Assembly: GCA_949502235.1 (NCBI GenBank)
Contig: CATBDC010000018.1
Coordinates: forward strand, 1-64,000
Reading direction: 5' to 3'
Source: an uncultured Lachnospiraceae bacterium
Lineage (GTDB): Bacteria > Bacillota > Clostridia > Lachnospirales > Lachnospiraceae
Length of the DNA stretch: 64,000 bases
The notes beneath the pieces are model-generated. The model was given only the letters and a program-made list of their open reading frames with translations, searched no databases and was not told the origin of the DNA. The translations under genes and the position numbers were made by a program. Shown here piece by piece: positions 1 to 64,000 of this stretch (position 1 is the first letter of the stretch; every line of letters starts with the position of its first letter).

Positions 1-20
1 GAGATAGCGAGCATCGGATT

Positions 21-308
21 GTGTCAGCCACAATCCCAATCCATGCCGCTTGCGGTCTGTCCGCAGCAGAATTTATGCGCCAGTTGTGCAAAGGAAATGC
101 CCCGCAGCTAAAGCCTAAAACCGAGTTTTGGGAGCTTTTGGACAAGCTTTATGAAGTGCATGACGCTTTCAAAAAGTGTGTTCCATATTATCCAACCGCC
201 ACCGAAATCTGTAAGGAGATTGAAGATTTTATCTTAGAATTGCAACAGAAATCCACTCTTTCACAACGATTTAGCGTAGAAGAATTGACAGAACAGGGGG
301 CGGTCTGA
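21..308 (+). CDS. MobC-like plasmid mobilization/relaxosome protein, partial (frame stays open to the window edge)
   Basis: CGLSAAEFMRQLCKGNAP motif typical of MobC-type accessory proteins; directly upstream of a relaxase-like ORF; reading frame open upstream of base 21. Confidence 0.55.
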   Translation: MSATIPIHAACGLSAAEFMRQLCKGNAPQLKPKTEFWELLDKLYEVHDAFKKCVPYYPTATEICKEIEDFILELQQKSTLSQRFSVEELTEQGAV

Positions 309-309
309 T

Positions 310-907
310 ATGGCGGTAACGAGCTTATGGCATGTTAAAGGGAGCATAAAAGACTTGATTGACTATATAGAAAATCCAGAAAAGACCGTGCCGAATGAGG
401 ATATGCAGGACTTCTTTGACGTGTTCTCCTATGTAAAAAATCTGTTAAAAACAAAAGCAGACGAGTACGTTTCCGCAATCAACTGTCTGAAAGAAACAGC
501 ATTACAGCAGATGATTTTGACAAAGAAACAGTACCAAAGGCGGGTATATCGCATGGCACGGCTACCAGAGCTTCAAGCCAGACGAGGTAACGCCCGAACA
601 GTGCCATGAAATCGGATTGAAACTAGCAAGGGATATGTGGGGCGACAAATACCAGATAATCGTTGCCACCCACCTTGACAAAGGACATCTCCACAACCAT
701 TTCTGCTTCAACTCCGTTTCTTATCTGGATGGGAGCAAATACAATTATTCAAAATCGGAGCAGAAAAGGTTGAGAAAAGACGGGAAACGGACACAGGATA
801 TTGACATCTACTATTCCTATGTCGGGATTGTAGATATTCCAACGGATGAAGAAATGCGGAAAATGGAACGGGAATACGGAAAACGTACCAAACGTCAAAC
901 CGCCTAA
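310..907 (+). pseudogene. MobA/MobL-type relaxase remnant, frameshifted near 540 and joined to a probable large serine recombinase C-terminal tail
   Basis: ORF 310-609 (MAVTSLWHVKGSIKDLIDYIENPEKT) continues in another frame as GGYIAWHGYQSFKPDEVTPEQCHEIGLKLARDMWGDKYQIIVATHLDKGHLHNHFCFNSVS (HLHNHF relaxase motif); after SEQKRLRK it switches to DGKRTQDIDIYYSYVGIVDIP. Confidence 0.75.
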
Positions 908-1002
908 ATACAGGCGTGGCAGGAGAAAATCTACGCTCCTGCCCATACATATCTATTTTTATCCTTATCTGGTATCAATCAAGAGTTTATGCGCTATATA
1001 AG

Positions 1003-1028
1003 TTACTGTGAACGGGAGTGAACAGTAA
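1003..1028. repeat. Copy of short dispersed palindromic repeat TTACTGTGAAC-n-GTGAACAGTAA
   Basis: ttactgtgaacgggagtgaacagtaa; 7-bp stem TTACTGT/ACAGTAA; near-identical copy at 12127-12151. Confidence 0.7.
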
Positions 1029-1113
1029 AGCCGACCCGTTAATATTTATTCCTTTTCATTTTCTTATAAATATAGTATAATATCGTTAAAGAAATGGCAA
1101 GGAGGAACAAAAG

Positions 1114-2754
1114 ATGTTAGGTGACATTTTAGGTTTTGCGGGGACTTTGATTCCCATTGTACTGGTAGTGCTTTTGGTGGTTCTGATCCTGCTTACAGGG
1201 TATGTGAAGGCTTCTCCGGATACAGCATACATAATTTCAGGTTTACGGAAAAAGCCGAAGGTGCTGATCGGAAAGGCAGGCATTAAAATCCCGTTTCTGG
1301 AGAAAAAGGATGAGCTGAATCTCCAGCTGATTCCCATTGACGTAAAAACCTCCAGTGCGGTGCCAACGGCAGATTATATCAATATCCGGGTGGACGCGGC
1401 CGTAAATGTAAAAATCAGCGATAATGAGGCGCGTCTCGGCCTTGCGGCACAGAACTTCCTGAATAAGCCGGTGGAGTATATTGCACAGGTGTCCAGAGAG
1501 GTGCTGGAAGGAAACATGCGCGAGATCGTGGGCAAGATGAATCTGGAGGAAATGGTGTCTGACCGCCAGAAGTTTGCGACCCTTGTCAAGGAAAATGCGG
1601 AGCCGGATCTTGCGGCCATGGGTCTTGATATTGTAAGCTTTAACGTGCAGAATTTTGTGGACGGCAACGGAGTTATTGAAAACCTCGGTGTAGATAACAT
1701 TGTTAAAATTCAGAAAAACGCTGCGATCTCAAGGGCGGAAAGCGAAAAGGAGATTGCGAGAGCCCAGGCCATTGCCAAGAAGGAGGCAAATGATGCCCAG
1801 GTAAGCTCCGAGCTTGAAATTGCAAATGCCAGGGCAAGAGCCCAGAAGGAAAAGGCGGTTGTGCAGGCAGAGGCTACGAGAGAATCAAAGGAAGCGGAAA
1901 TCAGTGCGGCAACTCTGATTGCTCAGAAGGAAAATGAGCTGGAAATCCGTAAAGCGGAGCTTCAGAAGGATGCGGATACAAAGAAGGCTATTGCGGATGC
2001 GGCATATCAGATTCAGAAGGAATCCGAGCGTAAGACAGTGGAAATCACAACTGCGGATGCAAACCTTGCAAAACAGGAAAAGGCTATCATATTAAAGGAA
2101 AAGGAAGTAGAGCTTACGGAGAGAAGTCTGGAAGCCACAGTAAAGAAGCAGGCAGACGCGGAGAAGTACGCAAAACAGCAGGAGTCTGACGCGAACCTTT
2201 ATGAGGTACAGAGAAATTCCGAGGCCAAGCTTTTTGAACGGCAGAAAAACGCAGAGGCGGAAAAGTTTGAAAGGGAAAAGGAAGCAGAGGCGCTGAAGGC
2301 AACTGCAGAGGCCCAGAAGTTTGCTATGGAACAGGAGGCAGCTGGTATCAGGAGCAAAGGCCTTGCGGAAGCGGAGGCTATTAAGGCGAAAGCCCTTGCA
2401 GAGGCAGAAGGTATCGAGAAAAAGGCGGAGGCCATGAAACAGATGGGAGAGGCAGCCATTCTTGAAATGTACTTTAAGGCTATGCCGGAGATTGCCCGTA
2501 ATATCGCGGAGCCTCTTTCTAAGGTGGACCGGATTACGATGTATGGCGATGGCAACTCTTCCAAGCTTGTGAAGGATATCGTAGGAACACTTACGCAGGT
2601 ATCAGACGGTCTTAAGGATTCTACAGGTGTGGATCTGCAGTCCGTATTATCCGGCTTTTTGGGGATGAAGCTGGCAACAGGCGCAGCAGAAAATACCAGC
2701 GCCGCTGCGGACAATAAAGCGGCAGAAGAAAGTACAGCAAACGAAGAGATTTAG
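1114..2754 (+). CDS. Flotillin family (SPFH domain) protein
   Basis: N-terminal TM, SPFH-like region, long EA-rich coiled coil with repeated AEAEAIKAKALAEAEG. Confidence 0.9.
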   Translation: MLGDILGFAGTLIPIVLVVLLVVLILLTGYVKASPDTAYIISGLRKKPKVLIGKAGIKIPFLEKKDELNLQLIPIDVKTSSAVPTADYINIRVDAAVNVKISDNEARLGLAAQNFLNKPVEYIAQVSREVLEGNMREIVGKMNLEEMVSDRQKFATLVKENAEPDLAAMGLDIVSFNVQNFVDGNGVIENLGVDNIVKIQKNAAISRAESEKEIARAQAIAKKEANDAQVSSELEIANARARAQKEKAVVQAEATRESKEAEISAATLIAQKENELEIRKAELQKDADTKKAIADAAYQIQKESERKTVEITTADANLAKQEKAIILKEKEVELTERSLEATVKKQADAEKYAKQQESDANLYEVQRNSEAKLFERQKNAEAEKFEREKEAEALKATAEAQKFAMEQEAAGIRSKGLAEAEAIKAKALAEAEGIEKKAEAMKQMGEAAILEMYFKAMPEIARNIAEPLSKVDRITMYGDGNSSKLVKDIVGTLTQVSDGLKDSTGVDLQSVLSGFLGMKLATGAAENTSAAADNKAAEESTANEEI

Positions 2755-2773
2755 TTTTGGAGGAAAAGGAGCT

Positions 2774-3094
2774 ATGAAGTATCTTGCACTTATGTGGATT
2801 GGCGCAGCTATGTTTCTTGCAGCAGGCATATGTATCATGAAAAGTAAGAAACCTGTACGGCTTTCACTTTATACAAAGGTTACACCAGACATGGTGGCGG
2901 ATGTGTCCGCCTACAACAGGGAAGTGGGAAAAATGTGGTGTATTTCATCGGCAGTGCTTTTTGCCAGCGGAATCGCGGAGGCGTTACAGCCTGCTTTTTC
3001 GGTTCTCATATTTGCACTTACATGTACCATAGGCGTAGGCTTCTCTGTATGGTGGCAGAGTAAAATTGAAGAAAAATATCTGGTGAAACAGTAA
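2774..3094 (+). CDS. Small membrane protein of unknown function
   Basis: 106 aa with about three hydrophobic segments; RBS-like aggaaaaggag upstream; collinear with flotillin. Confidence 0.65.
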   Translation: MKYLALMWIGAAMFLAAGICIMKSKKPVRLSLYTKVTPDMVADVSAYNREVGKMWCISSAVLFASGIAEALQPAFSVLIFALTCTIGVGFSVWWQSKIEEKYLVKQ

Positions 3095-3105
3095 GGAGAA
3101 GCGGA

Positions 3106-3696
3106 TTGATAAAGAATGTAATATTTGATATGGGCAACGTCCTGTTAAGCTATGATCCGGATGTGTGTTTAAGGCTTTTTGTAGAGAAGGAAGAGGACAG
3201 GGAGATTATAAAGAGAGAGCTTTTTAACGGCTCTGAGTGGGCAGAGGGGGATCTGGGGCTTCTTACGGATGAGGAGCGGTTCGATGGAGTAAGCAGACGG
3301 GTTCCTGAAAGGCTTCACGGGGAGCTTAAAAAGTGTGCCGTTGACTGGACGATCTGCATGAAGCCGGTTCCGGGGGTGAAGGAGTTTTTAAGCTATGTGA
3401 AGGAAAGGGGATACAAGATATTTGTATTATCTAATGCAAGTAATTCCTTTTATGACTATTTTCCGGATTTTATGCCCCTTGACTATTTTGACGGAACGGT
3501 TGTTTCCTGTGATATCCATATGGTGAAGCCGGATATCCGCATTTATAAGTATCTGCTTGAAAAGTACGGGCTAAAGGCAGAGGAATGTTTTTTCATGGAT
3601 GATATGGCGGCGAATGTGGAAGCGGCGAAAGAAGCCGGCTTAAATGGAGCCGTGTTTAAGGGCGATTTTGAGGAAATGAAAGGACTTATCGGGTGA
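3106..3696 (+). CDS. HAD family hydrolase
   Basis: FDMGNVLLSYD, VLSNAS and FFMDDMAANVEAAKEAG HAD motifs; TTG start. Confidence 0.85.
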   Translation: MIKNVIFDMGNVLLSYDPDVCLRLFVEKEEDREIIKRELFNGSEWAEGDLGLLTDEERFDGVSRRVPERLHGELKKCAVDWTICMKPVPGVKEFLSYVKERGYKIFVLSNASNSFYDYFPDFMPLDYFDGTVVSCDIHMVKPDIRIYKYLLEKYGLKAEECFFMDDMAANVEAAKEAGLNGAVFKGDFEEMKGLIG

Positions 3697-3703
3697 GGAT
3701 ATT

Positions 3704-5413
3704 ATGCAGTTCGCTTTCCCAATTATCATTTCCATAATCGGCATTGTGGCTTTTAGCTATATGATTGAGAGGAGGAGTCTCCGGCGCAGTCTGCAAAGGA
3801 GGCTTCATGCCTCCTTTGGGCAGAAGCCGGACAGGAAGGAGGAAGCCCCGAATTATAAAGAGACGGCTGTCTATTATAATCTGTTAAAGAGAACTCTTTC
3901 GGAGGACGAGCTGGTAGATGAGATTACGTGGGAGGATCTGGAAATGGACCGGGTTTTTGGGCGGATAAACCAGACCGTATCCTGTGCGGGGGAACAGATT
4001 CTTTACGCATGGCTCCATTACCTTCCGAGGGATAAGGAGCTCCTTAAGAAACGGGAAAAGGTAATACAGTATTTTGCAGGGCATGAGAAGGAGCGGGAGA
4101 AGGCTTGGCTTATTCTGCACAGCTTAAGGAAGGATTCTGTAAATTACTATCTGCCGGAATATATGGAGCAGCTGGAATTCCAGGGGATTCCCTTTGTTTT
4201 ATTTTGTAAATGCTTATTGTGTTCGCTGGTGCTCCTGATTCTGTGTGTCCTGATAACCGGAAATCCATTGGCCAGAGCACTTGCGGGCATTAATTTTTTT
4301 GTAAATCTTGCAGTATATGCCTTCAGCAAAACAAAGTATGAGATACAGATGGAAGCTCTCTATGGGATTATTCGGACCGTTAAGACAGCTGACGCCATTT
4401 TTCCGTTATGCCGGGAATCGTTTATGGAGGAAGAGGCACAGGCCGTGGCAGAAAGCCTCGGAAGGCTTAAGTCTGTCTCCCGTATGGTTTTGTTTTTAGA
4501 GCAGAAAAAGCAGGCCAGACTGTCAGGGGACATGATAGCGCTTGCGGGTGACTATCTTGCGGGAGCTTTTATGTGGGACTTTATTCTCTATGACAGGGCG
4601 GTCCGCCTTCTGCTGAAAAGGAATGAGAATTTCCTTAGGCTTTACCGGTTTGCCGGTGAGGCGGATGCCTGTATTTCTGTTGCCTCCTTTCGGAAAAGTA
4701 TGGATTTTTACTGTGTGCCAAGGTTTACGAAGGAGCGGATTCTTGAGGCAGAGCGGCTCTGTCATCCCCTGCTTGAGCATGGGGTGGCAAATGATTTCAG
4801 GCTTAAGAAAAATGTGATACTTACAGGCTCTAATGCGTCAGGAAAGTCAACCTTTGTCAAAGCGGCTGCGGTGAATCTGATTCTGGGGCAGAGTATCCAT
4901 ACCTGCGTGGCAGAAAAAATGTTAATGCCGGACATTTTGGTACTTACCTCCATGGCGGTACGGGATGATGTGCTGTCCGGAGAGAGCTATTATATCCGGG
5001 AAATCCGGTATCTAAAGCGGATGATAGAAAGAAGCGGCAGAAGCCGCCTTGTATTCTGCGGAATTGATGAGATTCTGCGGGGGACGAATACGAAGGAGCG
5101 TATTGCCGCGTCTCTGGCGGTACTGACATATTTGAATAAAAGGAACTGCATCCTGATGACAGCGACCCATGATCTGGAGCTTGCACAGGAGCTTGGCGGG
5201 CACTTCGAAAATTATCATTTCTGCGAATCCGTAGAAGAAGGGGACGTGCTGTTTGATTATAAGCTGAAAAAAGGAATCAGCTGTACTACAAATGCGCTGC
5301 GGCTCCTTAAGGCCATGAACTTCCCGGAGGAGATTGTGCGGGAAGCCAGGGGAAAGATAGCAGAAGCACAAGGAATCCCTGAAGAAGGGCAGGAAGAGAA
5401 AGGAGAGGTATAA
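3704..5413 (+). CDS. Membrane-associated MutS-related ATPase
   Basis: N-terminal TM plus central hydrophobic segments; MutS-type Walker A TGSNASGKSTF and downstream GIDEILRGTNTKER. Confidence 0.85.
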   Translation: MQFAFPIIISIIGIVAFSYMIERRSLRRSLQRRLHASFGQKPDRKEEAPNYKETAVYYNLLKRTLSEDELVDEITWEDLEMDRVFGRINQTVSCAGEQILYAWLHYLPRDKELLKKREKVIQYFAGHEKEREKAWLILHSLRKDSVNYYLPEYMEQLEFQGIPFVLFCKCLLCSLVLLILCVLITGNPLARALAGINFFVNLAVYAFSKTKYEIQMEALYGIIRTVKTADAIFPLCRESFMEEEAQAVAESLGRLKSVSRMVLFLEQKKQARLSGDMIALAGDYLAGAFMWDFILYDRAVRLLLKRNENFLRLYRFAGEADACISVASFRKSMDFYCVPRFTKERILEAERLCHPLLEHGVANDFRLKKNVILTGSNASGKSTFVKAAAVNLILGQSIHTCVAEKMLMPDILVLTSMAVRDDVLSGESYYIREIRYLKRMIERSGRSRLVFCGIDEILRGTNTKERIAASLAVLTYLNKRNCILMTATHDLELAQELGGHFENYHFCESVEEGDVLFDYKLKKGISCTTNALRLLKAMNFPEEIVREARGKIAEAQGIPEEGQEEKGEV

Positions 5414-5415
5414 AA

Positions 5416-6744
5416 ATGACTGCGGTAAGGAGGATGATTTGCGGAGGAATTGTATTTATAACGGCAAATGCCCCGTTTTTTCTCCATAGCTTTCGGGGAG
5501 GCTTATGGGTATGGTGTTTGTGTCTTATTTTTTTTGTGGGACTTAATATCGTCCCGTCAGCGGCGAACCGGAAGCTTCCGAAAAGACAGTACAGGATCTG
5601 CGCGGACGGGTGTGAGCTTCTTATCTATTTCCTGATTTCTGTGTCAGCGTCAACCCTGTGGCTTCTTATGCGTTTCTCAGACATTTTTTCCGGGGGATGG
5701 GGAAGATGGCTTGGGGATCTTCTCTGCGTGATTGCCGTGGAAGGAGTCATTTTTTTGGGCGGAATTGTGCGGGTGTATCTGACATCAGCCCAGATTGGCA
5801 TAAAATGGCGGCTCATCGGAATCCTATGCGGGTTTATTCCAATAGTGAATCTTATGGTGCTTATGAAGCTTATTCGTATTTCCCTGGAGGAGAGCAGGTT
5901 TGAGAGTGAAAAGATTATAAAGACCCAGGAGGCCGGCGCTGAAAGGATGTGTGAGACGAAGTATCCCCTTTTGATGGTACACGGCGTATTTTTCCGGGAT
6001 TTTAAATATTTTAATTACTGGGGGAGAATTCCAAAGGAGCTTGAGGCACGCGGCGCCACAATTTATTACGGGAATCACCAGTCGGCAGCATCGGTTGAGG
6101 AAAGCGCCGGGGAGCTTACCGCAAGGATCCGTGAGATTGTAGAGAAAACGGGCTGCGGGAAGGTGAACATTATCGCCCATTCCAAAGGAGGCCTGGACTG
6201 CCGGTACGCATTAAGCAAGCTTGGGGCAGCGCCTTATACGGCGTCCCTTACCACGGTAAATACGCCCCACAGGGGATGTGTGTTTGCAGATTATCTGTTG
6301 AATAAAATACCCCAGGCGGCAAAGGATAAGGTGGCGGATACATACAATGCGGCTCTTAAAAAGGCGGGGGATGAGAATCCTGATTTTCTCGCGGCGGTTA
6401 CGGATCTTACCGCGTCAGCGTGTGAGAAGAGGAATTCTTATATAAAGGATGTGCCGGGCGTATATTACCAGAGTGTGGGCTCAAAGCTGAATAAGGCCTC
6501 CGGCGGGCGGTTTCCCCTTAACTTTTCCCATCATCTTGTAAACTATTTTGACGGGCCGAACGATGGACTGGTGGCAGAAAGCTCTTTCCCCTGGGGAGAG
6601 GACTATACCTTTCTTACGGCGGAAGGGGAACGGGGGATTTCCCACGGAGATATGATAGACCTGAACCGGGAGAATTTTAAAGGCTTTGATGTGCGGGAAT
6701 TTTATGTGGAGCTGGTGAGCCGGCTTAAGAGAAGGGGGCTTTAA
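5416..6744 (+). CDS. Alpha/beta-hydrolase (lipase/esterase) with N-terminal membrane segments
   Basis: LLMVHGVFFRD and HSKGGLD (GxSxG-like nucleophile elbow variant); N-terminal TM helices. Confidence 0.8.
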   Translation: MTAVRRMICGGIVFITANAPFFLHSFRGGLWVWCLCLIFFVGLNIVPSAANRKLPKRQYRICADGCELLIYFLISVSASTLWLLMRFSDIFSGGWGRWLGDLLCVIAVEGVIFLGGIVRVYLTSAQIGIKWRLIGILCGFIPIVNLMVLMKLIRISLEESRFESEKIIKTQEAGAERMCETKYPLLMVHGVFFRDFKYFNYWGRIPKELEARGATIYYGNHQSAASVEESAGELTARIREIVEKTGCGKVNIIAHSKGGLDCRYALSKLGAAPYTASLTTVNTPHRGCVFADYLLNKIPQAAKDKVADTYNAALKKAGDENPDFLAAVTDLTASACEKRNSYIKDVPGVYYQSVGSKLNKASGGRFPLNFSHHLVNYFDGPNDGLVAESSFPWGEDYTFLTAEGERGISHGDMIDLNRENFKGFDVREFYVELVSRLKRRGL

Positions 6745-6823
6745 AGGGAGAGTTTGGGTGCAGGTGGCATATTTGGCGGCCGAGGCTCATAGATTTAGAT
6801 AAACTTATGGATTGGCGCTTTAT

Positions 6824-7108
6824 ATGAGAAACAAAACACAGGAGCATCCTTTGAAAAATAGAATTGCAGAGGCTTCCGAGCTTCCTAAGGACGTGGTGAT
6901 GGGCCAGCCTGTTATCACGGCCATGGGGCGGACGGAGCTTACTATTGAAAATTACCGGGGAATTACCGAGTACACGGACGTGCTCATACGGATTCAGACA
7001 AAAATCGGTCAGATACGCATTACAGGGAAGAAGCTGAAGGTAGAATATTATACCAATGATGACATGAAGCTTACCGGACAGATAGAGACAATAGAATATC
7101 AGCAGTAG
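6824..7108 (+). CDS. yqfC: YabP/YqfC family sporulation protein
   Basis: Sequence pattern (TAMGRTELTIENYRGITEYTDVLIRIQTKIGQIRITGKKLKVEYYTNDDMKLTGQIETIEY) and position before yqfD; probable start at 6824. Confidence 0.85.
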   Translation: MRNKTQEHPLKNRIAEASELPKDVVMGQPVITAMGRTELTIENYRGITEYTDVLIRIQTKIGQIRITGKKLKVEYYTNDDMKLTGQIETIEYQQ

Positions 7109-7118
7109 AAGGGAGCAT

Positions 7119-8414
7119 TTGCAGATGATATTTAAGATTCTTCAGTATATCCGGGGATATCTTCTTATCCGTGTTACCGGTTATTCCGCAGAGCGGTTTT
7201 TAAATGCATGCCGCTACAGGGGAATCAGGCTCTGGAATATGCGCCCCTGCGGTAATGCATATGAGATGAATATCAGTATCCGGGGATTCCGGAAAATAAA
7301 GCCCATTGTACGGAAAACAGGGGTGAGGGTTGTTATTGTACAGAGGTCGGGCCTTCCTTTTTTTCTTTACAGATATCGGAGAAGGAAGCTTTTTTTTGCA
7401 GGGGCAGCCCTTTTTTTTATTTTGATTTATACCTTGTCAAGGTTTATCTGGAGCATAGATTTCCGGGGCAATCTTACAAGAACAGATGAAACGCTTCTGG
7501 AGTTTCTTAAGGAGAGGGAGGTCGCAAGCGGGATGCGGATTTCCGATGTAGACTGCGGACGCATTGTAAAGGACATAAGAAAGGAATATGATGATATTAT
7601 CTGGGTGTCCGCATCAGTGGAGGGAACAAAGCTGATTATCCAGATCAAGGAAAACCAGGATGTGATAAAGGAGGCGGAACCAGAAAACGAAGAGGAGGCA
7701 GATAAAACCATTCAGCCGGAGGACATTGTTGCTGACAGGGACTGTGTTGTTAAGAGTATCATTACAAGAAAGGGAGTTCCCCGGATCGCAGAAGGAACAG
7801 AGATTAAAACCGGTGATATCCTTGTGTCAGGACAGGTTCCGGTAAATAATGACGCCGGTGAAACTATCGGCTACCAGCCTCAGGTGTCTGATGCGGATAT
7901 TCTCGGACAGACTACTGTTTCTTACGAAGACAGGGAGAGCATCACTTATGAGGAGAAGAAGGAAATTATAAATGAATGTAGAAGCGAAGCACCGGTGGAA
8001 AAGCGCGAATATTATGTGCGTATAGGAGACTGGCGGATATGCTTCGGAGAAATAAAAAATAAGTATGAGCATTTCGAACAATATTCAAGTGAAAAAAGAC
8101 TAAAGCTTTTTGATAATTTCTATCTGCCCATATCATTTGGGGAAAAGCGGGCGGTTCCTTATACGGTGCTTGAGAAAAAACGGGAAAAAAAAGAGCTCCA
8201 GCGTATCTTAAGCGGAAGATTCTCGCAATATTGTGAAGATTTGGAAAAAAAGGGGGTAGAAATTATCGGGAATGATGTTAAAATATACACAGGGTTCCAA
8301 AATGCCGAGGCGAAGGGGACTCTGACCGTCATTATGCCGGTGGGAACAAAAAGGCCATCGCAGCCGATAGAAATCACGGCGCCGGCAGACGAGAATGAAC
8401 AGTCAGGAGAATAA
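7119..8414 (+). CDS. yqfD: Sporulation protein YqfD
   Basis: IRGYLLIRVTGYSAERFLNACRYRGIRLWNM; follows yqfC and precedes phoH. Confidence 0.9.
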   Translation: MQMIFKILQYIRGYLLIRVTGYSAERFLNACRYRGIRLWNMRPCGNAYEMNISIRGFRKIKPIVRKTGVRVVIVQRSGLPFFLYRYRRRKLFFAGAALFFILIYTLSRFIWSIDFRGNLTRTDETLLEFLKEREVASGMRISDVDCGRIVKDIRKEYDDIIWVSASVEGTKLIIQIKENQDVIKEAEPENEEEADKTIQPEDIVADRDCVVKSIITRKGVPRIAEGTEIKTGDILVSGQVPVNNDAGETIGYQPQVSDADILGQTTVSYEDRESITYEEKKEIINECRSEAPVEKREYYVRIGDWRICFGEIKNKYEHFEQYSSEKRLKLFDNFYLPISFGEKRAVPYTVLEKKREKKELQRILSGRFSQYCEDLEKKGVEIIGNDVKIYTGFQNAEAKGTLTVIMPVGTKRPSQPIEITAPADENEQSGE

Positions 8415-9411
8415 CGAAATGGGGTTGATGGAAGCAGTCATTGAGATACCTGCCGAACACGAGGCGAATGTTTTCGGGCAGTTTGATGTACATGCGAAAA
8501 AAATAGAGAGAACACTTCATGTTACCCTGATCGCAAGGGGAGAGAATGTGAAGATTATCGGCGATGCCCTGTGGGCGGAACGGGCGAAGAATGTGCTTTT
8601 GAAGCTTACCGAGCTTTCAAAGCGCGGCAATACGATACAGGAGCAGAATGTAAATTATATTCTGTCTCTTGTTATGGAGGACAGCGGGGAGGATGTGCTG
8701 GAGATAGATAAGGATATTATCTGCCATACACTTCAGGGAAAGCCGATTAAGCCGAAAACCTTCGGACAGAAAAAGTATGTGGATGCTATCCGTAAGAATA
8801 TGATTGTATTCGGCCTGGGTCCTGCCGGGACAGGAAAAACCTATCTTGCTATGGCCATGGCAATTACAGCTTTTAAAAATAACGAAGTAGGGCGCATTAT
8901 TCTTACAAGGCCTGCTATTGAGGCAGGAGAGAAGCTGGGTTTTCTTCCGGGAGATTTGCAGAGCAAGATTGATCCCTATCTGCGGCCTCTTTATGATGCC
9001 CTGTATCAGATTATGGGGGCAGAGAGCTTCCTTAAAAACTCGGAGCGGGGGCTTATCGAGGTGGCGCCTCTTGCCTATATGAGAGGAAGGACTCTTGACA
9101 ATGCGTTTATTATTCTTGACGAGGCCCAGAACACGACACCGGCCCAGATGAAGATGTTTCTAACCAGGATTGGTTTTGGTTCAAAGGTGGTTATAACGGG
9201 GGACGCAACCCAGAAGGATTTGGCGAAGGGCCAGCTCTCCGGCCTTGACGTGGCAGTGAATGTGGTGAAAAATATTGAGGATATTTCTGTCTGCCAGCTT
9301 TCCAGCAAGGATGTTGTGCGCCACCCGCTGGTGCAGAAAATTGTAAAGGCATATGAGGAATATGAAAACAGGCCGAGGAGCAGAGGAAGGGACAGAAGGA
9401 GAAAATCATGA
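8395..9411 (+). CDS. PhoH family ATPase
   Basis: GPAGTGKTYLAMAMA, LTRPAIEAGEKLGFLPGD, DEAQNTTPAQMKMFLTR. Confidence 0.95.
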   Translation: MNSQENNEMGLMEAVIEIPAEHEANVFGQFDVHAKKIERTLHVTLIARGENVKIIGDALWAERAKNVLLKLTELSKRGNTIQEQNVNYILSLVMEDSGEDVLEIDKDIICHTLQGKPIKPKTFGQKKYVDAIRKNMIVFGLGPAGTGKTYLAMAMAITAFKNNEVGRIILTRPAIEAGEKLGFLPGDLQSKIDPYLRPLYDALYQIMGAESFLKNSERGLIEVAPLAYMRGRTLDNAFIILDEAQNTTPAQMKMFLTRIGFGSKVVITGDATQKDLAKGQLSGLDVAVNVVKNIEDISVCQLSSKDVVRHPLVQKIVKAYEEYENRPRSRGRDRRRKS

Positions 9412-9902
9412 CACTTTATTTTGAGGAGGAGGGAGATATTGTACTCCCTTTTGACTGTAAAAAGCTGGCGGAGAAAACCATAGAGGCAGTACTTGATTTT
9501 GTGGGATGCCCGTATGAAGTACAGCTTAACCTGCTTCTTACCATGAATGAGGAGATTCGGAGCATGAACCGGGAATTCCGGGATATGAACCGTGCTACAG
9601 ATGTTTTGTCATTTCCCATGGTTGATTATGAGACGCCCGGGGATTTTTCCTTTCTTGAAGACGCAGATGAGTATTTTGATCCGGAGACCGGGGAGCTCCT
9701 TCTGGGAGATATTGTGGTTTCCAAGGAGAAGGTTTTATCTCAGGCAGAGGAGTACGGACACGGGAAGGAAAGAGAATTTGCTTTTTTAATTGCTCATTCT
9801 GTGTTACACTTATGTGGATACGACCATATGGAGGAGGCAGAACGGCTTCATATGGAGGATTTGCAGAGAAAGATATTAGAAGGGCTTAACATATTACGAT
9901 AA
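9408..9902 (+). CDS. ybeY: rRNA maturation RNase YbeY
   Basis: NREFRDMNRATDVLSFPM and HSVLHLCGYDH metal-binding motif. Confidence 0.95.
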   Translation: MTLYFEEEGDIVLPFDCKKLAEKTIEAVLDFVGCPYEVQLNLLLTMNEEIRSMNREFRDMNRATDVLSFPMVDYETPGDFSFLEDADEYFDPETGELLLGDIVVSKEKVLSQAEEYGHGKEREFAFLIAHSVLHLCGYDHMEEAERLHMEDLQRKILEGLNILR

Positions 9903-9915
9903 GATGGAGTAAAAT

Positions 9916-11583
9916 ATGGCTGGAAACAAAAAGCAGAAGGATAAGAGTTTTCTCGTGCAGGGTTCTATTCTTGCCGTGGCAGGAGTGATTACCAAGCTTA
10001 TTGGAGCTGCATACAGGGTTCCGCTTGTAAATATACTTGGAGACAAGGGAATGGGCTATTACGGCGTGGCATTCCAGATCTATTCGATTGCGCTTACCCT
10101 GACTTCATACAGCCTTCCTCTCGCAGTGTCCAAGCTGGTATCAGCAAGGGTGGCGAAGGGAGAATATAAAAATTCATATAAGGTATTCAGAGGCGCTATG
10201 ACATTTGCAGTTTTAGTAAGCGGCATTGTAGGAGCAGTTATTTTTCTGGGAGCGGATTTTATTGCAGATAATATTATGGCAATGAAATTCAGCTCTTATG
10301 CCCTTAGGGTGCTGGCTCCCTGTATTCTTATCGTAGCGGTTTTAGGAGTCCTGCGGGGATTTTTCCAGGGAAACGGCTCTATGATTCCCACGGCTATTTC
10401 GCAGGTTCTGGAGCAGATTGTAAATGCCGGAGTCAGCATTGCAGGCGCTTATATGCTGTTTAAGGTAGGCTCTGATGTGGCGAAGACCAGAGGAAACGAA
10501 TCCTATGGTTCTGCCTATGCCGCGGCCGGAGGCACTCTTGGCACAGTTATCGGCGCACTCTCGGCGCTTCTTTTTCTTTTTGCTGTATTTGCCGCTTTTA
10601 AAAGGGTTTTAAGGCGCAAAATGCGAAGAGACAGGGGGCACAGGCGGGAGAAATACAAGAGGATATTTAAAATACTTATGATCACAATCGCGCCGGTTAT
10701 CTTAAGCTCTACGGTCTATAACCTGTGCGGGATAATTGACAACGCCATGTTCGCGAAAATTATGTCCGTCCAGGGCGTGAAGGAAAGTGAATATGCGGCT
10801 CTTCTTGGAATTTTAAACGGAAAATATGATACACTTGTAAATGTGCCGATTTCTATCGCTTATTCTCTGGGTGCTTCCCTGATTCCGGCCATTGTCACGG
10901 CAGCCCAGACCGGGAGCAGAAAACAGGTACATAGTAAGATTCAGCTTGTAACACGGTTTAATATGATGATTGCCATCCCCTGCGCCGCAGGCTTTATTGT
11001 GCTGGCAGAGCCGATTCTTGATCTTCTGTTCTTTACACAGGATAATGCGGTGGGAGGGCTCATGCTGCAGCTGGGAGCGCTGTCAGTGGTGTTTTACTGC
11101 CTGTCTACGGTTACAAATGCAGTGCTCCAGGGGCTTGACAATATGATGGCTCCGGTAAAAAATGCGGCTATATCCGTTGTTTTATATACCGTTTCTTTGT
11201 TTATCATGCTGGTAGTATTCCGCTGGGGGATCTATGCAGTTGTGCTTAGCAGAATTGTATTTTCAGGCTCTACAAGTATGCTTAATGCACATTCACTCAG
11301 GATGCAGACAGGATATGTGCAGGAGCAGAGGAAAACGTTCATTATTCCCTGTCTGGCATCTGTTATTATGGGAATTGCGGCGCTTATGGTTCATTTGTTT
11401 TTTGAGCTTTTTGCGGGAACGCAGATAGCAACACTGATTGCCCTTCCGGCGGCGGTGATTGTATATGCAGTTGCCCTGGTGCTTCTGGGCGGAATAAATG
11501 AGAGTGAGATGTATGAGATGCCAAAAGGGGCTCTGCTCGTAAGAATATGCAGGAAGGCAGGACTTTTCAGGCAGGAGAGATAA
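9916..11583 (+). CDS. Polysaccharide biosynthesis/SpoVB-MurJ family flippase
   Basis: MOP flippase features: FLVQGSILAVAGVITKLIGAAYRVPLVNILGDKGMGYYGVAFQIY; ~14 TM. Confidence 0.9.
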   Translation: MAGNKKQKDKSFLVQGSILAVAGVITKLIGAAYRVPLVNILGDKGMGYYGVAFQIYSIALTLTSYSLPLAVSKLVSARVAKGEYKNSYKVFRGAMTFAVLVSGIVGAVIFLGADFIADNIMAMKFSSYALRVLAPCILIVAVLGVLRGFFQGNGSMIPTAISQVLEQIVNAGVSIAGAYMLFKVGSDVAKTRGNESYGSAYAAAGGTLGTVIGALSALLFLFAVFAAFKRVLRRKMRRDRGHRREKYKRIFKILMITIAPVILSSTVYNLCGIIDNAMFAKIMSVQGVKESEYAALLGILNGKYDTLVNVPISIAYSLGASLIPAIVTAAQTGSRKQVHSKIQLVTRFNMMIAIPCAAGFIVLAEPILDLLFFTQDNAVGGLMLQLGALSVVFYCLSTVTNAVLQGLDNMMAPVKNAAISVVLYTVSLFIMLVVFRWGIYAVVLSRIVFSGSTSMLNAHSLRMQTGYVQEQRKTFIIPCLASVIMGIAALMVHLFFELFAGTQIATLIALPAAVIVYAVALVLLGGINESEMYEMPKGALLVRICRKAGLFRQER

Positions 11584-11598
11584 GCTTATAAATAATAA

Positions 11599-11633
11599 GG
11601 GTGCAAAGTCTGTTAATTAAGCACCCTTTTTTC
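11599..11633 (+). terminator. Rho-independent terminator
   Basis: GGGTGC...GCACCC followed by TTTTTT, just downstream of the flippase. Confidence 0.8.
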
Positions 11634-11640
11634 GTAAGAT

Positions 11641-12018
11641 TCAGCTTGAATAATTTTCTAAAAAGCCGTAGAGAGTTTTTGTATCTTCAATGTATTTTCC
11701 GTTCCGGATTTCCTCCCGCAGTTTTTCAGGGAGCTCATCGAAAAGAATGTCTGTGTATTCATAAGGGGTTTTTTTGTCGCTTAAATAAACGACAATGTAT
11801 CCGTTTACCTCCATAAGGTAATAGCAGTCCTCCTTGAGTGCGTCTCCTTCGGCTGCGACAGCCTCTTCTGGTTTGGCGGCAGGCTCCTTTTCAGTTTTTA
11901 TCCGTGCTTCCCCGGCCCTCTCCTTTGCCCTGTAGTAGCTTAGCTGATAGGCACAGGTAATGAGAAGGATTGCAGCAACTGAGATTATAAGAAACCCGAT
12001 TCCATACTTATTTTTCAT
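11641..12018 (-). CDS. TM-anchored protein resembling the BofC C-terminal domain
   Basis: Single N-terminal TM, Lys/Glu linker, then YYLMEVNGYIVVYLSDKKTPYEYTDILFDELPEKLREEIRNGKYIEDTKTLYGFLENYSS; likely start MKNKYGIG. Confidence 0.55.
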   Translation of the reverse strand: MKNKYGIGFLIISVAAILLITCAYQLSYYRAKERAGEARIKTEKEPAAKPEEAVAAEGDALKEDCYYLMEVNGYIVVYLSDKKTPYEYTDILFDELPEKLREEIRNGKYIEDTKTLYGFLENYSS

Positions 12019-12126
12019 AAGGACCACTCCTTTTTTAGTACAAGTATTGGCATTTTCACAGATATTTATACAAATGTGGGTATTTAAAAGTGGACTTAAG
12101 GGAAGAGATAGTGTAAGATGAATACG

Positions 12127-12151
12127 TTACTGTGAACGAAGTGAACAGTAA
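12127..12151. repeat. Copy of short dispersed palindromic repeat
   Basis: ttactgtgaacgaagtgaacagtaa; compare 1003-1028 and 43611-43638. Confidence 0.7.
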
Positions 12152-12182
12152 GACAGATAAGGCAGGAAAGGGGAAAAAGAGT

Positions 12183-12404
12183 ATGGATGAAAAAAAGATT
12201 GCACGAATTAATGAATTATATCATAAATCCAAGGCAGAAGGGCTTACAGAGGACGAGCTTAAGGAGCAGCAGCTTTTAAGAAGGGAATATATTGACTCCT
12301 TTAAGCAGAATTTAAGAAATCAGCTTGATAATATATCGATTGTAGAGGCAGACGGAAGCATCACGGATCTGGGTGAGAAGTTTGGAAAGAAAAAAGGAAA
12401 TTAG
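12183..12404 (+). CDS. DUF896 family protein (YnzC-like)
   Basis: KIARINELYHKSKAEGLTEDELKEQQLLRREYIDSFKQNLRNQLDNI. Confidence 0.9.
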   Translation: MDEKKIARINELYHKSKAEGLTEDELKEQQLLRREYIDSFKQNLRNQLDNISIVEADGSITDLGEKFGKKKGN

Positions 12405-12951
12405 AAGGCGTATTTTGGAAGTACGTTCCCGGCAGAGCGGGGAAGAATGGAAGACGCGGACAGACAGGATTATGAAGGCAGTAACAGGGCATCCCTGGTT
12501 TCTTGAGGCAGACGCTTTGTACTGTTATGTGGACTTTAAAGGCGAAGTGGGAACCAGAGGAATGATAGAGCGGGCGTGGGAGCTTGAAAAAAAGGTGTAT
12601 GTGCCTGCCGTGTCAGGCCATAATATGGAGTTTTACCGGATTTTTTCTTTTGAAGAGCTGAAAGAAGGAGCTTTCGGAATCCCTGAGCCGGTCGTGTCTG
12701 AAGGATGGGAAAAAGGAGACATAAGCCCTGAAGAAAAAGCGCTTATGATTATGCCGGGTGTGGCTTTTGATAGGGGGAGAAACCGTATCGGGTACGGCGG
12801 AGGGTATTATGACAGATATCTTGCTTCGTGTCCGGGCTGCTGCGGTCACATTATTGCTGCTGCTTTTGAGTGTCAGATAGTGGGGAAGATAGAGACAGAG
12901 GAGACGGATATAAAGCCGGAGCTTCTGATAACGGAAAGGAGGATGCTGTGA
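12373..12951 (+). CDS. 5-formyltetrahydrofolate cyclo-ligase
   Basis: KKEIRRRILEVRSR and MPGVAFDRGRNRIGYGGGYYDRYL. Confidence 0.9.
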   Translation: MRSLERKKEIRRRILEVRSRQSGEEWKTRTDRIMKAVTGHPWFLEADALYCYVDFKGEVGTRGMIERAWELEKKVYVPAVSGHNMEFYRIFSFEELKEGAFGIPEPVVSEGWEKGDISPEEKALMIMPGVAFDRGRNRIGYGGGYYDRYLASCPGCCGHIIAAAFECQIVGKIETEETDIKPELLITERRML

Positions 12952-13127
12952 TGAACCTTCCAAAGGATCCTGTCATTCTCTTAAGCTTTGTAAATACAAA
13001 GCTTCGGGATGAATACCATTCGCTTGAGGAGCTGTGTGAGGAGCTTGGGGTAGAAAAGGACAGGCTTGTAGGGCTTCTGGGGGAAATAGATTATGAATAT
13101 GATAAGACATCCAACCGGTTTGTTTAG
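12951..13127 (+). CDS. DUF4250-like small protein
   Basis: MNLPKDPVILLSFVNTKLRDEYHSLEELCEELGVEKDRLVGLLGEIDYEYDKTSNRFV; overlaps the upstream stop (TGATG). Confidence 0.75.
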   Translation: MNLPKDPVILLSFVNTKLRDEYHSLEELCEELGVEKDRLVGLLGEIDYEYDKTSNRFV

Positions 13128-13146
13128 AGTAAGCTGCACTTAAGGC

Positions 13147-13175
13147 TTTACACTAAAACAATCAATTGCTATAAT
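13147..13175 (+). promoter_or_regulatory. Sigma-A-type promoter
   Basis: TTTACA-17 nt-TATAAT upstream of the small ORF at 13221. Confidence 0.65.
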
Positions 13176-13220
13176 GAAAGCACCAGATAAACGGCATTTA
13201 AATAAAAGGCGGGTGATAAT

Positions 13221-13343
13221 ATGACAGATAAAGAAGTAGTCAACCTCATTCAAAAATTGGAATCTGAAGGCATGTAGGCCGAAAAAATTATAGAAATTAT
13301 AAAGTATGTTGAAACGGCCGAGCCAAAAACAGAAACTAAATAA
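13221..13343 (+). pseudogene. Small ORF interrupted by an in-frame TAG (MTDKEVVNLIQKLESEGM*AEKIIEIIKYVETAEPKTETK)
   Basis: Frame open on both sides of TAG 13275-13277; own promoter and terminator; similar to the intact 47-aa ORF at 43651-43794. Confidence 0.6.
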
Positions 13344-13351
13344 CCATAATA

Positions 13352-13398
13352 AAAGGTGTGAAGCCTTTATTGAATTATCAAGGGCTTTACACCTTTTT
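13352..13398 (+). terminator. Rho-independent terminator
   Basis: AAAGGTGTGAAGCC...GGGCTTTACACCTTTTT. Confidence 0.75.
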
Positions 13399-13487
13399 AA
13401 GTTTGGATTTAAGTGTACCTTGAAAGTGAATATTGAAGTGTTAGAAAATTGATAGATTTTGCTAATCGATTATGTAATCTTACGAAA

Positions 13488-13560
13488 AGCTGGAAATCGG
13501 ACTTGAACCGACGACCCCTTCATTACGAGTGAAGTGCTCTACCGACTGAGCTATTCCAGC
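13488..13560 (-). tRNA. tRNA-Thr (anticodon CGT)
   Basis: Minus strand GCTGGAATAGCTCAGTCGGTAGAGCACTTCACTCGTAATGAAGGGGTCGTCGGTTCAAGTCCGATTTCCAGCT; 7-bp acceptor stem, GTTCAAGTC T-arm, loop CTCGTAA. Confidence 0.95.
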
Positions 13561-13645
13561 TTATGCAGGCTTTCTAAGCCACAGGTATTATTATACCGCA
13601 TTTTTGAAAATTTGCAAGAGTTTTTTTAGTTAGGTGCAGGAGAAA

Positions 13646-15037
13646 ATGAAATTGTATGTGAAGGAAAAGAAAAAAAGTGTCAGGTGGAATACGCTGCGCA
13701 TTACGGCAGCTGGTTTCTTAAGTTTTATATTTTTCGGAGGAGTGATTTTGTATCTGCCGGTGAGTAATACCAGGCCCATTGCGTTTATGGATGCACTTTT
13801 TACCTCCGTATCGGCAGTGTGCGTGACCGGGCTCGTGACCATTACCCCGGCTGTTCAGTTTACATTTTTCGGGAAGCTTGTACTGCTTTTGCTGATCCAG
13901 ATGGGCGGTCTGGGGGTGATTGCATGTGCGGCCTTGTTTTTCTTTCTGCTGCGCAGAAAAATTACAGTCCGGGAGAGAGTGGTATTAGAGGAGACTTACG
14001 GAACAGGGAGTCTTGGCGGCATTGTGAGAATGGTGAGAAAGGTAATTTGGGGCACCCTTTTTGTGGAGGGCTTAGGCGCAGTGCTGTATGCAGTTCAGTT
14101 TATCCCTGAATATGGTTTTATAAGAGGCGTCTGGTATTCTATCTTTCATGCTGTTTCCGCATTTTGCAATGCGGGAATCGATATTCTGGGCGAAAATAGT
14201 CTTGCGGGGTATGCGGTAAATCCGGTAATCAATATGACAACTATCCTTTTGATTATTGTGAGCGGCATCGGTTTTACTGTATGGTTTGATATTCTGGAAA
14301 ATGTAAGGAGGCTTATTCACCGGGAGGTGCCTGGGCGGTGGTGGTTTACAAGGCTTAGGCTTCACTCAAAGCTTGCCATTATCATGACGTCAGTACTGAT
14401 TCTTTCAGGGGCAGTTTTTATATTTTTTTCTGAATTCCATAATCCGGATACCATAGGCAATATGAGCCTGGGGCAGAAGGCCATGGCATCCCTGTTTCAG
14501 TCTGTGACAACGAGAACGGCGGGATTCTATACGTTTTCCCAGGGGGCGCTTCATGAGGAGTCAAAGCTTTTCTGCGCGATTTTAATGTTTATCGGAGGCT
14601 CCCCCGGCGGGACAGCAGGCGGAGTGAAGACAACCACCTTTGCCATGCTGTTTCTTGCCTGCCTTACCTTTATCAGAGGAGGCAGTGATACAGAGTGTAT
14701 GGGGAGAAGGATATCGGTGGCAAATTTCAGGACAGGCTTTTGTGTTGTGATGGCGGCATTTACGGCATTTATTACAGGCACTCTTGCTATCCTGTTTATT
14801 GAACCAGACAGCATTACGCTGGTAAATGTGATTTATGAGACAGCATCAGCGGTCGGGACAGTAGGGCTTACTGCAGATCTGACACCGCAGCTTGAGAGAC
14901 TCAGCCAGGTGATTCTGATGGTTATGATGTATGTCGGAAGGCTGGGGCCTTTGACTCTTGTGCTGACTTTTGCGGGAAAGAGCCATCCAAGGGATAAGAT
15001 ACGGAGCCTTCCTAAGGAACAGATTATGGTCGGATAA
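13646..15037 (+). CDS. TrkH/KtrB family potassium uptake protein
   Basis: SVSAVCVTGLVT, GGSPGGTAGGVKTTT pore-type motifs; adjacent to a TrkA_N protein. Confidence 0.9.
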   Translation: MKLYVKEKKKSVRWNTLRITAAGFLSFIFFGGVILYLPVSNTRPIAFMDALFTSVSAVCVTGLVTITPAVQFTFFGKLVLLLLIQMGGLGVIACAALFFFLLRRKITVRERVVLEETYGTGSLGGIVRMVRKVIWGTLFVEGLGAVLYAVQFIPEYGFIRGVWYSIFHAVSAFCNAGIDILGENSLAGYAVNPVINMTTILLIIVSGIGFTVWFDILENVRRLIHREVPGRWWFTRLRLHSKLAIIMTSVLILSGAVFIFFSEFHNPDTIGNMSLGQKAMASLFQSVTTRTAGFYTFSQGALHEESKLFCAILMFIGGSPGGTAGGVKTTTFAMLFLACLTFIRGGSDTECMGRRISVANFRTGFCVVMAAFTAFITGTLAILFIEPDSITLVNVIYETASAVGTVGLTADLTPQLERLSQVILMVMMYVGRLGPLTLVLTFAGKSHPRDKIRSLPKEQIMVG

Positions 15038-15054
15038 AAGGAGGAGTTATTAAG

Positions 15055-15696
15055 ATGAAGAAGCAGTTTGTTGTATTAGGCCTCGGAAGCTTTGGAGCCA
15101 GCGTTGCAGTTACGCTTCAGAAGCTTGGGTGCGATGTGGTGGCGGTGGATCAGGATATGGAGCGGGTAAATGATATTGCGGATCAGGTTACCTACGCTAT
15201 GCAGGCAGATATCGGGAATCCGGAGCTTCTCCACTCTCTGGGCTCAAAAAATTATGACGGCCTTGTGGTGGCTTCGTCAGAAAATCTGGAGAGCAGCATC
15301 CTGGCAACCCTTGCGGGCAAGGAGATGGGAATTCCATATATCCTCTGCAAGGCCCATAATTCACGTCACGCCCAGGTTTTAAGAAAGGTGGGGGCAGATG
15401 CGGTTGTGTTTCCGGAGGTGGAAATGGGGAAAAAGATCGCAAAAAATCTGATGTCTGCAAATCTTGCCGACTGGATCGCGCTGTCACCGGAGTACAGTAT
15501 TGTTGAGACCCTTGTGCCGGAAAAATGGGTAGGAAAAACACTTAAAGAATTGGATGTAAGGAAAAATTATGAGGTAAATGTAGCTGGAATTAAAGAAGGG
15601 GAGCATGTAGAGATAACTCCGGATCCGGATATGCCCCTTAAGGCGGAGATGATACTTATGCTTATTGGTGCGGATAAGGCACTGGAAAGGATATAG
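15055..15696 (+). CDS. TrkA/KtrA family NAD-binding potassium uptake regulator
   Basis: VVLGLGSFGASVAVTLQKLGCDVVAVDQDMERV Rossmann motif and C-terminal TrkA_C. Confidence 0.92.
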   Translation: MKKQFVVLGLGSFGASVAVTLQKLGCDVVAVDQDMERVNDIADQVTYAMQADIGNPELLHSLGSKNYDGLVVASSENLESSILATLAGKEMGIPYILCKAHNSRHAQVLRKVGADAVVFPEVEMGKKIAKNLMSANLADWIALSPEYSIVETLVPEKWVGKTLKELDVRKNYEVNVAGIKEGEHVEITPDPDMPLKAEMILMLIGADKALERI

Positions 15697-15749
15697 GATT
15701 CCGGCGGCATTTATAAGGAATCAGCCGGAGAATAATGGGGATATGTAGC

Positions 15750-15783
15750 CAGGAGGTGCGTTTTTTTGCATCTCCTGTTTTTG
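15750..15783 (+). terminator. Rho-independent terminator
   Basis: CAGGAGGTGC-gttttttt-GCATCTCCTG followed by T-run. Confidence 0.75.
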
Positions 15784-15793
15784 TCTTTGCAGA

Positions 15794-16591
15794 CTAAAAA
15801 CGGCGCAGACACCATTTTTCTAAAAGGTTGATAAGGGAATAGAGCAGCGTGGCCATTATGCACAGGAGGACGATGCTCATAAGGAGCCAATCCATTTTAA
15901 ATACCTGGCTGGAATATATAATCAGGTATCCAAGTCCGTCTCTTGCGGCGAGAAATTCCCCGATGATCACGCCCACAAGGCAGAGGCCTATATTGACCTT
16001 CATATTACTGATAATGGCAGGTACGGAGCTTGGTAGCACTACCTTGGTAAGCGCCTGGTATTTTTTCCCCTGGAGGGTGTAAATAAGCTTTATTTTTCCA
16101 GGATCCACGGTGATAAAGCTGGTGTAAAGACTTAAAATGCTTCCAAATACTGCCACTGACATGCCAGCTACAATAATTGTTGTTTTTGTAGCTCCCAGCC
16201 ATACGATAAGAAGAGGAGCCAGCGCAGATTTCGGAAGACTGTTTAATACGACCAGATAAGGATCCAGTATTTCTGAAAGCTTGACGCTGAACCACAGGGC
16301 AACTGCCACCAGTACACTGATGGCAATTACAAGGAAGAAACTGATAATGGTTTCATACAGGGTAATTCCTATGTGAAGGAAAATACTCTTATCCAGTACC
16401 ATGCCCCAGAAGCACAAGGCAATTTTTGACGGACTGCTGAAGATAAAGGAATCAATGATTCCTACATTCGCCGTAAATTCCCAGAGAAACAGGAAGCTTA
16501 GGAGAATCAGAATCCGGGAGACACGGACAATGCGTTTATGTTTTTTGAGGCAGAGGAGATATTTCTGCTGTTCCTTTGAAAGGTCATTCAT
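15794..16591 (-). CDS. ABC transporter permease (SsuC/TauC/ThiX type)
   Basis: BPD_transp_1-like: LNSLPKSALAPLLIVWLGATKTT; paired with ATPase. Confidence 0.88.
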   Translation of the reverse strand: MNDLSKEQQKYLLCLKKHKRIVRVSRILILLSFLFLWEFTANVGIIDSFIFSSPSKIALCFWGMVLDKSIFLHIGITLYETIISFFLVIAISVLVAVALWFSVKLSEILDPYLVVLNSLPKSALAPLLIVWLGATKTTIIVAGMSVAVFGSILSLYTSFITVDPGKIKLIYTLQGKKYQALTKVVLPSSVPAIISNMKVNIGLCLVGVIIGEFLAARDGLGYLIIYSSQVFKMDWLLMSIVLLCIMATLLYSLINLLEKWCLRRF

Positions 16592-17351
16592 CTATGTTCA
16601 GCTCCTTCCATATTAAATTAAAATAGGTTTTAAATTCCGGCGCATTTCGTCTGGCCAGCGGTGTATCCTCCTCAAGGTCAAAAATCAGGGGTATGGTCTG
16701 CTTTATTTCTGCAGGCCTGCCGGAAAGGATAATGACCCGGTCAGCAAGAGAGATGGCCTCTGACAGGTCGTGGGTGACAAGAAGCGCTGCCTTTTTTTCC
16801 CGCCTTATAATCTGACCGATATCATCGCCTACATTCAGGCGGGTCTGGTAATCGAGGGCAGAAAAGGGCTCATCAAGAAGCAGAAGATCCGGGTCAAGGA
16901 CCAGTGTGCGGATGAGGGCAGCCCTTTGGCGCATACCTCCGGATAGCTCGGAAGGGCGGGCGTGCTCAAATTGTCTGAGGCCGTAGAAATCAAGAAGCTC
17001 GTGGGCCTTTTCCCGTGTTCTTGCGGTGAGCATATGCTGTACCTCTAATCCGAGGATCACATTGTTGTAGACGGTTCTCCATTCGAATAACTCATCGTGC
17101 TGGAGCATGTAGCCTACATTGGTTGTACTTTCGCGTAAGTATCTTCCATTAATTTTAATCAGCCCCTTTTCCGGCACAAGAAGCCCGGCTATGATGGAGA
17201 GAAGGGTAGATTTGCCGCACCCGGAAGGCCCTACAATGGCAACAAATTCTCCTTTATTTAAGGAAAAGGATATGCCGGATAGTGCAGGGGTTTCTCCTTC
17301 GAGGTTGTGATAAGCATAGTGGATATTCTTAAGTTCTAAAACTTGCTCCAT
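16584..17351 (-). CDS. ABC transporter ATP-binding protein (SsuB/TauB type)
   Basis: GPSGCGKSTLLSIIAG, LSGGMRQRAALIRTL, LLLDEPFSALD. Confidence 0.93.
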   Translation of the reverse strand: MEQVLELKNIHYAYHNLEGETPALSGISFSLNKGEFVAIVGPSGCGKSTLLSIIAGLLVPEKGLIKINGRYLRESTTNVGYMLQHDELFEWRTVYNNVILGLEVQHMLTARTREKAHELLDFYGLRQFEHARPSELSGGMRQRAALIRTLVLDPDLLLLDEPFSALDYQTRLNVGDDIGQIIRREKKAALLVTHDLSEAISLADRVIILSGRPAEIKQTIPLIFDLEEDTPLARRNAPEFKTYFNLIWKELNIDE

Positions 17352-17484
17352 AGGAAACCTCCGGTAAAAGTTTACATATATCCTATATTATGTAGAAATC
17401 ACAGGTTTGTGACAGATTCACTCTTGTCATACGCATGAGGAAAAGTTATAATTGCAAAAGAGTATACTTTTAAGGAGAAAGGCC

Positions 17485-18102
17485 ATGAATTACCAGAAAG
17501 AGTTGGATAAGCTGCTTGACAGGCTTAAGAAGGAGGAACGGGTGCCAAAGCTTCTGCTGCACAGCTGCTGTGCTCCCTGCAGCAGTTATGTACTGGAATA
17601 TCTGGGGGAATATTTTGAGATTACGGTGTTTTACTATAATCCTAATATTTTTCCGGAAAGTGAATATACAAAGCGTATACTTGAGCAGCAGATGCTGATC
17701 GGAGAAATGAAGATAAGGCATCCGGCTGCCTTTGTTGCAGGAAACTATGACAGAGAAGCCTTCTGTAAAATTGCGGAGGGGCTTGAGCATTTGAAGGAAG
17801 GAGGAGAAAGATGCCTCAAATGCTATGAGCTCCGGTTAAGGGAGGCGGCAATTCTGGCAAAAGAAGGAGAGTTCGATTATTTTACGACAACACTTAGCAT
17901 AAGTCCTCTTAAGAACGCGGATCGATTAAATGAAATCGGCACAAGGCTTGCAAAAGAGTACGGTGTTGCTTATCTTCAGTCAGATTTTAAGAAAAAGAAC
18001 GGATATAAGCGTTCTATTGAGCTGTCAAAGGAATTCGGGCTTTACCGCCAGGATTACTGCGGTTGCGAGTATTCATTGACTGCGCAGACCGTAAGAAAGT
18101 GA
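17485..18102 (+). CDS. queH: Epoxyqueuosine reductase QueH
   Basis: LLHSCCAPCSSYVLEYL, YYNPNIFPESEY, YRQDYCGCEYSL. Confidence 0.9.
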   Translation: MNYQKELDKLLDRLKKEERVPKLLLHSCCAPCSSYVLEYLGEYFEITVFYYNPNIFPESEYTKRILEQQMLIGEMKIRHPAAFVAGNYDREAFCKIAEGLEHLKEGGERCLKCYELRLREAAILAKEGEFDYFTTTLSISPLKNADRLNEIGTRLAKEYGVAYLQSDFKKKNGYKRSIELSKEFGLYRQDYCGCEYSLTAQTVRK

Positions 18103-18119
18103 TTCAGCTGAACAGTAAC
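18073..18119. repeat. Partial copy of dispersed hairpin repeat overlapping the queH 3' end
   Basis: cattgactgcgcagaccgtaagaaagtgattcagctgaacagtaac; shares ACTGYGCAGACCGTAAGAAAGTG with 43571-43638. Confidence 0.65.
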
Positions 18120-18186
18120 AGTATTCCATTTTTTATAAACATATGGTAAAATAAATGTTAAATTTTAAAGGAAGGAAGGACAGGAC

Positions 18187-19566
18187 ATGGCACAGTTATG
18201 GGGAGGCCGTTTTACAAAGGAGACGGACCAGCTGGTATATAAATTCAACGCGTCCATAGGGTTTGACAAAAGGTTTTATGCCCAGGATATCAAGGGAAGC
18301 ATTGCACATGTCATGATGCTGGCAAAGCAGGGTATTCTGAATGATATAGAAAAAGAAAAGATTATTACAGGGCTGACTGGAATTTTAGATGACGTGACAG
18401 AGGGACGCCTTAAGATTACAGATAAGTATGAGGATATTCATAGCTTTGTGGAGGCAGTGCTGATTGACAGGATCGGCTCCGCGGGCAAGAAGCTCCACAC
18501 AGGAAGAAGCAGGAATGATCAGGTGGCTCTGGATATGAAAATGTATATCCGGGATGAAATATTGATTATGGATAATGTATTAAAAGATCTTTTGCATGCA
18601 GTTTTAGGATGCATGGAGGATAATCTGGATACATACATGCCGGGCTTTACCCATATGCAGAAGGCGCAGCCGATTACCCTTGCCCATCATATGGGAGCCT
18701 ATTTTGAAATGTTCAGAAGAGATCATGAGAGGCTTTCGGGCATTTATAAGAGGATGAATACCTGTCCTCTCGGATCAGGAGCCCTTGCGGGAACAACCTA
18801 TCCTCTTGACAGGGAATACACGGCAAAGCTTCTCGGATTTGACAAACCAACCCTTAACAGCATTGACGGAGTATCAGACAGGGATTATCTGCTGGAATTT
18901 TTGTCCGCACTTTCGATTATCATGATGCATTTAAGCAGATTTTCAGAAGAGATTATTATTTGGAATTCCAATGAATACCAGTTTGTGGAGATTGATGATG
19001 CCTTTAGCACGGGAAGCAGCATTATGCCCCAGAAGAAAAATCCTGATATTGCGGAGCTTGTAAGGGGAAAGACAGGACGGGTTTACGGCGCTCTGAACGC
19101 ACTTCTTACAACCATGAAGGGACTTCCCCTTGCATATAATAAGGATATGCAGGAGGATAAGGAGTGGTCCTTTGATGCCATAGACAGTGTGAAAGGATGT
19201 CTCACCCTTTTTGCAGGAATGATTCGCAGCATGCAGTTTAAAAAAGACAGGATGGAGGAAAGTGCAAAGCAGGGCTTTACAAACGCGACAGACGCGGCCG
19301 ACTATCTGGTGAACCATGGCGTGCCCTTCCGGGATGCCCATGGGATTGTAGGGCAGCTTGTACTTCTTTGCATAGAGAGAGGAGCCTCTCTTGACGACCT
19401 TCCGCTGTCAGAGTATCAGAGAATCTCACCGGTGTTTAAGGAGGATATCTATGAGGCTATAAAGCTTAAGACTTGCGTGGACAGACGGATTACGACAGGC
19501 GCGCCGGGACTTTTGTCCATGAAAGAGGCGCTGCTTGTGTACAAAAGATATATGGATGAATATTGA
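18187..19566 (+). CDS. argH: Argininosuccinate lyase
   Basis: MAQLWGGRFTKETDQLVYKFNASI; TGRSRNDQVALDMK; GSSIMPQKKNPD. Confidence 0.97.
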   Translation: MAQLWGGRFTKETDQLVYKFNASIGFDKRFYAQDIKGSIAHVMMLAKQGILNDIEKEKIITGLTGILDDVTEGRLKITDKYEDIHSFVEAVLIDRIGSAGKKLHTGRSRNDQVALDMKMYIRDEILIMDNVLKDLLHAVLGCMEDNLDTYMPGFTHMQKAQPITLAHHMGAYFEMFRRDHERLSGIYKRMNTCPLGSGALAGTTYPLDREYTAKLLGFDKPTLNSIDGVSDRDYLLEFLSALSIIMMHLSRFSEEIIIWNSNEYQFVEIDDAFSTGSSIMPQKKNPDIAELVRGKTGRVYGALNALLTTMKGLPLAYNKDMQEDKEWSFDAIDSVKGCLTLFAGMIRSMQFKKDRMEESAKQGFTNATDAADYLVNHGVPFRDAHGIVGQLVLLCIERGASLDDLPLSEYQRISPVFKEDIYEAIKLKTCVDRRITTGAPGLLSMKEALLVYKRYMDEY

Positions 19567-19592
19567 AAATCAGAGGAGGAGACGGATATAAG

Positions 19593-20678
19593 ATGGATAA
19601 GAAATTAAGAGTAGGAATTTTAGGAGCAACAGGAATGGTGGGGCAGAGATTTATTTCCCTGCTTGAGGATCACCCCTGGTTTGAGGTGGTGACCGTGGCA
19701 GCAAGCCCCCGTTCTGCCGGAAAGACTTATGAGGATGCGGTGGGAGAACGCTGGAAGATGAAAAAGCCTATGCCGGAGGGGGTAAAAAAACTGACTGTTT
19801 CCGATGTAAACGAGGTGGAGAAGGTTGCTGCCACCGTAGATTTTGTTTTCAGTGCAGTGGATATGTCCAAGGATGAGATCCGCGCAATTGAGGAGGCTTA
19901 CGCGAAAACAGAAACGCCGGTTGTATCAAACAACAGCGCCCACAGGTGGACACCGGATGTTCCAATGGTCATACCGGAGATTAACCCGGAGCATTTTGAG
20001 GTGATTAAGGATCAGAGGAAGCGTCTTGGAACGACAAGAGGGTTTATTGCAGTAAAGCCCAACTGTTCTATCCAGAGCTATGCGCCCTGCCTTGCGGCAT
20101 GGAAGGAATTCGGCCCAAAGGAGGTTGCTGCCACAACTTATCAGGCCATTTCAGGGGCCGGGAAGACCTTTAAGGACTGGCCGGAGATGGTGGAGAATAT
20201 TATCCCGTATATCGGCGGCGAGGAGGAGAAAAGTGAGCAGGAGCCTTTGCGTGTATTAGGACGTGTAGAGGGCGGACAGATTGTGAAGGCGGCGCTCCCG
20301 AAGATTACATGTCAGTGCATCCGCGTGCCGGTGCTTGACGGGCATACGGCGGCAGTTTTTATTAATTTTGAAAAGAAGCCCTCTAAAGAGGAGCTGATTA
20401 AGAAGCTTGTAAGCTACAAAGGCTTTCCTCAGGAGGAGAACCTGCCAAGCGCACCAAAACAGTTTATCCGGTATCTTGAGGAGGATAACCGCCCCCAGGT
20501 AAGCCTGGATGTGGATTATGAAAATGGAATGGGTATCTCTATAGGACGTCTCCGTGAGGATACTCTGTTTGATTACAAATTTGTGGGCCTTTCCCACAAT
20601 ACGGTAAGAGGGGCGGCAGGCGGTGCAGTTCTCTGCGCAGAGGCACTTACTGCGAAAGGATATATTCAGGCAAAGTAA
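19593..20678 (+). CDS. asd: Aspartate-semialdehyde dehydrogenase
   Basis: VGILGATGMVGQRFISLLEDHPWF; KPNCSIQSY. Confidence 0.93.
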   Translation: MDKKLRVGILGATGMVGQRFISLLEDHPWFEVVTVAASPRSAGKTYEDAVGERWKMKKPMPEGVKKLTVSDVNEVEKVAATVDFVFSAVDMSKDEIRAIEEAYAKTETPVVSNNSAHRWTPDVPMVIPEINPEHFEVIKDQRKRLGTTRGFIAVKPNCSIQSYAPCLAAWKEFGPKEVAATTYQAISGAGKTFKDWPEMVENIIPYIGGEEEKSEQEPLRVLGRVEGGQIVKAALPKITCQCIRVPVLDGHTAAVFINFEKKPSKEELIKKLVSYKGFPQEENLPSAPKQFIRYLEEDNRPQVSLDVDYENGMGISIGRLREDTLFDYKFVGLSHNTVRGAAGGAVLCAEALTAKGYIQAK

Positions 20679-20696
20679 AGATATGAGGTAAGAAGG

Positions 20697-22850
20697 ATGG
20701 ATATGAATATCTTAAATTATACGCAGAACCGGGAATTGTCTTGGCTTAAATTCAATCACAGAGTTTTGGAGGAGGCACAGGATCCGTCTGTGCCGCTTCT
20801 TGAACGCATGAAGTTTGTGGCTATATTTACAAGTAACCTGGATGAATTTTTTATGATTCGTGTGGGCAGTCTTTTTGACATGGCCCATACAGATGCAAAT
20901 ACAAAGGATGCCCGCTCAGGGATGACGCCAGGCGAGCAGTTAGAGCAGATTTTTGCGGAGGCAGCGCCTCTTTATAAGGAGAGGGATAAGACCTATGCGG
21001 AGATCAAAAAACAGCTTCACCCTTACGGGGTCTGCGGTCTTGATTTTAAGGAGCTTGAGCAGCAGGAGAAAAAGTATGTAAAAAAATATTTTAAGGATCA
21101 GATTCTTCCGGTGCTTTCCCCCCAGATTGTTGACGCGAACCATCCGTTTCCTCATCTTCTCAACAAGGAGATCTATGTGACGGCCACACTGAAATTAAAG
21201 GATAAATCGATGTTCGGCATTGTACCGGTGCCCCAGTTTGTGTCGGAGGTTCTGTATCTGCCGGGGCATGATATCAGGTATATCCGTATGGAAAAGGTTA
21301 TCGTGGAATTTTTGAACCTTGTATTTTCGCAGTATGAGGTGTCTGAACCCAATTCGATCTGTGTGACCAGAAACGCGGATGTGTCGCCTGATGATGAGTC
21401 GCTGGAGGTTAATGATGATTTCCGTTATCTGATGCAGCAGACGCTCCATAAGCGGCGGAGGATGTCGGTTGTGCGTCTTGAGACATCGGAAAAGCTGTCA
21501 CCGGAAAATGAAAAATATTTCTGTGATCGTTTTAAGATTAAGCCGAACCAGATTTTCAGGACAAAAACGCCTATGAAGCTGGCATATATGTTTGCTATAA
21601 GCGGGGAGCTCCCAGAGTCTATGAAGCGTTCCCTGACGTATACTCCTTTTTCGCCGCAGAATTCTCCCCGTGTACAGGAGGGGAATATGATGAAGCAGAT
21701 TAAGAGAAGGGATCTTTTGCTTTTTTATCCCTATGAAAGCATGAATCCCTTCCTGCGGCTTATTAAGGAAGCCTCCGCCGATCCGAATGTTATGACAATA
21801 AAAATTACCATTTACCGTCTGGCAAAAAAGGCAAGGCTGGTAGAATATCTCTGCGCAGCTGCGGAGAATGGGAAAGAGGTTACGGTCCTTATCGAGCTTC
21901 GCGCACGGTTTGACGAGCAGAATAATATTGACTGGTCTGAGCGGCTTGAGGAGGCGGGCTGCCGGGTAATCTACGGCTTTGAGGGATATAAGGTTCATTC
22001 CAAAATCTGCCTGATTACTTACAGAAACAGGAATGAAATCCAATATATTACCCAGATCGGTACGGGAAATTATAACGAGAAGACGGCAGCAATGTATACG
22101 GATCTTTCCCTCATGACGGCAGATCCGTCTATAGGAAAGGATGCATCGGAGTTCTTTAAAAATATGTCTATCGGGAACATTTCCGGCAGCTATGACCAGC
22201 TCATTGTGGCGCCTGCGGGGCTTAAGCAAAAGGTTCTTTATCTTATGGATGAGGAGATAAAAAAGGGAACAAACGGGCGCATTATCATGAAGATGAATTC
22301 CCTGACCGATGTAGACTTTATCAGGAAGGTGTCAGAGGCGTCCATGGCAGGCGTGAAGATTGATCTGATTGTAAGGGGAATTTGCTGCCTGCTTCCGGGA
22401 ATAGCGGGATATACGGATAATGTGCGGGTGACAAGCATTGTGGGAAGATATCTGGAGCACGCCCGGATTTTCAGCTTCGGTACAGGAGCCGGACAGAAGA
22501 TATATATCGGCTCTGCGGATATGATGACAAGAAATACCGAAAAGCGCGTAGAGGTGGCGGCTCCGGTATTTGATGAGAGAATTAAGAATCAGATTAACCA
22601 CTATCTGCGGATTATGCTCGGTGACAATGTGAAGGCAAGAGTACTCTTAAGCAATGGAAAGACGAGAAAGAAGGAACAAAAGGAGCCTGTAATTGATTCA
22701 CAGGCGGCGTTTATGGAAGAAGCAGTCCATGCAAGGCAGGAAATGCCGGCGCAGGATAAAAACCTTCTTAAGAGATTTAAGAGCCTGCAGAACGTGAAAG
22801 GAATAAAGGAGCTTCGCAGCAGGCTGCGTAAACACACAGACAGGAGTTAG
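20697..22850 (+). CDS. ppk1: Polyphosphate kinase 1
   Basis: NRELSWLKFNHRVLEEAQD; TSNLDEFFMIRVG; VHSKICLI; HARIFSFG. Confidence 0.96.
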   Translation: MDMNILNYTQNRELSWLKFNHRVLEEAQDPSVPLLERMKFVAIFTSNLDEFFMIRVGSLFDMAHTDANTKDARSGMTPGEQLEQIFAEAAPLYKERDKTYAEIKKQLHPYGVCGLDFKELEQQEKKYVKKYFKDQILPVLSPQIVDANHPFPHLLNKEIYVTATLKLKDKSMFGIVPVPQFVSEVLYLPGHDIRYIRMEKVIVEFLNLVFSQYEVSEPNSICVTRNADVSPDDESLEVNDDFRYLMQQTLHKRRRMSVVRLETSEKLSPENEKYFCDRFKIKPNQIFRTKTPMKLAYMFAISGELPESMKRSLTYTPFSPQNSPRVQEGNMMKQIKRRDLLLFYPYESMNPFLRLIKEASADPNVMTIKITIYRLAKKARLVEYLCAAAENGKEVTVLIELRARFDEQNNIDWSERLEEAGCRVIYGFEGYKVHSKICLITYRNRNEIQYITQIGTGNYNEKTAAMYTDLSLMTADPSIGKDASEFFKNMSIGNISGSYDQLIVAPAGLKQKVLYLMDEEIKKGTNGRIIMKMNSLTDVDFIRKVSEASMAGVKIDLIVRGICCLLPGIAGYTDNVRVTSIVGRYLEHARIFSFGTGAGQKIYIGSADMMTRNTEKRVEVAAPVFDERIKNQINHYLRIMLGDNVKARVLLSNGKTRKKEQKEPVIDSQAAFMEEAVHARQEMPAQDKNLLKRFKSLQNVKGIKELRSRLRKHTDRS

Positions 22851-22862
22851 ACAGGAAAATTT

Positions 22863-24896
22863 ATGGGAAAATCACTCTATATTGCAGAGAAGCCCAGTGT
22901 GGCGCAGGAATTTGCCAAGGCGCTAAAGCTTCATACGAGCCGCAGGGACGGATATCTGGAGTCTGAGGATGCGGTTGTAACGTGGTGTGTAGGCCATCTG
23001 GTTACCATGAGCTATCCAGAGGAATATGACGCTTCCATGAAACGGTGGAGCCTTGAGACACTGCCCTTTATCCCACAGGAATTTAAGTATGAGGTAATCC
23101 CGGCGGTGGCAAAGCAGTACCAGATCGTGGCAGGGCTTCTTAACAGAAAGGATATAGATACCATCTATGTGTGCACGGATTCCGGGCGGGAAGGGGAATA
23201 TATCTACCGTCTTGTAGAACAGCAGGCAGGAGTGCACGGAAAGGAAAGAAGAAGGGTCTGGATTGATTCCCAGACCGAGGAGGAGATTCTTAGGGGAATC
23301 CGGGAGGCAAAGGATTTAAAGGAATATGACAATCTTTCTGCCTCTGCCTACCTTCGGGCGAAGGAGGATTACCTGATGGGAATTAATTTCTCAAGGCTGC
23401 TTACCTTAAAATACGGGAACAGCATCTCAAATTACCTTGGAACAAAATATGCGGTCATTTCCGTGGGGCGCGTCATGACCTGTGTTCTCGGCATGGTGGT
23501 ACGCAGGGAACGTGAGATCCGGGAGTTTGTGGAGACGCCCTTTTACAGAGTGCTAAGCCATTCCGGGGAAAAGGGGCAGACCTTTGAAAGCGAGTGGAGG
23601 GCCGTAAAGGGCTCTAAATGGTTTGAATCCTTTGATTTATATAAGGAAAACGGTTTTAAGGAAAAAGAAAAGGCAGAGGAACTCATCCGCTTCTTAAAGG
23701 AGGAGCCGCCTGTAACCTGCACAGTAGAATTGGTGGAGAAGAAAAAGGAAAAGAAAAATCCGCCCTTGCTGTTCAACCTGGCCGAGCTTCAGAATGAGTG
23801 TTCCAGACGGTTTAAGATAAGCCCGGATGAGACACTTCGCATCGTCCAGGAGCTGTATGAGAAAAAGCTTGTGACCTACCCCAGAACAGACGCCAGGGTT
23901 TTATCCCAGGCCGTGGCAAAGGAGATACACAAGAATCTAAACGGTCTTATGAAATACGAGCCGGCAGTTCCTTACTTGAAAGAAATTGTAAGCTTTGGAA
24001 GCCATAAGAAAATCGGAAAAACAAGATATGTAAATGATAAGCAGATTACAGACCATTATGCGATTATTCCTACGGGACAGGGGCTGCATGCGGCAGAAAG
24101 CCTTTCTGGCATATCCCGGTCGGTCTATGACGTGATTGTAAGGAGATTTTTAAGCATCTTTTACCCGCCCGCCGTCTACCAGAAGGTGGCGGTTGCCACA
24201 AAAATACGGGGAGAATTATTTTTTGCTAATTTTAAGGTCCTGGCAGAGGAGGGGTATCTGAAGGTATCGGGCGTGCCGGGAAGGAAAGGAGATTCCGGCG
24301 GAAACGAGGATTCTTTCGAGAGAGATACAGACAGGGCGTTTTTTGAGAAGATACAGACGCTGAAAAAGGGTATGGTTCTTCCGGTACAGTCCCTTGAGAT
24401 TAAGGAAGGAAAAACCTCTCCGCCCAAGCGCTATAATTCCGGCTCCCTGATTCTTGCCATGGAAAATGCCGGGCAGCTTATTGAGGATGAGGAGCTGCGG
24501 GCCCAGATTAAGGGGAGCGGCATCGGCACCAGCGCTACCAGGGGTGAGATACTAAAGAAGCTTTTTAACAATAAATATCTGGTGCTGAACAAAAAAACAC
24601 AGGTTGTTACGCCTGCACTTTTGGGCGAAATGATATATGACGTTGTGGAAAATTCCATAAAATCCCTTTTAAATCCAGAGCTTACGGCGAGCTGGGAAAA
24701 AGGACTCACCTATGTGGCAGACGGAGAGATTACGTCAGAGGAGTACATGGGGAAACTTGACCGGTTTATTGTTACACGGACAGAAGGGGTAAAGGGTCTT
24801 GCAAACCAGAGGAAGCTTAAGGACTGCTATGACCGCGCCGCCAGATTCTACAAATCCGGCAGGGCGAAGGCTGCAGACCAGAAGCAGAAAAAATAA
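22863..24896 (+). CDS. topB: DNA topoisomerase III (type IA)
   Basis: SLYIAEKPSVAQEFAKAL; CTDSGREGEYIYRLV; LVTYPRTDARVL. Confidence 0.95.
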   Translation: MGKSLYIAEKPSVAQEFAKALKLHTSRRDGYLESEDAVVTWCVGHLVTMSYPEEYDASMKRWSLETLPFIPQEFKYEVIPAVAKQYQIVAGLLNRKDIDTIYVCTDSGREGEYIYRLVEQQAGVHGKERRRVWIDSQTEEEILRGIREAKDLKEYDNLSASAYLRAKEDYLMGINFSRLLTLKYGNSISNYLGTKYAVISVGRVMTCVLGMVVRREREIREFVETPFYRVLSHSGEKGQTFESEWRAVKGSKWFESFDLYKENGFKEKEKAEELIRFLKEEPPVTCTVELVEKKKEKKNPPLLFNLAELQNECSRRFKISPDETLRIVQELYEKKLVTYPRTDARVLSQAVAKEIHKNLNGLMKYEPAVPYLKEIVSFGSHKKIGKTRYVNDKQITDHYAIIPTGQGLHAAESLSGISRSVYDVIVRRFLSIFYPPAVYQKVAVATKIRGELFFANFKVLAEEGYLKVSGVPGRKGDSGGNEDSFERDTDRAFFEKIQTLKKGMVLPVQSLEIKEGKTSPPKRYNSGSLILAMENAGQLIEDEELRAQIKGSGIGTSATRGEILKKLFNNKYLVLNKKTQVVTPALLGEMIYDVVENSIKSLLNPELTASWEKGLTYVADGEITSEEYMGKLDRFIVTRTEGVKGLANQRKLKDCYDRAARFYKSGRAKAADQKQKK

Positions 24897-24912
24897 GGAG
24901 GTTATTTAATCT

Positions 24913-25584
24913 ATGAAGGAATTAACGGTGAAGGAGTTATACACTCTGGAGGAAACCATTGCAAAGGATATTTTTGAGGGAGTGACATACCCTTGGGAGG
25001 TGCTTCCGAAGATCAGCGAGTTTATCGTAAAGCTTGGAGAAACGCTTCCAGAGGAGGAATACGAGAAGAGGGGTGAGAATGTATGGATCGCAAAGTCCGC
25101 GAAGGTCTTTGATTCTGCATATATTAACGGCCCGGCCATTATCGGGAAAAATGCGGAGGTAAGGCAGTGTGCGTTTATCCGAGGCAATGCGATTGTAGGT
25201 GAAGGCGCAGTAGTAGGTAATTCTACGGAGCTTAAGAATGTGATTCTCTTTAACAAGGTGCAGGTTCCTCATTACAATTATGTGGGAGATTCTATTCTGG
25301 GCTACAAGGCTCATATGGGCGCAGGCTCCATCACCTCTAATGTAAAATCCGACAAGAAGCTGGTAGTCGTAAAGACCCCCCAGGGAAATATAGAGACGGG
25401 GATGAAGAAGTTTGGTGCCATGTTAGGCGATGAGGTAGAGGTAGGCTGCGGCACGGTGCTCAACCCGGGCAGCGTTGTAGGAAGTCATACGAATATCTAT
25501 CCCCTTTCCTCTGTGCGTGGATTTGTGTCGGCAGGCAGCATCTATAAGAGACAGGGCGAGGTTGTGGAGAAAATTGACGGTTAG
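24913..25584 (+). CDS. Left-handed beta-helix (GlmU C-terminal-like) protein
   Basis: Hexapeptide repeats (INGPAIIGKNAEVRQCAFIRGNAIVGEGAVVGNSTELKNVILFNK). Confidence 0.85.
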   Translation: MKELTVKELYTLEETIAKDIFEGVTYPWEVLPKISEFIVKLGETLPEEEYEKRGENVWIAKSAKVFDSAYINGPAIIGKNAEVRQCAFIRGNAIVGEGAVVGNSTELKNVILFNKVQVPHYNYVGDSILGYKAHMGAGSITSNVKSDKKLVVVKTPQGNIETGMKKFGAMLGDEVEVGCGTVLNPGSVVGSHTNIYPLSSVRGFVSAGSIYKRQGEVVEKIDG

Positions 25585-25594
25585 GGTATGATTA

Positions 25595-25647
25595 CAGGTC
25601 TGCGCATTTACTGCGCAGGACGTGAGAAAATGATTCAGGTGTCAACC
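25595..25647. repeat. Degenerate copy of dispersed hairpin repeat
   Basis: caggtctgcgcatttactgcgcaggacgtgagaaaatgattcaggtgtcaacc; CTGCGCA/TGCGCAG stem with tttac loop. Confidence 0.65.
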
Positions 25648-25666
25648 AATGATAGGAGGTACGATA

Positions 25667-26140
25667 ATGAGTGATAACTATGTGACATTTGAGATTGAAA
25701 AGGCAAAGCATATTGCGCTGGTAGCACATGACGGGAAGAAAAAAGAGCTGGTGGACTGGTGCGACAGGAATAAGGAGATTTTAAAGAGCCATTTCTTATG
25801 CGGAACCGGGACAACGGCCAGGCTGATTGCGGAAAAAACCGGGCTTCCGGTAAAGGGCTATAATAGCGGGCCTCTTGGCGGAGACCAGCAGATTGGGGCT
25901 AAGATTGTGGAGGGACAGATTGATTTTATGATTTTCCTCTGGGATCCGTTAGAGGCACAGCCCCATGATCCGGATGTAAAGGCTCTGCTTCGGATTGCGG
26001 TTGTGTATGATATTCCTATCGCAAATAATCTGGCTACGGCAGATTTTATGCTGAATTCCAGGTATATGACAGAGAGCTACAGCCGGAGAGTGCAGAACTT
26101 TAACAGGACTGTACAGGAGCGGGTGGAGAAGATGAAATAA
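25667..26140 (+). CDS. mgsA: Methylglyoxal synthase
   Basis: HIALVAHDGKKKELVDWC; GPLGGDQQIGAKI; FLWDPLEAQPHDPDVKALLR. Confidence 0.96.
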   Translation: MSDNYVTFEIEKAKHIALVAHDGKKKELVDWCDRNKEILKSHFLCGTGTTARLIAEKTGLPVKGYNSGPLGGDQQIGAKIVEGQIDFMIFLWDPLEAQPHDPDVKALLRIAVVYDIPIANNLATADFMLNSRYMTESYSRRVQNFNRTVQERVEKMK

Positions 26141-26164
26141 ATGTGTCTGTCCAGAATAATTCCA

Positions 26165-26594
26165 TCTGTACGGTTGGAATATCATTCGAAGGACGGAAGT
26201 TTTAAGATGCCCTTCCTAACGCAGATTGGGCAACACTCCGGTGAACTAACCGCTAACGGAGGCTAAGGAGTTCAGGAAAGCCTTCACTCCTAAGTCTCCA
26301 TAAGCGGTGGATTTCACCTTCATTAAAAACGCCCTCTGACGTCTGCTTATAGGAAGGGCATCTTAAAACTTCCTGTGCATCGAAAATCATGTTACATCAG
26401 CACAGATGGAGATTTTTCCAGTGCACAGGCAGTTCGGGGCAGTTCTTCCCCATACAGGCAGGGCAGCGCTCCGGTGAGCTAACGATTAACTCCGAGACTT
26501 CGTTAGCGGTTAGTTCACCGGAGTGTTGCCCAGTCTGCGTTAGGAAGGGCATCTTAAAACTTCCGTCCCCCGAACGATATCTCAACCGTACAGA
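26165..26594. repeat. Nested inverted-repeat block; outer arms 26165-26258 and 26501-26594 (94 bp each)
   Basis: Arms are reverse complements with 6 mismatches counted by eye, all transitions; contains the element at 26195-26373 and a 15-bp palindrome (26469-26483/26509-26523). Confidence 0.9.
26195..26373. repeat. Hairpin element copy 2: 23-bp perfect inverted arms plus structured core
   Basis: ggaagttttaagatgcccttcct (26195-26217) / aggaagggcatcttaaaacttcc (26351-26373); core 26240-26318 aligns with 45597-45673. Confidence 0.9.
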
Positions 26595-26623
26595 AATTGC
26601 CATTACCCGATTATCTCTTTGAA

Positions 26624-27396
26624 TTATACAGTCTGTTTCCTATACATATTAAAATATTCCTGGGCTCTTTGAAGAGAGACACCCAGTTTCCGCTGCAGGC
26701 GGCTTAGAATATCCTCTTCTGACAGGCCAAACTCAAAGCCTGAATCTATAATTTCTTCGGCTCTGCCTTCTTCTGCAATTTCGTCAAATAAAGTACACAT
26801 ACGCCCATCTCCTTTCTCAAAAGCATGATAATCAATGTTACTGTCAGTGGCACCGGCAACAGCCATTACGACAGATTTGCCGGTTTTATGTTCTTCACTG
26901 TATTGTATAGCCTTTTCTCTGGCTTCTTTCTTAGAAATGTGTCTGTCCAAAATAATTTCCATGAGCTTGAAGAAATCAATATTCTCCACATTATGGAAAA
27001 CAAAGTTATTTTTCCATGCTTCCACCAATAGAATTCTGTAGTCATTCACATATGCCGCAAACTATAGGTGCTGTAGTCATATCCCATAATCCTAAGAGGC
27101 ATTGCATAATCAATATATTTTTGAGATTCCTTTCCCAGCATGACAAATTCTATGCCGGTTTTAGAGGATTTCTTCCTGATTTTGATATTATCTCTGGAGG
27201 CTTTAATCGCCTCGGCATATTTCTTATGTTCCAGTATAGAGGATTCCTCTGTGTCAAGATCCATTAATTCGTCTGGTTTAATTATCTGTTGGCCTTTAAA
27301 TAGTACAGCATTAAAGAAATCTGCAAAGCGTACATTATTTCGCCAGTAATTTTTTAAAACAGTATCCGGGTTTAGAGCTTGTGTTTTTTGTGACAT
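26624..27396 (-). pseudogene. Rpn-type PD-(D/E)XK nuclease family transposase, internally deleted
   Basis: N-terminal part NPDTVLKNYWRNNVRFADFFNAVLFKGQQIIKPDELMDLDTEESSI and C-terminal part NDYRILLVEAWKNN...VVMAVAGAT in two abutting ORFs, middle missing. Confidence 0.75.
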
Positions 27397-27690
27397 TTTC
27401 CTGTCCTTTCTTTTGTCATTTAAAGTATACTATAGGGAGCGAAAGGAGTGCAATAGAAATCATATAATCTCTTCCTTAGAATCATCCCTGCTGTTACGGC
27501 ATCATAATCATAATAGGATTTATTCAGAGGATACTTCGAAAGAAGATTCCTGACGATTATCCGAAATTTGAAATACAAATGATTAAGATTCATAGATAGA
27601 ACTCTATGTCGATAGCTTAGCATATCCTTTTACAGAAGGCAACTTAATTTTTTCTTAAATTGGATTTGACTACTCCTGAAAATAGAAACA

Positions 27691-27719
27691 TTGACACTTA
27701 TGAGTATCCAAGGTATAAT
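27691..27719 (+). promoter_or_regulatory. Consensus sigma-A promoter for pepV
   Basis: TTGACA-17 nt-TATAAT. Confidence 0.85.
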
Positions 27720-27756
27720 ATAGCATATAGGTTGAAAAGCAGGAGGAGAAACAGGG

Positions 27757-29127
27757 ATGGATTATTCAGCATTGAGAGAAAAAATTAACAGCATGCAGGA
27801 GGAGATCTTAGAGGGAATCAGAAGCTGTATGCAGATTGAGAGCGTGGGAGGAGAGCTGGAGGAAGGCGCTCCCTACGGCAGAGGGCCGAAGGAGGCTTTG
27901 GATTTTGCACTGAATTTGGGGGAAAAGCTGGGTTTCAGAGCTGTAAATGTGGATGATAAGGCCGGATATATAGAAATGGGTGACGGTGAGGAAATGGCGG
28001 CGGTGCTGGGGCATCTGGATGTGGTTCCTGCAGGCGAAGGCTGGAGCCATCCGCCTTTTGGGGCAGAAATTCAGGATGGAATTCTCTATGGAAGAGGCGT
28101 TGTGGATGATAAGGGGCCGACCATCGGAGCTATTTATGCCCTGAAGGCGATAAGGGAGCTTGGGATTCAGACAGACAGGAGAATCCGCGTCATCTTCGGG
28201 ACGAATGAGGAACGGGGCTGTGATTGCATCAGGCATTATGTGAAAAGCGGACAGGAGCTTCCGGTTATGGGGATTACGCCGGATGCGGAATATCCCATGA
28301 TCTTTTTCGAGAAGGGGATGACAACAGTGATAGGAGGCCTTAAAAATCCTTCACAGGGGGAAATAAAGGTTCTGGAATTTACCGGAGGGACGGCGGCAAA
28401 TATTGTTCCCATGTACTGCAGGCTCGTGCTCGAAGGAGAACATGAAATACCGGAGACAGAAGGAGTTACGGTAAAGCACGAGAACGGAAATACAGTGATT
28501 GAGGCAAAGGGCGTAAGCGCCCATGCCAGTGTCCCGGAGCTTGGCGTTAATGCGGCGGTGCGCCTTTTGAAAGCGGTGCGGCCCCTGAAAACAGGCGGGG
28601 ATTTTCAGAAGCTTGCTGACTTCATCTGCAATGAAATAGGGGAGGAAACAAACGGGGAAGCTCTCGGTATCTGCTTTAGGGATGAAGAGACAGGGGAGAC
28701 AACTGTAAACCTGGGAGTTTTCTCTTATACAGAGGAGAAAATGTATCTGAACCTGGATATCCGTTATCCGAAAAACGAGAGGAAAGAGGATGTAACGGCT
28801 AAATTAGAGAAGGCGCTGTCAGACTACGGCCTGGAGCTTTTAGAGAGCCGTTCTACAGATATGCTTTATATACCGAAGGATTCAGAGCTTATACAGAAGC
28901 TTATGGCTGTTTATGAGGAAGGAACGGGAACGAGAGAGGAACCAAAGGCCATCGGCGGGGGAACCTATGCGAAAATGTTTTCCAATATGGCAGCATTCGG
29001 TCCGGCGTTTCCAGGAGATGCAGAGGCTGCGCATCAGCCGGACGAGAGAATGGAAATTGAAAAATTAATGAAATCCATCGGTTTAACAGCTGCCGCAATG
29101 GTGGAAATGGCAAAAAAAGCTGTGTAA
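27757..29127 (+). CDS. Dipeptidase PepV-like (M20 family)
   Basis: MAAVLGHLDVVPAGEGWSHPPF; GRGVVDDKGPTIGAIYALKAI; FGTNEERGCDCIRHY. Confidence 0.92.
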   Translation: MDYSALREKINSMQEEILEGIRSCMQIESVGGELEEGAPYGRGPKEALDFALNLGEKLGFRAVNVDDKAGYIEMGDGEEMAAVLGHLDVVPAGEGWSHPPFGAEIQDGILYGRGVVDDKGPTIGAIYALKAIRELGIQTDRRIRVIFGTNEERGCDCIRHYVKSGQELPVMGITPDAEYPMIFFEKGMTTVIGGLKNPSQGEIKVLEFTGGTAANIVPMYCRLVLEGEHEIPETEGVTVKHENGNTVIEAKGVSAHASVPELGVNAAVRLLKAVRPLKTGGDFQKLADFICNEIGEETNGEALGICFRDEETGETTVNLGVFSYTEEKMYLNLDIRYPKNERKEDVTAKLEKALSDYGLELLESRSTDMLYIPKDSELIQKLMAVYEEGTGTREEPKAIGGGTYAKMFSNMAAFGPAFPGDAEAAHQPDERMEIEKLMKSIGLTAAAMVEMAKKAV

Positions 29128-29148
29128 ACCGGACAGGCGGAGGGCAAA

Positions 29149-32100
29149 ATGAGTATGCAGTTTGAGCTGGAGAGAATGGAAAGGCTGACGGCAGATATTG
29201 AGAAGCTTAGATATCCCGTAAGTATTCCGGTAAGTGATTATAAGATGTACGAGGGGAAGCTTTTAGGAGGAGAGAGCTGTGATGTAAGCGGCTGGCAGGA
29301 TTATCAGATAGAGACGCCGTGGACGAAGCTTTGCGCCCACAGATGGCTTAGGACAACCGTTGTAATACCAGAGGAGCTGAACCAGAAGCACGTAGAATTT
29401 CAATTGATTTCAGGGAGAGAAGGACAGTGGGATGCAACGAATCCCCAGATGCTTTTTTATATAAACGGGGAGCTGATACAGGGCGTGGACGTGAACCACA
29501 GGGAGGTTACGATCTCGGAGTGCGCGGCGGCCGGGGCAGAATATAACATTGCAATGCTGGCTTACAGCGGCTCGGTTCCCGGCGATTTAATATTTAAAAG
29601 TAATCTCATAGAAATCGATGACGCGGTACAGAAATTTTATTATGATTTTTCTATTCCTTTAAAGAGTGCGAGGATTTTAAAAAACTGTGATAAAGAGAAC
29701 AGCAGAAGGATCCTTCAAAAGCTTTCAGAAGCGGCGGATCAGATTGATTTAAGAAAGCCGTATGGCAAAGAATTTTATGATTCCCTGGACAGGGCAGAGC
29801 AAGTGCTGATCAGGGAATTTTATACAAAGACAGATGACAGGGCTCCCCTGGTAAGCGCCATCGGACATACCCATATTGATATTGCATGGCTGTGGACAGT
29901 AGAACAGACAAGAGAAAAGGCGCTTAGAAGCTTTTCTACGGTACTGCGCCTGATGGAGCAGTACCCGGATTACAAGTTTATGTCCAGCCAGCCGGTTTTG
30001 TATCAGTTTGTTAAAGAACAAAACCCTAAGATGTATGAAAGAATAAGGGAAAGAGTCAGAGAGGGACGCTGGGAGACAGACGGCGCTATGTGGCTGGAGG
30101 CGGACTGTAATCTCACCGGCGGAGAGTCCCTTGTCAGGCAGATTATAAAGGGAGAACATTTTTTCCAGGAAGAATTTGGCACCCGGAGCAAATCCTTATG
30201 GCTGCCGGATGCATTTGGATACTGCGCATCCCTTCCACAGATTTTGAAAAGGTCTGGGGTTCCCTATTTTATGACCACAAAAATTGCCTGGAACCAGTAT
30301 AATCAGCTGCCTAATGACACCTTCATGTGGAAGGGGATTGACGGGAGCGAGGTATTTGTATTTATGCCTACCACATGTGATTTTGATGAATCCTTAGGAA
30401 ACGGCATATCCTTTTCAGATACGAAAAATACAACTACCTATACCGGAATCATTAATCCCAATATGACTCTTGGGACATTTAAACGATTCCAGAACCGTGA
30501 TCTGACAGAAAATACCATTATGCTGTTCGGTTTTGGAGACGGGGGCGGAGGCCCTACAAAGGAGATGCTGGAAAATGCGAAGAGGCTCCGATACGGAATC
30601 CCAGGTATTCCAAGAATAGAACAGGAATTTGAAAAGGATTTCTTTGACCGGACCTATGACAGGATAGCATTCCGTCCGGATATGCCTAAATGGGAAGGAG
30701 AGCTGTATTTTGAATACCACAGAGGGACACTTACCTCTATGGCGGAAAATAAAAGATATAACAGAAAAAATGAAATCCTATATATGCAGCTTGAAACATT
30801 GTCCTGTATGCTTGCAGATAAAGGGATTCCATATCCGGAAGAAGTCCTTGAAAGAGGATGGGAGATCCTGCTTCAGAACCAGTTTCATGATATTCTTCCG
30901 GGAACCTGTATCGAAGAGGTGTATCATCAGACGAATCAGGAATATGAAGAGATCTACAAGCAGGGAAAGAAGGCACTGCAAGAGATAGCGGCAGAGGGAG
31001 CAAAGAGCATACATACGGAGCAAAACGCGGTTGTTGTATATAATACACAGTGCTACGTAAGAGATGATCTGGTCTTTATAGAGCTCCCCCAGGACGTCAG
31101 GGCCGTACAGGCGGCAGGAGAAGATGGAGAAGACATGCCCGTACAGAAGACCTGGGACGGAAAAACCCTGTTTTATGCAAAAGGGATTCCGGCACTGGGG
31201 TATAAAGTATTCTACTATGTCCCGGGAGAGCAGGCGCGGCCCGCATATGAGTGGGACGGACACTTCGAAAATGAATTTTACAGTGTCCTTTTCAATGAGG
31301 AGATGGAAATCGCCTCACTGATTGAAAAGGAGACAGGGAAGGAATTTATCCAAGAGGGCAGAAATGGAAATGAGCTTGTAACATACGAAGACAGGCCTAT
31401 GAACTGGGATAACTGGGATATCGACATTTATTATAAAAGGAAGCCCTACAGAGGGAAAAGGATATCGGACGTAAGGGTCCTGGAGGATGGAAGGGTAAGG
31501 AAAACATTAGAAATAAAAAAACAGTTTGCGGATTCTGTTGTCACCCAGAAAATCCATCTGTACCATGAGATTCCGAGAATTGACTTTGAGACACACGCCG
31601 ACTGGAGGGAGCATCATGTATTGCTGCGGGTGAACTTTCCGGTGAATGTAAATGCAGCCAGGGCTGCCTATGAGATCCAGTTCGGAAATGTAGAAAGAGA
31701 GACAACGAACAATAACAGCTGGGATACTGCCAAGTTCGAAGCGTGCGGGCATAAATGGGCGGACTTGTCCGAGGATAACAATGGTATCAGTCTGTTAAAC
31801 GACTGTAAATACGGATATGGGATTAAAGAGGGAAACCTGTCCCTCACATTAATAAAGGCAGGCACATATCCTAACGAAAATGCAGATATAGGCTCTCATG
31901 ACTTTACGTATTCCATTTATCCCCATGCGGGAAGATGGCAGGAGGCACAGACGGTTGAGATGGCGTATAACTTAAACGTTCCTCTGACCGCCGTGTTACA
32001 GGGAGTAAATGAAGGGGAAGAAGGCTTCTGTAAGAGCTGCCTTAGCTGCGATGCCAAAAACTGCTTTGTGGAGGTGATAAAGCGGGCGGAGGACGGAAAC

Positions 32101-32301
32101 GGAGTCATTATCCGCATGTATGAGAACAGGAACAGGTACACAAAAGCCAAAATACATTTCAGTAAAAAGCCGTCCCATGTATATGAATGTGATCTTCTGG
32201 AAGAAAATGAAAGGGAGCTTAAAGTGACCGGCCGGACAGCGGAGACCGTATTTAAGCCCTATGAAATCAAAACGCTTAAACTTACCTTTGAGTTGACATA
32301 A
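29149..32301 (+). CDS. Alpha-mannosidase, GH38 family
   Basis: GHTHIDIAWLWTVEQTREKALRSFSTVLRLMEQYPDYKFMSSQP; LWLPDAFGYCASLPQIL; length 1050 aa. Confidence 0.95.
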   Translation: MSMQFELERMERLTADIEKLRYPVSIPVSDYKMYEGKLLGGESCDVSGWQDYQIETPWTKLCAHRWLRTTVVIPEELNQKHVEFQLISGREGQWDATNPQMLFYINGELIQGVDVNHREVTISECAAAGAEYNIAMLAYSGSVPGDLIFKSNLIEIDDAVQKFYYDFSIPLKSARILKNCDKENSRRILQKLSEAADQIDLRKPYGKEFYDSLDRAEQVLIREFYTKTDDRAPLVSAIGHTHIDIAWLWTVEQTREKALRSFSTVLRLMEQYPDYKFMSSQPVLYQFVKEQNPKMYERIRERVREGRWETDGAMWLEADCNLTGGESLVRQIIKGEHFFQEEFGTRSKSLWLPDAFGYCASLPQILKRSGVPYFMTTKIAWNQYNQLPNDTFMWKGIDGSEVFVFMPTTCDFDESLGNGISFSDTKNTTTYTGIINPNMTLGTFKRFQNRDLTENTIMLFGFGDGGGGPTKEMLENAKRLRYGIPGIPRIEQEFEKDFFDRTYDRIAFRPDMPKWEGELYFEYHRGTLTSMAENKRYNRKNEILYMQLETLSCMLADKGIPYPEEVLERGWEILLQNQFHDILPGTCIEEVYHQTNQEYEEIYKQGKKALQEIAAEGAKSIHTEQNAVVVYNTQCYVRDDLVFIELPQDVRAVQAAGEDGEDMPVQKTWDGKTLFYAKGIPALGYKVFYYVPGEQARPAYEWDGHFENEFYSVLFNEEMEIASLIEKETGKEFIQEGRNGNELVTYEDRPMNWDNWDIDIYYKRKPYRGKRISDVRVLEDGRVRKTLEIKKQFADSVVTQKIHLYHEIPRIDFETHADWREHHVLLRVNFPVNVNAARAAYEIQFGNVERETTNNNSWDTAKFEACGHKWADLSEDNNGISLLNDCKYGYGIKEGNLSLTLIKAGTYPNENADIGSHDFTYSIYPHAGRWQEAQTVEMAYNLNVPLTAVLQGVNEGEEGFCKSCLSCDAKNCFVEVIKRAEDGNGVIIRMYENRNRYTKAKIHFSKKPSHVYECDLLEENERELKVTGRTAETVFKPYEIKTLKLTFELT

Positions 32302-32350
32302 AAAGACAGGCATTGTATAATATTGTTCAGAAGACAGGACAGGAGTTTAT

Positions 32351-33049
32351 ATGACAGCACCAATAAAGAGGATTTCTCTCCAATCAGAGATAATTAAATA
32401 CATTCAGTCCTATATTGAGGAACACGGGCTGAAGGAAGGTGACAGGCTGCCGTCCCAGGGAGAGTTTATTGAGATGATGCAGGTCAGCCGCACAGCATTA
32501 AGAGAGGCATTTAAGACGCTGGAGGCTGATAAGATTGTTGAGGTTAAGAACGGGAAAGGGATCTATGTAGGAGCCGGAGAGAAGAAGAAGCAGTCCGTGG
32601 AGGCCCTGCTTGGATTTACCGTGGAAAAGGAAAAGCTTCTGGAGGTACTGGAAGCAAGAAGGGCTATGGAGAACGAGCTTATTCATATGATTATCCGCAC
32701 AGCAACGGAAGGCGAGCTTGACGAGCTTGGGGAAAGTCTGGATGCCCTTTTGAGGAAGATAGACGCCGGTGAGCAGGACACGGTGGAAGATAAAGCTTTT
32801 CACGCCAGGATCTATAAGATGTGCCATAATGAAGTGTTCTATAAGCTTCTTCTGTTACTTAGTGAATATACGGACAAGTTCTGGCAGTTTCCGTTGGATA
32901 TGAAGGAGCCCTTTAAGAAGAGTATGCCGTATCATGGTGAATTATATTATGCCCTGCGCGAGAGAAATGAAAAGAAGGCGCAAAGGATAAACAATAAGCT
33001 TTTAGATTGTATTTACGAGGATATTGCTAAGCAGCTGAGGAAGGAATAG
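32351..33049 (+). CDS. FadR-subfamily GntR transcriptional regulator
   Basis: GDRLPSQGEFIEMMQVSRTALREAFKTLEADKIVEVKNGKGIYV wHTH plus FCD domain. Confidence 0.92.
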   Translation: MTAPIKRISLQSEIIKYIQSYIEEHGLKEGDRLPSQGEFIEMMQVSRTALREAFKTLEADKIVEVKNGKGIYVGAGEKKKQSVEALLGFTVEKEKLLEVLEARRAMENELIHMIIRTATEGELDELGESLDALLRKIDAGEQDTVEDKAFHARIYKMCHNEVFYKLLLLLSEYTDKFWQFPLDMKEPFKKSMPYHGELYYALRERNEKKAQRINNKLLDCIYEDIAKQLRKE

Positions 33050-33119
33050 TTATATGCTGTCATTAGCTATAGTATAGCATATAGATTATAGCGTATAGCA
33101 TGTAGTAAAAGGTAGGATT

Positions 33120-34286
33120 ATGAATAAGAAAACGGGATTGATTTTAGAACACCTGGGAGAGGAATATGAGCGCTATTACAATGCTGTTGTACCGCCCATA
33201 TTCATGAACTCTCTGCATATATTTGAGACAATTGATGATTATTATGACAGTGACAAGACAGACAAGCATACCTATTGCTATGGGAGAGTGCAGAATCCGA
33301 CGGTACGGATTCTTGAAGAGAAGATTGCGGCGCTGGAGGAAGGCTGTGTCAGCTATGTGTTTTCCTCCGGAATGAGCGCGGCTGCCGCTGCAGTGCTTGC
33401 CTCCTGCAAGACGGGAGGGCATGTCATATGTGTCCGCAATGCCTATGGCCCCTTACAGAATTTTCTTACAGGGTACTGCAGGGAGCATATGAAGATTGAG
33501 ACAACCTTTGTGGACGGGGATACGGTTCCTGAATTTTTTGAGGCATTTCGGGATAATACCCAGCTGATAGTTCTGGAAAGTCCTTCTTCCGTTATTTTTT
33601 CCGTGCAGGACATAAGAGGGGTAAGTGAGCTTGCGAAAAGCAGGGGGGCAAGGGTGTATATTGATAATACCTTCTGTACTCCCATTTACCAGAAGCCTCT
33701 TGCAATGGGAGCGGATTATGTGATGCATACCACTTCAAAATATATGGGAGGACACAGCGATTTAATAGGCGGGGTTCTCACCGTTAAGGATGAAGCGCTT
33801 GGGGAAGAAATACGGATGCTTAGGGAACAGCTGGGGAGTATTATAGGGCCTATGGAGGGGTGGCTCATACTCCGGGGAATGAGAACCCTTGAGGTAAGAG
33901 TAAAGGAGCATGAGCGGACAGCGGGAGAAATAGCGCAGTATCTGGAGAACCATCCAAAGGTGAAAAAGGTGTATTATACGGGACTTACGTCCCATCCCCA
34001 GCGGGAGCTGATAGAAAAACAGCAGTCAGGAAGTACGGGGCTTTTAAGCTTTGAGATAGATGGAAGCCTGGAGCAGGCAAAGAAATTCTGCCAAAGCCTT
34101 GAGGTATTTAAAATCGGCGTTTCCTGGGGAGGCTTTGAAAGCCTTGTCATGATGCCTTATGCAAGGCAGAGCGAAGAAATATCCAGAACCATGAGGGGGA
34201 CGAGCAGTATTATAAGAATTCACTGCGGGTTGGAGGGAGCCGAGCTCCTGATTCAGGATCTGGAACAGGGCCTTCAAAAAATATAA
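33120..34286 (+). CDS. PLP-dependent trans-sulfuration family enzyme (Cys/Met metabolism)
   Basis: YGRVQNPTVRILEEKIAALEEG; SKYMGGHSDLIGG PLP-lysine motif. Confidence 0.9.
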   Translation: MNKKTGLILEHLGEEYERYYNAVVPPIFMNSLHIFETIDDYYDSDKTDKHTYCYGRVQNPTVRILEEKIAALEEGCVSYVFSSGMSAAAAAVLASCKTGGHVICVRNAYGPLQNFLTGYCREHMKIETTFVDGDTVPEFFEAFRDNTQLIVLESPSSVIFSVQDIRGVSELAKSRGARVYIDNTFCTPIYQKPLAMGADYVMHTTSKYMGGHSDLIGGVLTVKDEALGEEIRMLREQLGSIIGPMEGWLILRGMRTLEVRVKEHERTAGEIAQYLENHPKVKKVYYTGLTSHPQRELIEKQQSGSTGLLSFEIDGSLEQAKKFCQSLEVFKIGVSWGGFESLVMMPYARQSEEISRTMRGTSSIIRIHCGLEGAELLIQDLEQGLQKI

Positions 34287-34300
34287 AGGATAGAAGAGGA

Positions 34301-36526
34301 ATGGCTATGGGGATCGTATTTCATGAGAGGACAAAGGAGTTTCATTTATATAACCAGGATATCAGCTATATTTTAGGAGTTTTACAGAACGGACACCTGG
34401 GACAGATTTATTACGGAAAGCGCATCCATGAAGCAGAAAGTTTCCAGCATCTGATTGAGTATGGCATAAAAGATATGGCGCCCTGCGCGTTTGAGGGGAA
34501 CCGTCTGTTTTCAATGGAATATTTAAGACAGGAATACCCTTCCTACGGGAGAGGAGATATGAGATATCCGGCTTATGAGCTCCAACAGACGGACGGAAGC
34601 CGGGTGTCAGAATTTACCTATGAAGGGCACAGTGTTCTTAAAGGGAAAAAGAAGCTCAAGGGCCTGCCTGCAGTCTACGTGGAGGATGAAAGTGAGGCGG
34701 AGACTTTGGAGGTGTTTCTAAGGGATGATGTGACAGAGACAAAGCTGATTTTGTCTTACACGATTTTCAAGGATTTTCCGGTTATATGCAGAAACGCCCT
34801 ATTCAGTCACGAAGGCAGCGAGCCGGTTGTGCTGAAAAATGCCATGAGCTTTAGTATTGATTTTCCTGATGCGGATTACGATATGGTAACCCTTACCGGA
34901 GCCTGGGCGAGGGAGCGGTACATAAAAGCCCATCCGCTACATGAGGGGATACAAGCCGTATACAGTATGCGCGGCCACAGCAGCCATCAGTTTAATCCGT
35001 TTTTTGCCCTTAAGAAGCATGAGACAACGGAGCATACAGGGGAGGCAGCAGGCTTCAGCCTGATATACAGCGGCAATTTTATAGGACAGGTGAATGTGGA
35101 CACCTTCGGGGTGGCAAGGGCTATGGCAGGAATTCATCCGGAAGGCTTCGCGTGGACCTTGGAGAAGGGCGAAAGCTTTCAGACTCCGGAGGCGGTTCTG
35201 GTCTATTCACAGGAGGGATTAAATGGCATGAGCCAGGTTTTCCACAGGCTGTACAGGACGAGACTGGCAAGAGGAAAATGGCGGGATATGGAGCGCCCGG
35301 TTGTCATTAACAGCTGGGAGGCGGTTTTCATGGATTTTACTGAGGATAAGATTCTAAACATTGCCAGGACAGCGAAGGAGCTGGGTGTGGAGATGATGGT
35401 TCTTGACGATGGATGGTTTGGGAAGAGAGATGATGATACATCCTCCCTTGGAGACTGGTATCCGAATCCAGGTAAGCTTCCCGGAGGGATTAAGGGGCTT
35501 TCAGAGAAGATTGAGAGACTTGGAATGAAGCTCGGGCTCTGGATTGAGCCAGAGATGATAAGCAGAAACAGCGAGCTGTACAGAAAGCATCCTGACTGGC
35601 TTATCGGTGTGCCCTACCGCCCCATGTGCCACGGAAGAAATCAGTATGTACTGGATTTTTCAAAGAAAGAGGTTGTGGAAGGAATAGGAGATGCAATTAC
35701 GGCCGTGCTTAATGGCGCGGGAGTTTCTTATATTAAATGGGATATGAACAGAAGTATTTCAGAAGCCTTTTCAAGAAACCAGGGGCCGAAGGAGCAGGGA
35801 AAGCTGTTTCATAAATATGTGCTGGGGGTATACCAGCTGTATGAGAGGCTTAGAAGGGAGTTTCCGGACATTCTTTTTGAATCCTGTGCAAGCGGCGGGG
35901 CCAGGTTTGACCCAGGTATGCTGTATTATGCCCCCCAGTGCTGGACTTCGGACAATACGGATGCCATAGAGCGTATCCGGATTCAGTACGGAACATCAGT
36001 TGTTTATCCTCTAAGCTCTATGGGGTGTCATGTGTCGGCCGTGCCCAACCACCAGACCTTCAGGAACACACCCCTTAAGACACGGGCAGATGTGGCATAT
36101 TTTGGATGCTTCGGATATGAAATGGATTTAAATGTCCTGACAGATGAGGAAAAGCAGGAAATAAAGGAGCAAATATACTTTTATAAAAAGTATAGAAGGC
36201 TGATAGCAGAAGGAAGGTTTTACCGTCTGTTAAGCCCCTTTGAAGGGGATGAGGCGGCCTGGATGGTTGTATCAGAGGATAAGAAGACGGTCCTGGCAGC
36301 GTATTACAGGATGCGCCAGCCTTCCAACGCACCGTATAAAAGGCTGCGCTTAAAAGGGCTTGAGGAGGGCGCAAGATACTGCATTGAGGGAAGAGAAGGA
36401 AGCTGGTTCGGCGATGAGCTTATGTATACGGGAATGGTGATTTCTGACTATGCCTGCGGCATCCGTCCCGATACAACGAGACAGGGGGATTACCAGTCAA
36501 GAATTTTTATTTTAAAAAAGCTATAG
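34301..36526 (+). CDS. Alpha-galactosidase, GH36 family
   Basis: VINSWEAVFMDF; LDDGWFGKRDDD; YIKWDMNRSI; FESCASGGARFDPGMLYY. Confidence 0.96.
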   Translation: MAMGIVFHERTKEFHLYNQDISYILGVLQNGHLGQIYYGKRIHEAESFQHLIEYGIKDMAPCAFEGNRLFSMEYLRQEYPSYGRGDMRYPAYELQQTDGSRVSEFTYEGHSVLKGKKKLKGLPAVYVEDESEAETLEVFLRDDVTETKLILSYTIFKDFPVICRNALFSHEGSEPVVLKNAMSFSIDFPDADYDMVTLTGAWARERYIKAHPLHEGIQAVYSMRGHSSHQFNPFFALKKHETTEHTGEAAGFSLIYSGNFIGQVNVDTFGVARAMAGIHPEGFAWTLEKGESFQTPEAVLVYSQEGLNGMSQVFHRLYRTRLARGKWRDMERPVVINSWEAVFMDFTEDKILNIARTAKELGVEMMVLDDGWFGKRDDDTSSLGDWYPNPGKLPGGIKGLSEKIERLGMKLGLWIEPEMISRNSELYRKHPDWLIGVPYRPMCHGRNQYVLDFSKKEVVEGIGDAITAVLNGAGVSYIKWDMNRSISEAFSRNQGPKEQGKLFHKYVLGVYQLYERLRREFPDILFESCASGGARFDPGMLYYAPQCWTSDNTDAIERIRIQYGTSVVYPLSSMGCHVSAVPNHQTFRNTPLKTRADVAYFGCFGYEMDLNVLTDEEKQEIKEQIYFYKKYRRLIAEGRFYRLLSPFEGDEAAWMVVSEDKKTVLAAYYRMRQPSNAPYKRLRLKGLEEGARYCIEGREGSWFGDELMYTGMVISDYACGIRPDTTRQGDYQSRIFILKKL

Positions 36527-36536
36527 GAGGCGGGTT

Positions 36537-37826
36537 ATGAAGAAAATTGTTACATGTGCGATTGCGGGGCTTGGAAACCGCGGTAATGATGTTTATGGAA
36601 ATTATCAATTTGTAATGCCTGATGAGATGAAGGTGACGGCAGTGGCAGATCCAGTGAAAGAAAAGAGGGACGCCGCAAGAGAGCGCTATAAGCTTGAGGA
36701 GGAGAACTGCTTTGAAACGGCCGAGGAGCTCTTAAAAAGACCGAAGCTCGCGGATGTGCTGGTGATTGCCACACAGGACAGGCAGCATGTGCCCCAGGCA
36801 TTGGAGGCTCTAAAGCTCGGCTATCATGTTTTATGTGAAAAGCCTGTTTCTCCGTCTCTGGATGAGTGCAGAAGGCTCAAGGAAGCGGCGCATGAGTATA
36901 ACCGGATTGTAGCAGTTGGGCATGTCCTTCGGTATACGCCCTTTTATACAAAGGTAAAGGAGCTGATTGATTCGGGGAGAATCGGGCAGGTTGTTTCCGT
37001 TCAGGCTATGGAAAAGGTGACCTACTGGCACCAGGCCCACAGCTTTGTCAGGGGAAACTGGAGGCGCAGTGAGGAGACAAGTCCTATGATTCTGGCAAAG
37101 TGCTGCCATGACTGTGATATTTTTGTATGGCTTCTCGGCAAGAAGTGCAGGAAGGTATCCTCGTACGGCGGATTATACCTGTTCAGGCCTGAAATGGCAC
37201 CTAAGGGGGCCGCAAAGCGCTGCCTTGACGGATGTGCGGCAAAGGAAAACTGCCCGTATGACGCGGAAAAGATCTATGTAACGAATAAAAAGACCGGTGT
37301 CCGCAGCGTGGCAGAGGAAGGCAGGACCGGAGATGAAGCGTGGCCTATCTGTGTAGTATCGCCGAACAATCTGACAGAGGAAGGGGTTTATAAGGCGCTT
37401 AAGGAAGGTCCCTACGGACGCTGTGTATATGCTTGTGACAATGATGTGGTAGATCATCAGGTAGTAAATATGGAGTTTGAGGACGGCGTTACGGTGGACT
37501 TTCAGATGACAGCCTTTACAGGGCATGGCGGAAGGACGATTCATGTCTGCGGCACAAAGGGCGATATTTATGGAGATCTTAAGGATAATGAAGTTACCAT
37601 AGAGGAATTTGGAAAAGAGCCGGAGACATTTGCCACGTCAGAGGGAGACATGAGCGGACACGCAGGCGGAGATAACCGGCTGATAAGCGATTTTCTTGAG
37701 GCAGTCAGAGAAGGAGCAAACGAGGATAAATTAAAGACCGGAATTGACGTATCTATTCAGAGTCATATCATTGCGCTGGCGGCGGAGGAATCACGTTTGG
37801 CAGGCGGAAAACCGGTGGAGATTTAA
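36537..37826 (+). CDS. Gfo/Idh/MocA family oxidoreductase with Cys-rich insert
   Basis: CAIAGLGNRGNDVYGNYQFVMPDEMKVTAVADP; HVLCEKPVS; CLDGCAAKENCPYDAEKIY. Confidence 0.93.
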   Translation: MKKIVTCAIAGLGNRGNDVYGNYQFVMPDEMKVTAVADPVKEKRDAARERYKLEEENCFETAEELLKRPKLADVLVIATQDRQHVPQALEALKLGYHVLCEKPVSPSLDECRRLKEAAHEYNRIVAVGHVLRYTPFYTKVKELIDSGRIGQVVSVQAMEKVTYWHQAHSFVRGNWRRSEETSPMILAKCCHDCDIFVWLLGKKCRKVSSYGGLYLFRPEMAPKGAAKRCLDGCAAKENCPYDAEKIYVTNKKTGVRSVAEEGRTGDEAWPICVVSPNNLTEEGVYKALKEGPYGRCVYACDNDVVDHQVVNMEFEDGVTVDFQMTAFTGHGGRTIHVCGTKGDIYGDLKDNEVTIEEFGKEPETFATSEGDMSGHAGGDNRLISDFLEAVREGANEDKLKTGIDVSIQSHIIALAAEESRLAGGKPVEI

Positions 37827-37882
37827 AATTGCATTCTTTGTGCAAAAGCACATTGAAAAATAAAAGAAAGAGAGGTAACATT

Positions 37883-39556
37883 ATGAAAAAGAGAGTTCTG
37901 GCAGCTATTTTGTCGGCAGTGATGGTATTTTCACTGACAGCATGCGGTGGCAGTAATTCAGAGCAGTCGTCAAAAGGAGGAGACGAAAAGTCTGACGGAG
38001 ACAGCGCAGGCACGGCCAAGGTAAGTACGGTTATGCTCACAGACCCGGACACTATGGATCCGGGACGTGCAGATGACGAGCAGAAAAACGCGATTGTTTT
38101 GGAATCTCAGGAGACACTGCTTCGTCTGATTGACGGAGTGTTAACGGAGGCAGGTGCAGAAAGCTACGAAATTTCAGAGGACGGGCTTGTTTATACGTTT
38201 CATTTAAGAGACAATAAGTATGCCGATGGAGAAGAGGTAAAGGCGCAGGATTATGTGAATTCCATCCGTAGAATTTTTGACCCCGAGGTAAACTGCCATA
38301 ATGCAGGTATCTTCTACTGCATCAAAGGCGGAGAAGACTTTAACACAGGAAAAGGTTCGAAAGAGGATGTGGGAGCAAAAGCAGTGGACGATAAGACTCT
38401 GGAGATTACTCTGGTAGAGAGTCTGCCGTATTTTCCGCAGCTTCTAACCTTCTCGAATGTGACTCCGGTGCCGGAAGCAAAGACAGAGGGCGAGAAGAAT
38501 TCCTCCTACGGCGCGACAGCAGAAGAACTGTCCCAGTGCGGGCCATTCTACATTACAGAGTGGACAAGAGGCTCCAAGGTAATTCTCAAGAAGAATCCTA
38601 ATTACTGGGATGCAGAAAATATCAAGCTGGATGAAATCGAAATGGTTCTTGCACAGGATGAGAACACAAGACAGCAGCTCTTAGACCAGGGACAGATTGA
38701 CGTGCTTAGAAACGCAAGCGCAGAGTATGTAAACCTGAAGCAGAAAGAGGTTGATGCAGGAGATATCCAGCTGATTTCAGGACCGCAGCCGAGAAATGCG
38801 TACATCTGCTTTAACAACACAGATCCGAACGGCGTATTTACAAACGAAAAAATTCGTAAGGCATTTGCAATCGCATTTGACAGAGACGCATATGCAGAGC
38901 AGGTATTAAAGAAAAATAAAGCTGCTGACGGAGAGATTCCTCCAGGAACAGCAATTGGTGAGGATATTTTCCGTGATCTTTATGAAGGACCTATGGACGA
39001 ACTCTTAAGCCAGGATGCAAAGAAGCTTCTTGAAGAAGGACTTAAGGAAATCGGCAAGGAGGGCGAAACCTTAGAGATTACCTTCCTTCAGAAAAACTCT
39101 GATAATGAAACAAAGGTTGCAGCCGAGTATTATCAGGATCAGTGGCAGAAGAATCTTGGCGTAAAGGTTAATATTGAGACTGCTTCTGACAACTCTGCAT
39201 TTAATAATCAGGTATCAAAAGGACTTTACCAGGTATGTGAGACAGGATGGGGAGCAGATTATAATGACCCGATGACCTTTATGCAGTGCTATACAACAGG
39301 AGACGGAAACAATCCGGCATTCTTCTCTGACGCAGAGTATGACGAGCTTGTAAATGCATGTAAAACAGAGCAGGATCACAAGGTCCGCGCAGAAAAATTT
39401 GCTCGTGCCGAGGAGATTCTTACAGTAGAAAAATGCGGTATTTCCCCAGTAACCTTTACTTACAGCAATGTACTTGTATCGAAAAACCTTAAAGGAATTT
39501 ATGTAAACGGAGCAGGCGGACCGGCAATTGAATTCAGAGACGCATATGTTGAATAG
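37883..39556 (+). CDS. Family 5 (peptide/oligosaccharide type) ABC substrate-binding lipoprotein
   Basis: Lipobox LTAC; SBP_bac_5-like architecture; start at ATG 37883 after agagaggtaac. Confidence 0.93.
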   Translation: MKKRVLAAILSAVMVFSLTACGGSNSEQSSKGGDEKSDGDSAGTAKVSTVMLTDPDTMDPGRADDEQKNAIVLESQETLLRLIDGVLTEAGAESYEISEDGLVYTFHLRDNKYADGEEVKAQDYVNSIRRIFDPEVNCHNAGIFYCIKGGEDFNTGKGSKEDVGAKAVDDKTLEITLVESLPYFPQLLTFSNVTPVPEAKTEGEKNSSYGATAEELSQCGPFYITEWTRGSKVILKKNPNYWDAENIKLDEIEMVLAQDENTRQQLLDQGQIDVLRNASAEYVNLKQKEVDAGDIQLISGPQPRNAYICFNNTDPNGVFTNEKIRKAFAIAFDRDAYAEQVLKKNKAADGEIPPGTAIGEDIFRDLYEGPMDELLSQDAKKLLEEGLKEIGKEGETLEITFLQKNSDNETKVAAEYYQDQWQKNLGVKVNIETASDNSAFNNQVSKGLYQVCETGWGADYNDPMTFMQCYTTGDGNNPAFFSDAEYDELVNACKTEQDHKVRAEKFARAEEILTVEKCGISPVTFTYSNVLVSKNLKGIYVNGAGGPAIEFRDAYVE

Positions 39557-39580
39557 TTAATGTAAAAAACAAGGTATCTG

Positions 39581-39608
39581 ACAGCGGGAGGTTTTTATCT
39601 CCCGCTGT
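39581..39608 (+). terminator. Intra-operon hairpin between binding protein and permease
   Basis: ACAGCGGGAG-gtttttat-CTCCCGCTGT; no long T-run, so likely attenuator or mRNA stabiliser. Confidence 0.6.
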
Positions 39609-39643
39609 ATTTAAAAGAGGACGAAACAGACAGGAGATAAGTA

Positions 39644-40597
39644 ATGGTAAAATATATTTTGAAAAAAATAATTTACATGATTGTTACACTGTGGATTATC
39701 CTGACAGTCACCTTTTTCCTTATGTATTCCATGCCGGGGGATCCGACACAGGCATCCGCAAAGGTTCTGCCGGAGGCAGTGCAGAAGAACCTGGAGGCGA
39801 AATGGGGCTTAGATAAGCCGCTTGGGGAGCAATATGTGATTTATTTGAAAAATCTGATTCATGGAAATATGGGTGAATCTTATATGACGCCGGGCCTGAC
39901 GGCAAATCAGGCTATAGAGGAACGTTTCCCGGCATCTTTGCAGCTCGGCCTGCAGGCGGTTGCAGTAAGCCTGATTCTGGGTTTGATTCTCGGAATTCTG
40001 GCTGCTTTTAATAGAGGAAAATGGATTGATTTTGTGACAATATTTATTGCAATTTTAGGAGTGTCTATTCCGAGCTTTGTATTTGCGGCGCTGCTGCAGA
40101 AATATGCCGCAGGCGGTATTTTCCCTATCATTGGATGGGTGACAGAGGGAATGGGGCTGGCTGACATATTTAAATATACGGCTCTACCTACAATGGCGGC
40201 GGCAATCAGCGGGATAGCAACCTATTCCAGATTTATGCGTTCTTCTGTTCTGGATGTGCTTGGTGCGGATTATATTCTCTTGGCAAAATCAAAGGGATGC
40301 TCCAGATTCCAGATTATCTGGCGCCATGTCATGCGCAATGCGATTACACCGATTATTTCGATTGTAGCTCCGCAGATAGCGGCAATCGTAACAGGTTCCT
40401 TTGTAATTGAAAGAATATTTTCGATACCAGGGCTTGGGCGATATTATGTTGACAGTGTAAATGGACGAGACTATCCTATGATTCTTGCAACGACATTATT
40501 TTTTTCCATGATTTTTATTATTTGCATGGTAGGAATGGATATATTGTATGCAGTTGTGGATCCGAGAGTTCGTAAGAGCATTATAGATGGAAACTAG
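39644..40597 (+). CDS. Opp/Dpp-type ABC transporter permease (DppB-like)
   Basis: MPGDPTQASA; GADYILLAKSKGCSRFQIIWRHVMRNA. Confidence 0.95.
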   Translation: MVKYILKKIIYMIVTLWIILTVTFFLMYSMPGDPTQASAKVLPEAVQKNLEAKWGLDKPLGEQYVIYLKNLIHGNMGESYMTPGLTANQAIEERFPASLQLGLQAVAVSLILGLILGILAAFNRGKWIDFVTIFIAILGVSIPSFVFAALLQKYAAGGIFPIIGWVTEGMGLADIFKYTALPTMAAAISGIATYSRFMRSSVLDVLGADYILLAKSKGCSRFQIIWRHVMRNAITPIISIVAPQIAAIVTGSFVIERIFSIPGLGRYYVDSVNGRDYPMILATTLFFSMIFIICMVGMDILYAVVDPRVRKSIIDGN

Positions 40598-40610
40598 GAG
40601 GTGCATAGGA

Positions 40611-41540
40611 ATGACAGATTTAAATAACAGTATGACAGAGGAGATGTTTCAGGGGCTGGGCGTGGATGAGCAGAGCTCTGAAACACTGGTGCGTCCCAGT
40701 ATTTCCTACTGGCAGGATGCAGTGAGAAGGCTGAAAAAGAACAAGATAGCAATGCTAAGCCTTTTTTTCCTGATTTTTATGATTTTGATGTGTATTTTTG
40801 CACCCTATATTTATCCCCATCCATATAACGAGCAGAATATTGCAATTACAAATCAGGGCCCCACTGCAGAACATATTTTTGGCCTGGATGACCTTGGACG
40901 CGATATTTTTGCAAGAATCTGGGTTGGAGGGAGAGTATCTCTGACAATCGGTATTGTGGGGGCTCTTGTTTCTCTTGTGGCTGGAACTTTATACGGAGGT
41001 ATCAGCGGATTCTGCGGCGGGATTGTGGATGATGTAATGATGCGTATACTGGAAATAATTGTAGGTATTCCGTACATGGTAGTTGTTATTATTGTTTCTG
41101 TATTTCTTGGGAAAGGCATGACGTCCCTTATGATAGCCCTTTGTATGACAAGCTGGACGGGGCTTGCCAGACTTGTCAGAGGAGAGATTATTGAGCTGAA
41201 GGAGAGCGAATATGTCATGGCGGCAAGAGTTCTTGGAACTCCGTCATTCCGGATAATTACAAAACATCTGATTCCAAACACGCTTAGTATTATCATTATT
41301 AATACAACGTTTTCCATTCCAAGCTTTATTTTTTCTGAAGCATTTTTGAGTTTTCTTGGCATGGGAATCCAGCCGCCTCTTACAAGCTGGGGAGCAATGG
41401 CGGCTCTTGGACAGCAGCAGATGACGTATTATCCACATGAGCTGATTTTCCCGGCTTTGGCAATTTCCGTTACGATGCTGGCGTTTAATCTTTTAGGCGA
41501 TGGGCTTCGTGATGCGTTTGATCCAAAGCTGCGCCAGTAA
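40611..41540 (+). CDS. Opp/Dpp-type ABC transporter permease (DppC-like)
   Basis: HIFGLDDLGRDIFARIWVGGRVSL; EYVMAARVLGTPSFRIITKHLIPNT. Confidence 0.95.
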   Translation: MTDLNNSMTEEMFQGLGVDEQSSETLVRPSISYWQDAVRRLKKNKIAMLSLFFLIFMILMCIFAPYIYPHPYNEQNIAITNQGPTAEHIFGLDDLGRDIFARIWVGGRVSLTIGIVGALVSLVAGTLYGGISGFCGGIVDDVMMRILEIIVGIPYMVVVIIVSVFLGKGMTSLMIALCMTSWTGLARLVRGEIIELKESEYVMAARVLGTPSFRIITKHLIPNTLSIIIINTTFSIPSFIFSEAFLSFLGMGIQPPLTSWGAMAALGQQQMTYYPHELIFPALAISVTMLAFNLLGDGLRDAFDPKLRQ

Positions 41541-41554
41541 CAGGAGGTAGCAAG

Positions 41555-42586
41555 ATGAGTGAGCATTTATTAGACATTGAGAATCTGAAGGTTTCCTTTC
41601 ATACATATGCAGGAGAGGTACAGGCCGTACGGGGAGTTTCCCTTAAGGTAAACGCAGGAGAATGTATCGCGGTTGTGGGGGAATCCGGTTCGGGAAAAAC
41701 AGTAACCTCGAAGGCAGTGCTGGGATTGATTGCAGAGCCGCCGGGAGAAATCAAAAAGGACAGCCGGATTCTGTTTGAGGGAAAAAACATTCTTGATTTT
41801 ACGGAGAAGGAATGGAGAAATTTTAGAGGAAAAGACGCGGCAATGATTTTTCAGGATCCTATGACATCCTTAAATCCTACCATGAAGGTTGGAAAGCAGA
41901 TTATGGAAAGTATTCTGTTGCACAATAAGATCAGTAAACAGGAGGCAAAGGAGCGGGCAATCGAGCTCTTAAGGCAGGTAAATATCCCCAATCCGGAGGA
42001 CAGGCTGAACCAGTACCCTTACGAATTTTCCGGCGGAATGAGACAGCGGGTTGTGATTGCAATTGCATTGGCCTGCAATCCGAAGCTTATGATTGCCGAT
42101 GAGCCTACAACAGCTTTGGATGTGACGATTCAAGCTCAGATTATGAAGCTTCTTAAGGAAATTCAGAAGAAAAATAATACGGCGGTTATCATGATTACCC
42201 ATGATCTTGGCGTTGTGGCAGGTATGGCAGAGTATATTACGGTTATGTATGCGGGCTGTGTGGTTGAATCCGGAAAAGTGGAGGAAATTTTTCACAATCC
42301 TCAGCATCCCTATACAAGTGCCCTTCTTAAAGCAGTGCCGAATATGGAAAATGAAAACAAATCAGAGCTTCAGATCATACCGGGAACTCCGCCGGACCTT
42401 ATTATGCCTCCAAAGGGCTGCGGGTTTGCAAGCCGGTGTAGGTATTGTATGGGAATCTGTAAGGAACAGTCTCCTGATTTTACGCATGTGTCAGAATCAC
42501 ATAAAGCGGCGTGCTGGCTGCACCATCCGATGGCAAAGAAAGTGCTGGGGACAGAGGATATAAGGAGGGTGTTGGAAAATGAGTAA
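41555..42586 (+). CDS. Opp/Dpp-type ABC transporter ATP-binding protein (DppD-like)
   Basis: GESGSGKTVTSKAVLGL; FSGGMRQRVVIAIAL; C-terminal oligopeptide_trp cysteine motif. Confidence 0.96.
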   Translation: MSEHLLDIENLKVSFHTYAGEVQAVRGVSLKVNAGECIAVVGESGSGKTVTSKAVLGLIAEPPGEIKKDSRILFEGKNILDFTEKEWRNFRGKDAAMIFQDPMTSLNPTMKVGKQIMESILLHNKISKQEAKERAIELLRQVNIPNPEDRLNQYPYEFSGGMRQRVVIAIALACNPKLMIADEPTTALDVTIQAQIMKLLKEIQKKNNTAVIMITHDLGVVAGMAEYITVMYAGCVVESGKVEEIFHNPQHPYTSALLKAVPNMENENKSELQIIPGTPPDLIMPPKGCGFASRCRYCMGICKEQSPDFTHVSESHKAACWLHHPMAKKVLGTEDIRRVLENE

Positions 42587-43550
42587 CGGTAATCAGGAAG
42601 TACTGGTTCATGTGAAGAACATGAAAAAATACTTTAATATAAGGAATAAAGGCGTGTTAAAAGCAGTAGACGATGTTTCTTTTGATATCTACAAGGGAGA
42701 AACACTGGGACTGGTGGGGGAGTCCGGGTGCGGGAAAACGACATGCGGACGGACGATACTTGGTTTATATCCTGTCACAGAAGGGGAAATTGAGTATGAG
42801 GGAAGAAATGTTACGAATTTTAAGAAAGGTGATCTGCCCTGGTTTAAAAAGCGCGCCCAGATGATTTTTCAGGATCCTTATGCGTCACTGGATCCCCGTA
42901 TGACTGTGGAGAGTATTATCGCGGAGGGAATGGAAAATTTCGGAATTTACCAGAAGCCGGAGGAGAGAAAAGAGAGAATCTATGAACTTCTTCAATTAGT
43001 AGGGCTTAATAAGGAGCATGCATCAAGATTTCCTCATGAATTTTCAGGAGGGCAGAGGCAGAGGATTGGTATCGCAAGGGCTTTGGCAGTTGATCCAGAG
43101 TTTATTGTATGTGATGAGCCTATCTCCGCGCTGGATGTATCCATTCAGGCGCAGGTTGTCAATCTCCTTGTGAAGCTTCAGAAGGAGCTGGGGCTTACAT
43201 ACCTCTTTATTGCCCATGACTTATCTATGGTGAAGCATATTTCCGACAGGGTGGGGGTTATGTATATGGGACATATTGTGGAGCTTGCGTCAAGCACGGA
43301 GCTGTACGCCAATCCGCAGCACCCCTATACGAAGGCGCTTTTAAGTGCAATTCCCATACCGGATCCGGAAAAAGAGAAAAATAAGGTGGTGCTTCCCTTA
43401 GAGGGAGAGGTGGGAAGCCCCATAAACTGCGGGCCGGGCTGTCGGTTTGCAAGCCGGTGCAAATATGCCACAGAGAAGTGTAAAACAGAAACGCCGGAAT
43501 TAAAGGAGATAGAAGCAGGGCATTTTGCAGCGTGTCATTTGTTTGAATAA
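42579..43550 (+). CDS. Opp/Dpp-type ABC transporter ATP-binding protein (DppF/OppF-like)
   Basis: GESGCGKTTCGRTILGLY; FSGGQRQRIGIARAL; FASRCKYATEKC. Confidence 0.96.
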   Translation: MSNGNQEVLVHVKNMKKYFNIRNKGVLKAVDDVSFDIYKGETLGLVGESGCGKTTCGRTILGLYPVTEGEIEYEGRNVTNFKKGDLPWFKKRAQMIFQDPYASLDPRMTVESIIAEGMENFGIYQKPEERKERIYELLQLVGLNKEHASRFPHEFSGGQRQRIGIARALAVDPEFIVCDEPISALDVSIQAQVVNLLVKLQKELGLTYLFIAHDLSMVKHISDRVGVMYMGHIVELASSTELYANPQHPYTKALLSAIPIPDPEKEKNKVVLPLEGEVGSPINCGPGCRFASRCKYATEKCKTETPELKEIEAGHFAACHLFE

Positions 43551-43570
43551 TCTCATTGCTAATTAAAAGG

Positions 43571-43638
43571 ATCAGGTCTGTGCATTTACTGTGCAGACCG
43601 TAAGAAAGTGTTACTGTGAACAAAGTTTGCAGTAACAC
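43571..43638. repeat. Full-length copy of dispersed two-hairpin repeat, downstream of the Opp operon
   Basis: GGTCTGTGCA-tttac-TGTGCAGACC then GTGTTACTG...CAGTAACAC, followed by tttta; related copies at 18073, 25595, 1003, 12127. Confidence 0.8.
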
Positions 43639-43650
43639 TTTTATATCAGC

Positions 43651-43794
43651 TCATTCCGATTTTTTGTTTTTAGCCGTAGGCTTATATTGTTCCTCACCAG
43701 ATTCAATGTAAAGTACAAAATCATTAATTTCTTTTTCAGTCCATCCGGCAGAACGTAGGCCTAAAAGCAGCCTGGCGATCTCAGTCATATTCAT
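43651..43794 (-). CDS. Small protein, 47 aa: MNMTEIARLLLGLRSAGWTEKEINDFVLYIESGEEQYKPTAKNKKSE
   Basis: Read from minus strand (below ORF-track cutoff); similar in layout to the TAG-interrupted ORF at 13221-13343. Confidence 0.6.
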   Translation of the reverse strand: MNMTEIARLLLGLRSAGWTEKEINDFVLYIESGEEQYKPTAKNKKSE

Positions 43795-43985
43795 AATTAT
43801 CACAACCCTTCTGTTAAGCAATTATAGCGTTCTGTTATTATAGTAACGCCTGCATAATTTATAGTCAAGAATGTTTGTAGAAATATCCTTTACAAATTTC
43901 TCATCATATGGTATTCTATTTGAGAATTACTTCATTGCTTTAAAGCGTAACGGTTTAAAGCGAAAGAACATGAGAAAGACGAGGG

Positions 43986-45521
43986 ATGATTATGTTAATC
44001 AAATTAGTATTATTGGTGGTATTTTTTGCAGTGATGGTGGCCGTAGGCCTCTATGCCAGAAAGCATGCCACGAGTGTAGACGGGTATGTGCTGGGCGGCC
44101 GTTCGGTAGGGCCGTGGCTTACGGCATTTGCCTATGGTACATCTTACTTTTCGGCGGTTGTGTTTGTAGGCTATGCGGGACAGTTCGGGTGGAAATACGG
44201 ACTTGCAAGTACCTGGATCGGGCTTGGCAATGCTGTTATCGGGAGTCTCATGGCCTGGGTGGTGCTTGGAAGGCGCACGAAGGTTATGACACAGCACCTG
44301 AATTCAAAGACCATGCCGGATTTCTTCGGCTCCAGATATGAGAGTAAGGCTCTGAAGATTGCAGCGTCTGCAATCGTATTTATTTTCCTTGTGCCTTATA
44401 CGGCGTCCGTATATAACGGCCTGTCCAGGCTGTTTGGAATGGCGTTTAACATTCCTTATACATACTGTGTTATCGGAATGGCGGTGTTTACTGCGATTTA
44501 TGTTATTTTAGGCGGCTATATGGCAACAGCTATTAATGACTTCATTCAGGGAATTATTATGCTGGGCGGCATCATAGCGGTGATTACCGCAGTTTTTTCC
44601 GGGCAGGGAGGATTTATTGCTGCCATACGTAAAATGGCGGAGATTCCAAGTGATGTTCCGGTTACCATGGGACAGCCGGGGGCATTTACCTCCTTTTTCG
44701 GACCGGATCCGCTAAATCTTCTGGGAGTTGTGATACTTACTTCTCTCGGAACCTGGGGGCTTCCTCAGATGGTGGGTAAGTTTTATGCTATCAAGGATGA
44801 GAAATCTATTAATACGGGAACTGTAATTTCTACCCTATTTGCGGTTGTAATTTCCGGCGGATGTTATTTCCTGGGCGGCTTCGGAAGGCTGTTTGACAAT
44901 CCGTCTCTTTATGACGAGGCGGGAAATATGGCTTTTGACGGAATCGTGCCTTATATGCTTTCCACTCTGCCGGACATCCTGATTGGTGTTGTTGTGGTGC
45001 TCGTGCTGTCAGCCTCCATGTCAACGCTTGCTTCACTTGTCCTGACTTCAAGCTCTACGCTGACACTGGATTTTTTAAAGGATAATATAATTAAGGATAT
45101 GAGTGAGAAGAAGCAGGTAAAGACAATGCAGGTACTGGTTGTATTTTTTATCGTCCTGTCACTTGTAATTGCCCTTGATCCGCCTACCTTTATCGCCCAG
45201 CTTATGGGTATCTCCTGGGGAGCGCTTGCGGGGGCCTTTCTGGCACCGTTTCTGTACGGACTGTACTTAGAGGGCGTGACAAAGGCTGCTGTGTGGGCAA
45301 GCTTTGCGGCAGGTATCGGCATTACGGTTTCGAATATGTTTCTGCATTACATAGCCTCCCCAATCAATGCAGGTGCTATTGCTATGATAGCAGGACTGAT
45401 TATCGTCCCGGTGGTGAGCCTTGCCACACCGAAGATGGAGAAGAAAAAAGTGGATGAGATGTTCGAGTGCTACGAAGAAAAAGTGACAATAACCAAGAAA
45501 AGGTCGCTTCCGGCGAACTAG
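43986..45521 (+). CDS. Sodium:solute symporter (SSS) family protein
   Basis: LGGRSVGPWLTAFAYGTSYFSAVVFVGYAGQFG; GTWGLPQMVGKFYAIKDEKSI; ~13 TM. Confidence 0.93.
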   Translation: MIMLIKLVLLVVFFAVMVAVGLYARKHATSVDGYVLGGRSVGPWLTAFAYGTSYFSAVVFVGYAGQFGWKYGLASTWIGLGNAVIGSLMAWVVLGRRTKVMTQHLNSKTMPDFFGSRYESKALKIAASAIVFIFLVPYTASVYNGLSRLFGMAFNIPYTYCVIGMAVFTAIYVILGGYMATAINDFIQGIIMLGGIIAVITAVFSGQGGFIAAIRKMAEIPSDVPVTMGQPGAFTSFFGPDPLNLLGVVILTSLGTWGLPQMVGKFYAIKDEKSINTGTVISTLFAVVISGGCYFLGGFGRLFDNPSLYDEAGNMAFDGIVPYMLSTLPDILIGVVVVLVLSASMSTLASLVLTSSSTLTLDFLKDNIIKDMSEKKQVKTMQVLVVFFIVLSLVIALDPPTFIAQLMGISWGALAGAFLAPFLYGLYLEGVTKAAVWASFAAGIGITVSNMFLHYIASPINAGAIAMIAGLIIVPVVSLATPKMEKKKVDEMFECYEEKVTITKKRSLPAN

Positions 45522-45546
45522 AAAAGATGAGTTGGTTTTAGAGGAC

Positions 45547-45733
45547 GCATCCATGTAAAAATAAATAGAACCCTCACAAACAGGGACAACATTACAGGGA
45601 ACTAACTATTAACTACGACTAAGACGTTCGGGAGAGCCCTCACGCCTAAGTCTGCGTAAATAGTGGATTTCCCTTCCATTAAGAACGTCCCTTGATTTGT
45701 TTGTGAGGGTTCTATTTATTTTTACATGGATGC
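45547..45733. repeat. Hairpin element copy 1: 36-bp perfect inverted arms plus structured core
   Basis: gcatccatgtaaaaataaatagaaccctcacaaaca (45547-45582) / tgtttgtgagggttctatttatttttacatggatgc (45698-45733); core aligns with copy 2. Confidence 0.95.
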
Positions 45734-46000
45734 TGTGCTTCGAAAAGCGAAAATCTTTATACGTTTGCCAGAAACTCTGCGGCGCGCGGTGAGGGAAGTT
45801 AAGATTAAAAAGTGAGGTGTGAGAAGGAGGGAGACTTAAAGGTATATGGAGTGGAGATTTTCTCTGTCTGGCGGTGAAGCGCATCCAGCATAAGCGGCGT
45901 GGTTTGTTTGTCTGACGGTGTCAGCAGGCCCCTTCCTCCTGCACCTGCGTCCTCCGACCACAAATTCAAACCCCCGCACATTAATATATATCAAGATGAA

Positions 46001-46086
46001 TGATTAATTTTGTCTCTTCCATTTTCCTTTTGTATATGTTATGATAAGTGCAGTCTTAAAATAAGACAATGAATTTGATTAATTTT
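46001..46086 (+). promoter_or_regulatory. Putative leuA-araC control region
   Basis: Direct repeats TGATTAATTTT at 46001-46011 and 46076-46086; candidate TTCCAT-17-TATGAT (extended -10 TGtTATGAT) between them. Confidence 0.4.
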
Positions 46087-46091
46087 AATTT

Positions 46092-48098
46092 ATGGGAGTG
46101 GTTGACAGCATGAAGAATTTTCAGAAATATGAAAGAACTTATTTTTTGCCGCCGGAGGTGACTTATGACTGGGCGAAGAAGGATTACATTGACAAGCCGC
46201 CTATCTGGTGCAGTGTGGATCTTCGGGATGGGAATCAGGCGCTGATTGAGCCTATGAGCTTAGAGGAGAAGCTGGAGTTTTTCCAGATGCTTGTGAAGAT
46301 TGGATTTAAGGAGATTGAGGTGGGCTTTCCGGCTGCGTCTGAGACAGAGTATCAGTTTATGAGAACGCTGATTGAGAAGGATATGATTCCGGATGATGTG
46401 ACGGTGCAGGTGCTGACACAGGCCAGGGAGCATATTATTAAGAAGACCTTTGAGGCAGTGAAGGGGGCGCCCCATGCGGTGGTGCATCTGTATAATTCTA
46501 CCTCTGTTGCCCAGAGGGAGCAGGTGTTTAAGAAGAGTAAGGAAGAGATTAAGAAGATTGCAGTTGACGGGGCGGAGCTTCTTCTTAAGCTGGCGTCTGA
46601 GACGGAAGGGAATTTTACCTTCCAGTACAGCCCGGAGAGCTTTCCGGGGACGGAGGTTGACTATGCGGTGGAGGTATGTAACGCAGTGCTTGACGTGTGG
46701 AAACCCACAGCGGATAATAAGGCGATTATTAATATACCTACAACTGTGGAAAATGCCATGCCTCATGTATTTGCCAGCCAGTTAGAGTATGTACATAAGC
46801 ACCTTAACTACCGGGAGAATGTGATTCTCTGCCTGCATCCCCACAATGACAGGGGCTGCGGCGTGGCTACGGCGGAGCTTGGTATTCTGGCGGGAGCGGA
46901 TCGGATTGAGGGTACGCTTTTCGGAAATGGAGAGCGAACCGGTAATGTGGATATTATTACGCTGGGAATGAATATGTATTCCCACGGCGTGGATCCGGGG
47001 CTTGATTTTTCCAACATGTCAGAGATCCGTGAAACCTATGAAAGACTTACAAGGATGCATGTATATGAGCGGCAGCCATATGGCGGGGATTTGGTATTTA
47101 CAGCCTTCTCTGGTTCTCATCAGGATGCCATTGCAAAGGGGATGAACTGGAGGGAGGAGAGACAGTGCGATACATGGACGGTTCCTTATCTGCCTATTGA
47201 TCCGCAGGATGTAGGAAGAAGGTATGACTCCGATGTGATCCGTATTAACAGCCAGTCAGGAAAGGGCGGCGTTAACTATATCTTAAAGCAGAGCCACGGC
47301 ATCAATCTGCCGCAGGAAATGAGAGAGGAGGTTGGCTATCTTGTAAAGGATGTGTCTGATAAGGCTCACAAGGAGCTGAATCCTGAGTGGGTATACCAGA
47401 TCTTCTCCGACAATTATATTAACACCAAGCCGGTATTTCATATTGATGAATGTCATTTCAAGCAGATTGACGGGATTACTGCGGAGGCAACTATTAATCA
47501 CGGCGGGGACAGCCGGGTGATTACGGCTATCGGAAACGGGCGTCTGGACGCGGTAAGCAATGCGATTAAGCAATATTTTAATATCAGCTATGAGCTGCGC
47601 TATTATGAGGAGCATACGCTTTCCAAGGGTTCATCTGCCAAGGCGGCATCCTATGTGGGAATCGTCTGCAAGGGAAGAACCTTCTGGGGCGTAGGTATTG
47701 ATGCGGATATTATCAAATCCTCCATTGAGGCCCTGATTGTTGCGGTAAATAAGATTGAGGAGATCGGAAGCGCACAGGGCTGCAAGGATGAGCGGATGAT
47801 TGAGATTATGAATTATATTCAGGCAAATTATATTGATATTACCTTAGATGACCTGGCGGAGCATTTCTTCCTGTCGAAGCCGTATATTTCCAAATATATT
47901 AAGGAAAAGTCGGGAATGACCTTCGGAGATCTGGTGAAGAAGATTCGGATGAAGAAGGCGAGGGCGCTTCTTAAGAGCAGCAGCATGACAGTAGAAAATA
48001 TAGCTCTTACGGTGGGATATCAGAATGTAGAGCATTTTAACCGGCTGTTTAAGAAGGCATATGACATGACGCCGATGCAGTTTCGGAATCAGAAGTAG
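46092..48098 (+). CDS. leuA: 2-isopropylmalate synthase (LeuA) fused to a C-terminal AraC-type HTH domain
   Basis: [51 protein letters not shown], LeuA dimer/allosteric domain, then [96 protein letters not shown]. Confidence 0.95.
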
Positions 48099-48149
48099 GA
48101 ATCTTTTTACATATTGTAGTAAAATGAGAAAAAAGGAGGGCAGTGAGAG

Positions 48150-49388
48150 ATGATTATTTGTGCGAAATATCTGATAACCGGGGATGGACAAACGGTACTG
48201 ACAGACCAAGCTGTTTTGACAGGAAGTGATGGGAAGATAGCAAAAATTGGGGGAAAAGATGCTCTGATCAGGGAATTTCCTGATGAGGAGGTAAAGGATT
48301 ACAAGGATGCAACTATTCTGCCAGGGCTTTGCGATATGCATGCCCATCTGGCGTACTGGTATTCTCAGCCGGACAGCTTTAATTACGGACCGCAGCTTAT
48401 TATGCTGTATGCCCTGCAGCATGCCCAGGCGGCTTTCGAGCGGGGGATTACGTCCGTCCGGGATATGTCTTCTGCCCACGGGGTCTGTAAGAATCTGAAG
48501 CTGGCCGCAGAAAAAGGGTTTGTAGTAGTCCCGAAGATTACCCATACGGATACAGGGATCTGCATGACCGGCGGCCATGCATGGGAGGAAGTAGAGCAGG
48601 TGGACGGTCCCTGGGAGGTGAGAAAAGAGATCCGCAGGCAGGTGCGGGACGGAGCTGAATGGGTGAAGGTGCTTACGACCCACAGAAGCCATACGCCGGA
48701 ATTTACCCAGGAGGAGCTTGGCGCGGCGGTGGATGAGTGCCACAGAAGGGGAATAAAATGCGGAGTGCATGCAGGAACCAACCCGGGAATCCAGATGTGT
48801 ATTGACGCAGGCTTTGACACTATCGAGCACGCTACCTTTATGACCCTTGACCATGCAAAGCAGATGGCGGAAAAAGGTATTGCATGGACGCCGACTATTA
48901 TGGCATACACATTGCTTTATGATATCTGCAGAGAAAATCTTGAGAAACATGCCGGGGCACCGGTGAATGATCCGGTTATGCTAAGAGAGATGAAGGATTA
49001 TCAGTACTTTGAGCCGGCATACAAGGCATACCGGGATCATTTTAAGGAGTTTTATGACACAGGAGTGACGGTGATTGCAGGCACGGACATGGTGATGTAC
49101 CAGTCGCCGTTTCTGCCCCTTCCAAGGGAGCTTCAGTATATGGTAGAGTACGGGATTACCCCGGTGCAGGCAGTTCAGACTGCGACACAAAATCCGGCGA
49201 AGGTGTTAGGAGTGGAGGATAAGAGAGGTCTTATAAAGGAAGGCCTGGATGCGGATATTCTTGTTGTGGGCGGTGATTTGAGCAGGGATATTACATGCCT
49301 GAAGGATGTGAAGCTTGTGGCAATGGATGGGAAACGGGTATTTGAAGACGGTATCCGGTATGTGGGGACTGCGAATATGTATATGTAA
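48150..49388 (+). CDS. Amidohydrolase family protein (prolidase/imidazolonepropionase-like)
   Basis: LPGLCDMHAHLAYW; GGHAWEEVEQVDG; IAGTDMVMYQSP; metal-dependent hydrolase fold motifs. Confidence 0.88.
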   Translation: MIICAKYLITGDGQTVLTDQAVLTGSDGKIAKIGGKDALIREFPDEEVKDYKDATILPGLCDMHAHLAYWYSQPDSFNYGPQLIMLYALQHAQAAFERGITSVRDMSSAHGVCKNLKLAAEKGFVVVPKITHTDTGICMTGGHAWEEVEQVDGPWEVRKEIRRQVRDGAEWVKVLTTHRSHTPEFTQEELGAAVDECHRRGIKCGVHAGTNPGIQMCIDAGFDTIEHATFMTLDHAKQMAEKGIAWTPTIMAYTLLYDICRENLEKHAGAPVNDPVMLREMKDYQYFEPAYKAYRDHFKEFYDTGVTVIAGTDMVMYQSPFLPLPRELQYMVEYGITPVQAVQTATQNPAKVLGVEDKRGLIKEGLDADILVVGGDLSRDITCLKDVKLVAMDGKRVFEDGIRYVGTANMYM

Positions 49389-49432
49389 CTTATAGGAAAC
49401 TTTCACTATAGATATTTCACGAGGAGGTATAC

Positions 49433-51058
49433 ATGGGAGCATTTCTAAATAGCAGGGGCCCTTACGAAAGATATAAAGCCATGGTTTCGGATATTTATTT
49501 TGTTGATAAATCAGCACTGCTTACAGAACTCATTCCGGCTTTAGGGAAACCAAATAAATACTTTTGCATTACAAGACCGCGCCGGTTCGGAAAAAGTGTA
49601 ATGGCAGATATGGTCGGCGCGTTTTTGGGAAAGCCCACAGATGGCAGCAGTCTGTTTGACGGCCTTTCCGTTGCGAAGGGCAGAGATGGGAAAGAAAATC
49701 CAGACTACCGCAGGCATTTGAATCAATATAATCTAATCTATATCGATTTCAGTGTTGAGCCGAAGGACTGTCAGTCCTATGGGCAGTATATTGACCGGAT
49801 TCAGGATGGAATTAATATAGATTTAATAGCTCAATATCCAGATGTGCCATTTGATGCCGATACTGCTGTGTGGGATGCATTAAATCTTGTGTTTCAAAAG
49901 AAAGGTGAAAAATTTGTCTTTGTAATAGATGAATGGGATGCGGTTTTTCATCTGCCATATGTCAGTGGCGAGGAACAGAAAGCCTATCTGCGGTTTTTGC
50001 GTTCACTATTAAAGGGGCAGGTATATGTTGAACTTGTATATATGACAGGAGTGCTTCCTATTGCAAAATATTCCAGCGGGTCAGAACTGAATATGTTCGT
50101 TGAATATGATATGGCAACCAGAAAAAAATTCAGCGAGAGCTTTGGATTTTTGGAGTGTGAGGTTGACAGGCTGTTTGAAATCTATCAGTCTTCTGTTATA
50201 TCGCCGGAAATCACGAGAGAGGATCTGCGCAGCTGGTATGATGGATATTATACGGTAAAGGGGACGAGGCTCTATAATCCAAGATCCGTCATATGTGCAC
50301 TGCTTGATGATGAACTGGCATGCTATTGGACGAGTTCTGGCCCGTATGATGAGATTTTTTATTATATCCGTAATAATGTAGAAGCAGTCCGGGACGACCT
50401 GGTACTGATGATTTCGGGAGAGGGCGTGAAAGCAAAGATTGAGAGTTATGCGGCCTCTTCCATGGAGTTAAATACAAAAGATGAGATCTATTCTGCAATG
50501 GTTGTATACGGGTTACTGACCTATAAGGAAGGAAGGGTATATATTCCGAACAGGGAGTTAATGAAGCAGTATGAGAAGCTTTTGATTTCCAGAGATTCCC
50601 TGGGATATGTTTATAGACTGGCGAAAGAATCGGAAAAGATGTTAGAAGCTACCTTAAAGGGTAATACAAAGACAATGGCACAGATTCTAAAGTATGTGCA
50701 CGATACAGAATCTCCTATTTTTTCTTATAACAGTGAGATCGAATTGTCCGCAGTTGTGAATCTGGTGTATCTGGCGGCGCGAAATGAATACCGTGTGGAG
50801 AGAGAAGATAAGGCGGGGGAAGGATATGTGGATTTTATTTTTTATCCGGAACGTAAAGGGGCAGATGCATTGATTCTTGAACTTAAGATAGACAGTACTC
50901 CGGATGAGGCGATAGCGCAGATAAAGGAGAAAAAATATGCACTGCGTTTTCAGGGAAAATTAGGAGAAAAGCAGAAATATACAGGAAGAATCCTTGCAGT
51001 TGGAATCAGTTACAGCAAAAAAACGAAGGAGCATGTCTGTAAAATAGAAGAATTGTAA
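49433..51058 (+). CDS. AAA-ATPase-like protein with C-terminal PD-(D/E)XK nuclease-type domain
   Basis: FVDKSALLTELIP; ITRPRRFGKSVMADMV; VIDEWDAVF; C-terminal GYVDFIFYPERKGADALILELKI. Confidence 0.85.
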   Translation: MGAFLNSRGPYERYKAMVSDIYFVDKSALLTELIPALGKPNKYFCITRPRRFGKSVMADMVGAFLGKPTDGSSLFDGLSVAKGRDGKENPDYRRHLNQYNLIYIDFSVEPKDCQSYGQYIDRIQDGINIDLIAQYPDVPFDADTAVWDALNLVFQKKGEKFVFVIDEWDAVFHLPYVSGEEQKAYLRFLRSLLKGQVYVELVYMTGVLPIAKYSSGSELNMFVEYDMATRKKFSESFGFLECEVDRLFEIYQSSVISPEITREDLRSWYDGYYTVKGTRLYNPRSVICALLDDELACYWTSSGPYDEIFYYIRNNVEAVRDDLVLMISGEGVKAKIESYAASSMELNTKDEIYSAMVVYGLLTYKEGRVYIPNRELMKQYEKLLISRDSLGYVYRLAKESEKMLEATLKGNTKTMAQILKYVHDTESPIFSYNSEIELSAVVNLVYLAARNEYRVEREDKAGEGYVDFIFYPERKGADALILELKIDSTPDEAIAQIKEKKYALRFQGKLGEKQKYTGRILAVGISYSKKTKEHVCKIEEL

Positions 51059-51078
51059 AATAGAAGAATTAAATGAGT

Positions 51079-51110
51079 AAGGGGCCGCGTCTTTTTCTGC
51101 GGCCCCTTGA
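51079..51110. terminator. Stem-loop between convergent genes
   Basis: AAGGGGCCGC-gtctttttct-GCGGCCCCTT; lacks a strong T-run. Confidence 0.55.
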
Positions 51111-51114
51111 TGGT

Positions 51115-52902
51115 TTAAATCTCTCTCGTGTACTCCTTAAGCCACTCTCTTTCTTCTTCGGTAAGATGCGGCCCGATCTTTTCGTATACATCCCTATGAT
51201 ACTGATTCAGCCATTCTCTTTCATCCCTGCTCATTTCTTCTGGATCAATTCCATCTAGGTCGATAGGAGCGAAGGTAATGGTCTCGAAGTGCATGAACTG
51301 TCCGTATTTATTCTGCACACCCTTCTTTACGACAAATTCATTTTCAATCCGGATACCGAATTTTCCGTCCTCGTAGATGCCGGGCTCATCGGTAATGACC
51401 ATTCCTTCCTCCAGCTTATGGTGCTCGTTTTTACTGGGAACTACATACCAGCGGAAGCCGGTGGGTGATTCATGGATATTACCAAGGTATCCCACGCCGT
51501 GGCCGGTGCCGCACTGGTAGTCAAGGTCTAAGTCCCAGATGGGGCCTCTTGCCAGAACGTCAAGGTTATAGCCGTAGCAGCCGTAGAGAAATCTTGCCCG
51601 GGAAAGACGCATCATGGCGCGCACTACTGCGGTAAAATACTTCTTCATCTGGGAATCCACGGAGCCTAATACAAAGGTTCTTGTAATGTCGGTGGAGCCC
51701 TCGAAGTATCCGCCGCCGGTGTCGTTTAAGAAAAACGCGCCGGAAGTAAGCTTCACATCCGATTCCGGGGAAGGAGAGTAGTGCATCATGGCGGCGTGGT
51801 CTGCAAACGCGCACAAAGGCTCAAAGCTGTCCCGGATGTAGCCCTCCTGGGAAGCACGAAGGGAAGTAAGCTTCTCTGCGGAGCTTAGCTCTGTAATGGT
51901 TTCCTTGTCGTAGCGTGTCTTTACCCAGTACATGAATTTGGTTATAGCAACGCCGTCTTTGATATGTGCTCTCCTGACATTTTCAAGCTCCACCGGATTT
52001 TTCATGGCTTTCATGAGAATTGTCGGGTTTGCCGCCTCTATTATTTTACAGGGGATGCTCTTATAGAGGGCATAATTCATCATCATGGGGTCAAGCAGGG
52101 TGGTTCCGTCAGGATTCAGCTTTTTGATATCCTCATAAATATCATTATATGGGTGGATATTTACCTTGTTTTTCTTAAGCTCCTCTTGGATGTGTCCGTC
52201 AAGCTTTTTCTCGTTTACATACAGTTCCACAGAATCTGCAGTGACAACCGCATAGGAGAGAAGAAGAGGGAAGAAATCTATATCATCGCCTCTTATATTT
52301 AAAAGCCAGCAGATGTCATCTAAGGACGCGATGATATGGGTGTCAGCGCCGTATTCCTCCATAGCTTTGCGCACACGGGCAAGCTTTGAGGAAGAGCTTT
52401 CGCCGGAATATTTTTCTTCCAGGAAAAATGCAGGCTTTTCCGAGAGAGGCGGGCGGTCCTCCCAGATGACATCAATCAAATCCTCCTCATAGTCAATTTT
52501 AATATTTTTTGCCCCCAGGATCGTCTCAAATTCCTTTCCCTCGTCCACGGAAAGAACACGTCCGTCAAAGGCAGCGGTGCCTCCTTCCGGGAGATGTTCA
52601 AGTAAGTATTCCGGGATGGAAGGCGTATCGCCTACAAACATTTTCATCAGGCGGACGCCGCTTCCGCTAAGTTCATTTTCTGCCTGGAAGAAATACCTTC
52701 CGTCTGTCCATAAGCCTCCATCGTCCATGGTAATGACTGCGGTTCCGTAGGAACCGGAAAAGCCGGTAATGAATTTCCGGGCTTTAAAATGCTCCCCCAC
52801 ATATTCGCTCTGATGAAAATCCGCAGTCGGGATAACATAGGCGTCTATGCCCTTTTCCGCCATCAGCGCGCGCAGCTTTGCAATTCTTTCTGGTACATTC
52901 AT
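51115..52902 (-). CDS. Xaa-Pro aminopeptidase (aminopeptidase P family, M24B)
   Basis: RIAKLRALMAEKGIDAYVIPTADFHQSEYVGEHFKARKFITGFSGSYGTAVIT; GTGHGVGYLGNIHE. Confidence 0.95.
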   Translation of the reverse strand: MNVPERIAKLRALMAEKGIDAYVIPTADFHQSEYVGEHFKARKFITGFSGSYGTAVITMDDGGLWTDGRYFFQAENELSGSGVRLMKMFVGDTPSIPEYLLEHLPEGGTAAFDGRVLSVDEGKEFETILGAKNIKIDYEEDLIDVIWEDRPPLSEKPAFFLEEKYSGESSSSKLARVRKAMEEYGADTHIIASLDDICWLLNIRGDDIDFFPLLLSYAVVTADSVELYVNEKKLDGHIQEELKKNKVNIHPYNDIYEDIKKLNPDGTTLLDPMMMNYALYKSIPCKIIEAANPTILMKAMKNPVELENVRRAHIKDGVAITKFMYWVKTRYDKETITELSSAEKLTSLRASQEGYIRDSFEPLCAFADHAAMMHYSPSPESDVKLTSGAFFLNDTGGGYFEGSTDITRTFVLGSVDSQMKKYFTAVVRAMMRLSRARFLYGCYGYNLDVLARGPIWDLDLDYQCGTGHGVGYLGNIHESPTGFRWYVVPSKNEHHKLEEGMVITDEPGIYEDGKFGIRIENEFVVKKGVQNKYGQFMHFETITFAPIDLDGIDPEEMSRDEREWLNQYHRDVYEKIGPHLTEEEREWLKEYTREI

Positions 52903-53009
52903 TGTGAAAAACCTCCTTAATATTTAGAAGTATGTATTGATTCTTTGTCTATTTTAACATAGAATAGAAAGAAATACCAGTATATAGAAAGGTGAGGCTA
53001 CTATTTGCG

Positions 53010-55673
53010 ATGGGGAAGATAATAAGAATTTCAGCACGCCGGGAGCGCATACAGCGCCGGTTTTCCATGATTATGTATCTGCTTATGTCCGGGGCACTTT
53101 TTTATCCCTGGATTATGATAGGAGATGAACGGTTTAACCTGATTTCTTTTGCCATACGCCTGAAAACGAAGGGGGCGGAAAGTATTGTCCGTCAGGCAGG
53201 TCTTGCGCCGGATCCTTCCTACGCCGGCGGCCTTTCGGCCAGCCTGTGGCTTTATCTGGGGTTTGCCATTCTGTGCGCTCTTTATATATTAACCATAGTT
53301 CTAAGGAAGGACTGGAATATCAATATTGCCGTGGTCCTGGTGTCGATTGTATTTACCTACATGAACGAGTGGGAATATATGATTGGCACGGTTTGCACCA
53401 ATGCCACAGAGGCAGTTTTGTACCCTGGAGTTCTTCTTCTGCTTTCCGGGACAGAATGTATCGGACGGAAGATTATTGAAGCCTGGGACAGGGAAGTGCA
53501 GGACAGGGCCGAGCATGAGAAAAAGGAAAAAAGAGAAAAAGAGGAGCGAAAAAAGCGTCTGTATTTCCCGGGAAAATATAACCGCCAGTTTTTTGTGGTG
53601 ATTTGGAAAAACTTCGTGGGAAATCTGAAGGAATACGCCGTGCTTCTTGCTATAAACGGCCTTGTCTTTGCCTTCGTGATGGCAGGCTTTGGCATGCAGA
53701 CAGTTATGAAGGACGCAGATATGAGCTACAAAACCGGGTATCCCGCAGGAGCGGGTGCGGTTCTCTTCCAGGGACTTACAGAGCTTGGTATCGTGGGGCT
53801 TCTTATGCTTGTCCTGCTGCTTTTATATTACCTTAGAAAGAGGCTTCCGGAATACGGAGTGTTTAAGACGCTGGGAATCCGCAGGAAAACCATGTATTCC
53901 TGCATGAGCTTGGAGCTGGGATGCGGAGCAGTTCTCTCTCTTGTGGCTGGAGGAGTGCTGGGAGTAATACTGGTGATGCTTTTCCAGCAGGGAGCCGGCG
54001 GGGAAAGCGCGGGCTGGTTTTCATCCCTTCTTATTATAAAAGCGGTTCCGGTTATGCTGCTTATTTATCTGGTGACATTTTTCGTAACCCATGATTTGTT
54101 TGTAGGGCTTCGCATGGGAAGCCTGACGGATCTGCAGATGATGAAGGAATGGATTCCGGGGCGGTTTCATGTGGTGTTCGTGGCTGCAGGTATTTGTCTG
54201 GCTGCTTCAGGACTTTCTGAATACAGGAAAAATGTAAACGGGGAAGACGCGGAATTTATTATCAGATGTTTACTTGGCGTTTACCTGGTGATAAGATTTG
54301 GCATTGCGGGTTACCTCATACGCCAGAAGAAGAGAGGGGGCGCTCTTTCAAAGCTTTTAAAGCAGCATCCCTTTTATCACAAATCAAGAAGCACGGCCTG
54401 GTATATTTTCGGGCTCTGTGTGCTCCAGATCTGTATCACGGCGCTATTTTCCGTACAGTATTTTTCCGCCTGTCTTGCAGGGGATACGGATGATTTATTT
54501 CCATATGACCTGGTACTCATTGCAGATGACGGGGACGAAGCGTTTCTTAAGGAGATACGGGAAATGAAAGGGGCAGAGGCTTTGGAATACCCCATGGTCA
54601 GAGTGTCCGGGAGCGAGTCAGAGCTGGCGGGAATTGCCAGCCAGAATATCGGAATCTCCGAATCCACATATCATGCCCTTAAGAAGGCGCGGGATCCGGA
54701 TTATCAGGAGAAGCCCTTAGGCCTGGACGCGGAAGGGAAGAAGATTTTTATCGTACACCAGCAGGATAAGGGCACGGAGGCACAGCCTATTGACCACTAT
54801 GATACCTATGTCCCTAAAGAAACTCCTGTGCTTTATACAGGACCGGTATGCGAGGGGTACAGCCCGGATAATTTTCCGGCGGAATTTTCCCATTCTCTGA
54901 CAGTAACCTCTTATTATATACGGCAGATTGCCGGGGAGGAGACAGACAGCCTTATCGGCGTCCTTGCCCAGGGAGAGAGGGAGAACCTGGTGGTATTTTC
55001 CGATGCATATTTTGAACGGGCAAAGGATGAGTGGAAGGTGACGAATCCTTTTACAGGGGAGATTCTCTCACCCTCCCAGTTTGAAAGAGAAGGGATAGAG
55101 CCGAAGCAGGGACCCACAAGGCTTGTGCTTGTAAAAGCAGGAAAAGAGGCATTAGAAGAGCTTGAGCTTAAGCTTCTGGAATTTAAAGAGCGGCACAGGG
55201 AAGAGGAACGGTATGACACAAAGGTACGAAGCAGCTATCTGAAGACGGAAGTAAAGGAGCGGGTGGATGCGGAGCTTCGGATGAGGAAAATCATGGCGCT
55301 GCTTCTGGGGATTTCCTTTTTTGCCGCGTCAGTCCTGCTCCTTGGAATTAAGATGATGACGGAAAAGAGGATGAATATCCGCAGGGCACAGTTTCTTAAT
55401 TGCATGGGTATGAAAAAGGCAGAAAGGACGGCTCTTCTTAGAAGCGAGATGCGGATCTATTTTCTTCTGACAGTCCTTGTTTCAGGGATTTTAAGCGCCG
55501 GGCTGGTGCAGGGGACGATACGCGCAAGGCTTTACGGGCCTTCGGATACGGGAGAGCTCTTTTCTGGCCTGATCCCTTTCGCGGTCTGTGAAATGGCGGC
55601 GTTTGGCGTGATTGTGTGGATACTGACGGAGTATAATATCCGCCGGATAGAAAAAAAGGCAGGTGAGGTGTAG
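53010..55673 (+). CDS. FtsX-like ABC transporter permease with large extracytoplasmic domain
   Basis: Multiple TM segments around a long soluble insert; adjacent ATPase. Confidence 0.85.
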   Translation: MGKIIRISARRERIQRRFSMIMYLLMSGALFYPWIMIGDERFNLISFAIRLKTKGAESIVRQAGLAPDPSYAGGLSASLWLYLGFAILCALYILTIVLRKDWNINIAVVLVSIVFTYMNEWEYMIGTVCTNATEAVLYPGVLLLLSGTECIGRKIIEAWDREVQDRAEHEKKEKREKEERKKRLYFPGKYNRQFFVVIWKNFVGNLKEYAVLLAINGLVFAFVMAGFGMQTVMKDADMSYKTGYPAGAGAVLFQGLTELGIVGLLMLVLLLLYYLRKRLPEYGVFKTLGIRRKTMYSCMSLELGCGAVLSLVAGGVLGVILVMLFQQGAGGESAGWFSSLLIIKAVPVMLLIYLVTFFVTHDLFVGLRMGSLTDLQMMKEWIPGRFHVVFVAAGICLAASGLSEYRKNVNGEDAEFIIRCLLGVYLVIRFGIAGYLIRQKKRGGALSKLLKQHPFYHKSRSTAWYIFGLCVLQICITALFSVQYFSACLAGDTDDLFPYDLVLIADDGDEAFLKEIREMKGAEALEYPMVRVSGSESELAGIASQNIGISESTYHALKKARDPDYQEKPLGLDAEGKKIFIVHQQDKGTEAQPIDHYDTYVPKETPVLYTGPVCEGYSPDNFPAEFSHSLTVTSYYIRQIAGEETDSLIGVLAQGERENLVVFSDAYFERAKDEWKVTNPFTGEILSPSQFEREGIEPKQGPTRLVLVKAGKEALEELELKLLEFKERHREEERYDTKVRSSYLKTEVKERVDAELRMRKIMALLLGISFFAASVLLLGIKMMTEKRMNIRRAQFLNCMGMKKAERTALLRSEMRIYFLLTVLVSGILSAGLVQGTIRARLYGPSDTGELFSGLIPFAVCEMAAFGVIVWILTEYNIRRIEKKAGEV

Positions 55674-55675
55674 GT

Positions 55676-56425
55676 ATGGGCAGTGTATTAAGTGTAGAAG
55701 AGCTGGTGAAAAATTACAGGCTTCCGAATCAGGAGGACGGCACGATCAAGGTGCTTAAGGGCCTGAATTTTCAGATTGAGGAAAATGAGTTTGTAGGAAT
55801 TATGGGAAAGTCCGGATGCGGGAAGACAACGCTTTTAAAGCTTCTGGGGCTGATTGACCGCCCCACGGGCGGGAATCTGTATTTTAAAGAAAAGCAGGTA
55901 AAGGAGCTCTGGCCGGATGAGCTGGCGGACATTCGCCGCCGGGAGATTGGATTTGTCTTTCAGGATTTCTATCTGATGGACAGCCTGACGGTGGAGGAAA
56001 ATATTATGCTTCCTATGATTCTTGATAAAGCAGAGGAGGAGGCCTGTTTTCGGTGTGCCAGGGAACACGCGGAGCATTTCCAGATTACTCATCTGCTAAA
56101 GAAATATCCTTACGAGCTGTCCGGAGGGGAGCGCCAGAGGACAGCCATCTGCCGGGCGCTTATCAACCAGCCGGATTTGATTCTGGCAGATGAACCTACA
56201 GGAAACCTGGATTCCAAGTCAGGAAAGATTGTCATTGAGGCATTAAACCAGATTCACGAAGAGTATAAGAAGACTATTGTCATGGTGACCCATGACCCCC
56301 AGGTTGCAAGTAACTGCAGCAGAATTATTTTTCTTAAGGACGGACTGATTCTGGACGTGCTGGAAAGGATGGAAACCCAGGAGATATTTTATCAGAAAAT
56401 TCTGGGGCGGATGGCAGATTTGTAG
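55676..56425 (+). CDS. ABC transporter ATP-binding protein (LolD/MacB/BceA type)
   Basis: GKSGCGKTTLLKLLGLIDRPTGG; LSGGERQRTAICRAL; ADEPTGNLDSKSG. Confidence 0.95.
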   Translation: MGSVLSVEELVKNYRLPNQEDGTIKVLKGLNFQIEENEFVGIMGKSGCGKTTLLKLLGLIDRPTGGNLYFKEKQVKELWPDELADIRRREIGFVFQDFYLMDSLTVEENIMLPMILDKAEEEACFRCAREHAEHFQITHLLKKYPYELSGGERQRTAICRALINQPDLILADEPTGNLDSKSGKIVIEALNQIHEEYKKTIVMVTHDPQVASNCSRIIFLKDGLILDVLERMETQEIFYQKILGRMADL

Positions 56426-56449
56426 TTAATGTTTCATTTGAGTACAGCA

Positions 56450-56519
56450 ATAATTATAGACTATAGTCTATAATTATAAATTAAATATAAAATTAACAAA
56501 CTAAATATAAATTTAACGA
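56450..56519. promoter_or_regulatory. 28-bp perfect palindrome followed by two tandem 20-bp repeats
   Basis: ataattatagactatagtctataattat (56450-56477); attaaatataaaattaacaa / actaaatataaatttaacga (56480-56519). Confidence 0.5.
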
Positions 56520-56655
56520 GGCCAATACTTAAGTTTTTCTTAAAAGTTAGTTGTATTCTTGTTCATTTTGTGTTATTATACGTAATGTTAAATGCTTTTG
56601 TTATCATTTTTGACGAAAAGAAAGCAAAAAAATTATTATTTGGAGGGTGAACTCT

Positions 56656-58005
56656 ATGGGAAAAACAAAAAAGGGATTTCCATTCGGCTTCTATGTGTGC
56701 AGCTTGTCTTTTACATTTGAGCGGCTTGCATACTATGCTGCCAGATGGGGACTCACAATCTTTATCGTTGCAGAAGCGATGAACGGCGGACTTGGACTTG
56801 ATAAGTCTGTAGGAGCGACAATGTCTGCCAATATCGTAGCGTTTACGTATATTACGCCTATTATCGGCGGATATATTGCTGACCGCTGGGCAAGTCCGCG
56901 TCTTCTTGTACCACTCGGGGAGATCCTCATGGGAATCGGTTATCTCTGTGCGTGGAAGGCAAACGGCATCGGGATGCTCTGGGCGATGGTTATACTTGTT
57001 TCTATCGGTACAGGTTTCTTCAAGGGAAATGTATCCGGTATTAACGGACGTTTATTCCCGCTGGCTGACGAGGATGAGCTGGATACCGTATTCAGTCTTC
57101 AGTATTCCTTCGTAAATATTGGTTCCTTCTGCGGAACAACATTCCTTCCGCTGCTTGCAAAGGCTGCAGGATACCGTGTTCTGTTCCTTGCCTGCGGTAT
57201 TGCTCTGTTCGTTGACTGTGCATGGTGGTTCTTCGGAATGAAGTTCTTCGGCGATGCAGGAAAGAAGCCGTTCCTTGTTGATAACCGTGTAGAGGATGTC
57301 AACAAAGCAGAGAAGGATACTGCTCCGCTTACATCTCTTGAGAAGAAGCGTGTTATCGCTATCCTGATTGTAACCGCATTTTCCGGTATTTTCTGGCTGA
57401 TTTGGTATATGGTTTACAATCCGGTATACTTCGAATTCGGTCCTACCAGCGAGGCCGGCCTCGGATGGGCGAACTGGAATATTGGTTCCTTTACGATGCC
57501 GACGGCATGGTTTGATTCTATGAACGGTCTGCTTTGTATTGGTCTGTGTCCGGTATTTGCAGGAATCTGGGCGAAGATGCGTCAGAGACCCCAGGGAGAT
57601 ATCGGTATGTTTAAGAAGACAGCTCTCGGAATTATTATTCTGGGTCTGACTCCGGCAACCATGGTACTTGCAGCAGTTCTTGCAGGATCAGGTACGAAGG
57701 ATCCGGTTGGTATCTGGATTATCGTGCTGGCAGCAGTATTTATGACAGTGGGCGAGGTTATTTTCTCACCTCTTGGAAATTCATTTATTAATAAGTATGC
57801 TCCGAAGAAGCTTCTTGGAACATTGCTTGGTATCTGGCCGCTTGTTATTTTCTTCGCTGGAAAGGGTAACGCAGTTCTTTACAACTGGCTGTCCAAATTT
57901 GATTTTATCAAGGCTTACGGCGGAGTTGCAATCGTGGTTATTGCCTGCGGACTGATCATGTATGTATTCTCAGGCAAGGTAGACAAGATGGTTGAAGGAG
58001 AATAA
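56656..58005 (+). CDS. POT/PTR-family MFS transporter
   Basis: SFTFERLAYYAARWGLTIFIV; FTYITPIIGGYIADRW; MTVGEVIFSPLGNSF. Confidence 0.88.
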   Translation: MGKTKKGFPFGFYVCSLSFTFERLAYYAARWGLTIFIVAEAMNGGLGLDKSVGATMSANIVAFTYITPIIGGYIADRWASPRLLVPLGEILMGIGYLCAWKANGIGMLWAMVILVSIGTGFFKGNVSGINGRLFPLADEDELDTVFSLQYSFVNIGSFCGTTFLPLLAKAAGYRVLFLACGIALFVDCAWWFFGMKFFGDAGKKPFLVDNRVEDVNKAEKDTAPLTSLEKKRVIAILIVTAFSGIFWLIWYMVYNPVYFEFGPTSEAGLGWANWNIGSFTMPTAWFDSMNGLLCIGLCPVFAGIWAKMRQRPQGDIGMFKKTALGIIILGLTPATMVLAAVLAGSGTKDPVGIWIIVLAAVFMTVGEVIFSPLGNSFINKYAPKKLLGTLLGIWPLVIFFAGKGNAVLYNWLSKFDFIKAYGGVAIVVIACGLIMYVFSGKVDKMVEGE

Positions 58006-58024
58006 TTTTTTCATTCTTACATAG

Positions 58025-58072
58025 GAAGGGGCTGCCGTAAATAGTCTGCTATGAAACGGCGCCCTTCTTTTT
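58025..58072 (+). terminator. Rho-independent terminator
   Basis: GAAGGGGCTGCCGT...ACGGCGCCCTTCTTTTTT. Confidence 0.8.
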
Positions 58073-58094
58073 TGTATTGCAGAAAGGAAAACAT

Positions 58095-58697
58095 ATGGCA
58101 TTTGATTACCGCGTAAAATATGAAGAATCCGTAGAGACACTGGAGGCAGTCTGTGAGCTGTATAATTCGGACAACAGTGAACTGACTATGAAATATGTTG
58201 CGGCGGGGCTGGGAATTGTGGTGCTGGTATTTATGTTTATTTATGGAAACCCGGGCGGCGGCACTGCGGCCGGCCTTGTGTTTTTTTTCATAAAATATCT
58301 GTTTGCGTGGGCAGCCCTTGCACTTGCGGCAATGATTATAAACCGCACGGTCTGGAGAAAGGCAGTGCGCGCCAGCGCTGCCGGGGATGCGGAGGAAATG
58401 TTTAAATACAGAAAACAAAAGAACGGAAAAGCGCTTGTTTCACAGATAGATTTCTATGAGAGCCGTTTTGAGAGTGTGACAAAAATAAAAAAACGGGCTT
58501 TTGATTACGGGGATGTTGTGCGCATACTGGAAACAGAGAAAGGGCTCGGGCTTGTCGTAAAGACGAATAAGCATACCTTAGGAAGTGTGAAGGCTGTAAT
58601 CGGATTTCCGAAGGAGGCGCTTATAGATGCGGATATTGAAGAGCTGAAAGAATTTCTGCTTGGAAGATGTCCCGGGGTTAAGATTAAGAAGCTGTAA
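58095..58697 (+). CDS. Hypothetical membrane protein
   Basis: 200 aa with two TM segments; ATG 58095 after an RBS-like agaaaggaaa. Confidence 0.7.
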   Translation: MAFDYRVKYEESVETLEAVCELYNSDNSELTMKYVAAGLGIVVLVFMFIYGNPGGGTAAGLVFFFIKYLFAWAALALAAMIINRTVWRKAVRASAAGDAEEMFKYRKQKNGKALVSQIDFYESRFESVTKIKKRAFDYGDVVRILETEKGLGLVVKTNKHTLGSVKAVIGFPKEALIDADIEELKEFLLGRCPGVKIKKL

Positions 58698-58704
58698 CTT
58701 TTTT

Positions 58705-58733
58705 GCACCTGCAGATGGATGTGGGTGCTTTTT
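58705..58733 (+). terminator. Rho-independent terminator
   Basis: GCACC...GGTGC TTTTT. Confidence 0.65.
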
Positions 58734-58772
58734 CTTTCTGTGAAGGAATTAACAAATCTGTAAAGAAAATAG

Positions 58773-58801
58773 TTGCAGTCCTTTCGAAAAGGGACTATAA
58801 T
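58773..58801 (+). promoter_or_regulatory. Sigma-A promoter for the decarboxylase operon with an inverted repeat in the spacer
   Basis: TTGCAG-17-TATAAT; AGTCCTTTCGAAAAGGGACT (58777-58796). Confidence 0.7.
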
Positions 58802-58859
58802 ATAATAGGCATAAATTGGTTTTACTTTTAAAATATGTAAGAAAATGGAGGGCTACAAT

Positions 58860-60299
58860 ATGGGCAATATGGCAACAGGAAATGCAGCCTGCAATCGAAT
58901 TATGGCACTTCTCGATGCAGGAAGCTTTGTTGAGATCGGCGGTGCGGTTACGGCCAGGGCCACAGATTTCAATATGCAGGAAAAAGATACTCCGGCAGAC
59001 GGTGTCATTACCGGTTACGGAGTGATCGACGGAAATTTAGTATATGTATACAGCCAGGATTCTTCCGTATTAAACGGGGCGATTGGCGAAATGCATGCAA
59101 AGAAGATTGCGAACATTTATGATATGGCAATGAAGATGGGAGCTCCGGTTATCGGTCTTGTGGACTGTGCGGGCTTAAGGCTTCAGGAGGCTACGGACGC
59201 TCTTGAGGCGTTTGGAACTCTTTATATGAAGCAGTCGCTGGCATCCGGCGTGATTCCTCAGATTACGGCAATTTTCGGGACATGCGGCGGCGGCCTTTCC
59301 GTTGTTCCTGCGTTGTCTGATTTTGCATTTATGGAAGGGACGAAGGCCAGATTATTTGTAAATTCTCCGAACGCGATCCCAGGCAATGAGATCTCAAGGT
59401 GCGACACCTCTTCTGCGCAGTTCCAGAGTGAGAAGGCGGGGCTTGTAGATGATATCGGGACAGAAGAAGATATATTTGAAAACATCCGCGCCCTTGTATG
59501 CATGCTGCCATGCAACAATGAGGAGAGTTCTGCCTATGAAGAGTGTACGGATGATTTAAACCGTCTCTGCGCAGACATTGAAAATGGGACAGAGGATACG
59601 GCAATTGCTCTTGCAGAGATTTCGGACAGCCATATTTTCTTTGAGACAAAGAAGCATTATGCAAAGGATATGGTAACCGGATTTATCCGTCTGAATGGCA
59701 TGACGGTAGGAGCAGTGGCGAACCGTTCAAAGGTATATGATGAAAATGCAGAAGTGACGGCAGAGTTTGACGGCTCCCTGTCAATGGGCGGTGCAAAGAA
59801 GGCGGCAGAGTTTGTGGAGTTCTGCGATGCATTTAATATTCCTGTTCTGACTCTTACTAATGTATCAGGCTTTACGGCATCCAAATGTTCGGAAAAAGGA
59901 CTGGCAAAGGCGGCAGCAAAGCTTACCTATACCTTTGCAAATGCGACTGTTCCGAAGGTGAATGTGATTATCGGAAAAGCTTTTGGAAGCGCGTATGTTA
60001 CCATGAACAGCAAGGCTATCGGGGCTGATATGGTATATGCATGGCCGAAAGCCCAGATCGGCATGATGGAGGCAGATCTTGCGGCAAAGATTATGTATGC
60101 TGATAAGAATGCTGATACAATTAAAGAAAAGGCGGCAGAATATAGAGAGCTTCAGTCAAGCCCGCTTTCCGCGGCAAGAAGAGGATATGTGGATACAATT
60201 ATTGAGCCTGCGGACACAAGGAAATATGTCATCGGAGCATTTGAGATGTTATTCACGAAAAAGGAAGAACGTCCTGTAAAAAAGCACGGAACAATATAG
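58860..60299 (+). CDS. Acyl-CoA carboxyltransferase domain protein (MmdA / transcarboxylase 12S type)
   Basis: Carboxyl_trans features: IGLVDCAGLRLQEATDALEAFG; IFGTCGGGLSVVPALSDFAFM; NVIIGKAFGSAYVTMNSKAIGADMVYAWPKAQIGMM. Confidence 0.85.
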   Translation: MGNMATGNAACNRIMALLDAGSFVEIGGAVTARATDFNMQEKDTPADGVITGYGVIDGNLVYVYSQDSSVLNGAIGEMHAKKIANIYDMAMKMGAPVIGLVDCAGLRLQEATDALEAFGTLYMKQSLASGVIPQITAIFGTCGGGLSVVPALSDFAFMEGTKARLFVNSPNAIPGNEISRCDTSSAQFQSEKAGLVDDIGTEEDIFENIRALVCMLPCNNEESSAYEECTDDLNRLCADIENGTEDTAIALAEISDSHIFFETKKHYAKDMVTGFIRLNGMTVGAVANRSKVYDENAEVTAEFDGSLSMGGAKKAAEFVEFCDAFNIPVLTLTNVSGFTASKCSEKGLAKAAAKLTYTFANATVPKVNVIIGKAFGSAYVTMNSKAIGADMVYAWPKAQIGMMEADLAAKIMYADKNADTIKEKAAEYRELQSSPLSAARRGYVDTIIEPADTRKYVIGAFEMLFTKKEERPVKKHGTI

Positions 60300-60313
60300 A
60301 GAGGTGAGGCAAA

Positions 60314-61081
60314 GTGAAGAAAAAAATTAGCTTATTACTCTGCCTGCTTGTGGGGCTTCTTTGTATGACCGGCTGTGCGAAGACAGATGAGCCGGTGGAA
60401 TATGATGAGACAACCATCACGCAGACAGTGGAGTTTCTGATAGAGTACTGCAATACAGTGGATGATGCGGCTCTCGACCAGTGGGAGCGGTATTCTGAAT
60501 TTATGCAGAATTATCAGATTATGACAACAGGGCTTCAGGTAACGCCGGACAGTCTCATGGGCGCGGTGGAAAGCTGGAAGTCCGGCATAGATGAGTGCGG
60601 GGCATATGTAAGCCACGGTGATTTAAGCTTTGAAGCGGATGCGGACGGCGTGGATGTAACCATGCCGGTAATGTATGAGGACAAGAAGGCGGAGGTTCTT
60701 TTTACCTTTGATGAAAAATCCTATCTGGAGAGTGTAACAGTTAACGCAGAATATGGCCTGAATGAGATCCTTACAAAGGCGGGGCTTAACACACTTCTTG
60801 GCATGGGCACCGTATTTGCCGTATTGATATTTATTTCAATTATTATTTCGCTGTTCGGGTTTATTCCGAAGATTGAAGCGGCATTTAAAAAGAAGCCGCA
60901 GGCACAGGAAGAGGCAGCCCCTGTTCAGGAGAAGGCTCCTGAAATCGTGGTGCCTGTGACAGATGATCTGGAGTTAATAGCGGTTATCTCGGCGGCAATT
61001 GCAGCTTATGAGGGAACGAGTACAGACGGCTTTGTTGTGCGCAGCATCAGACGCCGCCCGTCAAATAAATGGAAAGCATAA
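60314..61081 (+). CDS. OadG-family decarboxylase gamma subunit with lipoprotein-like N-terminal extracytoplasmic domain
   Basis: Signal/lipobox LLGLLCMTGC; ~130-residue soluble region; TM GMGTVFAVLIFISIIISLFGFI; Pro/Glu/Ala tail. Confidence 0.8.
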   Translation: MKKKISLLLCLLVGLLCMTGCAKTDEPVEYDETTITQTVEFLIEYCNTVDDAALDQWERYSEFMQNYQIMTTGLQVTPDSLMGAVESWKSGIDECGAYVSHGDLSFEADADGVDVTMPVMYEDKKAEVLFTFDEKSYLESVTVNAEYGLNEILTKAGLNTLLGMGTVFAVLIFISIIISLFGFIPKIEAAFKKKPQAQEEAAPVQEKAPEIVVPVTDDLELIAVISAAIAAYEGTSTDGFVVRSIRRRPSNKWKA

Positions 61082-61106
61082 TTTAAATGTAGGAGGATAT
61101 TAGAAG

Positions 61107-61475
61107 ATGAAAAATTATACGATTACAGTAAATGGAAATGTATATGACGTAACGGTAGAAGAGACGGGCGCGGGAAGCGCACCGGCAAGACCTGCGGCAG
61201 CGGCGCCGAAAGCAAGGCCTGTGGCTGCACCGGCACCGGCAAAACCGGCGGCAGGGGCAGGCTCCATCCAGGTGAAAGCGGGAGCAGCCGGAAAGGTGTT
61301 TAAGATTGAGGCCAGCGTAGGCCAGAGCGTAAAGAAGGGCGATACGGTTGTGATTATTGAGGCTATGAAGATGGAGATTCCAGTTGTGGCACCGGAGGAC
61401 GGAACTGTTGCAAGTATTGACGCGGCTGTGGGCGATGCAATCGAATCCGGAGCAGTATTAGCGACATTAAATTAA
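61107..61475 (+). CDS. Biotin carboxyl carrier protein (decarboxylase type)
   Basis: Ala/Pro linker then VIIEAMKMEIPV biotinylation motif. Confidence 0.95.
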   Translation: MKNYTITVNGNVYDVTVEETGAGSAPARPAAAAPKARPVAAPAPAKPAAGAGSIQVKAGAAGKVFKIEASVGQSVKKGDTVVIIEAMKMEIPVVAPEDGTVASIDAAVGDAIESGAVLATLN

Positions 61476-61513
61476 AGATTGTCCCTTACACATATACGAC
61501 TGGAGGTTAAGAA

Positions 61514-62665
61514 ATGGAATATATAACAACAACATTAGGAAACCTCGTGCAGCAGACAGCTTTTTTCAGTCTCACCTGGGGCAATCTGATTATGATTGCC
61601 GTGGCATGTTTTTTCCTGTTTTTAGCAATTAGATTTGGATTCGAGCCTCTGCTTCTTGTACCGATTGCATTTGGTATGCTGCTTGTTAATATCTATCCGG
61701 ATATTATGATGCATATCGAGGATTCCGCCAACGGAGCGGGGGGACTGCTCTACTATTTCTATCTGCTGGATGAGTGGGCGATCCTGCCATCGCTGATTTT
61801 CCTTGGCGTCGGCGCTATGACAGACTTCGGCCCCCTTATTGCCAACCCGAAGAGCTTCCTTCTCGGTGCGGCGGCACAGTTCGGTATTTTTGCGGCTTAC
61901 CTGGGAGCAATGGCAATGGGCTTCTCCGATAAGGCGGCAGCCGCTATTTCCATTATCGGTGGAGCGGACGGACCGACTTCCATCTTCCTTGCGGGAAAGC
62001 TGCAGCAGACAGCGATTTTAGGGCCTATCGCGGTGGCGGCATATTCTTATATGTCACTGGTGCCGATTATCCAGCCGCCGATTATGAAGCTTCTTACAAC
62101 AGAGAAGGAGCGGAAGATTAAGATGGAGCAGCTGCGTCCGGTATCAAAGCTTGAGAGGATTCTGTTCCCGATTATCGTTACGATTGTAGTTTGTACAATT
62201 CTTCCTACTACAGCGCCTCTTGTAGGTATGCTGATGCTTGGAAACCTGTTCAGGGAGTCCGGCGTGGTAAGACAGCTTGTGGATACAGCCTCTAACGCGC
62301 TTATGTATATTGTAGTTATCCTGCTTGGAACTTCCGTAGGCGCGACTACCAGCGCGGAGGCGTTCCTTAACTGGGATACGATTAAAATTGTAATTCTCGG
62401 TCTGGTGGCATTTGCCTTTGGTACGGCCGCAGGCGTGCTTTTCGGAAAGCTTATGTGCATTGCTACCGGCGGCAAGGTAAATCCGCTGATTGGTTCTGCC
62501 GGAGTATCCGCAGTTCCTATGGCAGCCCGTGTATCCCAGAAGGTGGGCGCTGAGGCAGATCCCACAAACTTCCTTCTGATGCATGCAATGGGTCCAAATG
62601 TGGCCGGAGTTATCGGTACTGCAGTTGCAGCCGGAACATTTATGGCGATTTTCGGAGTGATGTAA
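61514..62665 (+). CDS. oadB: Na+-translocating decarboxylase beta subunit (OadB family)
   Basis: LLYYFYLLDEWAILPSLIFLGVGAMTDFGPLIANPKSFLLGAAAQFGIF; SIIGGADGPTSIFL. Confidence 0.96.
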   Translation: MEYITTTLGNLVQQTAFFSLTWGNLIMIAVACFFLFLAIRFGFEPLLLVPIAFGMLLVNIYPDIMMHIEDSANGAGGLLYYFYLLDEWAILPSLIFLGVGAMTDFGPLIANPKSFLLGAAAQFGIFAAYLGAMAMGFSDKAAAAISIIGGADGPTSIFLAGKLQQTAILGPIAVAAYSYMSLVPIIQPPIMKLLTTEKERKIKMEQLRPVSKLERILFPIIVTIVVCTILPTTAPLVGMLMLGNLFRESGVVRQLVDTASNALMYIVVILLGTSVGATTSAEAFLNWDTIKIVILGLVAFAFGTAAGVLFGKLMCIATGGKVNPLIGSAGVSAVPMAARVSQKVGAEADPTNFLLMHAMGPNVAGVIGTAVAAGTFMAIFGVM

Positions 62666-62708
62666 TAACAGGTAAGCTTATAAGCCTATAAAAATAATGG
62701 AGGAATCA

Positions 62709-64000
62709 ATGATGGCAGAAATCGAAAAGAAACCAATTAAAATAACAGAAACCGTCCTGCGTGATGCGCACCAGTCCTTAATTGCCACACGTATGACCAC
62801 CGAGCAGATGCTCCCCATCGTAGAGAAGATGGACAAAGTGGGCTATCATTCGGTAGAGTGCTGGGGCGGAGCTACCTTTGACGCGTCCCTTCGTTTCCTT
62901 AAGGAGGATCCGTGGGAGAGGCTTAGAAAATTCCGCGATGGTTTTAAGAATACAAAGCTACAGATGCTTTTCCGCGGGCAGAACATCTTAGGATACCGTC
63001 CGTACGCAGACGATGTGGTAGAATATTTTGTACAGAAATCCGTGGCAAACGGAATCGATATTATCCGTATTTTTGACTGTTTAAATGACCTTAGAAACCT
63101 GCAGACAGCAGTAACGGCGGCCAACAAGGAAAAGGGAGAGGCGCAGGTTGCCCTTTCCTACACCTTAGGCGATGCTTACACGCTGGATTACTGGGTTGAG
63201 GTGGCAAAGAAGATTGAGGATATGGGAGCAAATTCCATCTGTATCAAGGATATGGCGGGACTTCTTGTACCGTATCGTGCAACAGAGCTTGTGGAAGCTC
63301 TTAAGAATGCGGTAAGCCTTCCGATACAGCTTCACACCCACTATACGTCAGGCGTTGCTTCCATGACCTACCTTAAGGCTGTTGAAGCAGGAGTTGACGT
63401 GATTGATACGGCAATGTCGCCCTTTGCCCTTGGAACATCCCAGCCGGCAACAGAGGTTATGGTTGAGACCTTTAAGGGAACGCCTTATGACACAGGCTTT
63501 GATCAGAATCTTCTTTCCGAGATTGCAGATTATTTCCGTCCGATCCGTGATGAGGCATTAGAGAGCGGCCTCTTAAATCCAAAGAATATGGGCGTGAATA
63601 TTAAGACTCTTCTTTATCAGGTTCCGGGCGGCATGCTTTCCAACCTGACCTCACAGCTTAAGGAGCAGGGAGCGGAGGATAAGTTCTATGACGTGCTTGA
63701 GGAGGTTCCGAGAGTAAGAAAAGACTTAGGCGAGCCGCCGCTTGTAACGCCGTCCTCACAGATTGTAGGAACACAGGCTGTATTTAATGTCCTGATGGGC
63801 GAGCGCTATAAGATGGCTACAAAGGAGACAAAGGATATCTTAAGCGGGAAATACGGCGAGACCGTAAAGCCCTTTGATGAGGAGGTTAAGAAGAAGGTTC
63901 TCGGCGAGAATCCGGATGTTATCACCTGCCGTCCGGCAGATCTGATTCCGGATGAGCTGGATACTCTTAGGAAAGAATGTGAGCAGTGGATGACCCAGGA
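62709..64000 (+). CDS. oadA: Oxaloacetate decarboxylase alpha / pyruvate carboxylase subunit B-type carboxyltransferase, partial at window edge
   Basis: KITETVLRDAHQSLIATRMTTEQMLPIVEKMDKVGYHSVECWGGATFDASLRFLKEDPWERLR; no stop before base 64000. Confidence 0.95.
   Translation, partial: MMAEIEKKPIKITETVLRDAHQSLIATRMTTEQMLPIVEKMDKVGYHSVECWGGATFDASLRFLKEDPWERLRKFRDGFKNTKLQMLFRGQNILGYRPYADDVVEYFVQKSVANGIDIIRIFDCLNDLRNLQTAVTAANKEKGEAQVALSYTLGDAYTLDYWVEVAKKIEDMGANSICIKDMAGLLVPYRATELVEALKNAVSLPIQLHTHYTSGVASMTYLKAVEAGVDVIDTAMSPFALGTSQPATEVMVETFKGTPYDTGFDQNLLSEIADYFRPIRDEALESGLLNPKNMGVNIKTLLYQVPGGMLSNLTSQLKEQGAEDKFYDVLEEVPRVRKDLGEPPLVTPSSQIVGTQAVFNVLMGERYKMATKETKDILSGKYGETVKPFDEEVKKKVLGENPDVITCRPADLIPDELDTLRKECEQWMTQ

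What the first reader, a model, noticed from the sequence alone, without database searches (positions are those of the whole stretch)
45547..45733. 187-bp hairpin element whose core shows compensatory base changes relative to a second copy
36-bp perfect inverted arms enclose a core that aligns base for base with the core at 26240-26318. Paired positions covary: GGGAA/TTCCC vs GGTGAA/TTCACC; ACTATT/AATAGT vs ACCGCT/AGCGGT (three double compensatory changes); an inner stem GACG/CGCC vs GGAG/CTCC; and apical GGG/CCC vs AGG/CCT. Loops CTA, GGAT, TTC, TCA and CTAAG(TCT) are conserved. This implies selection on a structured RNA or single-stranded DNA hairpin. The outer arms of the two copies are unrelated in sequence, which is odd for an ordinary MITE.
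Basis: seen in the sequence. Interest (0 to 1): 0.72.

Follow-up and report, generated by a model that had tools for sequence, protein, structure and literature searches.

The report
Dispersed mobile hairpin with self-matching arms
The 187-base hairpin is one of dozens of copies, in this gut bacterium and its relatives, of an apparently undescribed non-coding DNA repeat that sits just after genes, keeps the same unpaired bases in its folded core, and whose two arms change together, so that copies with the same core can carry different but still matching arms.

Summary
Window 45547-45733 has 36-bp perfect arms, folds far better than shuffles (z -13.8), and its core pairs base for base with the copy at 26226-26340 (9 pairs changed on both sides, 4 on one). 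A covariance model finds about 55 copies in this genome, 30-37 in two sister species, and copies in 24 of 299 genomes of its family. In 53 distinct cross-genus copies 95% of cells pair and 33 of 34 pairs show double changes. No Rfam family matches the element.

The RNA reading is only partly supported. G.U cells (46) do not exceed A.C cells (82) among 3864 Watson-Crick cells. In one relative, copies with identical cores carry different arms, each mirrored left to right (49 of 63 minority states shared), including mirrored deletions. This points to arm-to-arm copying in DNA (template switching).

Copies were recently mobile, yet old shared copies are constrained in place (conserved unpaired sites 0.8% versus flanks 4.1% divergence). 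83 of 122 copies follow a co-oriented gene, mostly within 80 nt of its stop codon.

Best reading: a new, long REP/BIME-like mobile hairpin module; its mobilising enzyme and host function are unknown.

The parts
45547..45733 (+). whole hairpin element, oriented with the upstream gene
   Evidence: inverted repeat, fold z -13.8, model match 45582-45696 + at E 1.7e-32 in the whole-genome search
45547..45582 (+). left arm, 36 nt, perfect
   Evidence: in other copies the arm is usually 24-25 nt, here the lower internal loop has become fully paired
45698..45733 (+). right arm, 36 nt, perfect complement
45582..45696 (+). conserved core (model R1, 115 positions, 34 pairs)
45602..45604 (+). unpaired CTA, conserved across genera
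   Evidence: model positions 21-23
45665..45668 (+). unpaired GGAT facing the CTA, conserved across genera
   Evidence: model positions 84-87
45543..45546 (+). 5' foot GGAC before the left arm
   Evidence: same motif before the arm in nearly all intact copies
45734..45742 (+). 3' foot TGTGCTTCG, matching TGTnnnTnG(G)
   Evidence: in G610 the recent 197-nt identity block ends at this foot
26195..26373 (+). second copy of the element, arms 26195-26218 / 26350-26373
26165..26594 (.). composite: the second copy plus an inverted partial copy (100-nt inverted repeat, 92%)
   Evidence: tail-to-tail pairs are common in this genome
43986..45521 (+). co-oriented upstream gene; its stop codon is 25 nt before the element
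   Evidence: ORF list; conserved in five sister species without the element

Best explanation
The element is one copy of a dispersed, non-coding, mobile hairpin module of Lachnospiraceae, related in kind to REP/BIME elements but several times longer. Shown: tens of copies per genome; recent copies at new sites; a core with conserved unpaired bases and a fixed pairing scheme; arms that differ between copies yet match within each copy; arms that change together even when cores are identical; a tendency to lie 10-80 nt after the stop codon of a co-oriented gene; constraint on old copies in place. Inferred: the folded DNA strand is the form recognised, by an enzyme acting in trans that reads the unpaired bases and the GGAC/TGT foot rather than the arm sequence; arm matching is kept by copying one arm from the other while the hairpin is formed (template switching), so arm sequence can drift fast; after insertion the copies serve, or at least suit, the 3' ends of host transcription units, which is why they are retained.
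For: Copy number and spread. Structure: 55 of 64 pairs with double changes in A1; 95% paired and covariation 0.671 against 0.196 shuffled. No excess of G.U over A.C: 46 against 82 of about 4000 cells, 14 against 21 in A1. Concerted arms: L296, L297 and L298 have identical 109-nt cores but different, mirrored arms; 49 of 63 minority arm states are shared by both arms of a copy, 0 of 5000 shuffles. Recent mobility: 197 nt identical at two G610 sites with different flanks; sharp left boundary in G162. In-place constraint: 0.8% against 4.1%, p = 5e-4. Position: 83 of 122 after a co-oriented gene, 73 of them within 80 nt. REPs are likewise mostly downstream of genes (PMC3733652); template switching maintains hairpins (PMC8794818).
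Against: No mobilising gene was found: neighbours are ordinary genes, Y1 transposase genes do not track the element, and carrier G086 has none. No clean empty site or target duplication was recovered. Constraint in place suggests a host function that a purely mobile reading does not need. Recombination between copies with different arms could also give some of the arm patterns in G162.
Confidence: 0.58

Rival explanations
1. A 3'-UTR RNA element: the plus strand is transcribed with the upstream gene and folds to protect the mRNA end, limit read-through or bind a protein through its conserved loops; covariation reflects RNA selection.
For: Polar position after stop codons, median 40 nt; conserved unpaired bases and in-place constraint.
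Against: A.C mismatches are at least as common as G.U pairs on this strand in every subset; 39 of 122 copies follow a gene in the opposite orientation; no terminator-like site at the window copy; at least one copy lies after what reads as an intrinsic terminator of the upstream gene (L178, seen in sequence); arms change in concert without RNA selection being needed.
Confidence: 0.25
2. An ordinary MITE of a cut-and-paste transposase, with the hairpin core carried as cargo and the real ends further out.
For: Composite units with an outer inverted repeat in this genome; left boundary in G162 lies outside the hairpin.
Against: Outer sequences differ between subfamilies while the core is conserved across genera; 3' boundary in G610 is at the hairpin foot; no target duplication or transposase found.
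Confidence: 0.1
3. A folded single-strand recombination site like integron attC, used by a tyrosine recombinase.
For: Structure conserved, sequence variable, and unpaired bases as likely recognition points, as in attC (own knowledge; an attC-like novel motif is reported in PMC8632094).
Against: Copies are dispersed next to ordinary genes, not in cassette arrays; no RYYYAAC/GTTRRRY box pair is evident in the core by eye.
Confidence: 0.04
4. A sponge for the RNA-binding protein CsrA, as proposed for TwoAYGGAY.
For: TwoAYGGAY modules lie in the same repeat units in G610; a CsrA link was proposed for that family (PMC4333381); the conserved loop here holds a GGA.
Against: No TwoAYGGAY match in the window element even at E 10; one conserved GGA per copy; csrA presence was not tested.
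Confidence: 0.03

Closest known systems
REP / BIME elements (GTAG- and CGTC-tagged; GTAG class linked to RAYT/TnpA-REP)
   Same: Dispersed intergenic palindromes, often paired in inverted orientation, mostly downstream of genes, thought mobile as folded single-stranded DNA (PMC3733652; PMC8266576)
   Different: REPs are 20-40 bp; this is about 180 nt with a long conserved core. No GTAG tag and no linked RAYT found. The complement of the 5' foot reads GCGTCC, which contains CGTC, but the published CGTC repeats are short and were not reported from Clostridia
TwoAYGGAY RNA (Rfam RF01731)
   Same: Clostridial, multi-copy in G610, long foldback arms around a structured core, joined to this element in the same units
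   Different: Different core sequence; no match of the TwoAYGGAY model to this element
Template-switch maintained RNA hairpins (PMC8794818)
   Same: Multi-base compensatory changes explained as single events that copy one arm onto the other
   Different: Described in RNA genes; here seen between copies of a mobile repeat with identical cores, with mirrored deletions
bcr1 and other long intergenic repeats of Firmicutes (own knowledge; papers that mention bcr1 are listed, not read for this)
   Same: Non-coding, intergenic, folded, apparently mobile, tens of copies
   Different: As far as known from memory these do not show conserved loops with unrelated arms; not tested here

Membership tests
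REP (GTAG class) | 20-40 bp palindrome with GTAG at one end | tested here: not met
   about 180 nt; foot is GGAC / TGTnnnTnGG
REP (GTAG class) | cognate RAYT gene flanked by the repeat | tested here: not met
   22 of 26 genomes have a Y1 domain irrespective of the element, carrier G086 has none, and the listed coordinates show no gene flanked by copies
REP (GTAG class) | dispersed, intergenic, downstream of genes | tested here: met
Classical MITE | conserved terminal inverted repeats | tested here: not met
   arms unrelated between copies, core conserved
Classical MITE | target site duplication | tested here: inconclusive
   no clean empty site; junctions blurred
Rfam 15 families | match at gathering score | tested here: not met
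   no family matches the element; only irrelevant weak matches at E up to 10
Structured RNA (generic) | covariation supporting the fold | tested here: met
Structured RNA (generic) | G.U pairs tolerated over A.C on the functional strand | tested here: not met
   46 G.U against 82 A.C on the plus strand; the minus strand would read 82 against 46, still only 2% of cells
Structured RNA (generic) | transcribed | not testable with these tools
   no RNA-seq at hand
Intrinsic terminator | stem followed by a T run | tested here: not met
   none found at the window copy
Integron attC site | cassette array with integrase | tested here: not met
   scattered beside ordinary genes; integrase genes not searched genome-wide

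The most novel reading that the evidence does not exclude
The arms are rewritten as part of the mobility cycle: the folded single strand is completed by fold-back synthesis that copies one arm from the other, so each new copy leaves with matched arms and only the core with its unpaired bases is inherited unchanged. Such an element would be recognised by shape and have ends free of fixed sequence.
Probability: 0.17. Interest if true: 0.86.

Novelty: new variant of a known kind. Interest (0 to 1): 0.64.

Why it matters
It gives a natural record of hairpin arms changing in concert within very recent copies, where template switching can be told apart from selection. It warns that covariation alone does not prove RNA function, since a DNA process may have made much of it here. 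It defines a repeat family, apparently undescribed, that sits at gene ends and is constrained in place, so both its mobilising enzyme and its host role become testable. Its company with TwoAYGGAY suggests that this Rfam family may be a mobile hairpin too.

Tried and rejected
Rfam at gathering score and at E 10: no relevant match. Phage, plasmid and IMG/VR searches: no copies at the sensitivity used. Autonomous element between paired copies: the ORFs seen are host-type genes or spurious. Pfam scan of 68 neighbouring ORFs: no shared gene and no transposase among the 25 families shown of 105. Y1 transposase co-occurrence: no link. Precise empty sites: the window site is too diverged; apparent absences between G002 and G003 turned out to be partial deletions of the hairpin or a flank split over contigs. 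Arms derived from local flanking DNA at insertion: could not be tested for lack of clean empty sites. Strand choice from wobble pairs: one recurrent column dominates each count (37/70 G.T, 43/64 A.C), so no firm strand call. Replication-strand orientation in G131: looked at by eye from positions, no clear pattern, origin unknown. Literature searches found no description of this element; only open-licence papers are held and supplements could not be read, so an unnamed entry in a published motif list cannot be excluded (for example the 3161 candidates of PMC8040213).

Full report
Check of the observation. The hairpin is where it was described: 36-nt arms at 45547-45582 and 45698-45733, fully complementary, with a fold 13.8 standard deviations better than shuffles. 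The core aligns without gaps to 26226-26340, 82 of 115 identical, with nine pairs changed on both sides and four on one. The two arms are unrelated in sequence. The 26240 copy is itself half of a tail-to-tail composite.

A repeat family. A pattern from the core, with one mismatch allowed, gave 56 hits in this genome and 0 for the reversed control pattern, and many in two sister species. A model from 25 copies gave 66 matches in this genome, some of them antisense matches of the same hairpins, 31 and 37 in the sister species G002 and G003, one in each of two others and none in a fifth. With one genome per genus, 24 of 299 family members carry it. With a broader model, one genome of another family of the order has two good matches and one of the phylum has a weak match that does not look like the element. 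It was not found in the phage, plasmid and viral collections. G002 and G003 correspond to Lachnospiraceae assemblies CAJTIU01 and CANOKL01, matched by contig number and length.

Structure. RNAalifold on 25 full elements predicts 64 pairs, 55 with compensatory double changes. On 53 distinct cross-genus copies 95% of cells pair, 33 of 34 pairs have double changes, and no shuffle reaches the scores; sliding the partner by 1-3 columns drops pairing to at most 42% (A7 was fitted to the model and leans towards it, A1 was aligned without it). Unpaired CTA facing GGAT, and TAAC, CTAAG and GTAA segments, are conserved across genera, while the apical stem and the arms vary freely. The foot is GGAC before the left arm and TGTnnnTnGG after the right.

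DNA or RNA. If folding of RNA were what is selected, G.U pairs should be tolerated and A.C mismatches not. Over 120 copies there are 3864 Watson-Crick, 46 G.U and 82 A.C cells; in the arms of the 25-copy set there are 2 G.U and 6 A.C. Selection on RNA folding alone therefore does not explain the double changes. The clearest set is genome G162, with 34 model matches. Copies L296, L297 and L298 have identical 109-nt cores, yet their arms differ by substitutions and a 5-bp deletion, mostly mirrored on the other arm. Over 12 copies, 49 of 63 minority arm states occur on both arms of the same copy; random pairing of left and right arms never reaches the observed match (0 of 5000). L296 has a T on one arm only where L291 has it on both, which looks like a change caught half-way. 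Template switching is known to do this (PMC8794818). That the arms change together is shown; that template switching is the cause is inferred, and recombination between copies may add to it.

Mobility. Two G610 copies are identical over 197 nt with different flanks, and the identity ends at the 3' foot. G579 has four near-identical copies at different places, and G162 copies share a sharp left boundary. In G162 the repeat unit continues into a second foldback. In G610 it is joined to modules that Rfam calls TwoAYGGAY. No mobilising gene was found.

Constraint and position. In 18 pairs of orthologous copies in G002 and G003, flanks differ at 4.1%, non-conserved unpaired sites at 4.3%, paired sites at 1.5%, and unpaired sites conserved in other genera at 0.8% (p = 5e-4 against flanks). 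Old copies are thus constrained where they sit, which a purely mobile reading does not predict. Of 122 copies with an upstream gene called, 83 follow a co-oriented gene, 73 of these within 80 nt of the stop, median 40 nt; downstream there is no orientation preference (p = 8e-5). Outside G000, G002 and G003 the count is 33 to 11. Genes were called by a simple codon score, and copies in one genome share ancestry, so these p values are optimistic.

Verdict. It works like a REP/BIME-type mobile hairpin recognised by its shape (inferred), but it is not filed as a REP because size, tag and transposase tests were not met.

Noticed in passing
L303, L304, L305, L306, L323, L324, L214 (G610): Rfam TwoAYGGAY modules are repeated in this genome, have long foldback arms (GACGAAAAAAGAGTGTTGGTATTATAG and its complement) and flank the present element, in L303 and L304 as an inverted pair; this suggests that TwoAYGGAY may itself be a mobile hairpin.
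   Followed up: partly
L295, about 1080-1500 (G162): A second, unrelated foldback module follows the hairpin in the same repeat unit; both are non-coding.
   Followed up: partly
L125 minus strand (G003) against L117 (G002): Another palindromic element (ends GGAGCCTTAAAGAAATAACATGACA) is inserted in the core of an orthologous copy, with what looks like a TAA target duplication.
   Followed up: no
window 25594-25650: A stretch of about 57 bp with dozens of matches in sister species G002 and G003; it resembles the end of the insertion seen in L056.
   Followed up: no
L045 1411-1760 and L067 1330-1740: Copies whose arms have grown to about 116 and 139 nt or more, with 90% and 83% matching.
   Followed up: no
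L173 (G003:C57) against L059 (G002): The hairpin core has been deleted in one species while both arms remain; L067 shows another partial deletion of a copy that is intact in L121.
   Followed up: partly
L325 1050-1391 (G327): A tmRNA gene lies next to one copy of the element.
   Followed up: no
window 13488-13560, minus strand: A tRNA gene, the only Rfam match in the window.
   Followed up: no
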